A stretch of DNA of 64,000 nt. Source: Paramacrobiotus metropolitanus. Lineage: Eukaryota; Tardigrada; Eutardigrada; Parachela; Macrobiotidae. The stretch is from the NCBI RefSeq assembly GCF_019649055.1, contig NW_026570297.1:434001-498000 (forward strand). Direction: 5' to 3'. The translations under genes and the position numbers were made by a program. The notes below the pieces were generated by a model. That model had not been told where the DNA came from and did not search any database. It was given only the letters and a program-made list of their open reading frames with translations. Below are positions 1 through 64,000 of this stretch, in pieces (position 1 is the first letter of the stretch; each line of letters begins with the position of its first letter).

Positions 1-413
1 TTGTCCAACTGCGTGGACGGTATCCTAATGGAAGTTATGGTTAACTATCCTCTGCGTGTACATATTTATTTGTATCAGATGTAAGTGTGTCCGTACTGTA
101 TATAGGGGAAGAAGTAGACGTGTTCCACCGTTCCCCTGTACTGCTGCCGTCACCCAGCTGGAGCGTGACATTACGGCAATACATATGGCTAAATCTGGCG
201 CGGTACATAAGCGCCATGTTCAGCCATAAGGTCCATATTTAAACGTCACATTCCAAGCGGGTGACGGCAGCAGTACAGGGGAACGGTGGAACACGTCTAC
301 TTCTTCCCCTATAAACAGTACGGACATACGTACATCTGTTACAAATAAATAAGTACACGCAGAGGATAGTTAACCATAACTTCCATTAGGATACCGTCCA
401 CGCAGTTGGACAA
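1..413. mobile_element. Foldback element with ~175 bp terminal inverted repeats
   Basis: The first ~175 bases and bases ~240-413 are inverted copies of each other: the window opens with ttgtccaactgcgtgg and the right arm ends with its reverse complement at 413. The outer ~155 bp of each arm match nearly perfectly and the inner 20 bp are looser. Only about 65 bp lie between the arms, and there is no coding capacity. This looks like a non-autonomous foldback or MITE-type DNA element. The left edge coincides with the window edge, so the element may extend further left and no target duplication can be read. Confidence 0.75.
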
Positions 414-599
414 TGTAGGTACAAATGGTTTATAACAGAAGTGCTTCTAATATCTGTAATTAGTATAGAATTTTTGTAAAATTATGTAAACTTTCCAGTA
501 GATTTTCCAGTAGCCTGTTGAAGTCTCCGTTAGTGGAATTTGGCTACCACAGGTGCCATAGTAATAATAATAATAGCAATAACAATGAGTGCAAACGCT

Positions 600-1033
600 T
601 CAGGATTTAATTACATATGTAAAATTACCCCCATAATGGTAAAACGTAGCCGGTGCATAGTTTGATATTCCATTGCAACCTTGATTACGTTGACCCGCGG
701 AGCGCCAGTAGCATGACTCTGAATTGCATAGATAGAAGAATCCGAGATCGGATACAAGTAAGCGTGATTCTCCATAGCCCCATGTCGCCGTATCCCAGTA
801 CAGAGTTTCCATCCTGTCATTTATATTATAAGTTCCCAGCATAAAGTTCCCATCATTAGAGAGGAAGGCTTTAGCCGGTGGTAAGGCCTCGGTTCTACTT
901 GCGAAGACAGGAGCACTATCGCACTCTCGGTAAAGTACCAAATTCTGGTCCGTTTGCAAAGTCAGTCGGAAGGTTTTTGAGGGAGAATAGTAGTTCTTGC
1001 CGGGGACCATAAACTCTGAGGCCTTTAGTGCCA
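600..1033 (-). CDS. Bulb-type (B-type) mannose-lectin domain protein, last exon
   Basis: An open frame of about 144 codons ends at a TGA. Near its start it has the B-lectin sugar-binding signature QxDxNxVxY, here QTDQNLVLY, preceded by a PGKNYYSPS segment typical of the domain's first strand. Two later repeats (LSNDGNFML, and VSDLGFFYL) are degenerate, so perhaps only one canonical sugar pocket remains. The domain usually spans about 110 residues and binds mannose-like glycans. No in-frame ATG precedes the domain; the first Met is inside it. A pyrimidine-rich acceptor ending in cag lies just before 1033, so an upstream exon, probably with a secretion signal, is expected. A good donor (gtaagt on the minus strand) is visible near 1261-1266 but I could not define a convincing first exon. 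The C-terminal tail holds several cysteines, fitting a secreted protein. The domain call is good; the gene model is partial. Confidence 0.6.
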
Positions 1034-2373
1034 CTGGAATCGAAAATAATGTCAGTCGCACTCGGACAGTCTAAGGCCGGGCTGTACTGCGGGAGTCTGC
1101 GGCATCTTGTTCCACTGTAACCGACCTCAAACGTTTGGACAATAAAAATTACCTGCCATTCACCGCATCCGAACGTTCTGGTCGGTTACAGACGGGCCAG
1201 CCAGCAATACGTACTACTACATAGGGCGAGGGCGGTTACAAAAAGAACGTGGTAATGTATACTTACCGCTACCGTTTGCAAACTGTTCTGCCGACGTGAG
1301 GTTTAGCGTACTGGTTGACGGCGACGGGGATCGTTCCGGGTTCCTGCACTTTTCCGTTGAATGCTGGATAGAAACTGCAGAATCATTCTGTCACTATTGC
1401 TCCAACTTCCAAGCGCTAAGTACATACAATAAATGTAGTTACGATCTGCAATCAGCAGTACCTACACGGACTGAAACAAGGCATGTAGATGTGTTTGTCC
1501 AGCAGATCAGGGTCATAGCGAAGAAGCTGTTCTTCCGTATTTTTTATCACCATTTCCGAAACAGTACAGTTTTGCTTATCTGTACGACAATATGAGGTGC
1601 AACTCATACAGCCAGCTGCAATTTCATTGATGTTAAGAAATAGTAGCACAGATAGCGGTCACTTACTTGCTGTCATGGCACTTGTCCTCAAGAAAGAGTA
1701 TACGACAATGTTCATGCACGCGTACAAATATTTGCGCAACAAGCAAGGAAACATGATAATTATTAGGAAATATCGAGACAGCCCTTCGACAAAGGAGTTT
1801 CTGCGATTCTGCACTTCAGACAATTCTGCAATTTTTTTCTCGATATTTGCGGACAACCTTTTATGCCCTTGGACAGCAGATGCAGATAAAATGGGCGAAC
1901 CAGATATATGATCGAGTGAGTAGAAAACCCAGGAATTTAAAAGATATGACAGTAATGGTTCACCAGAAATTGACGGGTATTAGCTGCTTTTGTTGCTCCG
2001 CCAACAACTTGACATCAGTTGTGCAGCAACTAAAAAAGTCTGTCAGACATTTCTATTCACCGGCAAGACATTAAGTACATTACATCACCGTTTTAGCGAA
2101 ATCGCTTCGATCTTGACAGTTAATGGCACCCTGATTGATAGCAGAAATTAAATTTGGGCATGTTAATGATCAACATTGTTTTACCTCGCAATTGCAGCTA
2201 AAGCATTCTTAAGTCAGAATATGACATGTTGACGTCGAAAACACAGATATGATTATAGTAAAAAATAAGCAGCTTGGTGCTTAATGTCTACCACGTGCTT
2301 TTGCAGCAGTGGACGAGGTAACTACAGTAATACGACCGAGAACGTAGATATGGGGCCGGCGCTAAACGGCAAA
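1034..2373. other. Intergenic, no gene recognised
   Basis: No open frame here resembles a known family. A minus-strand donor-like gtaagt near 1261-1266 may belong to an upstream exon of the lectin gene. The right boundary is the sharp point at which the first UGT fragment loses similarity to the intact gene. Confidence 0.5.
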
Positions 2374-3340
2374 CACCCGGCAGAATGGGCTGCTGATGCT
2401 GGCGGATGGAGAAAATAAACGGCTTTTTCAACGCCTGCAAAGCCTTAGCAATCTCCACGATACGGCTCTCGTTGGGAACGACCACAGAGCCAAACGACAC
2501 ATACACCACGGAATTATCAGCTTGACGGTCCAACCAACGTGTGACCTTTTGTCCGAGTTCGGCGTGGCTGGGATTTTTATCGTCCTTCTCTTCCGGCATA
2601 AACGGTCCAACGCAGTAATAGTCCATGTTGCTCATACGCAAATCCTGTTTGATTTCGTCGATAAAATGCTGTTCAATTTCCCGGAACGAATTGGTAAGCA
2701 TCCCGTTACCGGTGGACAAGAACGGGTTAATGCCTAAACACATCCCCTTCATAATCTGACCGATGGCTGGTTGTGGGCGTTCCGACTCGGGACGGATAAA
2801 ATCAAAACTTTCCAAGTCGTTCTTTTCGATTACCGGTGTGCGCTCGGTGATATACAGAATAGTGCGGAACGGTCCAATGGATGAGCAGTTTAGAAAATAG
2901 TAGGGCAGTTTACGTTTCAGACACCCGACTACACTGGCAGCAATAAAAATATCCGCTACCAACGCATTAACTGGCACGGTAATACCGTAGCGTTCTACAC
3001 CATCTGCGGGCGGCTGTCCAGCGACAGGAAGACCTTTAATCAGTTTTTGCATTGCCGGGACGCCGTGGTCTTTGAACCCTACAAAAGACATGTAGCAGAC
3101 GATATCCTCTGATTCATTTTCCGCGATGCCGTCTTCCAGTCCGACAACGTGGATGGATTTTTCATCTTCCGGTGTAATCTCTTGTTTCTTGCGAATGTGC
3201 TCCACGGCAGCTTTGCAGATGACGAAGGTGACTTTGTGTTGGCGAGATGCCAGCTTCCTCGCCAATCCTACCATGGGGATGGTGTGTCCGTAACCCGGGA
3301 CAGAGACAAGGAGAAAATGTTTTATCTCCTTTTGGGCCAT
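2374..3340 (-). pseudogene. UGT copy A: N-terminal two thirds of a glycosyltransferase, 3' truncated
   Basis: From its ATG at 3340 this copy runs colinear with the intact UGT at 5806-7218 for about 322 residues. It includes the PGYGH acceptor-site loop with the catalytic-type His and the VVYVSFGS strand. Similarity stops abruptly after the Leu-Pro-Gly codons (2374). The frame runs on into unrelated sequence to 2288 and encodes no donor-binding box, so the product could not bind UDP-sugar in the usual way. There are no stops in the retained part, so the break is recent or the frame is still tolerated. Its 5' flank (3341 to about 4360) is homologous to the flank of the intact gene. The break point is exactly reciprocal to that of the copy at 12913-13362. 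Confidence 0.8.
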
Positions 3341-4360
3341 TGTAAATTGGTGATACTACTAAAAACAAGTTATTGCTCTGGCTTCGTTGAGAATTCTTAA
3401 GTTTAATAAATTTATAACCGTCAGCAGGAATCAAACCGGCAAAGCGTGGATAAATAAATGTACCATCGAAAGAAAACGTAAACGTGATCAGCAATCAACC
3501 AGAGAAGTCGCTACAAATCCCACGATAAAGGCGCCTGTGTAATGATAAAACACGGTATCCAGTTCGTAACTGATGGTGTGTCCAAAGATATGTAAAACTA
3601 CATAGAGTACTCTAGGTATCCAACACGCAAAATCCACATCAAAATGTAATACAATCCACTGCAAATACGCGAGCCACGACGAGCGTGTACTCATACTTTG
3701 TACCGCGCGAATACTGGAACAAGATTTGAATTCGTTTCACAAAAGCGGCCAAACCAGGTAACATTTTGGTTTCTTGTTTGCTTTACATATATACGAGGAC
3801 GATGGGATTAATTTGCAATACCCAGCAGTTTGAAAAAAATGCATTCAACGCATTGCTGTCAACTATTCTACAGAACAGGTTTTAAACCACTGCTCGTAGC
3901 AATAGTTCAGTTGTCAGGTCACAAAACGGCATAGACAGCATGGCACTTATCAGACTGATCGTGAGTTGTCAGAATTAGCGTAGAAATGTAGAAACATTTC
4001 GCTCAGATTAAAATATAACGTACCATGACAGTTAATATTATTACCTTGCATTATAGTGTACAGATGGACACAATAAAAAGAATGATATTACAGTAATGTT
4101 TATAATTATGTAATTGTTATTTGGCTACCGCCAAAATTACGGATTCATTTGACACGAGTTAGAGCCATACATTATAATTTCTGACGCAACCAGGTCCGAA
4201 AAGGTGTACGAATAAACTGTTGATTGCTTAATACATGAAGCCAGAAGCCGTAATAAAATAGTTATCGATTGCGAAAATTGTGAAATTTTGCAATACTGGT
4301 GAAATATAATAAAATTACAATTAAATAAAGTATAGTTTTTGTTAAAGGCCTTTGTCTGGA
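3341..4360. repeat. Duplicated UGT 5' flank, left copy
   Basis: This non-coding stretch upstream of UGT copy A matches, with substitutions and small indels, the stretch upstream of the intact UGT (7219 to about 9490). Shared landmarks include gaatcaaaccggcaaa, aaaatccacatca, the tactttgtaccg segment, and a distal block around gaaaattgtgaaatt. The right copy is longer because it carries an inserted element (7497-7992) and expanded palindromes near 8355-8468. The shared promoter side implies that gene plus flank duplicated as one unit of several kb. Confidence 0.7.
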
Positions 4361-4383
4361 CACTGGTTTCTTAGACAAACCAG

Positions 4384-4411
4384 ATACTGGATACTGGATA
4401 CTGGATACTGG
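4384..4411. repeat. Tandem 7 bp repeat, four copies
   Basis: The unit atactgg is repeated four times without interruption, directly at the point where UGT copy B loses its C-terminal part. The repeat probably formed at, or marks, the truncation junction. Confidence 0.85.
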
Positions 4412-5107
4412 TGTGCCAAAATCAGCTTTTGTGGCGCCCAGTGCAAAAATAATCCCGGTGCTGCGGGGTCATCGAGATGGGTGTCAATACCGACGCGCAC
4501 ATCACCCGGCAGAATAGATTGTTAATTCTGCCGGATGGAGAAAATGAACGGCTTTTTCAGCGTTTGCAGCGCCTTGGCCACCTCGATGATGCGATTTTCG
4601 TTAGGGACGACCACAGAACCAAACGACACATACACTACCGATTTATCGGCTTGACGATCCAACCAGCGTGTGACCTTCTGACCCAGTTCCGCGTGGCTGG
4701 GGTTTGTGTCGGCTTTCTCTTCCGGTACAAACGGCCCAACGCAGTATAAATCCAAATTCTTCATTCGCGGATCCCGCTTAACCTCATCAATAAACTTCTG
4801 CTCAATCCCTCGGAAAGAATTAACCAGCATTCCGTTAGCAGTGGCGAGAAATTGGTTGATGGACAAACAGAGACCTTTCATGATGTGACTGATCGCCGGT
4901 TGCGGGCCTTCCGATTCCGGTCGTACAACATCAAAGCTCTGCATGTCGACTTCTTCGGACTGCTTCACCGGTGTCCGCTTGGTAATATTGAGCATCGTGC
5001 GGAAAGGTGCAATATAGGTGAGCAGTTTAGGGCCAAAGGTCACGGAATTTGAAGGGCATCGTGCGGAAAGGTCCAATAGCTATTAATAGCTGAGCAATTT
5101 AGGGCCA
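4412..5107 (-). pseudogene. UGT copy B: internal fragment with in-frame stop
   Basis: This minus-strand fragment covers the middle of the UGT, from the FRTMLNITKRTPV region through the VVYVSFGS strand and the start of the donor-binding box ([13 protein letters not shown]). An in-frame TAA (4522-4524) interrupts it where the intact gene has a glutamine-rich IRQHQQ segment, and the box is cut off at a 7 bp tandem repeat. At the N-terminal side a stretch of about 40 bp (gcatcgtgcggaaaggt...) occurs twice (near 4994 and 5055), a local duplication at the break. It lacks the N-terminal acceptor domain. Clearly a dead copy, more diverged from the intact gene than copy A. Confidence 0.85.
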
Positions 5108-5126
5108 GGCCAGCTCACGCTCACAG

Positions 5127-5354
5127 ACTGTATACGAGGTTTGCGGTTTGGATGACTTCAAAGACAATCTGGGCTTGACTGTTGAAACTGTTCAGCTGCT
5201 TAACTCCGTCGGATATACAACTATCGCAAAGCTTCTGAGACATACTTTCATACGAACTAATTAAAGAAATCTAACTAGACCTTTTCGCACGATGCTCAGT
5301 ATTGCCGAGCGGACACCGGTGAAGGAGCTCGAAGAAGCCGACATGGAGAGCTTC
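5127..5354 (+). pseudogene. UGT remnant in opposite orientation
   Basis: On the plus strand, 5280-5354 reads PFRTMLSIAERTPVKE and then an acidic segment ending DMESF. This lines up with PFRSMLYVTERTPV...DLESF of the intact UGT on the minus strand, so this piece is inverted relative to the cluster. Upstream, 5127-5262 is an open plus-strand frame whose EVCGLDD and NSVGYTTIAKLL segments resemble the VVGLEDG and VGFKDHGV-type region of the family, but this part is only a weak match. The two pieces are separated by a TAA. The segment looks like a relic of an older, divergent UGT copy that faced the other way. Confidence 0.5.
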
Positions 5355-5805
5355 ATAATATGTTCTCTGTTTAAGGTGTGCTGTTCTGTGTATATTCTGT
5401 GTTGCTTCTTGAATTATGTATAATACAGACATTTTACTATCGGTACCGTAAAGTTTGTAGAACCGTACAAATTGCATAAACGTTAAAGCCCACTGAGCAA
5501 ACGTATACGGCAATGACATGCGATGACTATTAATATTAGTACTCCTATATAAACTAAAGTAGTTTGAAAATTTTTTTTAAATTAATCGAACCTAATGCAT
5601 TTCACGCAACGTACTTTTGTATCAACTATGTAGTGACAGCTCGATAACATCGAGAATAAAGCAACAGAGAAGCTACGCAAAACATAGAATTAAAGGAGGA
5701 AACGTTACAAATGCACTTATTAATTGTCAGCAAAATAGCCAATATAAGCCACAACCCACAATGTCATATCGCTTCGATAATTTAGCCCGAGTTGACACAG
5801 ACTTA

Positions 5806-7218
5806 TTACACCACGGCATCAATAAAGTCTTGCAGTTCACGGTTAGAACTTCCACCCGGTGCGACGGCCTCTCGAATCTTGTCCTTCCATTTCAGCGCCG
5901 ACTTCCGTGCCACATCACTCTCATATCCAACGCGCCGGACAGCTGCGGCAATTTTTTCGCTGGTGATGTTCTTTTTCTCTTCATCATTATCAGCGTGCTC
6001 GCGACGAAGCAATGACTCTCCCAAACCCATCTCTTCAATCCACAAGGAATTCTCCAGTTGATCCCCAAAAATCGGCCAACCCACAATCGGCTTGCCGTTG
6101 AACAAACTCTCAATAGTACTATTCCATCCGCAATGGCTGACAAAAACCGCTGTGGCTCGGTGGGCCAGAATCAGTTTCTGAGGCGCCCAGTGCAGAAACA
6201 GTCCTGGCGCTTCCGGATTATCCAAGTGTGTATCGATGCCGACGCGTACATCACCCGGCAGAATGGATTGCTGATGCTGGCGGATCGAGCAGATGAATGG
6301 TTTTTTCAGCGCCTGCAGAGCCTTAGCAATCTCCACGATACGGCTCTCGTTGGGAACGACCACAGAGCCAAACGACACATACACCACGGAATTATCAGCT
6401 TGACGGTCCAACCAACGTGTGACCTTTTGTCCGAGTTCGGCGTGGCTGGGATTTTTATCGTCCTTCTCTTCCGGCATAAACGGTCCAACGCAGTAATAGT
6501 CCATGTTGCTCATACGGGAATCCTGCTTGATCTCGTCGATAAAACGCTGTTCAATTTCCCGGAAAGAATTGATGAGGATTCCGTTGCCGGTAGACAAGAA
6601 TTGGTTCATGGCTAAACACATCCCCTTCATCATTTGACCAATGGCCGGTTGCGGGCCTTCCGACTCAGGGCGGATAGTCTCGAAACTTTCCAAGTCGTTC
6701 TTCTCGGTTACCGGTGTGCGCTCGGTGACGTACAGCATACTGCGGAACGGTCCGATGGCCGAACAGTTTAGAAAATAGTAGGGCAGTTTGCGCTCCACAC
6801 ATCCGACTAAACTGGCTGCAATGAAAATATCCGCTATCAATGCATTAACCGGCACTTTGATACCATAGCGTTCTTCAGCATCCGTGGGGGGCTGTCCAGC
6901 GACAGGGAGGCCTTTGATGAGTTTTTGCATTGCCGGGACGCCGTGGTCTTTAAACCCTAAAAAGGATGTGTAGCAGACGATATCCTCCGATTCATTCTCC
7001 GCGATGCCGTCTTCCAGTCCGACAACGTGGATGGATTTCTCATCTTCCGGTGTAATCTCTTGTTTCTTGCGAATGTGCTCCACGGCAGCTTTGCAGATGA
7101 CGAAGGTGACTTTGTGTTGGCGAGTTGCCAGCTTCCTCGCCAATCCTACCATGGGGATGGTGTGTCCGTAACCCGGGACAGAGACGAGGAGAAAATGTTT
7201 TTGCTCCTTTTGTGCCAT
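5806..7218 (-). CDS. UDP-glycosyltransferase with plant-type PSPG box, intact (copy C)
   Basis: A single-exon gene of 470 residues, the usual length of a plant-type family 1 glycosyltransferase (GT-B fold), which moves a sugar from a UDP-sugar to a small lipophilic acceptor. The N-terminal acceptor domain begins HFLLVSVPGYGHTIPM, with the likely catalytic His at residue 19 and a partner Asp near residue 130 (ALIADIF). The C-terminal donor domain has VVYVSFGS (about 279-285) and a full PSPG-like box from W344 (WAPQ...LAH...SHCGWNS...GDQ) with the terminal Asp-Gln at 386-387. There is no signal peptide at the start and no C-terminal membrane anchor, unlike the ER-bound animal UGTs, so a cytosolic enzyme is expected. 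The ATG at 7218 matches the start in two other copies. It is the only unbroken copy in the cluster. Substrate unknown. Confidence 0.9.
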   Translation of the reverse strand: MAQKEQKHFLLVSVPGYGHTIPMVGLARKLATRQHKVTFVICKAAVEHIRKKQEITPEDEKSIHVVGLEDGIAENESEDIVCYTSFLGFKDHGVPAMQKLIKGLPVAGQPPTDAEERYGIKVPVNALIADIFIAASLVGCVERKLPYYFLNCSAIGPFRSMLYVTERTPVTEKNDLESFETIRPESEGPQPAIGQMMKGMCLAMNQFLSTGNGILINSFREIEQRFIDEIKQDSRMSNMDYYCVGPFMPEEKDDKNPSHAELGQKVTRWLDRQADNSVVYVSFGSVVVPNESRIVEIAKALQALKKPFICSIRQHQQSILPGDVRVGIDTHLDNPEAPGLFLHWAPQKLILAHRATAVFVSHCGWNSTIESLFNGKPIVGWPIFGDQLENSLWIEEMGLGESLLRREHADNDEEKKNITSEKIAAAVRRVGYESDVARKSALKWKDKIREAVAPGGSSNRELQDFIDAVV

Positions 7219-7496
7219 GGTGAATTGGTAACACTAGTAAGGAACAAGAAAACAGTGGAAGCTTGCTCGGTAATGTATTCGCTGACGTTCTTACGAATTC
7301 TTCAACGTAATAAATTTTTTACCGTCTGGAGGAATCAAACCGGCAAAACGTGGAAGAATAAATATACCGTCGAAAGAACACTTAAACGTGCTCACCAATA
7401 ATCAGAGAAACTGTTACAAACTGTGAGATAAAGCGCCTGTGTAATGATAAGATACCTACCCTAGTGCAACTGCAATATGCACTCTAGATCTCCAAA

Positions 7497-7992
7497 TACC
7501 GTAATTATCGAATTTGTGGCCCTGGGGTACAAATAGTTCGAAGGCTATGGCGGAGGGGGGCGTATTTCGGGGAGGGGGCGCAATTTCGGGGGGTGGCACT
7601 ATTTTTCGAACGGTATTTTTTGGGAGGGGGCATCATATTTCAAACAACTTCGCATCCAGTTCTAGTGGACCTGAACGCAGTAGTTACCTGTATACGCAAC
7701 AGCGCAACCTTCCCTGCAACATTTTCGAGCGTATACTGAGATCCCTGTACACCTTTTTTTGCCAACGAATACCGCATTATATTGATGTGCGTTTAATGTT
7801 TGCTCATAAGCACAACAATTTTTAAAAAGCATTTGCGGTACACCAATAATTTTGCAGCGCTTGACATTTAATAACGGCCCCCTGGGGCGTAATTTCGGGG
7901 GGTGGCCTTATTTTTCAGAGAGGGTCGGGGAGGGGGCTTATTACAGGGGGGCTCTTATTGCGGGGGGAGCCACAAATTCGATAATTACGGTA
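7497..7992. mobile_element. Non-autonomous DNA element with 27 bp inverted ends and G-rich interior
   Basis: The ends are inverted copies: taccgtaattatcgaatttg at the left and its complement at the right. The interior carries G-rich runs of 4-7 G near both ends on the same strand (around 7553-7633 and 7878-7967). No transposase frame is present. It is missing from the homologous flank at 3341-4360, which demonstrates insertion after, or loss before, the duplication. A family of animal DNA elements with cgaat..., G-rich sub-terminal repeats looks like this, but I cannot name it with confidence. Confidence 0.75.
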
Positions 7993-8354
7993 TATCGTAC
8001 GTATTTGACACTGGTTTAGCGCTTACCATTAATTAACTGCGTGCAGATTGTGGCATGCCGCATGACGGTTATCTTTCCGTGTTTCTTGGAATGATTAAAT
8101 TAGCGAAGTCATGATTGTCTGATACTTTTACCGAATTACAGATATCAGAGAATTCCACGTAACTGGATCCAAAGATATGTAGAGCTATAATATAGATACC
8201 CAACATGCAAAATCCACATCATGATGCAATGCGATGCACGGTGTACTCGTACTTTGTACCGTGCAAATACTGGAACAGGTTTTGAATCGCTACTACAAAA
8301 GCGGCTAAGCCAAACTGCATTTTAGTTTTTTGTTCTCTTTATAGGAGGACGATG

Positions 8355-8468
8355 GGAAACTGCAATTCGGAGCAGCTGCTCCGAATTGCAGTTTCCGAAT
8401 TCCGAATTCAGTTTCCGAATTCCGAATTCCGAATTTTAGTTTTTTTCAGACTGCAGTCTGAAAAAAAC
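8355..8468. repeat. Two perfect palindromes flanking a ccgaatt repeat
   Basis: 8355-8396 is a 42 bp perfect palindrome centred on cagctg, and 8439-8468 is a 30 bp perfect palindrome centred on ctgcag. Between them the unit ccgaatt is repeated with minor variation. The homologous flank near 3805 has only single, non-palindromic counterparts of these motifs (the cagcagtttgaaaaaaa stretch), so the palindromes arose locally in this copy. Confidence 0.85.
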
Positions 8469-8590
8469 AAATATTAATTCACATTCAACAGAATTCTAAC
8501 AACTATGCAGAACAGGTTGTAAACTTTACCGGCTTGCAGCTGCTGCAGTCATAAAACAACTGCATGGAATCGGACTATTTAGTGTAAAAA

Positions 8591-8687
8591 TGTTCAGATT
8601 CAAATATAGATATCTTACTAGCTATACACCGTATAATTATACATGTTCAGATTCCAATATAGATATCTTACTAGCTATACACCGTAG
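8591..8687. repeat. Direct tandem repeat, two copies of ~53 bp
   Basis: The segment tgttcagattcaaatatag...ctatacaccgta at 8591 recurs at 8644 with one substitution in the first 45 bases. Simple local duplication with no coding meaning seen. Confidence 0.85.
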
Positions 8688-9818
8688 ATACGCCACTGTG
8701 ACAGGCAAGCACAGAGAGCTCACAGATGACTTTATTGTACAAATAAAGTGGAGCAAATGCCGCGTGAATGCGGGGAAAAACACAACAAAGGCCAGTGTCT
8801 GGCAGAAATCAGCAAGTCAAGTTGCTGCGAGCTAGTTCTAGAGCGTAATGAAATGTAGAGAAAGAAATGTGCTGGCGGCAACGGCGTCACGCTGTCCAGA
8901 CACATGGAATGTGAGTGCGCAGACTGGACTCGTATCCAACGCGAGCGAATATACGCTGAGTCATACAGCGAGAGAGAGGAGCGAGAGAGCAAGTATGCTC
9001 AGTGAGTGCGCCCGCGGTGTATCCGCATAGGCGGAGAGTGCAGTGCAGCCACTCACGTACGTACAAGAGAGGGCGAATCAGCATGTGTGCAGTGATACGC
9101 ATACGCAAAGTGGCGTATCTATCACGCAGGCTGTCGTGCCTCTAACACCACACTATATGTACACCAGATATCCGTTATTAAGTGTACATATTATGCTGAC
9201 AAGTGACGATAATATTTCTTAAAAGAACACCATTGACTTTTGTATGATAATGATTAGTTTGGTTACCGGCGTACCGCCATAATTTTATTACGTACGGCCG
9301 GGTTGATTTATTAATACAAATCCAGACCATTATGGCGTATTGTACGCTGGTTGGAAGAAATGTGTGAGTAAACTGTCGCTTGTTTACATGAAGCCGCAAT
9401 AATTAGTACAGTAAAATAATTATCGGTTGACGATTTTGAAAATTGTGAAATTTGCATTACTGGAAAGGAGACGCTTTTCAAGACACTGGACAGTGGACGG
9501 CACTGATGAATACACAGCCAGCCACTTATGAGTAAATTGTATGAGTGCTTATGAGTAAATTGTTAAAGCAGACATGCCACCACCGGGCAGCATCTACAAC
9601 GACCGTTTAACTACTCCAGGGTTGTTCTCACCCATATCGCACGTTTGGATTAATATCGATAGCGATAACGGATTAAAAATTTTAATATGACAATTTTATT
9701 CGCTAATAACTACCGAGTAGTTAGTGTGTTACTGACTTACTGTAGTTTCTTCCTTGAAAGCTAAATTTTGCCCAAAAACACCATCAGCGCACCATAAATT
9801 TTCCCATTGTTTGAAAGT

Positions 9819-10689
9819 ATGGCAAGTGCAGATCAGACTGCACCACCTCTTGATCTGGACGATCTGCTGCAGCAGACCTTGGCTGACTTCGACAAACCCG
9901 ATCTCCTTCCCAGTGAAAAATCTCTCCACAATCCGTCCGCTCCTGGTGCCTCCCATCCCACGCCATCTGCAAAATCTCCCCACCCCCCCTACTGCGCATC
10001 CACCCCCACTAGCCGATGACGAGGAGAAGTTTTTCCGTGAAACCTCCCAGGAGATCAACGAGATCCTCACCTCCATCGACCAGGAAGATCCCGCGCTAGC
10101 TCAACAACTCCGCACCCTCACCGAGTTCGCCAACAGCGTCCACAAGCCCGACGAGCAGACCGCCATGCACAATTTTACCCAGTTCGCCTCGCTCTTTAAG
10201 GAAACCCTGCAGACCATCAGCACCCACACGGGACTGCAGTCGGACGAACTGGTGGATGATGATCTGACGGATATCATGGAGAATTTGGATAAATTAGCCA
10301 TGGGTAAGGAGAGCGGGGCGGGTGCGACCGAGGGGATTCCCGATGTGGTGCAGTCGATGCTATCGAAATCTGTGATGCTCAGTTCGTTGAAAAAGTGCCA
10401 TGAGGAGTATGCGCCGTGGATTGCGGACAAGCGCGGGACACTGGCGCCGAAGGAGCTGGAACGGTGTGAAGCGCAGTTAACGCAAGTGGGCGCCTTGATT
10501 GCCGAGTATGAAAAAGCCGAGGAGCCGTGTTATGCGCGCATTGTGGAGATGATGGCGCGGTTGCAGGAGTTGGGGGAATTTCCGGAGGAACTGATGGCGA
10601 AAGTTAATACTAAAGCGTTTGTCGGGGGAACGGAGGGGAAACGGGATGAGCGGCCGGAACTGGATGTTCCGGACTGCAGGACCTCGTAA
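9819..10689 (+). CDS. PEX19: Peroxisomal biogenesis factor 19 (PEX19)
   Basis: PEX19 is the cytosolic receptor and chaperone that delivers peroxisomal membrane proteins to PEX3. The N terminus (MASADQ..., then LDDLLQQTLADFDKP) matches the disordered PEX3-binding start of the family. The body (EEKFFRETSQEIN, VQSMLSKSVMLSSLKK, ARIVEMMARLQELGEFPEEL) matches the helical cargo-binding domain, and the protein ends CRTS, a farnesylation-type CaaX box. The N-terminal part and the body are in different frames. A 67 bp intron at 9946-10012 (gtgcct...ccactag) restores the frame exactly and gives 267 residues, close to the human 299. Alternatively an indel in the seven-C run (9983-9989) would explain it. 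The intron's donor is weak but its tract is pyrimidine-rich. The gene lies inside the UGT cluster on the opposite strand, with its start about 330 bp beyond the end of the duplicated UGT flank. Confidence 0.9.
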
Positions 10690-11738
10690 TCTGTTTTTTT
10701 TTATCTTTTTGGTCGTTCATATTGCCAGTTCATAATTACAATTCCAGTTCATTTTTTTGAATTTTTTGTAGTGGTTGCTTTCGCCGTATTACGCTTTGGC
10801 ATTGTGGTGCACGTTGGCTGCTTTATTGTATATCTGCTAGTCAGAATCTCTACGAGTATTGTTGTGTGTATTAACATTATTTACAGTTTACAAGTGCTCG
10901 CTGCATTTACAGTAACTTACATGAGTTACAGACTTACAGTCATAAAATAAACGAATAATATATGTTTTAGCTATTGTATTAAAGGTTTTCCATATTACAG
11001 TATAACTGTTGTCCATACTTCTATTACATATTAGTGATATGACTGATATTACAATTTGTGGATTATTCCGGATAAACAGTTTCAGCAGAAATCTCTTCGC
11101 GCTGACGATGAGAGTTCAGCAGTAACGAGTTTTTTCAAAAGAGATCTTTTGTCGTTCAGCGAGACATCAGTTACCCGGTCACGCGATGTATATACAGTAT
11201 ATACGTCGAGCATGATTGCAATCGTCTGGACTTGGCTCAATTCCACTGTTTACACAATTTATCTGTAGGTACTGACCGTACTGTACATGAAGTGTGATGC
11301 AATGCAATAACTTCCCATTTGCTTTTTGTGTTTGCTTTTCCAGGTATGTACATTATACATATACCTAACTTTTAATACAAGTCTATTGTCGTGTAGGTAT
11401 TCCTATACAAATCATTACTGGTTTTTACGCTACAGACAGATAGAGACTTTGAGCGCCAAAAATGAATACGATCATTATGCGGGTAAGACAGAAGTACCGG
11501 TTTGCTGCCGGGGACGGGTGCTTAGTCTGCTGACAGTGCGGTATTGTCCCATGTCGTGTCGTGAATTTGCGTTGCTTGCAAAATCATTGGAGCTTTGCTT
11601 TTATAATCGCCTAGCGTTCGCACATAAGTGCCCGTAAGCGGCATCGTGCACGTGCCAATCAATGTATCGTTCCTTCATAGATGCACGCTTTTTTTTAAAT
11701 TCACTCATATAATTCATATTTCATTTATTAACCATAGC
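10690..11738. other. PEX19 3' region and intergenic sequence
   Basis: A canonical AATAAA polyadenylation signal lies at 10946-10951, about 260 bp past the PEX19 stop. Beyond it I see only AT-rich sequence and short frames without family resemblance. Confidence 0.5.
10946..10951 (+). terminator. PEX19 poly(A) signal
   Basis: AATAAA hexamer about 260 bp downstream of the PEX19 stop codon, followed by AT-rich sequence. Confidence 0.5.
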
Positions 11739-11948
11739 TTAGTACTGTCCGATAAGATCGATTGATTTTTCATCTTCCGGTGTGATTTCACTCTTTTTTC
11801 GAATATGTTCCACAGCAGCTTTGCAGATGACAAAGGTGACTTTGTGATTACGCGCTGCCAGTTTTCGGGCCAATCCCACCATCGGGATGGTGTGCCCGAA
11901 TCCCGGGATGGAAATCAACAGAAAATGTTTTGTGGTGTTTTGGGCCAT
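11739..11948 (-). pseudogene. UGT copy D: N-terminal 66-residue fragment
   Basis: Starts at a proper ATG and matches the intact UGT through the PGFGHTIPM acceptor loop to the EDEKSID segment. It then leaves the family at IGQY and stops. The retained codons are clean but lack most of the acceptor domain and all of the donor domain. Its 5' flank does not resemble that of copies A and C, so it was copied or translocated without its promoter. A 32 bp tandem duplication (11963-12026) sits directly upstream. Confidence 0.85.
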
Positions 11949-11962
11949 GGTATATTTGCACT

Positions 11963-12026
11963 CTAGCGCTTATATGAAATTCAGAAAATGATACCTAGCG
12001 CTTATATGAAGTTCGGAAAATAGTAC
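11963..12026. repeat. Tandem 32 bp repeat, two copies
   Basis: ctagcgcttatatgaa... at 11963-11994 is repeated at 11995-12026 with four substitutions, just upstream of the truncated UGT copy D. Confidence 0.8.
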
Positions 12027-12912
12027 CGGTGCTGCTAGCGGTCTGACTGCTAACTCTTGAGAAATCACACTGGCAAGATCTGGAGCAACGTTACTGCTGA
12101 TATACAAATATAAAGGAGAATTAAAGTCAGAGTTCGGCATCGCCGACACGTGCACTGATAAGATAAGCACTGTAATTGTTTGGAAATGCTAATTAATCAA
12201 AATAATACGATCGCATGCTGTAATAGATATGGATTACTAACTGGTCGGCGTTAAAACCGCTGCCATATCTTTCTCGCATTCATTATACTCGCAGTTACAG
12301 TAGATCGAATCATGAGCCAATAATCTGTCTAGTGCATTTCTCGATTAGAATTGTTTGAAGTAGGCCCTGGTTCTGCAGAGTGGGTATCAAATTAATTAAT
12401 TGGAAAGGGTTTCTACTAATCTGCTATGTGTACAAGCACAGTACGAGTACTGTAGCCGGGCAATTATTTTAATAGTTTTGTACACAGGAAAGTATTATAC
12501 TCGTACGTGTAACACGTATTCTGTATCAGGTGTTTCTGTTCTGTATTCTGTTGTTCCAGAATCGTTTACAGTAGAAAGTATAGTTACACAATTCATAAAA
12601 GTTGAAGTTCAGTCTTACGTATACGACATTGATGATGGGCGATGAATGTTAATTAGCAATCCTCTGTAAAGTAGTTTCACAACCTTTTTTTAACTAATCG
12701 TACTTCATGAACTTCGCGCAACGTACGGTTATATTAATTATGTACTGACAGATCGTTAACATCGAGAATTAAGTAACAGCAACGCGATGCAAACATAGAA
12801 AGAAGGAAAATTAGTATTGTAAATGCACTTGTCGGCATAACTAGCCCCTATAAGCCACAACACAAAACTAACATCGCCGAAATTAAGTTCAGCAAGAGTT
12901 GACACAGACTTA
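12027..12912. other. Intergenic; right part is duplicated UGT 3' flank
   Basis: About 12640-12912 aligns with the sequence just downstream of the intact UGT (about 5500-5805): shared blocks include ttaacatcgagaat / ataacatcgagaat, tataagccacaac and gagttgacacagactta. The remainder (12027-12640) shows no gene or repeat I can name. Confidence 0.55.
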
Positions 12913-13362
12913 TTACACCACGGCATCAATAAAGTCTTGCAGTTCACGGTTAGAACTTCCACCCGGTGCGACGGCCTCTCGAATCTTGTCCTTCCATTTC
13001 AGCGCCGACTTCCGTGCCGCATCACTCTCATATCCAACGCGCCGGACAGCTGCGGCAATTTTATCGCTGGTGATGTTCTTTTTCTCTTCATCATTAATTA
13101 TCAGCGTGCTCGCGGCGAAGCAATGACTCTCCCAAACCTATCTCTTCAATCCACAATGCATTCTCCAGTTGATCCCCGAAAATCGGCCAAGCGACAATAG
13201 GCTTGCCGTAGAACATGCTCTCAATAACGCCGTTCCATCCGCAGTGGCTGACGAAAACCGCTGTCGCTCGATGGGCCAAAATTAGCTTTTGCGGGGCCCA
13301 ATGCAAAAACAGTCCTGGTGCTTCCGGATTATCCAAGTGTGTATCAATGCCGACGCGTACAT
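12913..13362 (-). pseudogene. UGT copy E: C-terminal third, 5' truncated and frameshifted
   Basis: This copy begins in mid-gene with [16 protein letters not shown] and contains the whole donor-binding box ([28 protein letters not shown]). Compared with the intact gene the Ser after HCGWN is Gly. A 4 bp insertion after the EHADN codons creates stop codons and a frameshift. The remaining C-terminal codons (DEEKKNITSDKIAAAVRR ... to the TAA at 12913) are otherwise intact in the shifted frame. The 5' break corresponds exactly to the 3' break of copy A. The 3' flank is homologous to that of the intact gene. Confidence 0.88.
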
Positions 13363-13533
13363 AGCACTGTGCAGTACATTGTATGTAGTAGACTACAAGA
13401 CGATCCGCAGTTAACGTATCGTTTACTATCTTTAATTCAAATTTTCAAACTAGCGTTAATGGAAACATCTTAACGTAATCCGTTTGTGAACATAAAACTG
13501 AGATGACTCCCGGCAGAATTTCAGTTTACATTC

Positions 13534-16500
13534 TTAATTTTTGTCCATTTCCCAGATGAGCGTGATGTACGTCAAAGTGACCCCACATACCTGAATAACA
13601 CCCAGCCTTGTCAACTTGCTGTCTTGACTGTATGCTCACATCAAGTAACGGAAAAACAAGAAACTTCAATAGTGCTACATTTTAAATTAATGACACTCAC
13701 CGTGGCGACAAATTCTTTGTTTAATGGACAGAGCCCATAAAGTGTAAATGTGCCCTTTACCGTGATCAAGCGACTGTTGACTGCCTGTAAATAGCCAAGG
13801 TAGATGTTGCAACAACGGTCAGAGGATTTCCTAGTGTACAGCTCCGTTAAAATCGTTGTTTGAGCGCTCAGTACATCGGCCTAAAACAATATAAATTATA
13901 AATTAAATACCAACACATAGCATTTTTAACTTAAGTGAAGCCTACAGGTTTGTGGATCGGCCAAGCAAAAGGTCTTCAAATACTTGCTACGAAACTGGGA
14001 ATTATGGCAAAATTTAAACCTGGCAAAATTTAGCATCGTTATGTACAAATATTGTGTCCACTGTATACAGCAACTACATTTAAAGAATTCGGCTGTTCGC
14101 AAGACGAATACGTGGCACGTTGATAAATTACTATCGTGCGACTAGATTATATAACTTTGACGTTTTTTGCATTCCGGCCGTTTTTGCAGATATGGAGTAG
14201 GCTGAGTAGCATACCGGACAGAGATACGGAATTCTCCTCGTTGTTCCACATGGTAAAACCTTTTCAAACAGTGATTGCCTGATGATATTTACTTTTATGC
14301 ATTTTTGTACATGGATCATTAATATTATCAAGTATTCTGATGTGGAACAACGTATCGAATACCGTATGTATCTCTGGCGTCCGCTACGCTAATCCATATT
14401 GCGAAAAAGTCTGGAATGCGAAACACGTCGAAGTATTGGTGTTTTAGGAAGGTCATCATTTGACAGTGTTTTCGGGACTCGGCGAACAATAACCCTAAAA
14501 TGTCAAGGGTTATTGTTCGCCGAGTCCCGAAAACACTGTCAAATGATGACCTTCTAAATGAAATAAAGGCCAAAAACATCCTTCCACCCAACTCAGAAAT
14601 TAAAATTGTCATCCGTTTAACCAGTCGGCGCGAAGAAGTTTCCACATGTGCAGTTGTTTTGGAAGTCAGTCAGGCTGTTCGCAATATGTTGACTGACCAC
14701 CGCTTTTTAATGATTCAGTGGTCACGTTGTCCCGTAGAGGATCATGTATACATCCCACAGTGTTCCACGTGTTGCGTTTATGGCCACACTTCGACGAAGT
14801 GTGACAAATCACCCCGCTGTGCTTACTGCGCTAAAGGCCATTTGTCTACAGACTGTACGGAAAATGATGATTTTGTATTTGTGTGCCCGCTTTGCAGTGA
14901 CAGCAATGTTTACATGCCGGCCAACTACCATTCAGCATACGATCGCCCATACTGTACTGTTTTCAAAAATTCGCGGTATTTTTACAACCAAAACGTTCCA
15001 AAAAACCGGTAGACGACGTTGAAATTTTGGAAACTAACTTAACTGAGAAAACCGCTGTTTTTAATAATAAGATTTTGTCAGATCCGGTTAACCAACAGAC
15101 TGTGTCTCTTCGACAGCCGAAACATCCGGCTCCTGTTGAAAATATCCGTGTGCGATGCTGTAATGTTAGAAGCGTAAAAAGCAAACGCGAAGAAGTTAAA
15201 TTGTTCTCTTCAGTCAGTGATGTGACCGTTCTTACGGAGACATACGACAGGCCTTTCATGACAGATTCCGATTTCGCTGACCTAGATAATTTCAACGTAT
15301 TTCGAAAAGCCAGGTCTGATGGTCGTGGCGGTGTGGCTATTGTCATTCGTAACACATTACGCGCGATTTCCAGGCCTGAGCTGGAAACTCCCTTACTTGA
15401 GATTCTTTGTGTACAGTCTCTGTCTCTTGATCGAATTTTTATTGCATTTTACGCACCACCCGATAAAAGTATTCATGCAATCCCTACGCTAATTGAACAT
15501 CTGCGTTCTCGTTTCTCCCCTCATTTGTTAACAAAATGCATAATCATGGGAGATTTCAATCGGCCTGACATAAACTGGTCAGATAAAACTGCAATTAAGC
15601 CAGCAAGCCGTGAGTTGCTACACGCCGTTGAAGAATTTGGGTTAAGACAGATAATTGATTTTCCTACGAGAGAAATGAACTGCCTCGATCTGTGTTTGTT
15701 AAGCGCAAATTCACTTTTTGAACCGGCAGTTCCAATCTGTCCGCCTTCTACTAAAAATGATCACATCGTTTTGAATTTTCTTTAAAATTAAAGAAATATC
15801 GCAGAAAATTTCGGATAAAAAAGCGGTGGAAAATTGAAAAAAGTAAAGTTGACCAGTTCCTAGCTGCGCTGAACGCTGTAGATTGGGTTAATCTGCTTGG
15901 CTGCCTAAACGCTAACAAACGTGCGGATAAATTTGAAGATGTTTTTCTCGAAACAGCGAAAACTTTTTTCGTTTATGAAAATGTTAAATTGCGTAAAGGA
16001 TCGGTACAATATCCCAAAAATATCAAGAAGATAATCAATTCTCGAGATCGTGCTTTCCGTTTGTACCGGCAATTTAGATCAAGTTATTTTAAATTTAAAT
16101 GGAAAAATATTTCAAAAAAATGTGACACCCTTGTGCGGAAGTTTGGAAAACAAAAGCTTTCAAATATATCCACAGCTTTTCGAAATAATCCATCGAAGTT
16201 CTGGCGGTATATGAAATCAACCAATGATCGAATCGGCATGCCACCCTTCAAGGTGGCCGATGGCACATCCGTAACTACCGATCGTGAGAAAGCAGCCGTA
16301 CTTAACACAGTGTATCGTAACTCTCAGTCTATGTGTAATGGCCACTGTGCTGGCAGCAGCCTTGATCTGACCTGTGACAACAATGATAATTGGGAAATTT
16401 CTGAATTATTAATTTTTGAACAGCTTGCAAAAATATCCGTTACAACATCGAGCGGTAAATTTGAAATAACTAATAAACTTTTAAAAATTGCTGCTTTGTC

Positions 16501-19500
16501 TATCACTAAGCCGCTTAAATTAATTTTTAATGCCGCTATCAATGAAGGGGTATTTCCATCGAGATGGAAGCATTCTTTTATAACTCCGATACCAAAAATC
16601 TCAGCAGATCACAGATTGCCCGACAGTTATCGACCAGTTTCAATGCTAAATCCTGTATCCAAAATTTTTGAACGTTGTCTTGATCAGTTGATTCGTGAAC
16701 ACTTGAGCAGAAACCATATGCTTTTCGATCACCAATTCGCTTACCGGCACAAAAGGTCAACCGAACTACAGCTTTTTCTTTTCGTAAAATTTGTGAATGA
16801 TTTTATCAGTAACGGCACTGCTGTAGACGCCGTGTTTTTGGACTGCTCAAAGGCTTTTGTTAAGCTGTCTCATGAATCCATTATCGATGCGTTAATTCAG
16901 ATGTATCTTCCCAGTCAAATCGTGCATTTGATTTCTGATTATTTAAAAAATCGAACGCAACGTGTGACAGTCGAAAATGAAATTTCGGATCCGCTACCGG
17001 TAAACAGTGGTGTACCTCAAGGTTCTGTACTGGGCCCTTTGTTGTTTATTTGCGTATTGAATTTCATCCTTTTTGCACTAAAAAACGGAAGCGCCGCTTT
17101 CGTTTTTGCTGATGATATTGTTGTGTTTCGTCCGGTTACAACCACAGCGGACACCCAGTTACTGCAGGAAGACCTAGCGCATCTTGGTGAATGGCTTATT
17201 AACAAACAGCTCATCCTTAACGCGGCAAAGTCCGTCCACGTTCGTTTCTCAAAAAAGAAATCTCCTGATTCTTCATGTCAGTACAGTATTAACAATGTTC
17301 CTGTACCAAAGTCTGATTACGTAAAGCACTTGGGAATATTTGTTGATCGAAAACTGAACTTCAAAATCAACAGCGAAAATGTAGCAAAAAAATGCAACAA
17401 AAGAGTCAACTACATTAACCACGTTTTTCGCTACACTGACTACGGTGCCCGCATACGGCTCTTTGAAGCACTTGTCCTTTCAGTTATCGATTACTGCTGC
17501 GTCATCATGAAGCCGTCACTAAAACAGTCGAAAAATGCCATCGAAAGTTGTCAGAGAAGGTTTTCTAAAACTTTGCGACTCGGAAACGATGTCTTGAATT
17601 ACGAAAAACGTCTAAAAGAACTTGAATGGGACGATCTGATTACGCGCAGTCTGAAAAAAGCACTGCTGTTTATGTACAAATTAGTGTTTCGGGTTGTTCC
17701 GATGGGTGATCTAATTGTATCTCCCTGAAATTCTGTGCTGCTGTGCTTGAGTCTGTTGCAGGAAATACCAGAATATCAGAACGCCTCCTGAATCACCCGT
17801 GCCCGATTGAGCCGTCCCCAACAACCGTTTGTGGAATAACAGTGACCACTGCCCATGACTCGTACCTCAACAGCCTTGTGTCCGTCTGGAATGAACTTCC
17901 CCTGATGCCCAACGCCTACGTCACGTTGAATACCTTTTCCGAAGCTTTAAAGACAGTAAACTGGAACGATTTACCATCAGCTAAAGCTTTCAGAACAAGT
18001 GACTAGCATAATTACGTCTATTCTTTGGTGTTCAATGATAAAGAAGTAAATTTTAATTAGTGAAGTATCACGGTTGCGACTCAGTTGAAACTGTACAAAA
18101 GGCGATTACGTGCGTAAGAGTCCTTGCTTTCCCTTTTTCCCACGATTTCTTTTTGAAAACATTTTGAAAATTCGTAATTGTCAATGTGGGTTTTGGTTTT
18201 ATGCATCGACCCCAGCGCGATCGTCTCCCTTCCTTTTTCCACGATAACACCAACTGATCGCAACCTTTGAGACTCTCTGTACTGCCTTTTCAAGTGTTTT
18301 GCTGTTTATTATAAAACAGTGTGTGTTGTTGTCATCGTAATCACTTCATGTTTTCGTGTTTCACTTCATGATGCTGTTGTAATGTTTGGTGTGTTTTTCC
18401 TTCCGCTGTCTCGCTGTCTGAAGCTTAGAGGGGGCACTCGCTCCGTGCAAGGACAATAAACTTCCATTATTATTTATTGATGTACCTGTTCTCGAACCCG
18501 AATAGCGCAGAACAAACGCATGACCAACAGTACCGAGCCTAAGCAGACGCTGCGAATAAATTTATCCGGAGTAAACTCTTCAGAAAATAATCCCTGATTG
18601 GTGGCTCCTTTAATAATTCCAACACCCGTAATAACAACATACATGTCCGACACAAACAACCACAACAGCATCGGCCCAAAGATATCGTCCAAATCGTGTA
18701 TACGCAGGGTGAGATTTAGATGATGAGAAAACATGCAAACCAGTTGCTCACGAACACTGCGATCGAGCGAGCCTGTAAACCTCTCCACCACGTGATGCAT
18801 ATGCTGGTTAATAATGCGGAAGCCAACACAGATGGGGATTGTCATCAGCAAGAAAAGTATCTGAATGCCGAACAAGGTCAGGGCCGTCGGTGCAGACGAT
18901 AAATCATCCAAGCATCCCGAAAAATACATAACGTTATATAATGTCACAGCATGAGTGTACCGATCGTCCATAGGTCCATAGGCGATGTCCTCCGCCCATT
19001 CTCCAATGTCATCCAGGGTCACATTCTTTGGTAGTGTGATATTAAGAGACACGGACTGTACAGCGGCGAGTATGGCGGCCGAGGTGACCTTAACCGCCAT
19101 AGGCGAAGCGATTAAGGCGATCCAACTTCCGGACATAAACAAAACGACGAGAAATGACGTAACGGTTAGTATTTTATAGAAAACATCCCCGCGCTGAATT
19201 AGCCATCCAGTTTCTAAAGGTGACGGCATCAAGTCCGATATTATGCCGTTCACGTCACCTTCGAGGTCGAGCATGACCTTTGGTAATTTATAACTTTTAG
19301 CGAGAAAAAAGATGGCAATTAAGAGTGCTATACCGTTCCACTGTAGCATAAAAGCTTTTAGCAGTAACTCAGTCATTTTGTCATTACGATCGTACGACTG
19401 GTAAAACAAATAAGCAAAAAGGCCTGCATTCCCAATAAGGCACAGCATAATCCCTGTTGACCATACGCGCAGCAATATTGATACCCCGCGACGAACGTAA

Positions 19501-19646
19501 TAAAAAGTCCTTGCATTGCGTTTGTCAGTTGGGGATCGATTAAGTAGAAGTTTAACATAACTAGGGAATATGCCCATTAGAGCAAAGACAAACAAAAACA
19601 CCTTTAACAACGACAAAGTGATTGTAGGTGTAGTCTTGGCATGCAT
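13534..19646 (-). CDS. Gustatory-receptor-like seven-transmembrane protein (GR1)
   Basis: Three exons in phase 0: 18486-19646, 13701-13880 and 13534-13590, giving 465 residues. Exon 1 (387 codons) holds six hydrophobic segments, a second extracellular loop with NIT and NVT glycosylation sequons, and the family-typical LTLRIHDLDDIFGPMLL stretch before segment 6. Exon 2 adds the intracellular TVKGTFTLYGLCPLN region, and exon 3 the last membrane helix with TY at the position of the receptor family's TYhhhhhQF signature, here TYITLIWEM. These proteins are ligand-gated cation channels for tastants in insects; the ligand here is unknown. Intron 1 is 4.6 kb because a LINE sits in it in antisense; intron 2 is 110 bp. 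The partner gene at 20121-22011 has the same exon plan and supports the splice calls. Exon 1 alone reads through its donor to a stop six codons later, so it should not be mistaken for the whole gene. Confidence 0.82.
14500..15012 (+). pseudogene. LINE ORF1 (zinc-knuckle nucleic-acid-binding protein), 5' truncated
   Basis: About 170 residues. Two CCHC-type knuckles are visible, CSTCCVYGHTSTKC and CAYCAKGHLSTDC, with a further cysteine pair near the C terminus (CPLCSD). In this retrotransposon class ORF1 coats the RNA. The N terminus is replaced by the hairpin junction, so the normal start and any N-terminal domain are missing; the ATG at 14500 lies in the hairpin loop and is probably fortuitous. 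It stops 15 bp before the next in-frame ORF2 codon reported. Confidence 0.8.
15027..18006 (+). pseudogene. LINE ORF2: endonuclease and reverse transcriptase, frameshifted
   Basis: 15027-15785 encodes the endonuclease (VRCCNVRSVKSK, LTETYD, IIMGDFNRPDINW, KNDHIVLNF). A one-base loss in a T run near 15775 shifts the frame, and the reading continues through KLKKYRRKFR into the reverse transcriptase (about 15785-17728). That part has PIPKISADHRLPDSYRPVSM, NSGVPQGSVLGPLLF and the catalytic FADD. A second shift near 17710 leads to the C-terminal part (17743-18006) with YLNSLVSVWNELP. All catalytic motifs survive, so decay is recent. Confidence 0.87.
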
Positions 19647-20120
19647 GGTGAAATGGTGCGAGACTGCGAGTAGTCATCGCATTTCTGCCTAAAGGTCTCT
19701 GCTGAGCCGGTGAAAGTATACGGCTGCGAATCGATTCACGAATTTTTACACTGAGCGCATGTTCTCGTTTTCTATATGAGCGCAAGCTAATCCACAAGGT
19801 ATGCTATTTAAGACACATCTTAATATATCAACTTCGTCGTATCCATGCAGCAAATAGTATTCGGTTATCTGGAGACCACGAAAATGTAAACAAAATTTCT
19901 GACATCAAACTAAGGATACGAGTGCAATAAAAGCAACAATAAAAGGCTACGGCTACGAGTACCAACAATTTACGGAAAGCACATGTGTACGGTCATTGCA
20001 TCGATTTGCGAAGTTTTACAGTGCATCATAGATCTGGGAATTCAGGCAAACGGATTCATGGAATATCCTTCGGGAATAGTGGTTCTCGATAGTCACATAG
20101 TGGTATCGTAAGGTTGGGTA
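19647..20120. other. Intergenic spacer between the two receptor genes
   Basis: About 470 bp separating the start of GR1 from the last exon of GR2. It must hold the GR1 promoter and the GR2 3' UTR. No further coding signal seen. Confidence 0.5.
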
Positions 20121-22011
20121 CTATTTGTTATCCATTTCCCAGACCAGTGTTACGTAAGTCAGCATGATGCCGATGACCTACGGCAAAGCAATAAATTTGT
20201 AATGTAGGCGGTGAACGGTATGTTCGATCGATGGACTTGGTAGAATACTATCGTTATATTGGGTATATAGACTATATAATAGTATTATGTACCTCCATCG
20301 GCACAGTACTTACAACGTTCTTCCCATTAATGGTAAACAGAGTAACAGCCAGCGCGAACACTAATAAGTATTATGGGCATCCCTTACGGCTTACCGTTAC
20401 GACGAATTCTTTGTTCAATGCACACAGCTGATAAAGCGTGAACGTTCCTTTGACCGCTCCCAAGCGATGGATTACTGTTTGTTGATAATTTGTGTAAGTA
20501 TCACCGCAACGGTTAGGCAGGTCATGCCATTCCGTAAGGATCGCCAACTGTACGCCAAACTCTGCTGCCTACATATAAAGGAAAGGGTTGACAAAAGTGT
20601 GAAATAGAAATATATGCTCTCGCCTCTCGGTACTTCAGTACCCAAAGCAAAAACAAAACCCAAAACAAGCAAAGGCATGAACTTCTACCGCACAAAGCTA
20701 CATAATAGTCATCAAAGTAACGGCCTACCAGTAATCTCTTGTTTCAGAATGTTTTGTTCGAAGCTACGCTTTTTGGTTAATGTAAAACTTGCGTTGAAAA
20801 AACTCTGTAGCTGCACTCGCGATTCCGCGTAAAGCAGTGAACACTAATATAAATACCTCTTCCTGAACACGAATCGCACAGAAAATTCGCAACGCCAGCA
20901 AAATCGTCTCCAAACAGATACTGCGCACGAACTTATCGGAAGTAAATTCTTCGGCAAACGGACCCGTGGAGATAGTTTCACCTTTGACAATACCGATACT
21001 GGTGACAATAACGTACACATCTGAAATAAACAGGAACAGCAGAGTAGGTCCAAATACGTCGTCGAGGTCACGTAAGCGCAGTGTCAGGTTGAGGTGGTTG
21101 AAAACGATACCTCGCAGTCGTTGAATAAAATCCTCATCCACACATTTGGAGTTCTCGAATAGCTGTTTTAGTTGCCGGGTTAAAACCCGAAAAGCGGCAT
21201 GCATCGGAATCGTGATCAACATAAAGAGAACCTGGATGCCTAGTAATGCAGCGACGCGCGGTGCACGGGAAAGATAACTGCATAACTGACCAAATAGTAA
21301 AATATAACCGAGCGGAGTTAGGCCATTATCATCGGATGTCTGTGTCTGATTCAGTAACGACATCTTCAGTTTCCACTCTTCGACATCTTCGTATGTGGCA
21401 TGGATTGGAAGAGAGATATTGCCACCGGCCGATTTCACTAGAATTAATGTGGTCGTTGACAGAACTTTGTACTCCATCGGTTGGACAATAACCATGACCC
21501 AAATGATGGAGATCACGCAAAGAGTAACAAAGGCCACCGCTGTCATCACCTTGTACCATTTTCCGTCGCGTCTAAATGGCCAGTGGTCACTAGTTACGTA
21601 ATTCGCCGACACCATGCTGTTGATATTGTTCTCCAGTTCCAGTATGACCTTTGGAAGTTTTCCGCTCTTGATTACGAAAAAGAAGGCGTTAAGGAGACCA
21701 GAGCCCATCCACTGCAGCAAGAAACCTTTCATGAGTAATTCCGTCATTTTGTCGTCTTTTTCGTAGGACTGCGAGAAAATATAAGCGAGAATGCAAACAT
21801 AACAGAACAGCCAGAGCATCGACCCCGCCGACCAAATGTATGACAACACCGAAACGATGGTGAGCAGAAATTTCGAAATCCTGCGCTTTGGTGAATGTTT
21901 TGGAGGGCTGAATGACCGGATATAATGCGGAAAAATGCCTACGATGGCGAATATTAAGAAGAAAAACTTGAGTATCGGTAAAGCTCGAAAAACCATGGTG
22001 CTTTGAGTCAT
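20121..22011 (-). CDS. Gustatory-receptor-like seven-transmembrane protein (GR2)
   Basis: Three phase-0 exons: 20857-22011, 20395-20568 and 20121-20177, giving 461 residues. It is a tandem paralogue of GR1 with the same exon junctions (after RVQEE and after EFVVT) and the same blocks: QSYEKDDKMTELL after segment 2, LTLRLRDLDDVFGPTLL before segment 6, VKGTFTLYQLCALNKEF in exon 2, and TYVTLVWEM in the last helix. The terminal QF of the insect receptor signature is EM in both genes. Introns are 288 and 217 bp with clear GT/AG ends. Expected to be a plasma-membrane chemoreceptor channel with intracellular N terminus; ligand unknown. The ATG at 22011 is followed five codons later by another Met, so the exact start is slightly uncertain. 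Confidence 0.85.
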
Positions 22012-23989
22012 CCTTATCCCGTTGTGTAATCAAGCCGGAATCCACGAGTAACAGCTGTAGTAAAAGTGATGCGCTTACAAACTACTGAAACTGGTGATTA
22101 CCGAAATGGTATAACTCTCCGTTTCTGATACTTAAAACATTTTCGGCATGAATAGTAGCCATTCTGATTTGCACGGAACGGTATGTCGATTCGGTGACAT
22201 CCCGCTGAGTTTCCACACCGGGTATATGCTATAGAAGTATAGATGAACCTCCAGAAAACCATGCACCAAAGAGAACGGTACAGAAACTGATCACATTTGC
22301 GTATTTGGACACTGCGCTGATGCGGCATTCATTTTGTGCTTCTCTGTGTACCCGCCTTCGAAACTGCGAACAAACAGGTCTCTAAAAGGTGTAATGGTAG
22401 AATAAATTATTAATTTCATGTACAGAAATAACGAAGTAATCTACTGCATACGACTACTGGTAACGCCCAGTCACATTATGTTACATTCTGTTGCAGCAAA
22501 AATTTCGTTATAACGGAAATACTAGATTTCTGGGAGAATTCTTAAAACGGCTACCTAGACCATACTTACGTTTATCAGTATTCTTTTTATACAATAGTAT
22601 ATAATCATCGCCATACATTAAGGAAGATTCTATTGCAAAAGCATTCTGTCGGCGTTTTAACCACACAAAAATTAGGGAGGCGTTTTGACATTAATGTCCA
22701 AACGCCCGCCGAATTTGTTTTTTGTAACAGAATCTTTTTTTATGTTTGGTAAGGATTTAAGTACTCGTAGTACTGTAATATATAGAGGGTGAAGGTACTG
22801 CTTTCTATAGAACTATACTTGAAGTACGTAAATACGCGTACGTTTTCCCCCAGAAATCGAATAATTTCCTACAAGAAACTGGTTAACTGGTTACAATTAA
22901 AAAACTTGGCTTAAATCTGATTAATATTCAAATACACTATTCGTTTTTATGATAATTAGATTTAGGTGCAGGAACTTCTTGCATACTGTGTGTACCGTAT
23001 AATCTTTAACAAAGGCGATGCCCTATTGTGTACACCATACAAATTAATTATTCGTAGTTCCGTACAATTTAATTCAGTATAAACCTAATTATGTTAAAAT
23101 AGCGTGTATCTATTTTCATCGTTTACATTTTAGCTTTATAGTTTATGAAGAGAGTGTCTTGTCTGTAGTTTATTTAAGTACGAGTACTTATTATAAGTAA
23201 TACGAAGTAATGCCACCGCGCTTGCACTTTGTTACCAACATTATGCCGACAGTTGCCTATTTAAGTACTGTACATATATTTCTGTTTAAAAATGTCCATG
23301 CCAGTTGCATAAAACGAAAGGTGACCACTGACCAGTTGTGGGTAAATATTGTAGAGAATTCTATAATGTAATATACCTAGGTACATAAGGCTACAATCAA
23401 GCTTAATTATCATATTGGTTGCCGGTTGGTACTTGGTACTACAACAGATCTTCGATTCACAGTTGTTCAAAACAAAATTAATAAAATATTTCAGTTTCGC
23501 AGTTTTTTAAACCGCTTTGGAGAAGCAGCTCCGTGTAAATTTTGCGGTCGCGGCTAGTTTAGACTTCAGCCGTTAGGACCGGTTGGGAGAGTGACTTCGA
23601 CTCGAGTCACAAGGATATCACAGTGAGCGCGAAGCCGATGGGAACTGGCTGCATGACTCGAAATCGATTCCAGTCACAGCGCGTCGGCTGGTGTTGGCGC
23701 CGATTAGCTGACGCAGTCCCTTGGCAGAGTCAGCGCCTTGATCGGTTCATTCAGACTTTTTTCTTCCCAGCCTGCAGTGTGTTTCCGTTGTGAGTGTGTA
23801 CAGCCGAGCAACAGCTCAATTGCCGATCAAGAGAAGAAGGCCTGTGTGTTTTTTTATACTTCCCTTTAACTTATGCGGTGCGGTTGGATTGAGCGCCACA
23901 GTTGATTTGCCAGTTTTCCAGCCACTGCCGAAAAAAAACCGCCACGCCACGACATAATTGCGTTGCTTTTTTAATTTTTGCCCACTGCA
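22012..23989. other. Intergenic between GR2 and PHACTR
   Basis: No gene recognised. A possible small inverted-repeat element lies at 22622-22738. The segment 23500-23800 is less AT-rich than its surroundings, with a donor-like gttgtgagtg near 23787, and a pyrimidine-rich acceptor (cccactgcag) ends near 23990. This could be a 5' untranslated exon and promoter of the PHACTR gene. Confidence 0.4.
22622..22738. repeat. Small MITE-like inverted repeat
   Basis: agattctattgcaaaa at the left recurs inverted, with two differences, at the right end, and the core contains a near-palindrome ggcgttttgacattaatgtc. No target duplication identified. Possibly a degenerate miniature element. Confidence 0.4.
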
Positions 23990-24201
23990 GACCGCCCCGA
24001 TCTTGGGCTGCACAAGCGTCGGTATAATGCTGCTAATCATGTTTCAGCGCCGTGTCTTTCCATCCCAGTTATTTTTTGCCTCATACTGTGCTGGCATATG
24101 ACACACACCAGCAGCAACATTCGGTTGGCTTTCTGGGCTGAATTATACGACGAGAACGCTGCTGGCGGACCTATTGCTAACTCTCTCCCCCGCGTGTATG
24201 C

Positions 24202-24316
24202 ATGTTGATGTGGATCGACGACATGACCAAACGGCTTAAGCTCTCCGTCAATGGAGCACCCACTTCCAAAGGCAAGATAACTGAACGGCGCGCAGTCGTT
24301 TTTACTTTTCCCCAGC
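24202..24316 (+). other. Candidate first coding exon of PHACTR
   Basis: Begins with ATG (MLMWIDDMTKRLKL...) and can end at a cagc/gtaccc donor leaving one base, which fits the phase of the exon that starts at 24624. The donor is weak and the residues are not diagnostic, so this is only the best available candidate for the missing start. Confidence 0.3.
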
Positions 24317-24623
24317 GTACCCTACTGTCCTCAAATTTTTTTCCTAAATACACATTTTTCTCCACATTTCTAACAGTTTTGCTTTTCCAGTCCATACAGT
24401 ATCTGATGAAGTTTGGATTTTTAAAAAAAAACATCAGAATATCATAGTCATATTTGGGACTCTCGATTCGTTCTACGGAGTGATTTTTAAAAATTTAATT
24501 TTTTTATTTATGGTGCATAATATGGTGAAATCATTGGAAATTTTATCGATTATAATCGGACAGTGATTTTTCGTCCTGGGAAAGTGGAGAATATCGGGTG
24601 TTATTGATTGCATGGATGTGTAG

Positions 24624-27600
24624 GCTCGCGTACGCTGCCGATAAGTTTCGGTCGCAAACTGGAACCCCTGGAGACGGGCAGCGGCACGACCAGTGTGCAG
24701 ATCCGCTCGGCGGAGGTGGTGGTGGTCAGTAACAGTGCCGCCTCCCCCTCGGACCCGCAGTCGCCCCCGGCCGTCTCCTCCCCCCAGTCGGACAGTGCGG
24801 TGCCCACGGCCAAGACCTCCTCGTCCCGCCTGACGGGCTTCCGTCGCTGGCTGCGCCCCTGGAAATGGCTCAAGTCTAGACGGGATGGCCATCAGCGGAA
24901 GAGCGCCGAAATGGAGGATGTCGATGTGGTGCACTCCCTGCAGAGTCCCCGCGAGATGCCCAACCCGGGTGCTGCGGGCGATGGCGTGATAGGTAAGAAA
25001 AGGACAGAATTTACGAAGGTTCTTTATGGTTTATTTATTGTGCTGGCACTGGCGAAATCTGGGTTGATTTTCGAATTTAATTGGAATATTTGCTGTTATT
25101 ATTGGCGACGCGTTGGCTGCCTTGTAAGTTGTTTACTCGAAATATTTTTGGTAGATAGTAGAAATTCCAAACGCCACCGTTTTAGGGTTTGAATTTATCA
25201 CTATTTTTATGGGGATTTTTGTCAGGAATATTGTAATGCGAAACGTTATGCGTTGCATTACCGCTGCCGGATTTTTTTGTGATCAATTCTAATGGCGATA
25301 TTTTCGAAATTGTTTTGCTCGAAATGTTTTCGGTAAACTCGTGAACCGTAAACGTTTCCAGGATCCTTAATTGAGCGCAAGTTTTGCATGAATTTTTGTC
25401 TGGAATATTTTATGCGAAAAGCTCTGTGCTCCGCATTATCGTGACGGATTTGTGTGTGATTAAAAAAGCCGTTTTTAATGACGGCGCTTCCAAATTTTTG
25501 GAACGTGGAATATTTGTGTTCTATCTTATCGCGGATTTTTATTGTGGCTTTCGCGTGACTTCATCTCGTATAGTTGTTGTTTGCACTGGAATCACTTGGG
25601 TCAACGTGGATGTAATTTTGTCAGGCCCTCTGTGAATTCAGTTATCGCTAAATAGATAAATTAATTTATACGGAATTTTTACAAAATTTCTTAGTTTCCG
25701 TAGATTTTATGAACGCATTTTGTTTTAGCTTTGTCGTGTGAATTAGATCCTTGAATGGAAAATGTTTTGTGACGCAGAAAAAAAGTAATTAATCTCAACT
25801 TGCATTGATCCGGCGTGTGTAATTGATTTGCGTTTGTGTGTCTTGTTTGTTGAAGAGCTCTGTCTGTTGTGTGCACGCGTCGTTATCGGCTGCTGTCGGT
25901 GGGGGCTTGTTTAATTTAACATTGACTCGCCAATCGTGCCGCTCAAACTGTATTTCTATACGCTCTGCTTCTTGTCCGGTTTTTCCTCGTCGAGCCGATC
26001 CCAGTGATTCCATCGATCTTGCCTCATTCTCTCCTCTCCCGCCATTTCCGCTGCTGATTCTAAGGGTAAACGGAAATGACAGTTCATACCAAATATGACA
26101 TGTCTCTTCATGTATTTACTCACTTTTCATCAGTCCCTACCATCTTCCACTTGATTGTCCTTTTTTCCTACTTATTTCTCCTTCTTCATTGTGCATCATT
26201 ACCCTGGCTGCAAAAGTTTCGCATTCGAAGAATCTTTGTTGCTTTTTAAAATAATTTCAAAAAATGTTTTAGTGATAATTTATTTGTATATTTTATTCGT
26301 CTGGCTTGTTGGAAAGTTATTCGACGCAGAGAATTTTCAGAATTTTCGGCACTCACTAATTAATAAGGGTCTGAAATTGTTTTGATAATATTCGTCACAA
26401 AAAGTTAATGGAGATCCGAAAATTACATCGATAATTTTCGTAACGGTTCGCAACATTGTTGTCGTTTTCGTGGTGGTCTTTTTGCGTAAATTGACATTTG
26501 TCTGCATTATGCCGTGGGCATTTTGCATTTCTGTGAAGTTTTGGTGTCACCGCATTTGTAACGAAGTGTACTACGATTTTTGCTGCTGCATGTCTTGTTT
26601 ACGTAAGCCAGTGAATAGCGGGGTTATTAATAAACTGTTTCATATCTTCCATGCGCATCATTTACAAGGCGCAAACTATCACGCACGCGACGGTTGTCGA
26701 CCTTTTAACGAGTATATTTATTTGTATAATGCTTATTACGGACAAATCAGAGCTAACACAAAAACCTAACGATGACATTATTGATCGTACAGGCGCAAGT
26801 GCGTGACCGTAAAGAAAACAATGGAATATTTTGTAAAGTTTGGATTAGAAACCCTGTGGTAAAAATATTTTCTTTTTACGCATGAAATAAAAACGAAAAT
26901 AGCAGCTAATATGGGAATTAGACATTGATGCGGCTTTTTGTCGTGATAATAAAATGGAGATTAAACCCGAGATCCGGGAAACCGTAGCAAAAATTTAATC
27001 CCAATGTTATTCGATTTTTGTGGAAAACAACAGTTTTCCTCGGGTTGTGTGGAGCCGTGAAATGGAGTTTGACACTGTGTAGATCAAAACGCCGGCACTG
27101 AACGGCAACACGAAGAGTCGATCCGATGCGGACGTTTGCCGAGGGAAAAATGGGACAATTGATTGGCCATGAAGCGCGCGAGCCGGTCGCGGAGTGCATT
27201 TGAATAGCGTCTCGCGGCCTGGCATAAATGAACGTGCTGGTATGCGGGATTCACGGCCATGAAGAGCCAATCAGCCAGAATGTGCACTGGCAGGTCCCAG
27301 CGGACAGAGCGCGCTGCATGGCAGTTATCGGGGCACATTTTTAAAGAGGTTTCACTTTTAATGTGTATTTCGCGGGAAGGCACTCTAGGCAAAAGAGCTA
27401 ATCGAGATGTGGCGTCTGTATCGCCGTACTAAAGATTTTAATTGGAGTGTAATCGCAAAAACTATCGGTGAAAAATGATTAACATTGAAAAAAATGTTTA
27501 AAATGGTTTTGTTGAACTGCTGTATTAATGCGAGATATTAACAACATGTTGTTGATATATTGATTAAAATTTCTAACACGTATTTTAATTTTTTTTATGA

Positions 27601-30600
27601 AGTTCGGTTATAGAGTTTAAATAAATTAGCTTTGCACTACGACCGGTGCCCATAAATTTGAAAAAGGGTCGAAAATAGCGCGGGAAATGCAAAGGTTTTT
27701 GGAATTAAGGCTAGTTAAAAACAGATTGCTTATTGCTGGAGCTTGCATTTCACTGATTTCAATTAATTAATTTATTTTGCATTTAAATTCCTCCTTTTTG
27801 CATTGCTTGTAAAATCACGTGCCGATAAATTATATGTGGAGTTTGCCAGTTTAGCATTGTTCTGCTATTTTCTTTGAAGGCCCTTTGAAATGTACTTACT
27901 GTCACGTTTGTAATGCACCGTTTAAAATAGTGAAATTGTTTCTTTGAATAAACTCAGTCTAGCGTTGATTTCTGAAAATGAATGTAGTATGACTAATTGG
28001 TAATTATTGTGGTAATGTCGCAGTAAAGTATTGTCAGGAATTGTGCAAGGTTTTTGCCTTTTATGGCATGTCTTAATGGAAACGGGAAGGATGCCGGTTT
28101 GATCCGAGCAGCAGTGGCCGTTTATTTCATCATCCCAACTAGCACTTCCGCTGGGGTGTATGGCCACTGGGATGGTAGATTTACAAGGCAATTAAAGTGC
28201 GCAGTGCAGGCGCGGATGCCAACAAGGAGTGCCTGTGTATCTTGTGGCGCTTCTTCCGTCGCCTGACGAATCTCCATCGCTGCTCGCGTGACCGATAATG
28301 TCCTCCGTATTGCATTTCGCGCGGCTTTTCAGTTCATCTGCCGGGTCTTGCAGTTTGATGTCCTTGAAGGTCTCACCATGCATATGTATTTATTTTAAGA
28401 AACGTACAGGAATTAGAAATTATAAACGATTTTTTTTGCAAAAGTTGCAAAAGGAAAAGATGTTAGTTTGAGAGTTTTGGTGAAAATATCAGCTATTTAC
28501 CAAAGCGTAGTTTTGGTAATCACATACTGGAAAAGTTGAAGCAGCTGGAACAGGAGTGAAGTTATGTTTTGTTTTTCATATTTAAAAAATCCGTGCGAAT
28601 AGTGCAATGATAATATGAAATTATCTGATGTGGTTTGCGGCATAAATGGCAAACGTAATTAAGTCATTTCTTGGTAGTGCGAAAAAATCAGTGGTAAACG
28701 TTGTTGATAAGTACGAACTGACAAATTTTTATCCTGATATTACTGATTGATTTAAGAGCCGGATATAAATTATTGTTAAGACAACTGCTAACAAATTTTC
28801 CTGCGAAAGTGCTAAGTTTTTTCTGTTTTGGCTGGATAAATGACGGACCGGCTTTTCGGTAATATTATTTGTGGCGCTTCCGGTTTTATTTGAGGGAAAA
28901 AGCTTTCACGATGCGTTGTCCGTTGTTTTTATGCGTCAGAACGAAGTAAATTACCCTGCTGGAAAGTTTTTATGATGTCTTGTCAAAATTGATTCGTGTC
29001 GCGAACGCGCCGGGAGCACTGCAGCATGTGTAGTCAGCGTAGATATTTCGACTTGACATTCAGCATGGTCCCAGTGTCAATGGGACCATAATGTCCTTTT
29101 ATACTTCCGACTTCTTTATAATTCAATTTATATTTTGTAATAATTGTTTGTTTATGGCTCTGTGTATCGAAAAGTTAAACTTGACGACAAGCGGCAAATG
29201 AATTGGTGTATACTTGTATAGTTAATGGAAGTATTTGTTGCAATGTATTGTACAATGATTATTTCAGTTTGTTACTGTATCGTAAAGCCAAATTTGAAAA
29301 ATTTTTTTTATTAGCGGCGTTATCTTGATGCGAAGTGTTTAAATTATTTGCCGCATTGATACGCTTGCGTACACGTACGAATTAAAATGGTTGATTTATT
29401 TGGTATGAAGTTTTTAACACGGCTTCTTTATCGATTTGCGCAAAATTTATGTTTACTTTGCGGCTTGTTATAGAGTTTTCTTTAAACGCAGTCACGTGAT
29501 GAGAAGTAGCCAAATCTGAATAAATGAAAAATACCTGACGAGCTGTTTTTGGCGAGAAGCGAAATTCTCTGAGACTGCCGTAGCGTATCGAATAACCCTC
29601 TAGTCACATGATATGAAATTGCTTTTAAAGGCGGTGCGTGTTAAATGTAAACGCCAGTGCCAGTACGATGTACGGTGAAATGTAGAGTAGCACATCAACA
29701 ACGTAATTGAATTGTTAACGGCGTGTTTTTGTTGTCCTTTGTTGTTGCCTTGGCCATTCCCGGGAACAGAAGGTGTGCCTGATAATAGTCATGCGCTTCC
29801 CAATGCTCAAAATTCCTCTTCAACGAGACTGACCTCCCCTGATTCTCTCCTCCGCTCACAGGTACAGTAGAATACCAGAATATGAAACTCCTTTACGGCC
29901 GTTCACCACGCCGTTCAAATGGCTCTCTTTTGTATTGTCTGGCCCGGAAATATGGCGTGGTTTTTGCTCCAACAGGAAATACATTTTAGCACATATCCGG
30001 CCGGGTTTATCAATGGAATTTTGACGGGAATTTAATAACGTCTCCTTGAGACGAGTACACTGACGTCAAATAAAACTGAGACACGTCCGTCCGTGCCTTG
30101 CAGAATTCGAATGATCCCTGAAAGCTGCTCTAAATATTGGAGAGTTTTGTTCTTTCTTTTTTATTCATTTATTACGTGGTTTATTTTTATTTTTCCTTTT
30201 ATTCTGCAATAGCCAGTTGGCATTCTTATAAGCCAGCGCAGGTAGACACTAAATAAAATAATAGACACCACATTGATGGTAATTTTTTTGTATTTGTTTT
30301 TATTCTACGTAAATGAAACAGAAAAATCAAGGAAAAACGGAAAATACATCTGTTTGAAAAATTAAAATTTTATCAGTGCAATTAGAAACTGTTCGAGTTT
30401 AAAAGAAATACAAGAACATAGTTATAATTTTGAGAAGATCGAAGGGATTGGAAAAAGCGTAGATAAAAAGAAAAAAAGAAAAAGCGTAGATTTGTTTCTT
30501 TAGGACTTTCTAATTTTATGCATATGGTGATCGGAACCTTAATGCCACTGCTGATAAAAAGTCGTAGTACATACAGAAGTACATACTCTGTATATAACAC

Positions 30601-33600
30601 TTCCAGAGAAAGTAGATAAATTAGATAGTGAATAAAACGAAAGGGCCTAGGAAATCTTATAATAAGGATGCACAATCTTGTTGAATTTTTTATATGATTG
30701 TGGTTGTTTTTTCTGCAGCCCCTATCGATTCCCCGTTCCGGCCTGACTGGCACCGGCGCCAGCACGACCTCCTGTCCCTCTCCCTCCACATCCGCTTCCG
30801 CCACGGCTTCCGGTCATCTTGTACAGATTCATCCCGACGAGTCGCCCAAGGGCACGACGTTGAAGAGCAAGACGGTGACGCTGGTGCAGCAGAGTATCAC
30901 CAGCCATATCCCGGACCGCAACGGATCGCCCAGTATTGGATCTCTTAAGCAGCCCGGTGCGTTCTCTTCCTCGCTCTCTGCGTTGTGTGATGTAATGTTT
31001 GATGTGTGTTGTTATTGTTGTTGGGGATTAGGCCATGCCCTCTTCACCAATACCACGCATGTCGTTACGACAGTCGCCGCCAGTCCGCCTGTGATCCATG
31101 AGCAGCAACTTGTACATGCACAACCAACTGCACAAGTCAGTAACGTTTGTGGAATGCTCCAATATTTATTCAGTAAACTATGGAGTAGAAAACTGTTAAT
31201 CAGATCTCTTGAAGTGAAAAAAGTTTAGTCTTCATCTTGAGCATTTGAATTAGTTTTTGTTTCGTTTCTTTAGCTCATAACCGTTTTTAACCATTTCGCA
31301 CGCATAAGGATATGCATTCAATTTTTCATTGGTTGGATAACCTGCTACAGCAGCGGTCGCATAAATTACAGTACATGCACATTTTTTCCAATTTTAGTTC
31401 TAGAATATTTTGGCGTTACGAAACTTTTATTGCTGATTATTTCCTGATTTAAATGGTTGTGAAACCATGAAACTTTTAAAATTTAAATTTTAAATCATTG
31501 CGGCTATTTCTAATTAAAGATTTTTTTCAGCGCTGACTCGTGTAAAGTCGTAAACATCTAGGACATAATTTATTCATGTTGACTGGTTCGGAATTCTAGG
31601 AGACGCACGGTGACAGCCCGGCCTCCAAGCCCACCGCCACGCGGCGCCGCGTAGGCGTCAGCGGTGAGGCGCCGGTGAACACATCCCCGCTGACCTTCAC
31701 TCCGCCACGCTCCCTTCCGCTGTCGACTGCCGGTGGGAGCGAGGGAACCGGCAGTGGCCGGAACAATTCGTCCGGTACGCAGAGCAATCAGATTGGCATT
31801 GACTGCTCCTCCCGGGGGGCTTTCGATGACTGTTTCTTGACTGCGTGTGTGTGTCTGCGTTGTAGAACACTTCCTCCATCACACCACGGTCCCGCTGGTG
31901 GTGGAGACGCCGGCCGGCGATGAGGAAATGGAGAGTGATGAGTCGCATGACAGTTTTGATGAATCGGATAGTGAGTCGGAGACCGGTGAGTGCGTGGGGA
32001 TGTGTAGTCTGTAGAGCACTGAAAGGGGGTTTATTATTGCTGCGCTCTGGGGAGTGCACTCTGCGTGTCGGGAATAGTTCGCCTTTTTTACAGCGAGATA
32101 ATTGTGGCATTTATAATAAATGCCGCAGTTACGCACAGGTTTTTGCTGTTGAATTTCCTAAATTTCAAGATTTGTATTTAGCATCCCGGGTGTGTAACTG
32201 TCTTTGTAGTGGTGTGGCTGCGTACTGGCGAACGTTTTCGAGCAATTTGGGAGGCAGCATCAGTAAAGTCTCGATAATGATTAATAAAGAAAAGCGATCA
32301 TAATATTTTTTTGCCTTTTTTATTAACCATATTCGTTAAGTTGTTGTACACCAAAGCAGAGCTCTCATAATATTTTTTGCATTTTAGATGAACAGTATTT
32401 TCATATTTTGAAAATTAAATTCTTCGTTGCTCCGGTTGTACACTTGGCTTGTCAGGAATATTTTGTCCTCGTTGCAGAGAGATTAAGAACTGAGATTGTT
32501 ACGCACAGGTTTTTACTGTTGATTTTCAAAGTCAAAAATTTCCCGGTTTAAATGCTTGTACTTCATTCATGCTAGTACATTCGTGGTGTTGTGGCTGTTT
32601 GCGGTTTAATTTCGTGTACATCTTTCACGGCGCCCTAAATGTGATTTTGAATTGGATTAAGCTACGTTTTTTAATTGATACTGCTGTCATTATTTTGTTA
32701 CATATTTTTTTAGCTGAAATCTTCTTTTTAAATGTGGATATTTGGGCTGGGATAAAATCTTGCAGTATGCTGCGGGCAGGGCTCAGTTGCGTGATGGAAA
32801 GTCAGTATTTAGTGACGCTTATGGGTGGACGGGGATAATCCCGGGATTGGCTGTATACCGTTGTGTGTGTGTTTTAGGCAGCGGATTAAGTCGGCGTGTG
32901 ATACGGAAGGATTCCCTGGCCATCCATCTGGAAGCCAAACGCACCGGTCGCCGACTCAGCGAAGTCCGAGTGGGCCGGGAAGTGGTGCCGGATGAGGATC
33001 GCAAACACGAGATTAGCGAAATTGGCAATCGATTGCAACGGTAATTTAGCTGCGCATTGATTTCTGCTTCGCGCACAGCTGTGTATCCCTCCTTTTCCGG
33101 TCTCATTTGCAACGCGCTTTAGTAACGGGATTAGAAATATTGGATAAACGCTTAAAACGAATATATCGTTGAGGTCAATGATAAGGTCATCGATTTCTAC
33201 CTCGTCTATAGTGATAGAAAAATAAAGGGCTTCTCCAAATCATAGCTTTTCGAGTTGGAAAATTCTCATGCTGAGTTATGAAACATTTCGTGTTAATTAT
33301 TATGGGAACGCTTTGGTGCTTTAGTGACCTTTGTTTTGCCTTATTTATCTACTCCGTTAGTTGTCTGACTTTTTGTAAATTAAATAAAATTGTTGTTTTT
33401 AAAAACCAAACTAAAAAATCTCAGAATTAAAAAATAAGTGACTCTGAAAATTATCGTTGTTGAAATACGAAAAATTGCTGAAAATAATTACTGAAATTGC
33501 TGAAAATTCTGTGTCAAATTATCAAATAATGACGATGTTTTTTTTGTAATTGTAATTATGGACGTTTATGGTCTTCTTATTGGGTGTTTTGTTATTGGTT

Positions 33601-34882
33601 GTCTGTTTTTTGAAAATTTAAAAGCATTTTTGTTAAAAAACTGAAGGAAGGTTTTGTTTGTTAGTGAAGATCACTTCGCTTGGACTTTTAATGATCGTAT
33701 TGCTGTGAAGCGTTTTTTATTAGGCACTGACAATCAGACTAAATCGCAATGTGATCGTTAAACGCAATGTATTATGTCATCTTTGTAGCCGGCTGAGTCT
33801 CCGACCGACCCTGGAAGAGCTAACACAGCGCAACATTATCAAAGGTTCGTTACATTTATCATCATTAACGCGAGCCACTGCACGCCAGATTCGCTTGTAA
33901 CTCATTCAAAAACGATAAATCAACAACATTTTGTACTGTGATTTTTTAAGTGTTCCTGTAAACGGTTGAAAATGTCCGCTTTTAGGAATTTTGTGGTAGA
34001 ATGTGGATTTCTTTTTTCGGCGAAAATGCAAATAAATTTAAGGGTGCGTTGGTGTGTGTATTGCAGATGAAGCCGAGCAGCCGATAGATATGAAGGAGCG
34101 CCAGAACCAGTTGATGCGTAAAGTGCGTGGCTGTGTAGTGGGGCCAAAGGGGAGCTGTGTGTGTGATATTGTTTTATTGATTGTTGGCAGTTGAGCTTCC
34201 GTCCGACGATTGAGGAACTCAAGGAGCTCAAGATCATTCGTTTTAATGACTACGTGGAAGTCAATCAGGTCGATGAGTGGGATCGGCGCGCTGATAAGCC
34301 CTGGACCCGATTGACGCCCAAAGATAAGGTATCCACATGATCCGGCATTTTCCTGCAACGTTAATTCATGTCAACGTGTCAGCGATTTGTTGGTCTTTTT
34401 TCGAAATGTTTTTTTCAGCGATTTCGGCTACAGCTTCTTCCAGCAATTTTGTATGACTAATTTATTATTGTCGAAGTTCCAACAATTTTAGGGTCTGTTT
34501 TCTAGCATTGTTTCTAACGATTTGTGATCGATTCGGCATTTTTATTCGTTATCGTCGAAATTTCGACAATTACCTTTCCATCATTTTCTTCGGTAAACAA
34601 GGAATTCTAATTTTATATGGGCAATAGCCGCCAAGATAACGGAATTCTAATGGTTGCGTCTTTTTTTAAAATTTACATCATAGAAATTTTTGTTACAGTA
34701 TTTTTTATTATGGTATTTTTTAGGCTGCCATTCGGAAAGAGCTAAACGATTACAAGAAAGCCGAAATGGAAGTCCACGAATCAAGCCGGCAGTATACGAG
34801 GTAACACGCGCAAACGAAGACTTCGGTAATGTTGAATTTAATAAAACGAATTTAATCCTTTTATAGATTTCATCGTCCGTAA
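24624..34882 (+). CDS. PHACTR: Phosphatase and actin regulator (PHACTR family)
   Basis: PHACTR proteins bind G-actin through RPEL motifs and protein phosphatase 1 through their C terminus, steering dephosphorylation of cytoskeletal targets. Exons: 24624-24992, 30719-30956, 31032-31135, 31600-31774, 31866-31985, 32878-33040, 33789-33844, 34067-34122, 34191-34328, 34724-34800, 34867-34882. The first shown has the basic [13 protein letters not shown] patch. The last six carry RKDSLAIHL, canonical RPELs [15 protein letters not shown] and [15 protein letters not shown], then [18 protein letters not shown] and the final RFHRP, the PP1-binding end. Phases agree from 30719 to the stop (380 codons). 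The first exon ends one base into a codon but the second starts in phase 0, so at least one exon in the 5.7 kb intron is missing from this model; the N-terminal RPEL may be there. An initiator exon is also not settled. Confidence 0.88.
24993..30718. other. PHACTR first large intron
   Basis: AT-rich, non-repetitive intronic sequence. By phase it should hide at least one small PHACTR exon. A minus-strand frame at 28192-28383 begins [14 protein letters not shown] and is hydrophilic, but overlaps an equally open plus-strand frame and has no family resemblance. I cannot assign either. Confidence 0.45.
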
Positions 34883-35915
34883 TATTGTCGGCACTGAACG
34901 GACCGATGTGTCCATCCGTTCGGAGCATCCAACGACCGACTGTGTGAATCGAGCCGAACAGCGACACGTTTTTTCGCTGTATTTTTTGTTTTTCTTCAGT
35001 TTTTTTGAAGAGTGTCAATGCAGAGTTTTTTTTTTATTATTCCAGAGTTTTTATCTTTCGGTCTCTGTGTCCTGTAGTTTCGACGAATTAGACACTTGGC
35101 CTTCTTTTCAAAGACGCGCCATTGCCCCGACAACGATGCACTGTGAGGAACGTTGTGGTTTTTTTCTGAAGCTTGGCAAATGCTGTTTTCGATTCTTCGG
35201 AGTATTTTTTGGCCATACTGCGATGGGGAAGGTATAATGTGTGTTGACAGTGGGACAGAGCGGTTTTTACGCTGTATTTTTAGTGAGTTTTAAGTTATTC
35301 TCTGTCTCATGGCTTTGTGCTTGGGCTCGGCGCTTTATAAGCGGCGCTGTGGTTAGTTTTCCGGGTTGGTGTGCAAACTGAAATAAAAAGATTATACAGT
35401 TTCCGGAGTGTTTTTCCCTTTCTGAACTGAGAAGTTCTCCCTAAGTTCGTAATTTAATTTCTGCTTGAATACAATTCATGTAGTCACGGTCGTTCTCTGA
35501 AAATGCCACTCGTCTACGATGTTTCTCATTACTGACGGTTTGGAAAGCAACAATAAGTTGACAACACACATGAGTATGTGGTTGACTGTTCTAGTAAGTA
35601 TTCATTCTTAAAAAAAACCGAATACTGGAACAGATATATTCCCTGCATAAGAATAAACCGTGTGCATATACTACAAAAGTCACGAATTTACGCACTTCTG
35701 CTGGGGTCGGTTTTTACGTTTTTTATAAAGTTGAAACGGTTTAGGATTTTCTGTTATGACGCATAATACTCGTAAGTACTCGTGCCGACAATTTGGTCGA
35801 CGGCGAAAACGCGATAAATTTACACGGTGTCGCAAAGTAATTAACAAGCTCTCCAATTTTATCCAGATAAATTCCGAACTAGCCAGTACATTTTTCACAA
35901 CACAAACAACAATTA
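34883..35915. other. PHACTR 3' UTR and convergent spacer to NOM1
   Basis: An AATAAA at 35382-35387, 500 bp past the PHACTR stop, is the likely cleavage signal. PHACTR (plus) and NOM1 (minus) converge here. No additional gene seen. Confidence 0.55.
35382..35387 (+). terminator. PHACTR poly(A) signal
   Basis: AATAAA 500 bp downstream of the PHACTR stop, within AT-rich sequence. Confidence 0.5.
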
Positions 35916-38900
35916 TCACAACTTATTGGTACCCAGTAAAGCTTTCTCAGCCAAATCAATCCGCTTCATCAAGTCCTCTTTGGAAAACTTGGCCAGCTTA
36001 TCGACCAAGATTTTCCTCGCGTTTCTAACCATAAAATGCCGCATAAACAAGCGCAAGCTTTCCCGCATCACTTTGTACTTTTTCTCTGCCAATGTGGAGA
36101 AAATGTCCGTCATATCTTTTTCGGATGGCGATAAAAGCAGCGTCGCCAAGACAGTACGCAATAACTCCACCAGGGCGGCATTCATATCGGCAAAATTGGT
36201 CTTCTTCAGCACCGTGATGGGCAGTGTCCGTTGGGTCAGTCCGTGCGCCAAAAGTTGGGCCAAATTTTTCTGTTGGGATGGGTTCAGTGTAGCCAGATCA
36301 CGGATTTTGTCCCACAGAGCAAATAACAGCTGACGCTGAAAAATAAACGTCGTCAGTGGGGCCAAATTCCAGCTCTTTTTTTCGTTTATTTTAAAATTTA
36401 AAAAATAAAATGAAATAAATCACTTCATATTTATTTAAACTTTCATCCATCGTCTGTTAATGTAGATTAAATTTAAGCTTATAAAAAAACACAAGTATTG
36501 CTACAAAAGTTTTCTGAGACCGCGTTGTACAGTTTTCCATTCTCATGATAATTATGAGATCACCCAATTGTAACTTTAACAATTCAAATGCCATTCATCT
36601 ACGAAACACATCACAGCCGCTGAGATGGTTCAAACCCTTGCAAACAGCAAGGCAATAGTCTATAAATGCGAGTGTTTGGTTCGACTTCGCGCACGTAAGT
36701 GCCGTAAACATTTTTTAAAACAAAATATGATTAGACACAAATTCGCAAAACGTTGTAAATTAAATCTTCAGCTCCCTCAATTCACGATTAAGCAGCCTTT
36801 TAACACATTTACGTGCGCTTGTTTTCGAAATTTTTGTTTAACTAACAGCAGTAAAAAGACAACCGTCCAGTCAGAATAATAAAGACACTTTTGCCGACGA
36901 CACTCACCTGGAAGGTACGATGTGATCCACAGAATTTGTCCATCACAAAGGCATAGTACGGATTAAAGTGTTTTTCATTGAGAATGCAGTGGATTAAAAC
37001 GTGAATAACTTCGGCTTCCTGGGCGCTTTTTAAATTCAGTTTCACGATGCGCTCAAATGCGTCGCTAAAGTCCTGCAGAGAAATGAAATTTTACCAGTGT
37101 TTCTGCTACGCAACACAAATGAATATCAAAAACTATGAACAAAAATATAGACAGAATAACACAAATTATTAAAAATTTTCTACAATCCCACAATGTTTTA
37201 CGGAATTACTGCACTAATCCTGACACCTTTACTTTAATACTGATGATAACAGCCGGAAACTGAAGTGCCACTCAACTACGACACAATATAAACACCCGGT
37301 TTGGTCGACTGCTGTTATTAAAAAAGTACACTGTATCAGAAATGAATATATTCATTCTCAGAAATAAAATGGAGACACTCATGCATTCAAAATCATAAAT
37401 TATTAAGAAAAATGTTTTAAATAAAAATGCCAGCAGGGAAAACAGAACCTCAACCAACTAATAGCGATTTCTTAACAAAACAGATCATGAAATAAAACGC
37501 GTTCCCCTGTCGTTCCGGTTTGATAAATAACCTGTGCAGAAAACCGTTTTTCAAAAGCTCACCTCAGCACCCATGATCGCGCAGAATATCGCCTTCCGCA
37601 CATCCGTATTCATGCGCTGCTTGCTGGCCAATTCCAGCAGCCGCGCACTGGCCGTTCCCACGGCCAGCGACACCGGATCACTGCCCACGGTCCGCTTCTC
37701 CATGGGCGCCAGCTCCGGCTGCTGCCAGGCCGCCCCCACCACCCACCATTTGCCGCGATCCTTGGCGGAACGCAGATCATTCAAGGAGATCTTCAGTTCG
37801 GCTTCCACCGCTTGTCCTTTCCGCAGTAATGCCCGGTACACCTTGGACAGGTGCTCCAGTTCCGAGGGGTCGTAATTGGGGATTTTGCGCATGTTGTTGT
37901 TGCGGATGGCCGTCAGGATGTCCAACATGAACGTCAAACGGGAACCGGCAGTTCGTCTGCAAGGCACCACGAATGCGTGAATCACCGATTTCAGCACTTA
38001 TTCTGAAAATTACGTATGGAAGGGTTTAGTATTAACGGATAGTTTAAAACTGCAATTCATACGAAAGTCAAACATGAGCTTCGGAAATGTACATTGACCT
38101 TTACGGCCGAAACTCCAAGAAGTGAATCGCTAAATAAATCGTTAAAGTAACGAAACAGGAAATGTTGTGCCACTTAAATCAACCTTCCTGCATGACGGAA
38201 ATGAGAATAATAAGAAAAACCAAGCCTACAGCTATTTGAAACAATGAATATATCTGTAAATTAGCCAAAAAAAATTTATCCACTTAATATCCGTGGAAGA
38301 CGGAATTGATTAAGTGCAGCTTGCATAATCACCGTGATGCGTATACCCAAAGCCACTATACTACAATATATTGATGTTTAAACTCTGTACGTAGCTTCTG
38401 CTCTGCAGTGTTATATCGGTACGTAAATGTTGACTGCCGTAAAATTCTGTTATTAAAAGTCGCCATTATTCTAAAACTTTCCTCACTTTTGGTTTAACAT
38501 TTCGTTGGCTTTTAATTGAATTGTAGCCAAAGAATCCTTCAACGCAGCCGGATCCGCTTTCCGCAGAGAAAATCCAACTTCTGCAGAAGAATCCAGAACA
38601 AGAAATCATAGTCAAATATTCGTATCAATTCATTCCCAACGGCATTGTTCACGAAAGAGAAACGAAAAAAACTTACCACGCAGTATAATCAGAATCATGT
38701 CGATATCTTTCTCCTCGAAACGAGCGGTGAACTCCTCCAGTAAATCGAATATCATAGCTGAATGGACAATTTTGAAATTGAACAAATGGCACCATAACAC
38801 AACCACATTGTCCAGTCGCTTATCAAATTCATCCACCGACTGATGTGCGTTGGCAGCCACGAGTTCGTCGTAAGCGCACAACAACTGCTCAACGAAGAAA

Positions 38901-41900
38901 GCACCTAAGGAAAGAATATCCCGTCGTAATGGAAATTTCCGATTTAAATTTCACATCGTATAATTATTAAAATTTACTGCTCATGTGCGCCCCACAAAGT
39001 TTCGAATCCCATGGTGTTTATTATAAGGAAACCGTTATAGGCACCCCCTAAAACCCCCGTTTATTATAGGCACCCCTTTTCGCACCCCGTTTATTGTAGG
39101 CACCCATTTTTGATTAATATCGTGCATAGTGCAGACTACTAGATGTTAAAGCTCTGGAGCCAACCCTTAAGTTTAAAAAAGTTTTACAAAGTTGCGTGCA
39201 CTATAGAGAAAACGAAAATAACGGCTCTGGGGCTCGTATGGTACACTTTATAATCCGACGAAACCAATGCCCAGCTCGCATCAAGCTTGCAGCCAGCATT
39301 TGCGGCCACGTCCGATGAAAATAATGTAGAACGAGAAATGGAAATGGAAGAAGTGAATCGTGGTGAAGGTCCGTTTGAGGGAATCGTTAATCACCTTTTA
39401 AACGAATATACATGTGAAAGTTCCCAGCGCTTTCGTGATTGTGGTGCTGTCTAACACCGGAAGACTGAAGTGCTCCGGTGTCGCCGCATGTCCAACTGCA
39501 CCTATCCATGCTATACGGTGGCGAACACAAGCGGGTCGCTGTAGTATTTCCAATTGTCGAGTTTCTGTTGCCGGGGTCCAATCAGTGCGGCCTGATTGTT
39601 TTTTCCTACATTGCTGAAATGATCTGTGTTCGGTGTAGTATCGCCCGCGAACATCGTATTCACAAAAGTCGCGGCTCAATAGTATTACAAGCTGAGAAAA
39701 TCACAAGGTGATAACGGCTTGGAAGGAAGCCAATAAATGATCTGACCAACGAGAAAGATGACCTTATGGTCACCAAAAAGGGGCAATACAAATTCGCTCT
39801 AGGCCAGCTGATTTGCCGAATCATCCTATTATCGACTGGAAAGCCTGATGTACATACTTAACTCGTGCTAGAGAAGTTACGTATTGCAAAAAATTACTGG
39901 AAAAAATTAATTTATTATCTGAATAAAGCTGCATTATTACCTAACAACACTGAATCTATTATATATCGTTTTAGCTAAAAAGGGTGCCTACAATAAACGG
40001 GGTGCGAAAAGGGGTGCCTATAATATACGGGGGTTTTAGGGGGTGCCTATAAGGGTACCCTTATTATAAAATTAACTTACCGGTTTCTTGGCCTACATTC
40101 TGATACAGCAATCCGAGAAACATCCCGTACTCCAGTCCCAACCGCTTTGGCATCAGGCTGGACTGCACGCAACTGCTGAGAACGAGTTTGACCAATGTGG
40201 AATTCATTTCTGTAACATAAAATTTAAAACAGATCTCTCAAACCCAGAAATCGCACTGATGTTATAATATCGCAAGAAGACAGCGCCATTTTAAAACCTA
40301 AATTTCTTAGAAAAAAATTAATTCTTTCTAATAGTGGCGCACAAAATTCTCTGGCACAAACTTGAGAATCTAATGCGCGCAACTCTGCATAGGCACCTAT
40401 ACCAATAGGACGAGATTGCTAAGTTGCCGTTCTTCTACGTTTCTTCACGATGCATAAACCCTTAATGCAACAAATTCTCCCCATGCAATACAGGTCAGTG
40501 AAAAAAAATCGAATTTAAATCGGTTGTGAAGCACTCGTGTGAAATATTATTTCTCGGGAAGGGTCTATTTTTGACCGGAACGCAAAAAGCACCATTCATC
40601 TTAAACTTTAGAAAACTGGTGAAAATATAAACGACGATTAAACCAAACAAAATCTAGAAGCAATATCGACTGTTTCTCAAATTCTATCTGAGAAAAATTT
40701 CGGGCGTTTAAGCAATCGAAAGCATTACGCAGAAGTGAAACAGCTGAACCTTTCCACAAAAAGCGTCAACAACGCAAGATTTCTTACCATGCCGGCTGTA
40801 CGTCGTGAAGAGCGTTTCCACCTGCGCCACTATATTAGCCATATTCGCTTCGGTTAAACGGTTGAGCAGGCCCTTCAACTGTTTGGTCAGCCGCTCCATC
40901 TTCCCGTCATCACCGCTAGCCGCCGCTTTCAATCCCGGCGGGATGTACTTCCCCACGGCCTTCTCCGTTATAACATTGCCTTGTTTATCCCGAAAGCGCC
41001 CGTAAATATCCTCCCATGTTCCATCTCCATCCTTTTCATCGCTATTTTCCACTGCACCTTCCGCAGTTTTGTCGTTGTCACTGGAATATTCCCCACCATC
41101 CTCATCAAATTCTTCGTCTGCACCGTCAAGATCACCGTCGCCGTCGTCATCGAATTCTTCGTCTTCATCATCATCGTGCTTGTCACCTTCGTCGGCATTG
41201 CTGAATATGTCAGCAGAATCACTGTCTTCAAAATTTTCCAAGATAGTCTCCGCGACGGGATGGAGAGATTTCGGTTTTTTCAAGATTCCTTTGGGATTCT
41301 GGGTGGAGGCCTTGTTCGAAGGGATTTCTAATGGAGCCTCATCCTCATCATCGTCGTCGTTGCCCAACAGCTGGTCATGTGGAAATTCTGCCTCGGAGTC
41401 ATCGCCTTCCGGTGCTTCCAGTTCCATCTCGCTTTTCGGATTCTCCAACACTTCCAGCAAGTCTACAAAACGCGTAAAATTATCAATTACTTATAGCGAA
41501 TAATAGCAAACCAATCAAACCACCTACTGGGTACTCTAGAATTGCGGCCTCAAAATTAAAATGGGGAAAAAATTTAATATGATTGCGGCAGGGATGATTT
41601 GACATATGTTAATATCGCATTTTTAGGATACTACCAAAACGCCATCGTACTACAACATCACCATATTCCGACTTATCAGTTTCCTTCACACATGAATGGC
41701 AAAATGGCACAGTAAAAATTCAAAAAGCAACCACTATTTAATGGTGCACCAGCGTTTATATTGAAAATTTATACTATTTAAATTTCAGAAATTTATTTTT
41801 ACAGAAATTTGATTTCTCAGAAATATAAATTAACCTAATGTTAAGAATTTAATTAAATAATGAAATTTGCCTATTAATTTTTTAAACATTTTAATTTAAT

Positions 41901-42665
41901 TTATTAATTACATTTAAAAATTTTTAAATTATATCCTGGAAGTATATCTTAAAATAATACATGTTAAAAACAGCTGCAAAATTGTTCTATTTTACAGTTT
42001 GGCTTACAATCAAGTCCCTCATCAGCGAACGAAGTCGGCAACGCTTTCGACTTGCGTTTTTTCAAGCCCAGCTTCTTCTCCAACTGCTTCAGCAGTTTAT
42101 CCTCCTTCTCGTTGTCTTCTTTCAGCTTCTCCACCATCTGTTCATGCTAAATTTAGAAACATATTGTGAATAACACACAACCAAAAAAATATCACACTAA
42201 TCCGAGAAAAAAATCAGATTGTTGTTTTCCGCACCTTTCGTTGTTTGGCTTGCGCTTTTCGTTTCTCCACAACGTCATCAGCATCATCGGGAGCTTTACG
42301 CTTGACGGCCTTCCGTTCCGGTTGTTTATCGGGGTTTCGCTGCTGTTTCTTTGGTACGGGCTCATCCGCCTGTCGAAAACAAAAACAATTTTTCGATGCA
42401 GGAACGCAATGTAAGGAACCCAGTCGTCCATCAACAGCGATTTTCAAAATTTTACCGTTTGGTGCGTATACCACGCATTCTTCTTGGCCTTCTTCATTTT
42501 ACGATCGACTTTACGCTGCTGTTTCCTGGACATTTGTCGAGGCGCTGCGATGCGTGGGGCATCCTGTTCGGTCTCGCGATCGCTATCGTCCGCAGTGTGC
42601 ATCGCATCTTCGACATGGGATATCTTCGGATTACGGCCCGCGAAACGGCGGAGATTTTTCGGCAT
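35916..42665 (-). CDS. NOM1: Nucleolar MIF4G domain protein 1 (NOM1/Sgd1)
   Basis: NOM1 is a nucleolar scaffold needed for 40S subunit (18S rRNA) maturation that also targets PP1. Ten exons, all GT/AG and frame-consistent: 42456-42665, 42235-42369, 42008-42146, 40788-41462, 40081-40209, 38677-38904, 38487-38580, 37563-37956, 36908-37072, 35916-36335. They total 862 residues, against about 860 in human. The N terminus is basic (SRKQQRKVDRKMKKAKK), then comes an Asp/Glu-rich tract (about 200-290). The MIF4G domain (about 360-600) contains LKGLLNRLTEANM, VGFSLRKADP and FMLDILTAIRNNNMRKIP. The GKWWVVG block and the MA3 domain (from about 650, DFSDAFERIVKLNL, VIHVLIHCI) follow. An optional AAG at the exon 7 acceptor (38578-38580) is included because it gives the conserved VGFSLR spacing. 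Intron 5 holds an inserted DNA element. The 5' end faces GTPBP10. Confidence 0.93.
39027..40060. mobile_element. 1,034 bp non-autonomous DNA element with 9 bp target duplication
   Basis: Lies in NOM1 intron 5. Both sides carry the direct repeat ttattataa (39018-39026 and 40061-40069). The ends are inverted repeats of about 75-80 bp, beginning gggtacccttataggcaccc on one side and a slightly mutated ggaaaccgttataggcaccc on the other, and are built of repeated ttataggcaccc-type units. The interior shows only short frames with no transposase motif. The clean duplication and intact ends indicate a fairly recent insertion. Confidence 0.85.
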
Positions 42666-43578
42666 GGCGAAGGAAACGGAATTTTAAGAAATGCTTCTCA
42701 TTCAGAACGCATCGCAATTCGCACACAGCTAAACAACTGGCAATTAGACGGATTGTCTGTTCCGATCCACGGTAATTCACGATAAACAGTTTTTTTACAG
42801 TTTTTAGTTCTACGGTTTAAGAAATTTACCATGGTTAGTTCAAAATCAAAATCAGAAGTAGCCGTGCTGTAAAGTTTGATCACCTGGATGTGTGATCACT
42901 GTGATGTCGCAAGAGAAGAACGAAGGCGGGGCGTGTCGAAGATTTACCGGTCGTGAAATACAAAACATTATATATTTGCTGCCCACAATTCTAAAATTGT
43001 TGTAAATGTAATAATTGGGTTAAAAAACCCAGGCTTATTAAATATTAATTTTAATTATTAGATTCGTGAATAAAGTTTATTCGTACAAAAAATCAAAGGC
43101 TAGACCAAAGGAAATGACGAACGCAATAGGTCTGGCTTATATTTCTTACCTTGCGCAGTAACCTCTGCTCGCTACGCATTCTTTTTGACATGAAAAGTGC
43201 GAACGGTACTTACTTACTAGCAGACTTCTTGAGATATTTTCGAAGCTGTTAAAATAGTGTTAAATCTGAATGTTAAACGATGTTACAAATTACAGTGTAT
43301 CATTTTATTGAGATTTCACACTACAGTTTCTATCCAAATTGTAGTCTGGTTGGCGGCTTAAGTTTCATCGAGTTTCCTGCGTGGCAGTGTAACTGAAGTG
43401 TCGACCATCGTTTTGTAACTTTTGTTTCATGCTTTCATTCGTTTCCTTGGTGGAATATCATAACGCATTTGAGTCTTGACACTAGCAACGACAATATCTA
43501 CAATCCACTGTTATCCTGGAGTAATCTGCTATCGATCCTGGATGATTGTTGATCGTCTGCCTTGATGCTGCCAACAGA
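42666..43578. promoter_or_regulatory. Divergent promoter region NOM1 / GTPBP10
   Basis: The start codons of NOM1 (minus) and GTPBP10 (plus) are 913 bp apart, head to head, with no gene between them. The interval should hold both 5' UTRs and promoters. No specific factor site can be claimed from sequence alone. Confidence 0.45.
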
Positions 43579-45934
43579 ATGCGGACGACAAGAGTTCTGT
43601 TTGATCAGCGTACCACTGTGAGTTCTCCGTATATTTTCCTCGTTCAACACCATGCAGGTGCAAAGTGTCCGTCTGTTTGTCGCTGTAGTTCCGCGGCAAG
43701 AAGTTCATCGATTCCTTGCGCGTCTTCTGTAAGGGCGGTACGGGGGGTGTGGGGATGGCGCGGTACGGAGGCGTCGGCGGCAAAGGAGGCGATGTGGTGG
43801 CCGAAGCGGAGAAGGTCCGAGTATCGCAGAGTCTCAAGCAGCTGTATAAAGCCAATCCCAGTCAGCGCTGGGAAGGACAGCCCGGTGGACCCAGTGCGTG
43901 AGTTCCGTCAGATGTGGTGTTTCATAATTATAACTTCTTCTGCGGTTGGGCATTTCTGCTGAAAATTTGGGAAACTTTTGTACCCTTTTGCAGATTTGGA
44001 AGTTTCACTAAAAAATAAATAAATATGAGAGAATTATTTACGTGTATTCATCGTTTACGGAGTTTAAGGTTTCGTTAAAAAACTAAATCCGGGAGAATAT
44101 TTTATTCGTTTTGAAGTTTCACTACAAAATAAATTTTGGATAGTTTTGTTTTGGATGATTTTCTTTGCAGATTTTGCATACGATACGAGTACGAGTATGT
44201 GTTAAATTGTACGAGTGCGACTTTTAAAATTTTATTAAGTGAGAAATACTTTCCTGTTGTTCGGGTTTTTCTAACAAATTCTGGGTTATTTTCTGGTAGA
44301 ACACGTTGAAACATTTTGCAGCAAACTGGCGATCCAGGGAAAAACCGGTGCGGATGTAACGCTCCAAGTTCCGCTGGGCGTGACGATAGTGGATGATGCA
44401 ACAAAAGAAGTTTTGGGAGAAATCAATACGGTTAACGATAGGGTTGTGCTGGCCAGGGGGGCGCGGGAGGCAACCCGGAGAATCAGTTTCTACCGCAGAA
44501 AGGCCAGGCACGCTTTATACGGATGGATCTGAAGATTCTGGCCGATATCGGCCTGGTGGGATTCCCCAACGCCGGCAAATCCACACTGCTGGCCTCCATA
44601 TCCAGAGCCAAACCGCGAATAGCCGCCTTCCCCTGTAAGTTCCATGATTCTTCAGTTTCGGATAACTTAAAACAGTTTCAACGGCAGATTAAATAATAAT
44701 TATGGGGTTTACGCATACATATTTAGCTTTTGCTCGTGCTTATACGAATCTAATATCTGTATGCTGCATCTCATGTTGTTAAAGTTTTTGATGAATTTGC
44801 CTTTACTTTCTAGTTACGACAATTCGTCCCGAACTGGGAATATTAGAATATGACGATCGGAGACAGGTATGGTGCACACTTTAATTTATAATCCTTTAAT
44901 GCACTTGTTTTCGGCAATTACTTTATCGTTACTTACTTTTAACTACTGTTAATGACTTTATTGTTACTTACTTTTATTGTCAGCTCGGATTTAACTGATT
45001 GTCGACAGCTTGCGTGATAGCTGAAATTGAGAGGATTTTTTAATGTGCAGAATCTGCCATCTCCGCGTTTGCAGTGCGTCAGAACTCTGAAGCATTTGCT
45101 GTTTTCAGATCACGATGGCCGATCTACCTGGGCTCATAGAAGGCGCTCACAAGAATGTCGGTCTGGGTTTCCGGTTTCTGCGGCACGTGGAGCGCACGAG
45201 GTTGTTGTTGTTTGTGATCGATGTGGAAGGCTTCCAGCTGGGGCCAGAATATCCTTATCGCACGGCATTTGAAACTTTGGTCCTTTTAAACAAAGTAAGT
45301 ACAAAAATTACAGTGCTGTTTGGAAATGTTAATCATCTCGAAAAAAATTCTGTGGAAGTTGGAGTGTGGAACATCATGTAATTGTTGCGACATTATTGTT
45401 AATAAGTACGACGAAAAACCCAAGTGCGGATATTTTTTTCGAAAAATTAAATTGTTTTGGAAAGATATTTTAAAAGATATTTTGAAAGATATCTACATTT
45501 AAGCAAGTGTTTTGAACTTGAAGGAGTTGGAATTGTATAAAGAATCGTTAACGGATAAACCAGCTTTACTAGCCATCAACAAAATGGACAAGGAAGGAGC
45601 TCAGAAAAAGTGTGATGAATTTACTGATATGGTCAAGAACTATGCAGGTAAGATACCGTTTTACAGACATTCGATCGAATCTGTTATGCTGTTGCTTTCT
45701 TGGGCAGAGATCTGCTCCGGTATGCCGGAATCAATTCGGCCCAGCCATCTGATCACTTTCGAAGATGTCATTCCCATGTCCGGACTGAAGCACACCAATG
45801 TGGATGTGGTGAAGGAGAGGGTGCGGGACTTAATTGATTATCATGCGGATTTGGAGTTGGATGCTAAGCAGAGCTACAAAGATTTGATGCGGGATATTAG
45901 ACCGCAGCTGGAACGCGAGACGGCACTGGCATAA
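43579..45934 (+). CDS. GTPBP10: Obg-family GTPase GTPBP10 (mitoribosome assembly)
   Basis: GTPBP10 is a mitochondrial/nucleolar Obg GTPase needed for maturation of the mitoribosomal large subunit. Seven exons: 43579-43617, 43689-43897, 44322-44634, 44814-44866, 45109-45294, 45524-45647, 45708-45934. The glycine-rich Obg domain ([20 protein letters not shown]) is followed by the G domain with GFPNAGKST (G1), FTTIRPELG (switch I), DLPGL (G3) and NKMD (G4). In exon 3 the frame breaks by one base at the six-G run 44456-44461: before it the reading is NDRVVLA, after it [11 protein letters not shown] in another frame. Adding one base gives 383 residues, matching the human 387. Everything else is intact, so an assembly error is likelier than a dead gene. 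The 60 bp intron 45648-45707 is a multiple of three without stops, so its retention would add 20 residues. The short first exon is inferred from its donor and phase. Confidence 0.87.
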
Positions 45935-48900
45935 CGATTTCTGCGCTTGTCAGCCGGTTTTTGTTCTGGTTTTGTTTGTTGATGCCGGTTTTTCAAACAA
46001 TTGGAGTTTTTAATGTTTTGTCATTGATAGATAAGACTCCATTGAATTTCTGAGTGTTTCAGGCAGTTTTCATGCAAATCATAACCAGACGAATTTCTCG
46101 GGAAAATGAAGTGATCAAAAGGATCAAAAGTCTGTTATGGGAATTTAATCAGTAACGCCGACACGAATCCACGATCAGTTTACAACCGTCTGCGAAAATT
46201 GATGTAGAAGCTTTTATGTTTATTAGTAGCCGTTTTAAGGTAATTTTATTAGTCAAGTGTGCAATAGAAACATCTTCAGCACTTTGTATTGTTTTATACC
46301 GTTCATTTGTTTGCGTTTACGTTTGCGACGTTTACGTTTCCAATATGCAGAAAAACTACAAGCCAGCGAAATTCTTATGATCAGACTGATTCGGTACTTC
46401 TTGTCGTACAAAATACTGGTTTCTTTCGGTTTTTCTAGCAAATTTTTAAGTACAAGTTCTTGAAATCACAGCACAACTGGTCCTGCCTGATCTTCGGCGA
46501 TTCCGATGCATGTGCAGCAAACCGGAAATGATTTGTTGCTACTGAAAAAGCAATGATTACCGGACACTTCCGATTCCAATCCCATTAAAGTGGTGGAGGA
46601 AATTTCCATAAGGTTAGTCAGTACGGGGCGTTACTGCTGCGGTCAGCCGCACTCACCTTTGCACACACATTGGCTAAACCGAGCTGGCCCGCATACTCGT
46701 ACTACAGATTGCTGGCCGAATGAGCGTAGTATGACAGGCCTGCACAGTTGCAATTTTGCCTTTTGGATTTTTCTGTTTCCGAAACACCGCAGTTTCAGAT
46801 TTGGAGCTTTCGCTCACGCCGCCAACGATGGCATTGCCCTTCCTGTAAATACCGGGAAATTTTGGAGCTGCATTCTTTCAGTGTTTCATAATCCATATTT
46901 CCAAGGTACGTGCAATATTTGGTACAGTAAACTAAAGGCTGGAAGAGCAACCTGTACTCATGACGAACGTGCGTACAGTGCAGTAAATATAGCGTTGCGA
47001 GGCTATCACGATAGCACTTTTGTTGTTTTTGACTACATTGAGTTAATGGAGGGCGACAGCCTTCGCTGCGCTACGCCACATGCGCGGGTTCGACGGCACT
47101 TTGCCCCGAGAATTTTGTGTAAATATCCGATAAACCAAACAAATAATTTCTTGATTTGACTCAGATTATTAGCTGCCAAACTGGGTGATAAAAGATGAAG
47201 GGAAGGTTGTGTAGATTTATTATTACTCATGTGTAAACGGTATGTATGGCCAGATGACAACTGTTTTCTCTACGGTCTGATGAAGCAGGTGAAGTGCTAA
47301 TCACGGAAACTTACAGCTGCTCGATAAAAAGACCTTGTTGTGCTTTTCGGCGATTGTTCAGTGTGCAGAAATAGCCGAATCAGGTCGCAAATCAGTGATC
47401 ACTATCATCTGCTTATTGTACAGGGCTAATTTATCCGTATGAACGAGTTGCATTGGTTTTTATTATGACAGGGTGAAAATTGCGGATCTCTCTCTTTGTC
47501 GACTGTCTTCAACGTCGCCATCGTTGCGGAAAGCAGAATCACGGTAAGTGAAACTCTGTGAAGCGTACTCAATGTATTTGTGACTATATGTTTGTCCTTT
47601 TTTTCAAAGTAATTTTAAAATATTTTTTAAATTTTTTAGAATAATTTAAATGCTGTAAGATTTTTTATGGATTAAGATTTCGTGATTTTTGGTACGAAGT
47701 ACTCGAAAAATGATTGCGTGAAGGCTGCGGCAATTTTCTGGAGTGTTTCGGTTTTGGACGTTTTCCAAAACGCTCATTCAAGTGGATGGTTCGATACGTG
47801 AGGCAGTTTTTACAGAAGTGCTGAAACTGTGCTTTTTCGCTAATTTTTCGCAGAAATTGTGAGCAGTTGTCGGGCACGTATCACATTTTTTGCGTCATAA
47901 TGAATAATGGTGACCAGTGAAAATTCATACATTTTTTTATTTTATGCAGCCAATTATAATTATGGCTGTGGTCCGTGGGCCCGGTGTCTTTGATAAAATA
48001 TATAAGAAAAGTATACGAGTTATTTTTTAATTTTCAAACACAATTTGTTTAACAGATTTTTCCATGTTAATGCATTTTCCATTTCTCATAATATTATAAT
48101 TAGTCTGATTAGATAGCAGATTCTTTTATTCTGTAGGGATCTGTCGGTAAGAAATTGTAGCCAATCCCATAACGATTAGAGAATAAAACTCCCCTGACAT
48201 TCGATCGCTCAGTGTTCCTTTCTTGTGAAATGGGATTAGCCATTTCTCCATAATTATTTTGTTGATTTTCCATTCAGCGCAGCAGTCAGCATACACTGCT
48301 GGCATTGCGTAGCAGGTGACATTTACCGCACTTTTCTCCCGTTGTGCTATTTTCAGTCGGTGGGGGTTGGGGATGATGAGAAAACATTGATTTCCCCTCG
48401 TCCTCCGCTGATCGATTGTCCACGTCGTGGTCGGCCGGCAGTAAACGACTTGCCGGCGCAATCAAGCCGAAACATATATGTATATTCCTGCGCTGTAATT
48501 TGTTTTCTGGGGGAACACTGCGCGGGACAATCTGGGTGCGGTGGTCATGTCGCGTGGGCTAAATGGATTTTTTATAGCGCTTATCCATTAGATTGTCGCT
48601 TTTATGGACGCTGACAAGGATCGGCTGTGATTTCGTGAGAGATGGGTTCTCTCTTCAGAACCGGAACCAGCCGGAAGACATTATGCCAAGGAATTAAAAC
48701 GTAATTAGGGTTACGATTTTACCAGCTTCTTGTTATACATTTTTTTCTTAAATTCATTTTAATACAAAGTAAATTTTTTTTGGGAAACAATTTTGATTGG
48801 ACTGAAATTGCTTGTCTAAAAAATCCTAAATAAAATATTCGTAAATCGTACATAATTCACACCGGCATCGGTTATTTTTATTTCCACTTCGCAGTTGCAG

Positions 48901-51900
48901 ATTAAATATTTTCGTTCCGCAAGCCTAACTAAAAAGTCGGACTTTGTCAGCGAATTCTTTTGAAAATAGTTTTAAAAATGTAACTGGTTGAAAACAAAAT
49001 ATTAGATAAAGGAAATAATTCGCAGTGAATTAATGAACCGTTTTGGGGTGTTTCTGTTTGCTTGAGTAGTTCCCGATTTCGTTGAAATTGTAATTACAGA
49101 ATATTTGATGAGGTTCGCGTATGGTTTGCGTGTGTGACGAATCAGTAGCCGTTTTGCTTGTCTGTTCTTCCGCAAGAGTGCCTTCACCAGGTAGACATGG
49201 AGGAAAAGTCAGAAAACACTAGCCGAAGTTGCAAGACGTGGGCATTTTTACTGCCAATGCAGCAGGTTGACGACTTGAGACACAGAGATGATCGGTGAGG
49301 AAAAAATGCCATTTCCGCCGAGTGGTGCAGCGCCTGAGCGCATGTTGTAGCAAGGTGGTCGAAAAAACGTCAGCTGCGGGTTTTTCGATCAGCCTCGTAA
49401 AAGTCATGAGGATGAATGTTGAGAAATTGTTCGTTCAATTATGAGAGAGAGGAAATGTTTGTGATGCGAAAGGACAGACGGCGAAGCTGGCGGTTAAGAC
49501 GCGCATTGGCCTAAAAAACTGTTTACTTATCGGACAGGTTGAGAGCGATACAAATGTGTCCATTATGGTTCGATGTTGGGCTTGATAACCGACGTCTCCG
49601 CACGTGAAAGAATTTGCATTTTAAATTCCGCCGGCAGCCGGAAAATTACAGACATGCATAAAAAATTACAGGCCGCTGCTGGAAAAAATTAGCATCGATT
49701 TTGGCTGGTTTTTGTCAGTTTTCAAGTGTTGCTCCATTGCGAATTTTGATATTTTCGTTGGTATTGTTAATTTATCTGTTGATGAAGCTTTTTTGGAGTG
49801 CTTCAGTTATTTTCCCAAATTTTTGTAGTTTTGTTTGTATTTTTATTTACGCGATTTTTTTACGACGATGGAGGAATAAATAATATGAGTCACTAAAGAT
49901 ATTCTGGCATCTTATCAAAACACTGTTCAAGCCTGCTACAGAATACAGCTCTTTGTAAAATTCTCAATTGATTTCCCCTGAATTACATAAGTGCTGCAGT
50001 AGACATGATAATCTGTTTTGCCTCTTGGATAAAGATATCTTCGAACCGGTTACCATGTTAATCTGTTGTGGAAATGGTAAATTAAATGAGATGAAATTTG
50101 ATGATTCAGAGCTAAAATCCACATATATTGATCGCAGAAAACAGTGATTACAAGTGCTGGCGGACGTCAGGCAGCAAGGTTAAGCTGTAGGCTGGTGTAG
50201 TGTACGGGCAAACCGGAATTCTGCACTTGAATTGATTATTACAAAATGCAAAAAGAAAAATGGCTCAGAGTAATTAGAATTATTATAAAATTTCGTACGA
50301 GTACAGAGTACGCTTTCTTTCTTTACTATGTCATGGTGTGTTTTACGTATGGTTAACCGTTGGTTTGGGCGCTTATTTTGTATTTCGTTGAATATATATT
50401 TTGTTGTTGTTTTATCTTTTCTCCTCTCGTTCTGGTAGATAATTTTGTGGTAAATTAATTATAGCCATAATAATTTCAGGATTTATGTTGAACCTTTCTT
50501 AAAAATATTTCAGAACCGGAAATTATAGTTTGTTTACAATTTTATTTTGTTTCTTTTGCGGTAACTGGTCTTTCGCGATGTTGTATAAGCTCTGTCGGCA
50601 CATGTTTGCCTTACTACGCAATGTGTAAGTATGCATTGATTACAATAGGAAACGAGTGTGTCGAGAGCTTTTGTGCATTAATTTGTATGTTTTTTCTTCT
50701 GTGGAGCCCTGTCTGGTTGTCTGGTCTTGGGTTGATTATGAGAAGCTGACGGATGATGATAGTGGCCGGCTTTGAGCAGCAGCAGCAACATTTATTCATG
50801 CATAAGACGTCAAATAAGTGCTGCTACTTAGCGTTCACGCACAGCCGGGAATGGGTGGTTTGCATGGTGTTGCGTCAGGGAAAACTGTGATGGCGTTCTC
50901 GTGACTCGGGCGGTGTTGTGTGTTGGCTGCGGCGCTATTTGTTTGAAGAGTTTTTATCGTTGTCTCCACGGACAGCGTCCCATCGATCAATAATCCTGTC
51001 TAAGATTATCCCTTGCGTGCTGAAGGAGTGTCGGGCGGGTGGTTGTGTGTTGGGAGAGCGGCTTTTCTCTCCCGTTTTTACTGGTTGTGTGCGGGATGGT
51101 AGCCGCGTGTGAAGAGAATACGGGGGATTTTTTCTCAACTTTTTTCCGGGTTTAATCCGCCGTGGGCGATAATCTGAAGAATATCTTTCTGGGAGGTTGT
51201 TTCGGGGTGGTGTGTTTGGTTGAGAATTAATCGGATTGGATGGTCCCCTTGGTGTTCCCTCGCGGGAGGAATTATTTCCGATATTTCGGTGAGTGCCGGG
51301 TTGTATGGCGAATTTCCATGCCGGTGCTACGTATGTTGAAGCGCGTTGCGACCACGTTATAGATCTGTAGCAATGTGGCGATGGTGAAAACTTACGGCGA
51401 AATGTTGTGGTCTGATTGTTTTCAGAACATAAACTTGATAATTGCGCGTGTTTGACGATGTGTCATATCATGTTCAATAATAGATACTGTCACAATATTT
51501 TGTTTTGTAATACAGTATCTTCGCTCCGAATTTTGATACTCATTTCTGAATTGTGTTTAACGGTTTTTCTTTCATTGAGGTTTAGGTTTTCTTATTTCTT
51601 TTCCTTATGCAAGTCTGATTAAAATAAATTTTAGACGTTTAAAATGCTGCCTTAGTGTTCGTTTTCGTTATTAACAATGATCAGCTGATTAGATTCAGAA
51701 TTAATATAAATTAAGTGGTATCACCAGCAAAATAAGTGTTGCATTAATCAGATTATGGCCAACTAAATGATAACGTTATGTGCTAAGTAAAAGTTGCAGG
51801 CTTCCAGCTTTTCGAAGTAAAATTTGTGAATAATTTTATTTGGCTGCCACGGTAACACTGTTACGGCTTAGAAGAGGTTTTTTGTACTAGTTACTACATA

Positions 51901-53173
51901 TTTTCCGTGTTTGATATCCTCGGACATCATCGTTGTGGCTGCTGGTTAAGTGCGTACTACTCTATTTACGTTTTTGCTGGGAACTAATTTTAGGGATTTC
52001 CTGAACGTATTTCTCTGTGCGCGGGTGGGTTGTTTTATTAACGAAGTCTGTTTGATTGCGCCGGAGTTCCGTTAATATTAATTTCCAGTGAATGCCGCCG
52101 TCTGCGCGTACGAAGACAGCACGTGCTGCTGGATTATTTATTAATTGGACTGCAAATTGGTGCGGCTTATCAAGGTTGCAGTGCGAATGATAGCGTCATT
52201 TAGCACGGAGATATATCATAGTTGTATGACGGGTTGCCCCCGACGAATCGCAGCTGGGTAAATAATCGTTAAGAATTATTAACATTGCTATTCGGTATTC
52301 CATAACATCAGCAAACGCGCGGTGATGGAACGTTTGGTAAAATTTTGACTGCGTTAATTGTACACCTGTGCAATGCGCACTCGAATAATCGAATTGCACA
52401 TGGCTTTTCCATTTTGTTATAACAGGTTTTTTTATGTTTTAGTCAGTTAGATCATTTTTAATCTCAGCCATCATTATTTTACCGTTATGAATAAAATTAA
52501 AATCCTTATTATTTTTGTAAATTTAAAGTGGGGCATTTAAACTGTACTTAGGTAGCTAAAAATTGCAAATTTTGCGTGATGTGTTTAATGTGAATCGTTT
52601 AGCAGTGCGCCATATTTTTCGTGCATTTATTATTTTTTGTATAAAAAATGTTTTAAGAAAATTTGTTTTGATTTAGTTTGCTTGGTGTTCTTTAAAATTT
52701 TGGCGTATCTTTTTTCTTTTTGTTCTGCGAAGATAGAAAACCTCGCGAATTGGCCACCTGCCCATAGTCTACGATTTTGTAGTCAGGTTTACTTATTACG
52801 CCAAATTTGTATCTGTACGATACACGAGCTGGATTAGTACTGATGCCAATGTGAATCAGGTTTGCCGCAGCCGAACCGGTTGAGTCTGTAAATAGCTTTC
52901 TTTTCTCTCTGGGCTGTTGTGTTGTATGCACGTATGTCTCCCCATTGACTGCAGTAATATTTATCTGTCGGTCGTGTTGGCCAGTTATAGGCATGCAGTG
53001 TGTATGAGTGATTTTGACGAGAGGCTAATGCAGCAGCATCGCGCTTTACTCTCTCTTTCTCCTCTTGTGTAGACTGACGGGGAATAAATAAAGGGGACCC
53101 ACTGTTTGGTGCGTTTGTTTCTCTCCACGGATTTCTTAACTGGACTGTCCTGACCTGTTGGGTACAAACTACA
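45935..53173. other. 7.2 kb without a recognisable gene
   Basis: Between GTPBP10 and the J-protein gene. The GTPBP10 3' UTR begins the interval and the promoter and 5' UTR of the J-protein gene should end it. The longest frame (46590-47159, plus, 189 codons) does not resemble a protein family, starts mid-frame without a good context and has biased composition. I see no rRNA, tRNA or repeat array. It could hold regulatory DNA, non-coding transcripts or exons too short to recognise. Confidence 0.5.
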
Positions 53174-56100
53174 ATGCACGATTTCTACGAGATTCTGGAG
53201 ATTACACGGACGGCGTCGGATTCGGAGATCAAAAAAGCGTAAGTGATGTCTCATTCACTATGTTGTATGGTATTCGTTTCCTAAGAACTTGCTTCTGGTG
53301 TAAAGAAAATAATATTTAGAATATTTTCAAAAAAATTTTCTGGACCTTTTTGATTAAAATTAGTTTTTCCAGTGTGCTGTAAATTTTTTGAATTGCGTTA
53401 CGGCGCGGTTGTGAAATAAGGTTGGCATGGAGTGAGAGTTATTAATCGGAATTTATGGCTTGTGATCGCCTCGTGCTGTTATGGGTTAATGTATCCATTC
53501 GCCATCGGAGTCGCGCAATTTTATCGGGAAATATACAGCAGATGGCTGACATGTTTTCAGTTTTCACTGGACGAAATGGATGCTGTTTGGCGGGTTTTAT
53601 AGGTTGTTTTGCTCGATAATTATCGTTTGAAAACTGCGGATTGTCGTTGCTTCCCAAGTCTATGATTTTCTAGCTTCACTTTCTATTTTGGACTACTTTT
53701 TTAAAAAATTGATTTTCTATTCGAGACTTTTTGACTTTGCTAAATTAGTATTATTGCCGAAATTTCTGTTCAAAAATAAGTTCACATTTCAGTGTTTTTA
53801 CTCTGGAAATAAGAAACTTGTCATCATGCGAGACTTTGGAGTAGCTGACGATGTTTTGCTGCGCGATGTTTGTAGTGCTGGTTTCGTAATTGTCGCTTAT
53901 GCAATTGTTTCTTGCATTGTTTTACCGCATATTTTTTGCCACTAGCTCATGGAATTTTTAATTTCCCACACATTCGATACAGGTGACACCAAGCGGTATC
54001 GAATCAGCGGCCTTCAAATAGGAAGTTCAATATTGTCGGGCAAATATTTGCCACTGATAAAGGCATTCTTTGCTCTGATTATTTGCCAGAGCACCGTATT
54101 GCATGTATTAGTATTGTATGGGGCAGCGTGAAAGATGATGCGCACAGCAGCGGACATTCTTTGTTGCATAGCCTTCGTATGAGTGGCCCGGAGATGACCG
54201 GCCTAGGTCGGAGCGGAAAAATGAAAAATGCACGGCGGCAGTGCGCAGTGCAGGTTGTGATTCAGACGCTCTAGTAACCTACAATCGTCCAGGTCAAGGA
54301 GAAGCTCTTGGTGTGCGGGTCCCCGGGACGAGAGTGAATCAGTCGGGCCCCTTTGTTTACCGTCCAGGGATCCAGGGCACACGGGGGTGCGCCGTGTTGT
54401 TAGGCTGCAAGGTGAATCAGTGGGATCATTGTTGTGGAATTAGCGTGAATCAGCGGGCGACTGTATTGCTCAGTTGACTTGTGAAGACGTTGATTTCTTT
54501 AAATTTTGATTAGCGATCGATTTTTAATCGTACTTAAAGCGCATGGTTCGCTATTACAGAAGAAATTTCGTTGTTCTACCGGCTCGCGTAACGCTCTGCA
54601 AGCGTCCTCGTTTTTCCGGTGTTAATTTGTAATTTTCATGGAATTAGTTTTACTCTCATCGGTTTTTATTTATTATTCGTTCTGGTTTCGGACGCTCTGA
54701 TTAGGCGACTACGCAATTTGTCCCGGAACGCCGTAGTTGTTATTGAAGACGTAGTGTAGTGGATGCTGATTCCATGTCCAAATAATTAATTCTGTTGGTA
54801 TTACATAGTTATTGATATTCGTACTTTTTTAACGGGAATTCATTTTTTTATTGCATCCAAATTAATGAAAAAATGTTTCATATTATTTAAGAGTTTTTCT
54901 TTGTTTGTACGACGGGCTTGGTTGAAAGCGTGTGATTTTCCTTGGAAGATATTCTGCACGCTCCTAACGTTTTACTGATAATGATTTTACATTTTTACGA
55001 GTATTTTCGGATCAACAAATTAATCGATAGATCATCGAGGTGAAGCATTTTCGTGGCAGAAAATAGCTGTTTGTGCGTTGTGTGAGCTTATTGATTATCC
55101 GCGAGATCGTCGAGGCAGAGTTTCTCTCTCGTTGAGCCCTATAATTTGGTCAGTCGAAAAGGCGCAGGTTGGGTGGTGTGTTTTGTATGCACGGAATATT
55201 ATTGATCTTTATGTATTCCGGTTACGTAAAAGACAAAACTCGCTGATGAATAGAGCGAAAACCCGCCGGCTAACCGCATGCTTACACTCTATGTTCGCGT
55301 CCGATGCTAAGCATAGCAGTTTTCCTGGCGAAAGGAGACGCGCCGTCGTCGTCGGTTTTGTGTCGATGGCATGTAATGCGTAGCTCATATGTTGTGTGTG
55401 TGTGTGTTGTAAATGTTGACGTTGCGCTCGGGTTGCGTCACGTCCTGTAAAGAATGGAAATCAGTGGGAAATGTGGTTGCTGCATTTTTAACAGCGGAAA
55501 TTCTAAATAAATAATACGTAATTTTCTTTGTTTTTGGAAATTACAGTTTAAAATTAAACGTACAGAAAATTCACCGACCAAAAATACCGAATTGTCACTT
55601 TCGGTTAACTTTATAGAATTGTATTTCGGGAAACTAGATTGTTAATTTGTATTTTTAGATAATATTTTGACTAGACATGATGCAGAAAAGGGGTAAAAGA
55701 ATTCAGGTGACGGTAAATTGGTTTGACAAAAATAGACACATTATGTGCGAAATGGCCGTAATCATAAAGTCGTAATGAGAAAGTGTTAAATTCGCTCTCT
55801 CATCTCTCTTTCATCTTGCGGCGGTTATGATTGAATTTCTTTCTGGGTGTCGTCCTGGTTGTGCCCACACAGCAATGACCGTGTGTACTACATAGTTTGG
55901 GGTGGGCATCAGCCAGCGTATTTATAAATTTAGCCGCGATGGCTTATAATTATCCTAGCGTCAGAGTTATTTTCTGTATCGTGCTGTGTCAAGCGGTGAC
56001 TTGATGTGTGTATGTTGTGTGTTGCAGATACCGGCGTTTAGCGCTGCGCTGGCATCCCGACAAGAATCCCGAGCAGAAGGATGAGGCCGAACGCAAGTTC

Positions 56101-59017
56101 AAGCAGATCTCACAGGCCTATGAAGTGCTGTCAGATGGTGAGTCTTGTTCGCTGACGATGTGATGCCGTGTGATGTCAACAGTACGTGATTTCTCGGCGA
56201 AATGTTGTCGTTACTGTTTTTTTTCCTGCATGTGATGGAATGAGTTTCCGGGGTGATTCTTTTCGACTTTGTCATATGCCAGCGTCTAGTGAAGAAAAAA
56301 ATTTACTTGCCCGATTTTTTAAACAAAGTTTGTTGGTCTAAGCTTATCTCACTCTGATAATCGGATAAATGTTTTTACATCATCGTAATTTCTCATGATA
56401 ATAATTTCTTATACTAGAGATATTTCTCTTGTAGTTTTGATTTTCGGTTTGTAAAGGTTACGTCTTTTTGAAAATTACTTTTTCGTTTTCGAAGATTCTG
56501 TAGAATGTGACATAAACTTTTTCCTTGGGTATTTCAAAATATTTTCCTACTTTTTGGCGTGGGTTGGATGTTAACGCCACGTTGAAATTAGAGTGCTCTT
56601 TGTATTAGAGGATACTAGAGCGGTTATATTCGTAGCGGCCACTTGATATGTCAAGTTTTCAATTAGGCGTAAAGTAGGCCAGTGGAAGATTGGGATCACT
56701 TGGGCTGGGTACGTGGTGCCCTCAGCCGGGATCATGATCCCACAGATCAGACCTTCCTGGGATTATCGATTTCTAATGGGCTTGTTTTTAACCCGAATTG
56801 TAAAAACCGAAAACCGCTGTCATGCAGCTGCTGCATCGTAAAAACTAGTTAGTGGAGATACTGTTTTGTGAACATGCGAATTTTTTTGCGAATTATAGTT
56901 ATATCAGGTTCACAGCTGAAAGAGGTTTGACATTAACTGTCGTTGTTGCCATTGTACTACGATTCTTCACTGATTGGATTAAAGTTTACTGTGTTTGCTG
57001 CTACTCATGTACAGTACTGTTATGGGAACTTACTGCACAGTGCAGACCGTACAAAAATAGTGATAATTTATGGGAATTTGTGTGTTTGTAGCGAAAAAGC
57101 GCGGAATTTACGATACACATGGCCACGAGGGTCTAGCCGGGCATGCTGCGGGACAGTCGCGTCGTGGCGGCTCCACCCGACATCGCCATCACCGGCCGAC
57201 CGATCCCTTCGGGTTCGGATTTACCGCCTTCGACGATGATAAGTTCGATGATCCCTTCGCTTCCTTTGGCTTCACTTTCCGGGATCCGTTTGATCTGTTC
57301 CGCGAGTTCTTTGGTGGCGACCCATTTTCAGGTAATAATGACGTTACACGGCCGAGGCCAACGCACGGCAAATCGGGATTGTGTCCTATAACGAGCCTAT
57401 TGTGCAGCCGTATTGAGCTCGTTATTATTGAGTGCCCGGGTGTTTATGGCGCTCTCTTCTGTCATCTGGAAAAGGTTTTATGGAGATTGTCATAATTTGT
57501 TTGAGTGCATCTTGTCTACAAAGTGTTGGGTAGATTTATTGTTACAACCGTTTTTATTGTTTATTTTTGTTTCATAGTTGTGTTTGCTTTGATTTCTTTC
57601 GTAACCTTGCTTTCAAGTTTTGCGGTTTAATAATTTCGATATTTACGTTCACACTTTGGTACTTAGTCAATAGTCTTTGATCGCAACAAAAGGTTTTTCT
57701 GTAATTATACCGTTTTTGCCCTTTAGTTTTTGGAAATATTTCCTTTTATCAGTTTTATCTTATGTATTTTTTACCGTTTTTAACGTTGATTTGATTTTCA
57801 AGATTCGCGAATTTCTTTTTGTTCTCATTGAGTTGAATGTTTATCTTTGACTATTATTGTCGAATGAAAATGAGGAGGCTGTATATTTGGCAGATCTGCG
57901 TCAGGATCGCTATCGTAACGCATTTTTCGGCTTCCCACCACCGGTGTTCTCCTTCGGCTTCGGCATCAGTCCCATGCTGCGCCATGCATTCAGTACCGAT
58001 CATATGCTAGACCATCATCATAATCACGGCTTCTCAGCCTTTACGGCCTCCACCACCAACTTCGAGACGTTCGCCCATGATACACCGGCCATCCGTCGCA
58101 TCACCACCACCACCAAGGTGGTCAACGGCAAGAAAATCTCCACGAAAAAGTACGTTGCATACGGTGGACGGATGTTATTGTGAATGCGGCCAGAAGAAAT
58201 TCCTTATGCAGATTTTGTAGTACTTTGAGTGTGTAAGACATATGTGCGTTTTCTTAGGGTTTTGGAGAATGGAGTAGAGACGGTGCACGTGTATGAAGAT
58301 GGGAATTTGAAGTCCAAATCGGTTAACGGTATCCAGCAAGCGCTGCCACATCAGCCGTAAGTTTAACATCAGCTTAGGAAATTTTTATTGAAATACAGCA
58401 GCATAAAGTAGAAAGTTTATTATAAAATTACTCGAGTTTTATGATAACGTATTGGTTAACGTTTCCAATCAATCAATCCGAAATAACAACGCCGTGATCT
58501 GAAATCATTTTTGAAATACCTCCGAGCACAGGATAAAAAATCTATGGAAAGTTAATTGAGTACAGCATGATGTTCGTTGTTGTGAAAGCATTGAATTGGA
58601 TTGAGGCGCATCGAGCAGAAGCCGGTGTTCTACAGTTTTCTCTGTAGAAGTGTATACGATACGGTTTTGTGTTGTTCGACTAGGACGGCATCGGTAGCCA
58701 CTGCGCCGCCCGTGGCCCACACGAAAGATTCATCATCCTCGTCCAACCGGCACGTCAGCCGCACGGCATCCTCAGCCGGCGCGTCATCCCACAGCAACGG
58801 CGCCGCTCACACCGACCCCCACCGCCCGGCCACCACCAGCAGCAATCCCTACCACCACGGCCACCATCATCACCACCACCACCACACCGCCGTACATATC
58901 CCCGCCGCCCACCGCACCCCGGCCACCAGCGGGGTGTCCAGTACGAAGAAGATGCGCGGAGATGATCATACCAAGCGCAACTGGTATGCCGGACAGACCA
59001 CGACCCAGCACGCCTGA
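53174..59017 (+). CDS. DNAJB6: DNAJB6/DNAJB2-type J-domain co-chaperone
   Basis: A class B Hsp40 that stimulates Hsp70 and in this subfamily suppresses aggregation. Six exons: 53174-53238, 56028-56137, 57092-57331, 57894-58149, 58258-58356, 58684-59017; phases agree and give 367 residues. The J domain starts [10 protein letters not shown] and has HPD at 31-33 ([11 protein letters not shown]). A G/F-type region rich in Phe, Asp and Gly follows ([24 protein letters not shown]). The C-terminal part contains [16 protein letters not shown] and [14 protein letters not shown], which closely follow the DNAJB6 C-terminal module. The last exon adds a Ser/Ala/His-rich tail with an eight-His run (GHHHHHHHH) and no CaaX box. 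For exon 4 I chose the acceptor at 57893 (ttggcag) because it gives [13 protein letters not shown]. Introns 1 and 2 are long (2.8 and 1.0 kb). An AATAAA lies at 59474. Confidence 0.9.
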
Positions 59018-60585
59018 TCTACTGGCGAACGGGTCTGGCATCCACACTCACTCTTTGGATAATTGTGGTGTTGTACTTCAGTTTGGGGGGCGCATAGTGA
59101 ACCATTTGGGGAGCTCGTTGGTTTTTTTTTCTTTTCTGTGGTTTCTTTTTTTACACTGATAACCGTTGTGGTGGGACGCGCGGCGGCGTGGCGAGTAGTA
59201 ATATAAATTTGGCGCTTGTTTTTCTTCCTCTCGCTTTATAATTAATGCCTAATGTTGCTAATAATGTGTTGTTTACAAACGGTATCAAATGTTTTTTTCG
59301 GGGGTTTGCAAGTTTTTTCTCTCGGATGCTGGAGATGCGGGATAATGATGGTCGATATTTGTTTTTGCGGAGAGAACGATGGGTTTTGAATTCTGTTGCA
59401 CAGGAAAATGAGGACTGATGTTACTGAATGGACTGTGGCTATTTTGGCTTGTACGTTGTAACATGCGATTATGAATAAAATTTGGAGGCCGATACGTTTC
59501 GCTTCCGTTATAGAATTTGCTCGAAAACGTTTTATAAAATCATCTAAAAAATTTCTGTAGTTGGTAGATACATGTGAATCCAAGAAACTTTCAAAACGTA
59601 AGAGTAGGTGTTCCAAACAAAGAAAATTGATTGATTAACATTATTTAACGACTGACACAATGACACAGCTCACTTTTCTGGAAGTGGACCATTGTAAGAA
59701 TATTTTTGTGTTATGAGATCCATTCGAATAGCTTCCCTGTTCGGTTGATTTTAGTATTTCTTATTGACATTGATGTGGAGTGTGGACAAATATTAATTTA
59801 GAAACCCTTATTTACCATTGAGAATAATTTTTTAAAATTATGAACCCTTTATTTCGGTTTTATTTTGCTTTTTTTGTGTTATTGAAACCGCAGTACCAAT
59901 CAACAGGCAATAACCAACATATCACTAAAAAATCATCCAGCACAAAACAAAATAAACCGTCTAAATTAAAAAATTTAAAACATGCTGTAGTTTTATTCGG
60001 CCGCACTGCTGTTCCCGGAAATAATTCTTGCAAGTTCAGAAGAGGTTAGCAATTCGGCAAGAATAGGATAAATAGGTCAACCGGCCAACAGATTTACATC
60101 CTCGCCATGCCGCTTGTGATTTGCCTGAGATAAAAAAATGCACGAATAGAAGTGCCTCGAATACCCTTGCTTAATTGCTATTGGCCAATGGGCTGTGACT
60201 CGTTCGATTCACTCCAGCCCAAGGCGAATCATGACCGCCATGGTTGCTGGCTTGTGCACGGTGACTTCTTTGATTTTTCATTTTCCAAGTTCGGCATTTT
60301 CTGGCTTGTTAGTTAGCAGTTATTTTTTATCGTAGGTCCATGACTGAAAAACCCTTTGGAGTTCTAAAAATCTTATAACACATGAAATTCTAAACTACTA
60401 AAGCCAGGCTATTTATCAGCAGTGTGACAGTTAGACGCGGAAATAGCGATTATCAGCCAGCACTTTTCTGGGCATCGTTCGATTGTTGACGGTCTCGGTT
60501 GATCCTTGTTGTGAGTGGATGGTGTTCGGTCTCCCGTTTTCCCGTTGATGCTTGACTGTTAGTTAGTAATCACCCCTTAACCCAA
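59018..60585. other. J-protein 3' UTR and KHDRBS promoter side
   Basis: Holds an AATAAA at 59474-59479, about 460 bp past the stop, then AT-rich sequence and the 5' region of the KH gene. No extra gene recognised. Confidence 0.5.
59474..59479 (+). terminator. J-protein gene poly(A) signal
   Basis: AATAAA in the sequence gaataaaatttgg, roughly 460 bp downstream of the stop codon. Confidence 0.45.
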
Positions 60586-63500
60586 ATGGAGATGGAGATC
60601 AAGCAGGAGGACGCGATGAACGGAGCGGGTGACGGTGGGTCGCCCGTCAAATACACGGCCGCTGTGGCGCTGCCACCCGAAACCGAGGACTATCTGCGTC
60701 AGGTGGAGCAGGAAATCAAGGGCCTCGGCGACGGCTTCCATTTGGTGCGGGCGCTGGCCGATCGAGGTATGCAAAATGCGACTATTAACCGTAGTTCACC
60801 ATCTAGAACTTCATTTTTGGCCTTGACAAATCGCGAGTAGAGCCGATTTTGTAAGTTGGTGAATTTTGAACAGAGAAATGGCCGGAAACGCCGTATTACA
60901 ATCGATCGGCTGTCCTTTTGCTGTCGTTAGTTTTTTGATACGGAGTACTGCTGCATTTGATAATTTTGGAATAATTAGCATAGTTCGGTCTTATTGTTTA
61001 GACTTATAAGTCTTATTTATGGTCGGCATAGTGTGGTAGAATTATTTTACCCAACATCCGGAAGTGAGTGCGCGCAGCTTTATGCTGCATGTTAGAAAAA
61101 TATGGCGTTAAAATTGTTAAATTGCGGCATATCAACCCGCTAAAATTTGATCAAAATCGTAAAAAAAATGCTATAACAGTTTAAAAATGTGGTGTAATGT
61201 AGCATAAAACAATACAAAAAATTCTGAGTTAAAACATACTTGTCTAATTAGCTTCTGCCACTTGGCAAATTGTCTCCGAATGGCTGTGGTGGACAAATAT
61301 GATATCGAGGAAAAAAACTTCGAAAAGCGGCATCAGTCTGCCGACTCGGCACTTTGCATAAACAGTTATATTTTTGGATGAAAAACAAAAGATTTTACAG
61401 TGATGATGTTGTACACAGTTTTTGTATTTGTACTTTGAAGCCATTTGTTTACTTGGGTTAGCTGGTTTTTAAGGTTTCCGCATTTGTCACTAAACGTTCT
61501 TTGGTTCAGTTCTATAGAAATAATACAACAGTTAACCATTTTCATGATGTTGTAGAATTGGCTCGTGTGAGGGCTGGAGAAATCACGGAGCAGGGCTACA
61601 TCATCGTGCACCGTGATGTGCCGGTGAAGATTGTCAAGAAAGTGCTGATCCCCCTCAAAGAACATCCTAAGGTACCGTGGTCTCTCAATGATATCCGGCC
61701 ATCTTCTCGTGACTGAATTTTTCACTTGTGTAGATCAACTTTGTTGGCCGCCTTCTGGGACCGAAGGGCGCCACTCTGAAAGCCCTGCAGGCCAACACGC
61801 GCACCCGCATCATGATCTTCGGACGCGGATCCATGTGGGACAAAGCCAAGGTAAGAAGCTGTTGCTGGCTGTTCAGTAACCATCGGATTTTGCCAGTACA
61901 GCTACTTACTGTATCAAAACAATTTACGGATTTCTTCTCTTAATTCGGTCTATGGAAATTACTGCTGTAACATGTTGACAACGATGATATCTAAGTTGTT
62001 AATAAGTAAATATGTCGCATGTTGTGCGTATTCAGGAAAGCAGAAAATAAAACAGTACGAGTTGTTAAATTTGAGACATGAATTTGCTGGTCAGAAAGTT
62101 GCAACATGGGTTTAAAGTCGACCGTTTTTGTGAATGTGACTGTTCAGCTGATGGGTGCGTTTGTCTGGTAATTGATAGGAGGAAGAAATGCGCAACAGCG
62201 GCGATCCGAAGTATGCGCATCTCAACGAGGATCTGCACATCTTCATCGAGATCCACGCTTATCCCGTGGAAGCCCAAGCGCGTTTCGCCCACGTTCTCAA
62301 TGAACTGAAGAAGTTCTTGGATCCCAACCATCCGGTAAGTCACCGTCGCCCGTACTGCCACGATCACCACTGCTTTTGCTTAAAACTCAATAAATATTAT
62401 TTAGAAATAATTCTGTTTATATACACAGCGCTACAGCAGAGCTTTTCTTCTGTTCAGGGTTATATCCCATCGGAGTACGAAGGCGTGCCCGGCGCCGCGC
62501 CGCCCGGAGTGCGTCCCGGCATGCGACCACCCCCTCCCGGAGTGCGGCCACCACCTCCGCCCCACATGCGTCCTCGCGCACCACCTCCCGGCGGACCACG
62601 TCCCTACGGAGCACCCGCGATGCCACGCCCGGCACCGCCCGCTCCGGTGGCGCCTCCCGCCCCACAGGCGGAATCCAGCTATTACTACGGACAGTCTGCA
62701 GCTGCGTCTTCCCCCGGATCGTCGTACCCGGTAATTACGCAGCGTGATGTTGTGGTGCGATTAATGATGATAACCGGTCGGTTGCTGAGTCGGGATGAGT
62801 GCCCTGCCTAGAAATAGGGGACCACGGGGCCGCTCGCCTAGTACTCTGATATTCAGTGACCATTATCTGAAATACCGTTATGATGTGCTCGGTGAAGGAG
62901 GCAATTGGGATAGATTGTTGACGGTTTGTGTTTGGTTTGGTAGGGATCCAGTGACTATGGAGAGTCCAACGTGTATGCTAGTTATCCCGCGCAGGCCAAT
63001 GATTACGGACAGTCGACCGGGTATGAGACCCACGCCACGGACAGCAGCTCGCAGGCCGCTGCTTACGGACAAGCGGCGGCCCAGTGGGCGGGAGCGCGGC
63101 AGGCTGGATATGGGGCTCCGCAACAGGCTAGCACGGCTTATCCAGGTACGCTTTTGATGTTCGACATTCTTTAACGATTTTATAAGAACTTGTCTGTTGT
63201 TTTGGTCTACTCAGTTGATGTTTATTTGAAAATATTAATAAAATTTTAACTTATATAATTATCGTTCTGAAACAAAGCTCCGGGGAAGAAATAAAAAGAG
63301 CTATTCAGAGGACAGTAATGAATAATATTCGGAAAAAATTTTTGACCAGTCCAATCAGATTTAAATTTTGGTCCGGAAGTTTTACTTACTTTGGTTAAAA
63401 TTTTGCTTGTTCGCGGCTGCTCTATTCTGGGTGATTCTGTGCTCGGGATCATCCTTGGGGCGGCCGGAGAGTATTCCTGCAATTCTCATAGTTCTGAGAA

Positions 63501-63673
63501 CGGAATGTAGTTTTCAGTCTCCTGAAATCAGACAAACGTTGGTGCCTTTTGTAGGGTACGACAACAGTTGGGGCGATATGAGTAACGGAGGCGGCAAAGC
63601 GCCCCCGGCCACTCGATTTGCAGCGCCTAAGCAGCCGCGCCCCTCTCCCTATGCACAACAGGGAGGATACTGA
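60586..63673 (+). CDS. KHDRBS: Sam68/KHDRBS-type STAR RNA-binding protein
   Basis: KHDRBS (Sam68, SLM) proteins bind UA-rich RNA through a STAR-type KH domain and regulate splicing. Seven exons: 60586-60766, 61556-61671, 61734-61850, 62179-62334, 62458-62730, 62944-63145, 63555-63673, giving 387 residues. The N terminus holds an acidic, Lys-containing lead (MEMEIKQED) and a QUA1-like [16 protein letters not shown] segment. The KH domain includes [20 protein letters not shown] with the GPKG loop at about 108-111, [13 protein letters not shown] and [16 protein letters not shown]. The C terminus is Pro/Arg-rich ([22 protein letters not shown]3-ligand-like) and then Tyr/Gly/Gln-rich ([16 protein letters not shown]), ending PYAQQGGY, as in Sam68 proteins. 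The start has context accaaATGG-like (cccaaATGG). The intron at 61672-61733 is only 62 bp. AATAAA follows at 63718. Confidence 0.92.
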
Positions 63674-63717
63674 GTTATACGGGAAGTTCAGCGGAAAATA
63701 TTATTTTGCCAGAAGGT

Positions 63718-63723
63718 AATAAA
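63718..63723 (+). terminator. KHDRBS poly(A) signal
   Basis: AATAAA 45 bp past the KHDRBS stop codon, followed by a T-rich stretch. The remaining ~280 bases to the window end show no gene. Confidence 0.65.
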
Positions 63724-64000
63724 TACTTCTTTTTTTCTATGTTTGTATCTATGTGTATTTATTTTATGACTGTTTAAACGCGAATGTTAAGTATATGTTG
63801 CCAGTTGTTAACGATGAATACTTTTATTGATTATTTGTTCGCTTGAATATTAATTTTGTAGAAAAACGTTGTAGGATGCAGGAATAATAATATTTGAAAA
63901 ATGGTTAATATTTGTTTACTGGTTTGTGAAGGTTCGTATGCAATCGCTCGTTCCGACACGGGATACTACTGTTACTCTTGGGCAAAAATAAGCGCTGGAA

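Follow-up and report, generated by a model that had tools for sequence, protein, structure and literature searches.

Rotated, base-exact copy of a UGT and PEX19 gene block in a tardigrade genome points to duplication through a closed DNA circle

The analysed window, a stretch of 64,000 nucleotides, corresponds to positions 434001–498000 of contig C77; the genome that was searched comprises 169.8 Mb in 533 contigs. Between 2374 and 13362, the window contains five whole or partial copies of a UDP-glycosyltransferase (UGT) gene, all on the minus strand; the third and fourth copies are separated by a PEX19 gene on the plus strand, and Pfam UDPGT and Pfam Pex19 are the respective domain calls. Only the UGT gene at 5809–7218 (minus strand, 470 codons, Pfam UDPGT) is intact. 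The leftmost copy (2374–3340, minus strand) is an N-terminal part of about 322 codons, the frame of which extends into the left flank and reaches a stop after 28 foreign residues. Its other half lies at the opposite edge (12913–13362, minus strand), where the C-terminal part of the same gene has no start and carries a 4-bp insertion at 13093–13096. The remaining two copies, also on the minus strand, are a pseudogene retaining the middle part (4410–5030) and an N-terminal remnant (11747–11948). The PEX19 copy (9819–10689, plus strand) has a frameshift near 9983 in a run of C, which is possibly a homopolymer error of the assembly.

Alignment to the intact gene at 5809–7218 indicates that homology begins at 2374 in the leftmost copy, corresponding to 6252, and ends at 13362 in the rightmost copy, corresponding to 6251. 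The copy at 4410–5030 crosses this position and the remnant at 11747–11948 stops short of it, so that the cut at this position affects two of the five copies.

A translated search of the same genome (80 matches) revealed a second UGT cluster on contig C25, and C25:614001–654000 was compared with window positions 1–20000. Window 2374–11189 corresponds to C25:623318–631144, two repeat insertions aside, and window 11197–13362 corresponds to C25:619612–623317, of which 1.5 kb is absent in the window; both lie on the same strand as in C25, and this comparison revealed no match (E up to 1e-5) beyond window 2374–13362. The plus-strand blocks comprise 2374–7498 (C25:623318–628439, 99.1% of aligned bases), 7991–8633 (C25:628438–629099, 99.2%), 9145–11189 (C25:629103–631144, 98.3%) and 11747–13362 (C25:621671–623317, 98.9%), as well as the more divergent 11197–11748 (C25:619612–620153, 90.4% identical, with many indels). 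The order A-B/C-D in C25 is C-D/A-B in the window, both blocks being in direct orientation: the two outermost bases of the window block lie side by side in C25 (623317/623318), with a gap or overlap of 0 bp, and the two ends of the C25 block (631144 and 619612) come together inside the window block. The two copies are non-tandem and located on separate contigs, which may belong to one chromosome or to two.

The C25 segment 619612–631144 (about 11.5 kb) contains three UGT genes, a UGT fragment and PEX19. A 227-residue part of PEX19, used as a query, matched at two places only in the genome, the window and C25, in agreement with the suggestion of the earlier note that this gene was carried along with the block. 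That note had also read the "wrong" order of the minus-strand copies as a circular permutation, and the presence of an unrotated counterpart in the same genome bears this reading out. In contrast, another copy of these units, at C25:795576–800623, is inverted but colinear and was ruled out as a second rotated copy.

The intact gene at C25:622875–624284, with an open frame of 475 codons, spans the point at which the window copy is split; window bases 2374 and 13362 align to C25:623318 and C25:623317, adjacent bases in this open UGT frame. C25 reads GCGTACAT followed directly by CACCCGG, and in the window CACCCGG follows the left flank at 2374 and GCGTACAT precedes the right flank at 13362. Not one base of the presumed circle is lost, gained or common to the flanks at this point, and no microhomology is present. 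Both the alignment of the copies and the comparison with C25 place the break points at the reciprocal bases reported earlier from the window alone, with no gap or overlap. Since the gene is whole at the opening point in C25, and an open frame hardly arises from two ragged ends, C25 is taken to keep the older order, and the transfer would have run from C25 to C77.

The same comparison bears on a reading of the edges as exon boundaries, with the leftmost copy as the first exon and the rightmost copy as the second exon of two separate intron-bearing genes. A GT is found 3 bases inside the left edge and an AG ends 4 bases outside the right edge, as such a reading would have it; however, besides the five copies, a translated search of the window gave an inverted piece of 25 residues at 5280–5354 (E-value 0.002) and otherwise only E-values of 0.10 or worse, so that no missing exon was found, and the four intact genes of the C25 cluster are uninterrupted at that position. 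C25 shows both halves as one gene, with about 99% identity, and after this match the exon-boundary reading, to which we assign a negligible probability, was dropped.

The outer ends of the C25 segment are united in the window by a single join at 11189–11197, connecting C25:631144 to C25:619612 through seven extra bases (11190–11196), whose resemblance by eye to a local repeat of GTATATAC may be a mark of polymerase-theta-type joining. Searches with C25:619250–621670, C25:631145–633145 and window 10690–12900 found no homology between the donor ends. Excision of the circle by homologous recombination between tandem UGT copies was rejected, the join linking two intergenic sequences with no match between them. 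About 550 bp from this join, the window copy has a separate deletion, corresponding to about 1.5 kb between C25:620153 and C25:621671, with 2 bp of microhomology; the block between the join and the deletion is only 90% identical.

These features make it very probable that the C25 segment was duplicated through a closed DNA circle, which was opened inside a UGT gene and joined into C77. An ancestral C25 segment of about 11.5 kb (619612–631144) would have become circular by the joining of its two ends; the circle would then have opened within the UGT gene, at the single point between 623317 and 623318, before being inserted at the unrelated C77 site with no circle bases lost or gained. End joining may have served as the chemistry. 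The donor ends have no homology to each other and the acceptor flanks no match to the cluster. The opening of a circle had been proposed from the window sequence alone, and C25 strengthens the proposal, since the window edges directly adjoin each other in an intact C25 gene and the donor ends are joined inside the window block.

Rotation of this kind may also be produced by a linear source, if C25 formerly contained two or more tandem 11.5-kb units and a stretch exactly one unit long, with its ends inside the gene, was copied to C77. The cluster is indeed a tandem gene array of mixed divergence, and an older second unit in the source would explain the 10% divergence of the block at 11197–11748. 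An exact length of one unit with zero gap or overlap would nevertheless be a coincidence of about 1 in 11,500 for free ends (the unit length in bases), and a single PEX19 and a single best copy of each block were found in C25, making this origin very unlikely. Replication template switching (MMBIR/FoSTeS) may alternatively have written the left side of C77, 623318–631144, 619612–623317 and the right side of C77 in succession, with no free circle. The seven extra bases at the join resemble, by eye, a local copy of GTATATAC, which speaks for template switching; at the same time, the last switch must have stopped exactly one base before the place where the first began, and the two outer joins have no microhomology, so we regard this series of switches as highly improbable. 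The reciprocal bases that weigh against both alternatives are those expected of a circle opened at one point.

The flanks of the insertion are unrelated to the cluster. For the left flank (420–2373, the span used as the query in the genome search, which did not include window 1–419), only short stretches of up to about 90 bp match elsewhere in the genome; the right flank (13363–14463) is unmatched elsewhere in the genome to about 14148 and then passes into a repeat. Comparison of the left 200 bp with the expected continuation of the gene gave a score of 17, reached by 160 of 500 shuffles, and the right 200 bp gave a score of 22, reached by 10 of 500 shuffles and due to an 11-bp match alone; for longer flanks, the scores were reached by 72 of 100 and 92 of 100 shuffles. 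Homology running past the break points, which the earlier note had named as speaking against its proposal, was thus looked for in both flanks and not found, the scores lying within those of the shuffles or, on the right, being that of the 11-bp match. No target site duplication was seen at 2374/13362, the flanks sharing one base end to end, and the inner ends, compared by eye, are not inverted repeats of each other; transposition as a mobile element was rejected, given that there are neither terminal repeats nor a target site duplication at these positions. Bases may have been lost at the target site. A search of the same genome for a second copy of the flanks or an empty allele found none, a result that is no proof of absence, and no Pfam match was obtained for a hand-read exon pair lying to its right.

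The 11-bp match, CCCGGCAGAAT, recurs at 13509–13519, 147 bp outside the right edge. Proposed earlier as a possible microhomology, it is real and rare in shuffles (when the 80 bp surrounding the opening point were compared with 200 bp of either flank, a longest match of at least 11 occurred in 1 of 300 shuffles, for a match picked out post hoc), but its location 147 bp outside the edge does not suit a role in joining. Integration through this match, as a single crossover or as filler, would require an extra 146 bp exactly at the edge, and was rejected because the 146-bp stretch is unmatched elsewhere in the genome and the flanks share only one base. Neither a crossover nor a duplication through the 11-bp match yields the observed sequence, and the match at 13509 stays unexplained; in the account of a circle, this rare match in the right flank is left over.

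After its arrival on C77, the copy would have lost 1.5 kb in one UGT gene, received two repeat-element insertions and acquired the PEX19 frameshift, and would probably have been partly homogenised with C25 by gene conversion. The missing stretch of about 1.5 kb contains most of a UGT gene that is intact in C25 (620460–621872), of which the remnant at 11747–11948 is left. The pseudogene at 4410–5030 has its counterpart at the same place in C25 (625347–625967), and the PEX19 copy of C25 is an open frame. The intact gene at 5809–7218 differs from C25:626749–628158 in 4 of 470 residues (NG86 dN 0.0037, dS 0.029); the net gain of the duplication is one extra UGT gene with an intact frame.

The first insertion (7499–7990) is a repeat element with a TA target duplication and with terminal inverted repeats that are identical over at least 22 bases; it is absent from the C25 position and occurs in at least 39 other places in the genome (40 of 214 candidates scored). 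The second stretch of extra DNA (8634–9144), also absent from C25, consists of a local direct repeat with a period of 53 bp and a 448-bp repeat element (8697–9144), which has at least 39 other matches in the genome (40 of 404 candidates scored), with identity of up to 100% among the copies listed. Membership of both insertions in repeat families, together with their absence from the C25 positions, accords with a circle derived from C25.

The insertions also bear on the quality of the assembly, in which reads of the C25 locus might have been joined into C77. The available text of PMC8277472 describes an assembly, possibly the same one, that was built from nanopore reads under settings by which heterozygous variants are retained. 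Yet the copies differ by about 1%, by a deletion, by several indels and by two repeat-element insertions, of which one carries a TA target duplication. The joins are reciprocal to the base, and the genome search gave no second copy of the flanks; an artefact is thus hardly to be expected.

The divergence between the two copies is not uniform, so one recent copying of today's C25 sequence alone does not fit. The four closest blocks contain 101 substitutions in 9429 window bases, and outside two patches there are 71 substitutions in 9042 aligned bases (0.8%). One patch is located at the left edge (2389–2440, 9 substitutions in 52 bp) and the other in PEX19 (10146–10480, 21 substitutions in 335 bp), where 113 codons from 10144 give an NG86 dS of 0.20 and a dN of 0.03; in 2000 random placements, densities as high as those of the densest 60-bp, 100-bp and 340-bp stretches arose 0, 4 and 0 times, respectively. 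Four substitutions at 11136–11167 lie just before the closing join, and the fifth block (11197–11748) has a divergence of 9.6%. In the left-edge patch, the window bases at 2389 and 2440 are absent from every other aligned copy; at 2408, 2414, 2420 and 2423, the window bases are common to other paralogs and C25 has those of its neighbour gene. Since the window agrees with an inverted paralog (L004) at six of the nine sites, which paralog conversion or retained older states can explain, the patch says little on age, and the odds of an old insertion are lowered by its weakening as a sign of age.

A search of the genome for a third copy of the block at 11197–11748, as a source of its divergence of about 10%, found none. 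This block is short, with the join on one side and the deletion on the other separating it from longer homology, and conversion between the loci would be least able to reach it; its position mildly favours an old insertion that was partly overwritten from C25 by gene conversion. A mosaic source would also fit the uneven divergence. The right edge has no patch, with one substitution in its last 170 bp, and the PEX19 patch is not at an edge, two observations that run counter to an old insertion. It is conceivable, although we hold it with less than even confidence, that the circle-borne copy is old, with about 10–20% neutral divergence that survives in the block next to the circle join and in part of PEX19, and that gene conversion between the two unlinked loci has since kept it near-identical to its donor; if so, a date based on the 1% difference would be far too young.

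A flip from A-B/C-D to B-A/D-C is described as the signature of a circular intermediate in the available text of PMC7450558, which lists circle-mediated duplication in few eukaryotes (yeast, Nile tilapia, cattle and human). The human segmental duplication pairs presented there share with the window block the flip, the direct orientation, the non-tandem site, the lack of end homology, a closing scar of a few bases and opening at one point; unlike the block of about 11.5 kb described here, which was opened in a gene of a tandem family, those 16 cases span 22–3918 kb. The cattle colour-sidedness translocations, as cited in PMC7450558, likewise moved a gene-bearing segment through a circular intermediate, but involve 492 and 575 kb, the KIT gene and a visible phenotype. 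Human eccDNA-mediated duplication, in the account available from PMC7188851, also proceeds by circularisation of a fragment, a cut elsewhere in the circle and reinsertion, in another organism and with other genes. A search of open-licence literature found no paper on extrachromosomal circular DNA in tardigrades.

The mechanism is already known, and the window block is a fresh, base-exact and well supported example of it, in which three joins are legible to the base, the block is small and a gene is split exactly in two. It may serve as a test case for asking whether detoxification genes are spread by end joining that follows chromosome breakage, and as a warning that percent identity may misdate circle-borne copies.

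Two further UGT sequences were found on C25, the contig that carries the unrotated UGT-PEX19 cluster. Locus L025 (G000:C25:795001-801500) is an additional copy of the UGT units, inverted in orientation relative to that main cluster and colinear in order, with identities of 84 and 87% across two long stretches. Locus L024 (G000:C25:646060-646741) is an N-terminal UGT fragment with approximately 80% identity to positions 11756-12497 of the window, and its truncation point lies within some 10 bp of the place where remnant D, an N-terminal UGT piece at 11747-11948 within the insertion, is cut.

The left end of the window contains an inverted repeat (1-413; arms 1-172 and 242-413, complementarity 94%), perhaps a foldback-type element, and a minus-strand frame (603-1067) with a weak lectin-like match to Pfam B_lectin (E 0.028, below the Pfam cut-off). 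A stretch resembling a retrotransposon (14464-18006) lies 1.1 kb to the right of the insertion; within it, the frame at 15761-17725 encodes a reverse transcriptase (Pfam RVT_1). A Pfam search gave no match for the candidate membrane-protein gene at 13536-19673, which would combine a frame at 18474-19673 (minus strand) with small putative exons around 13536-13600 and 13690-13880; our guess would be that it encodes a membrane protein of the chemoreceptor type and that the retrotransposon sits in an intron.

Inside the insertion, the 448-bp repeat element at 8697-9144 has copies elsewhere in the genome shown at 100% identity, so this element has probably been active recently.
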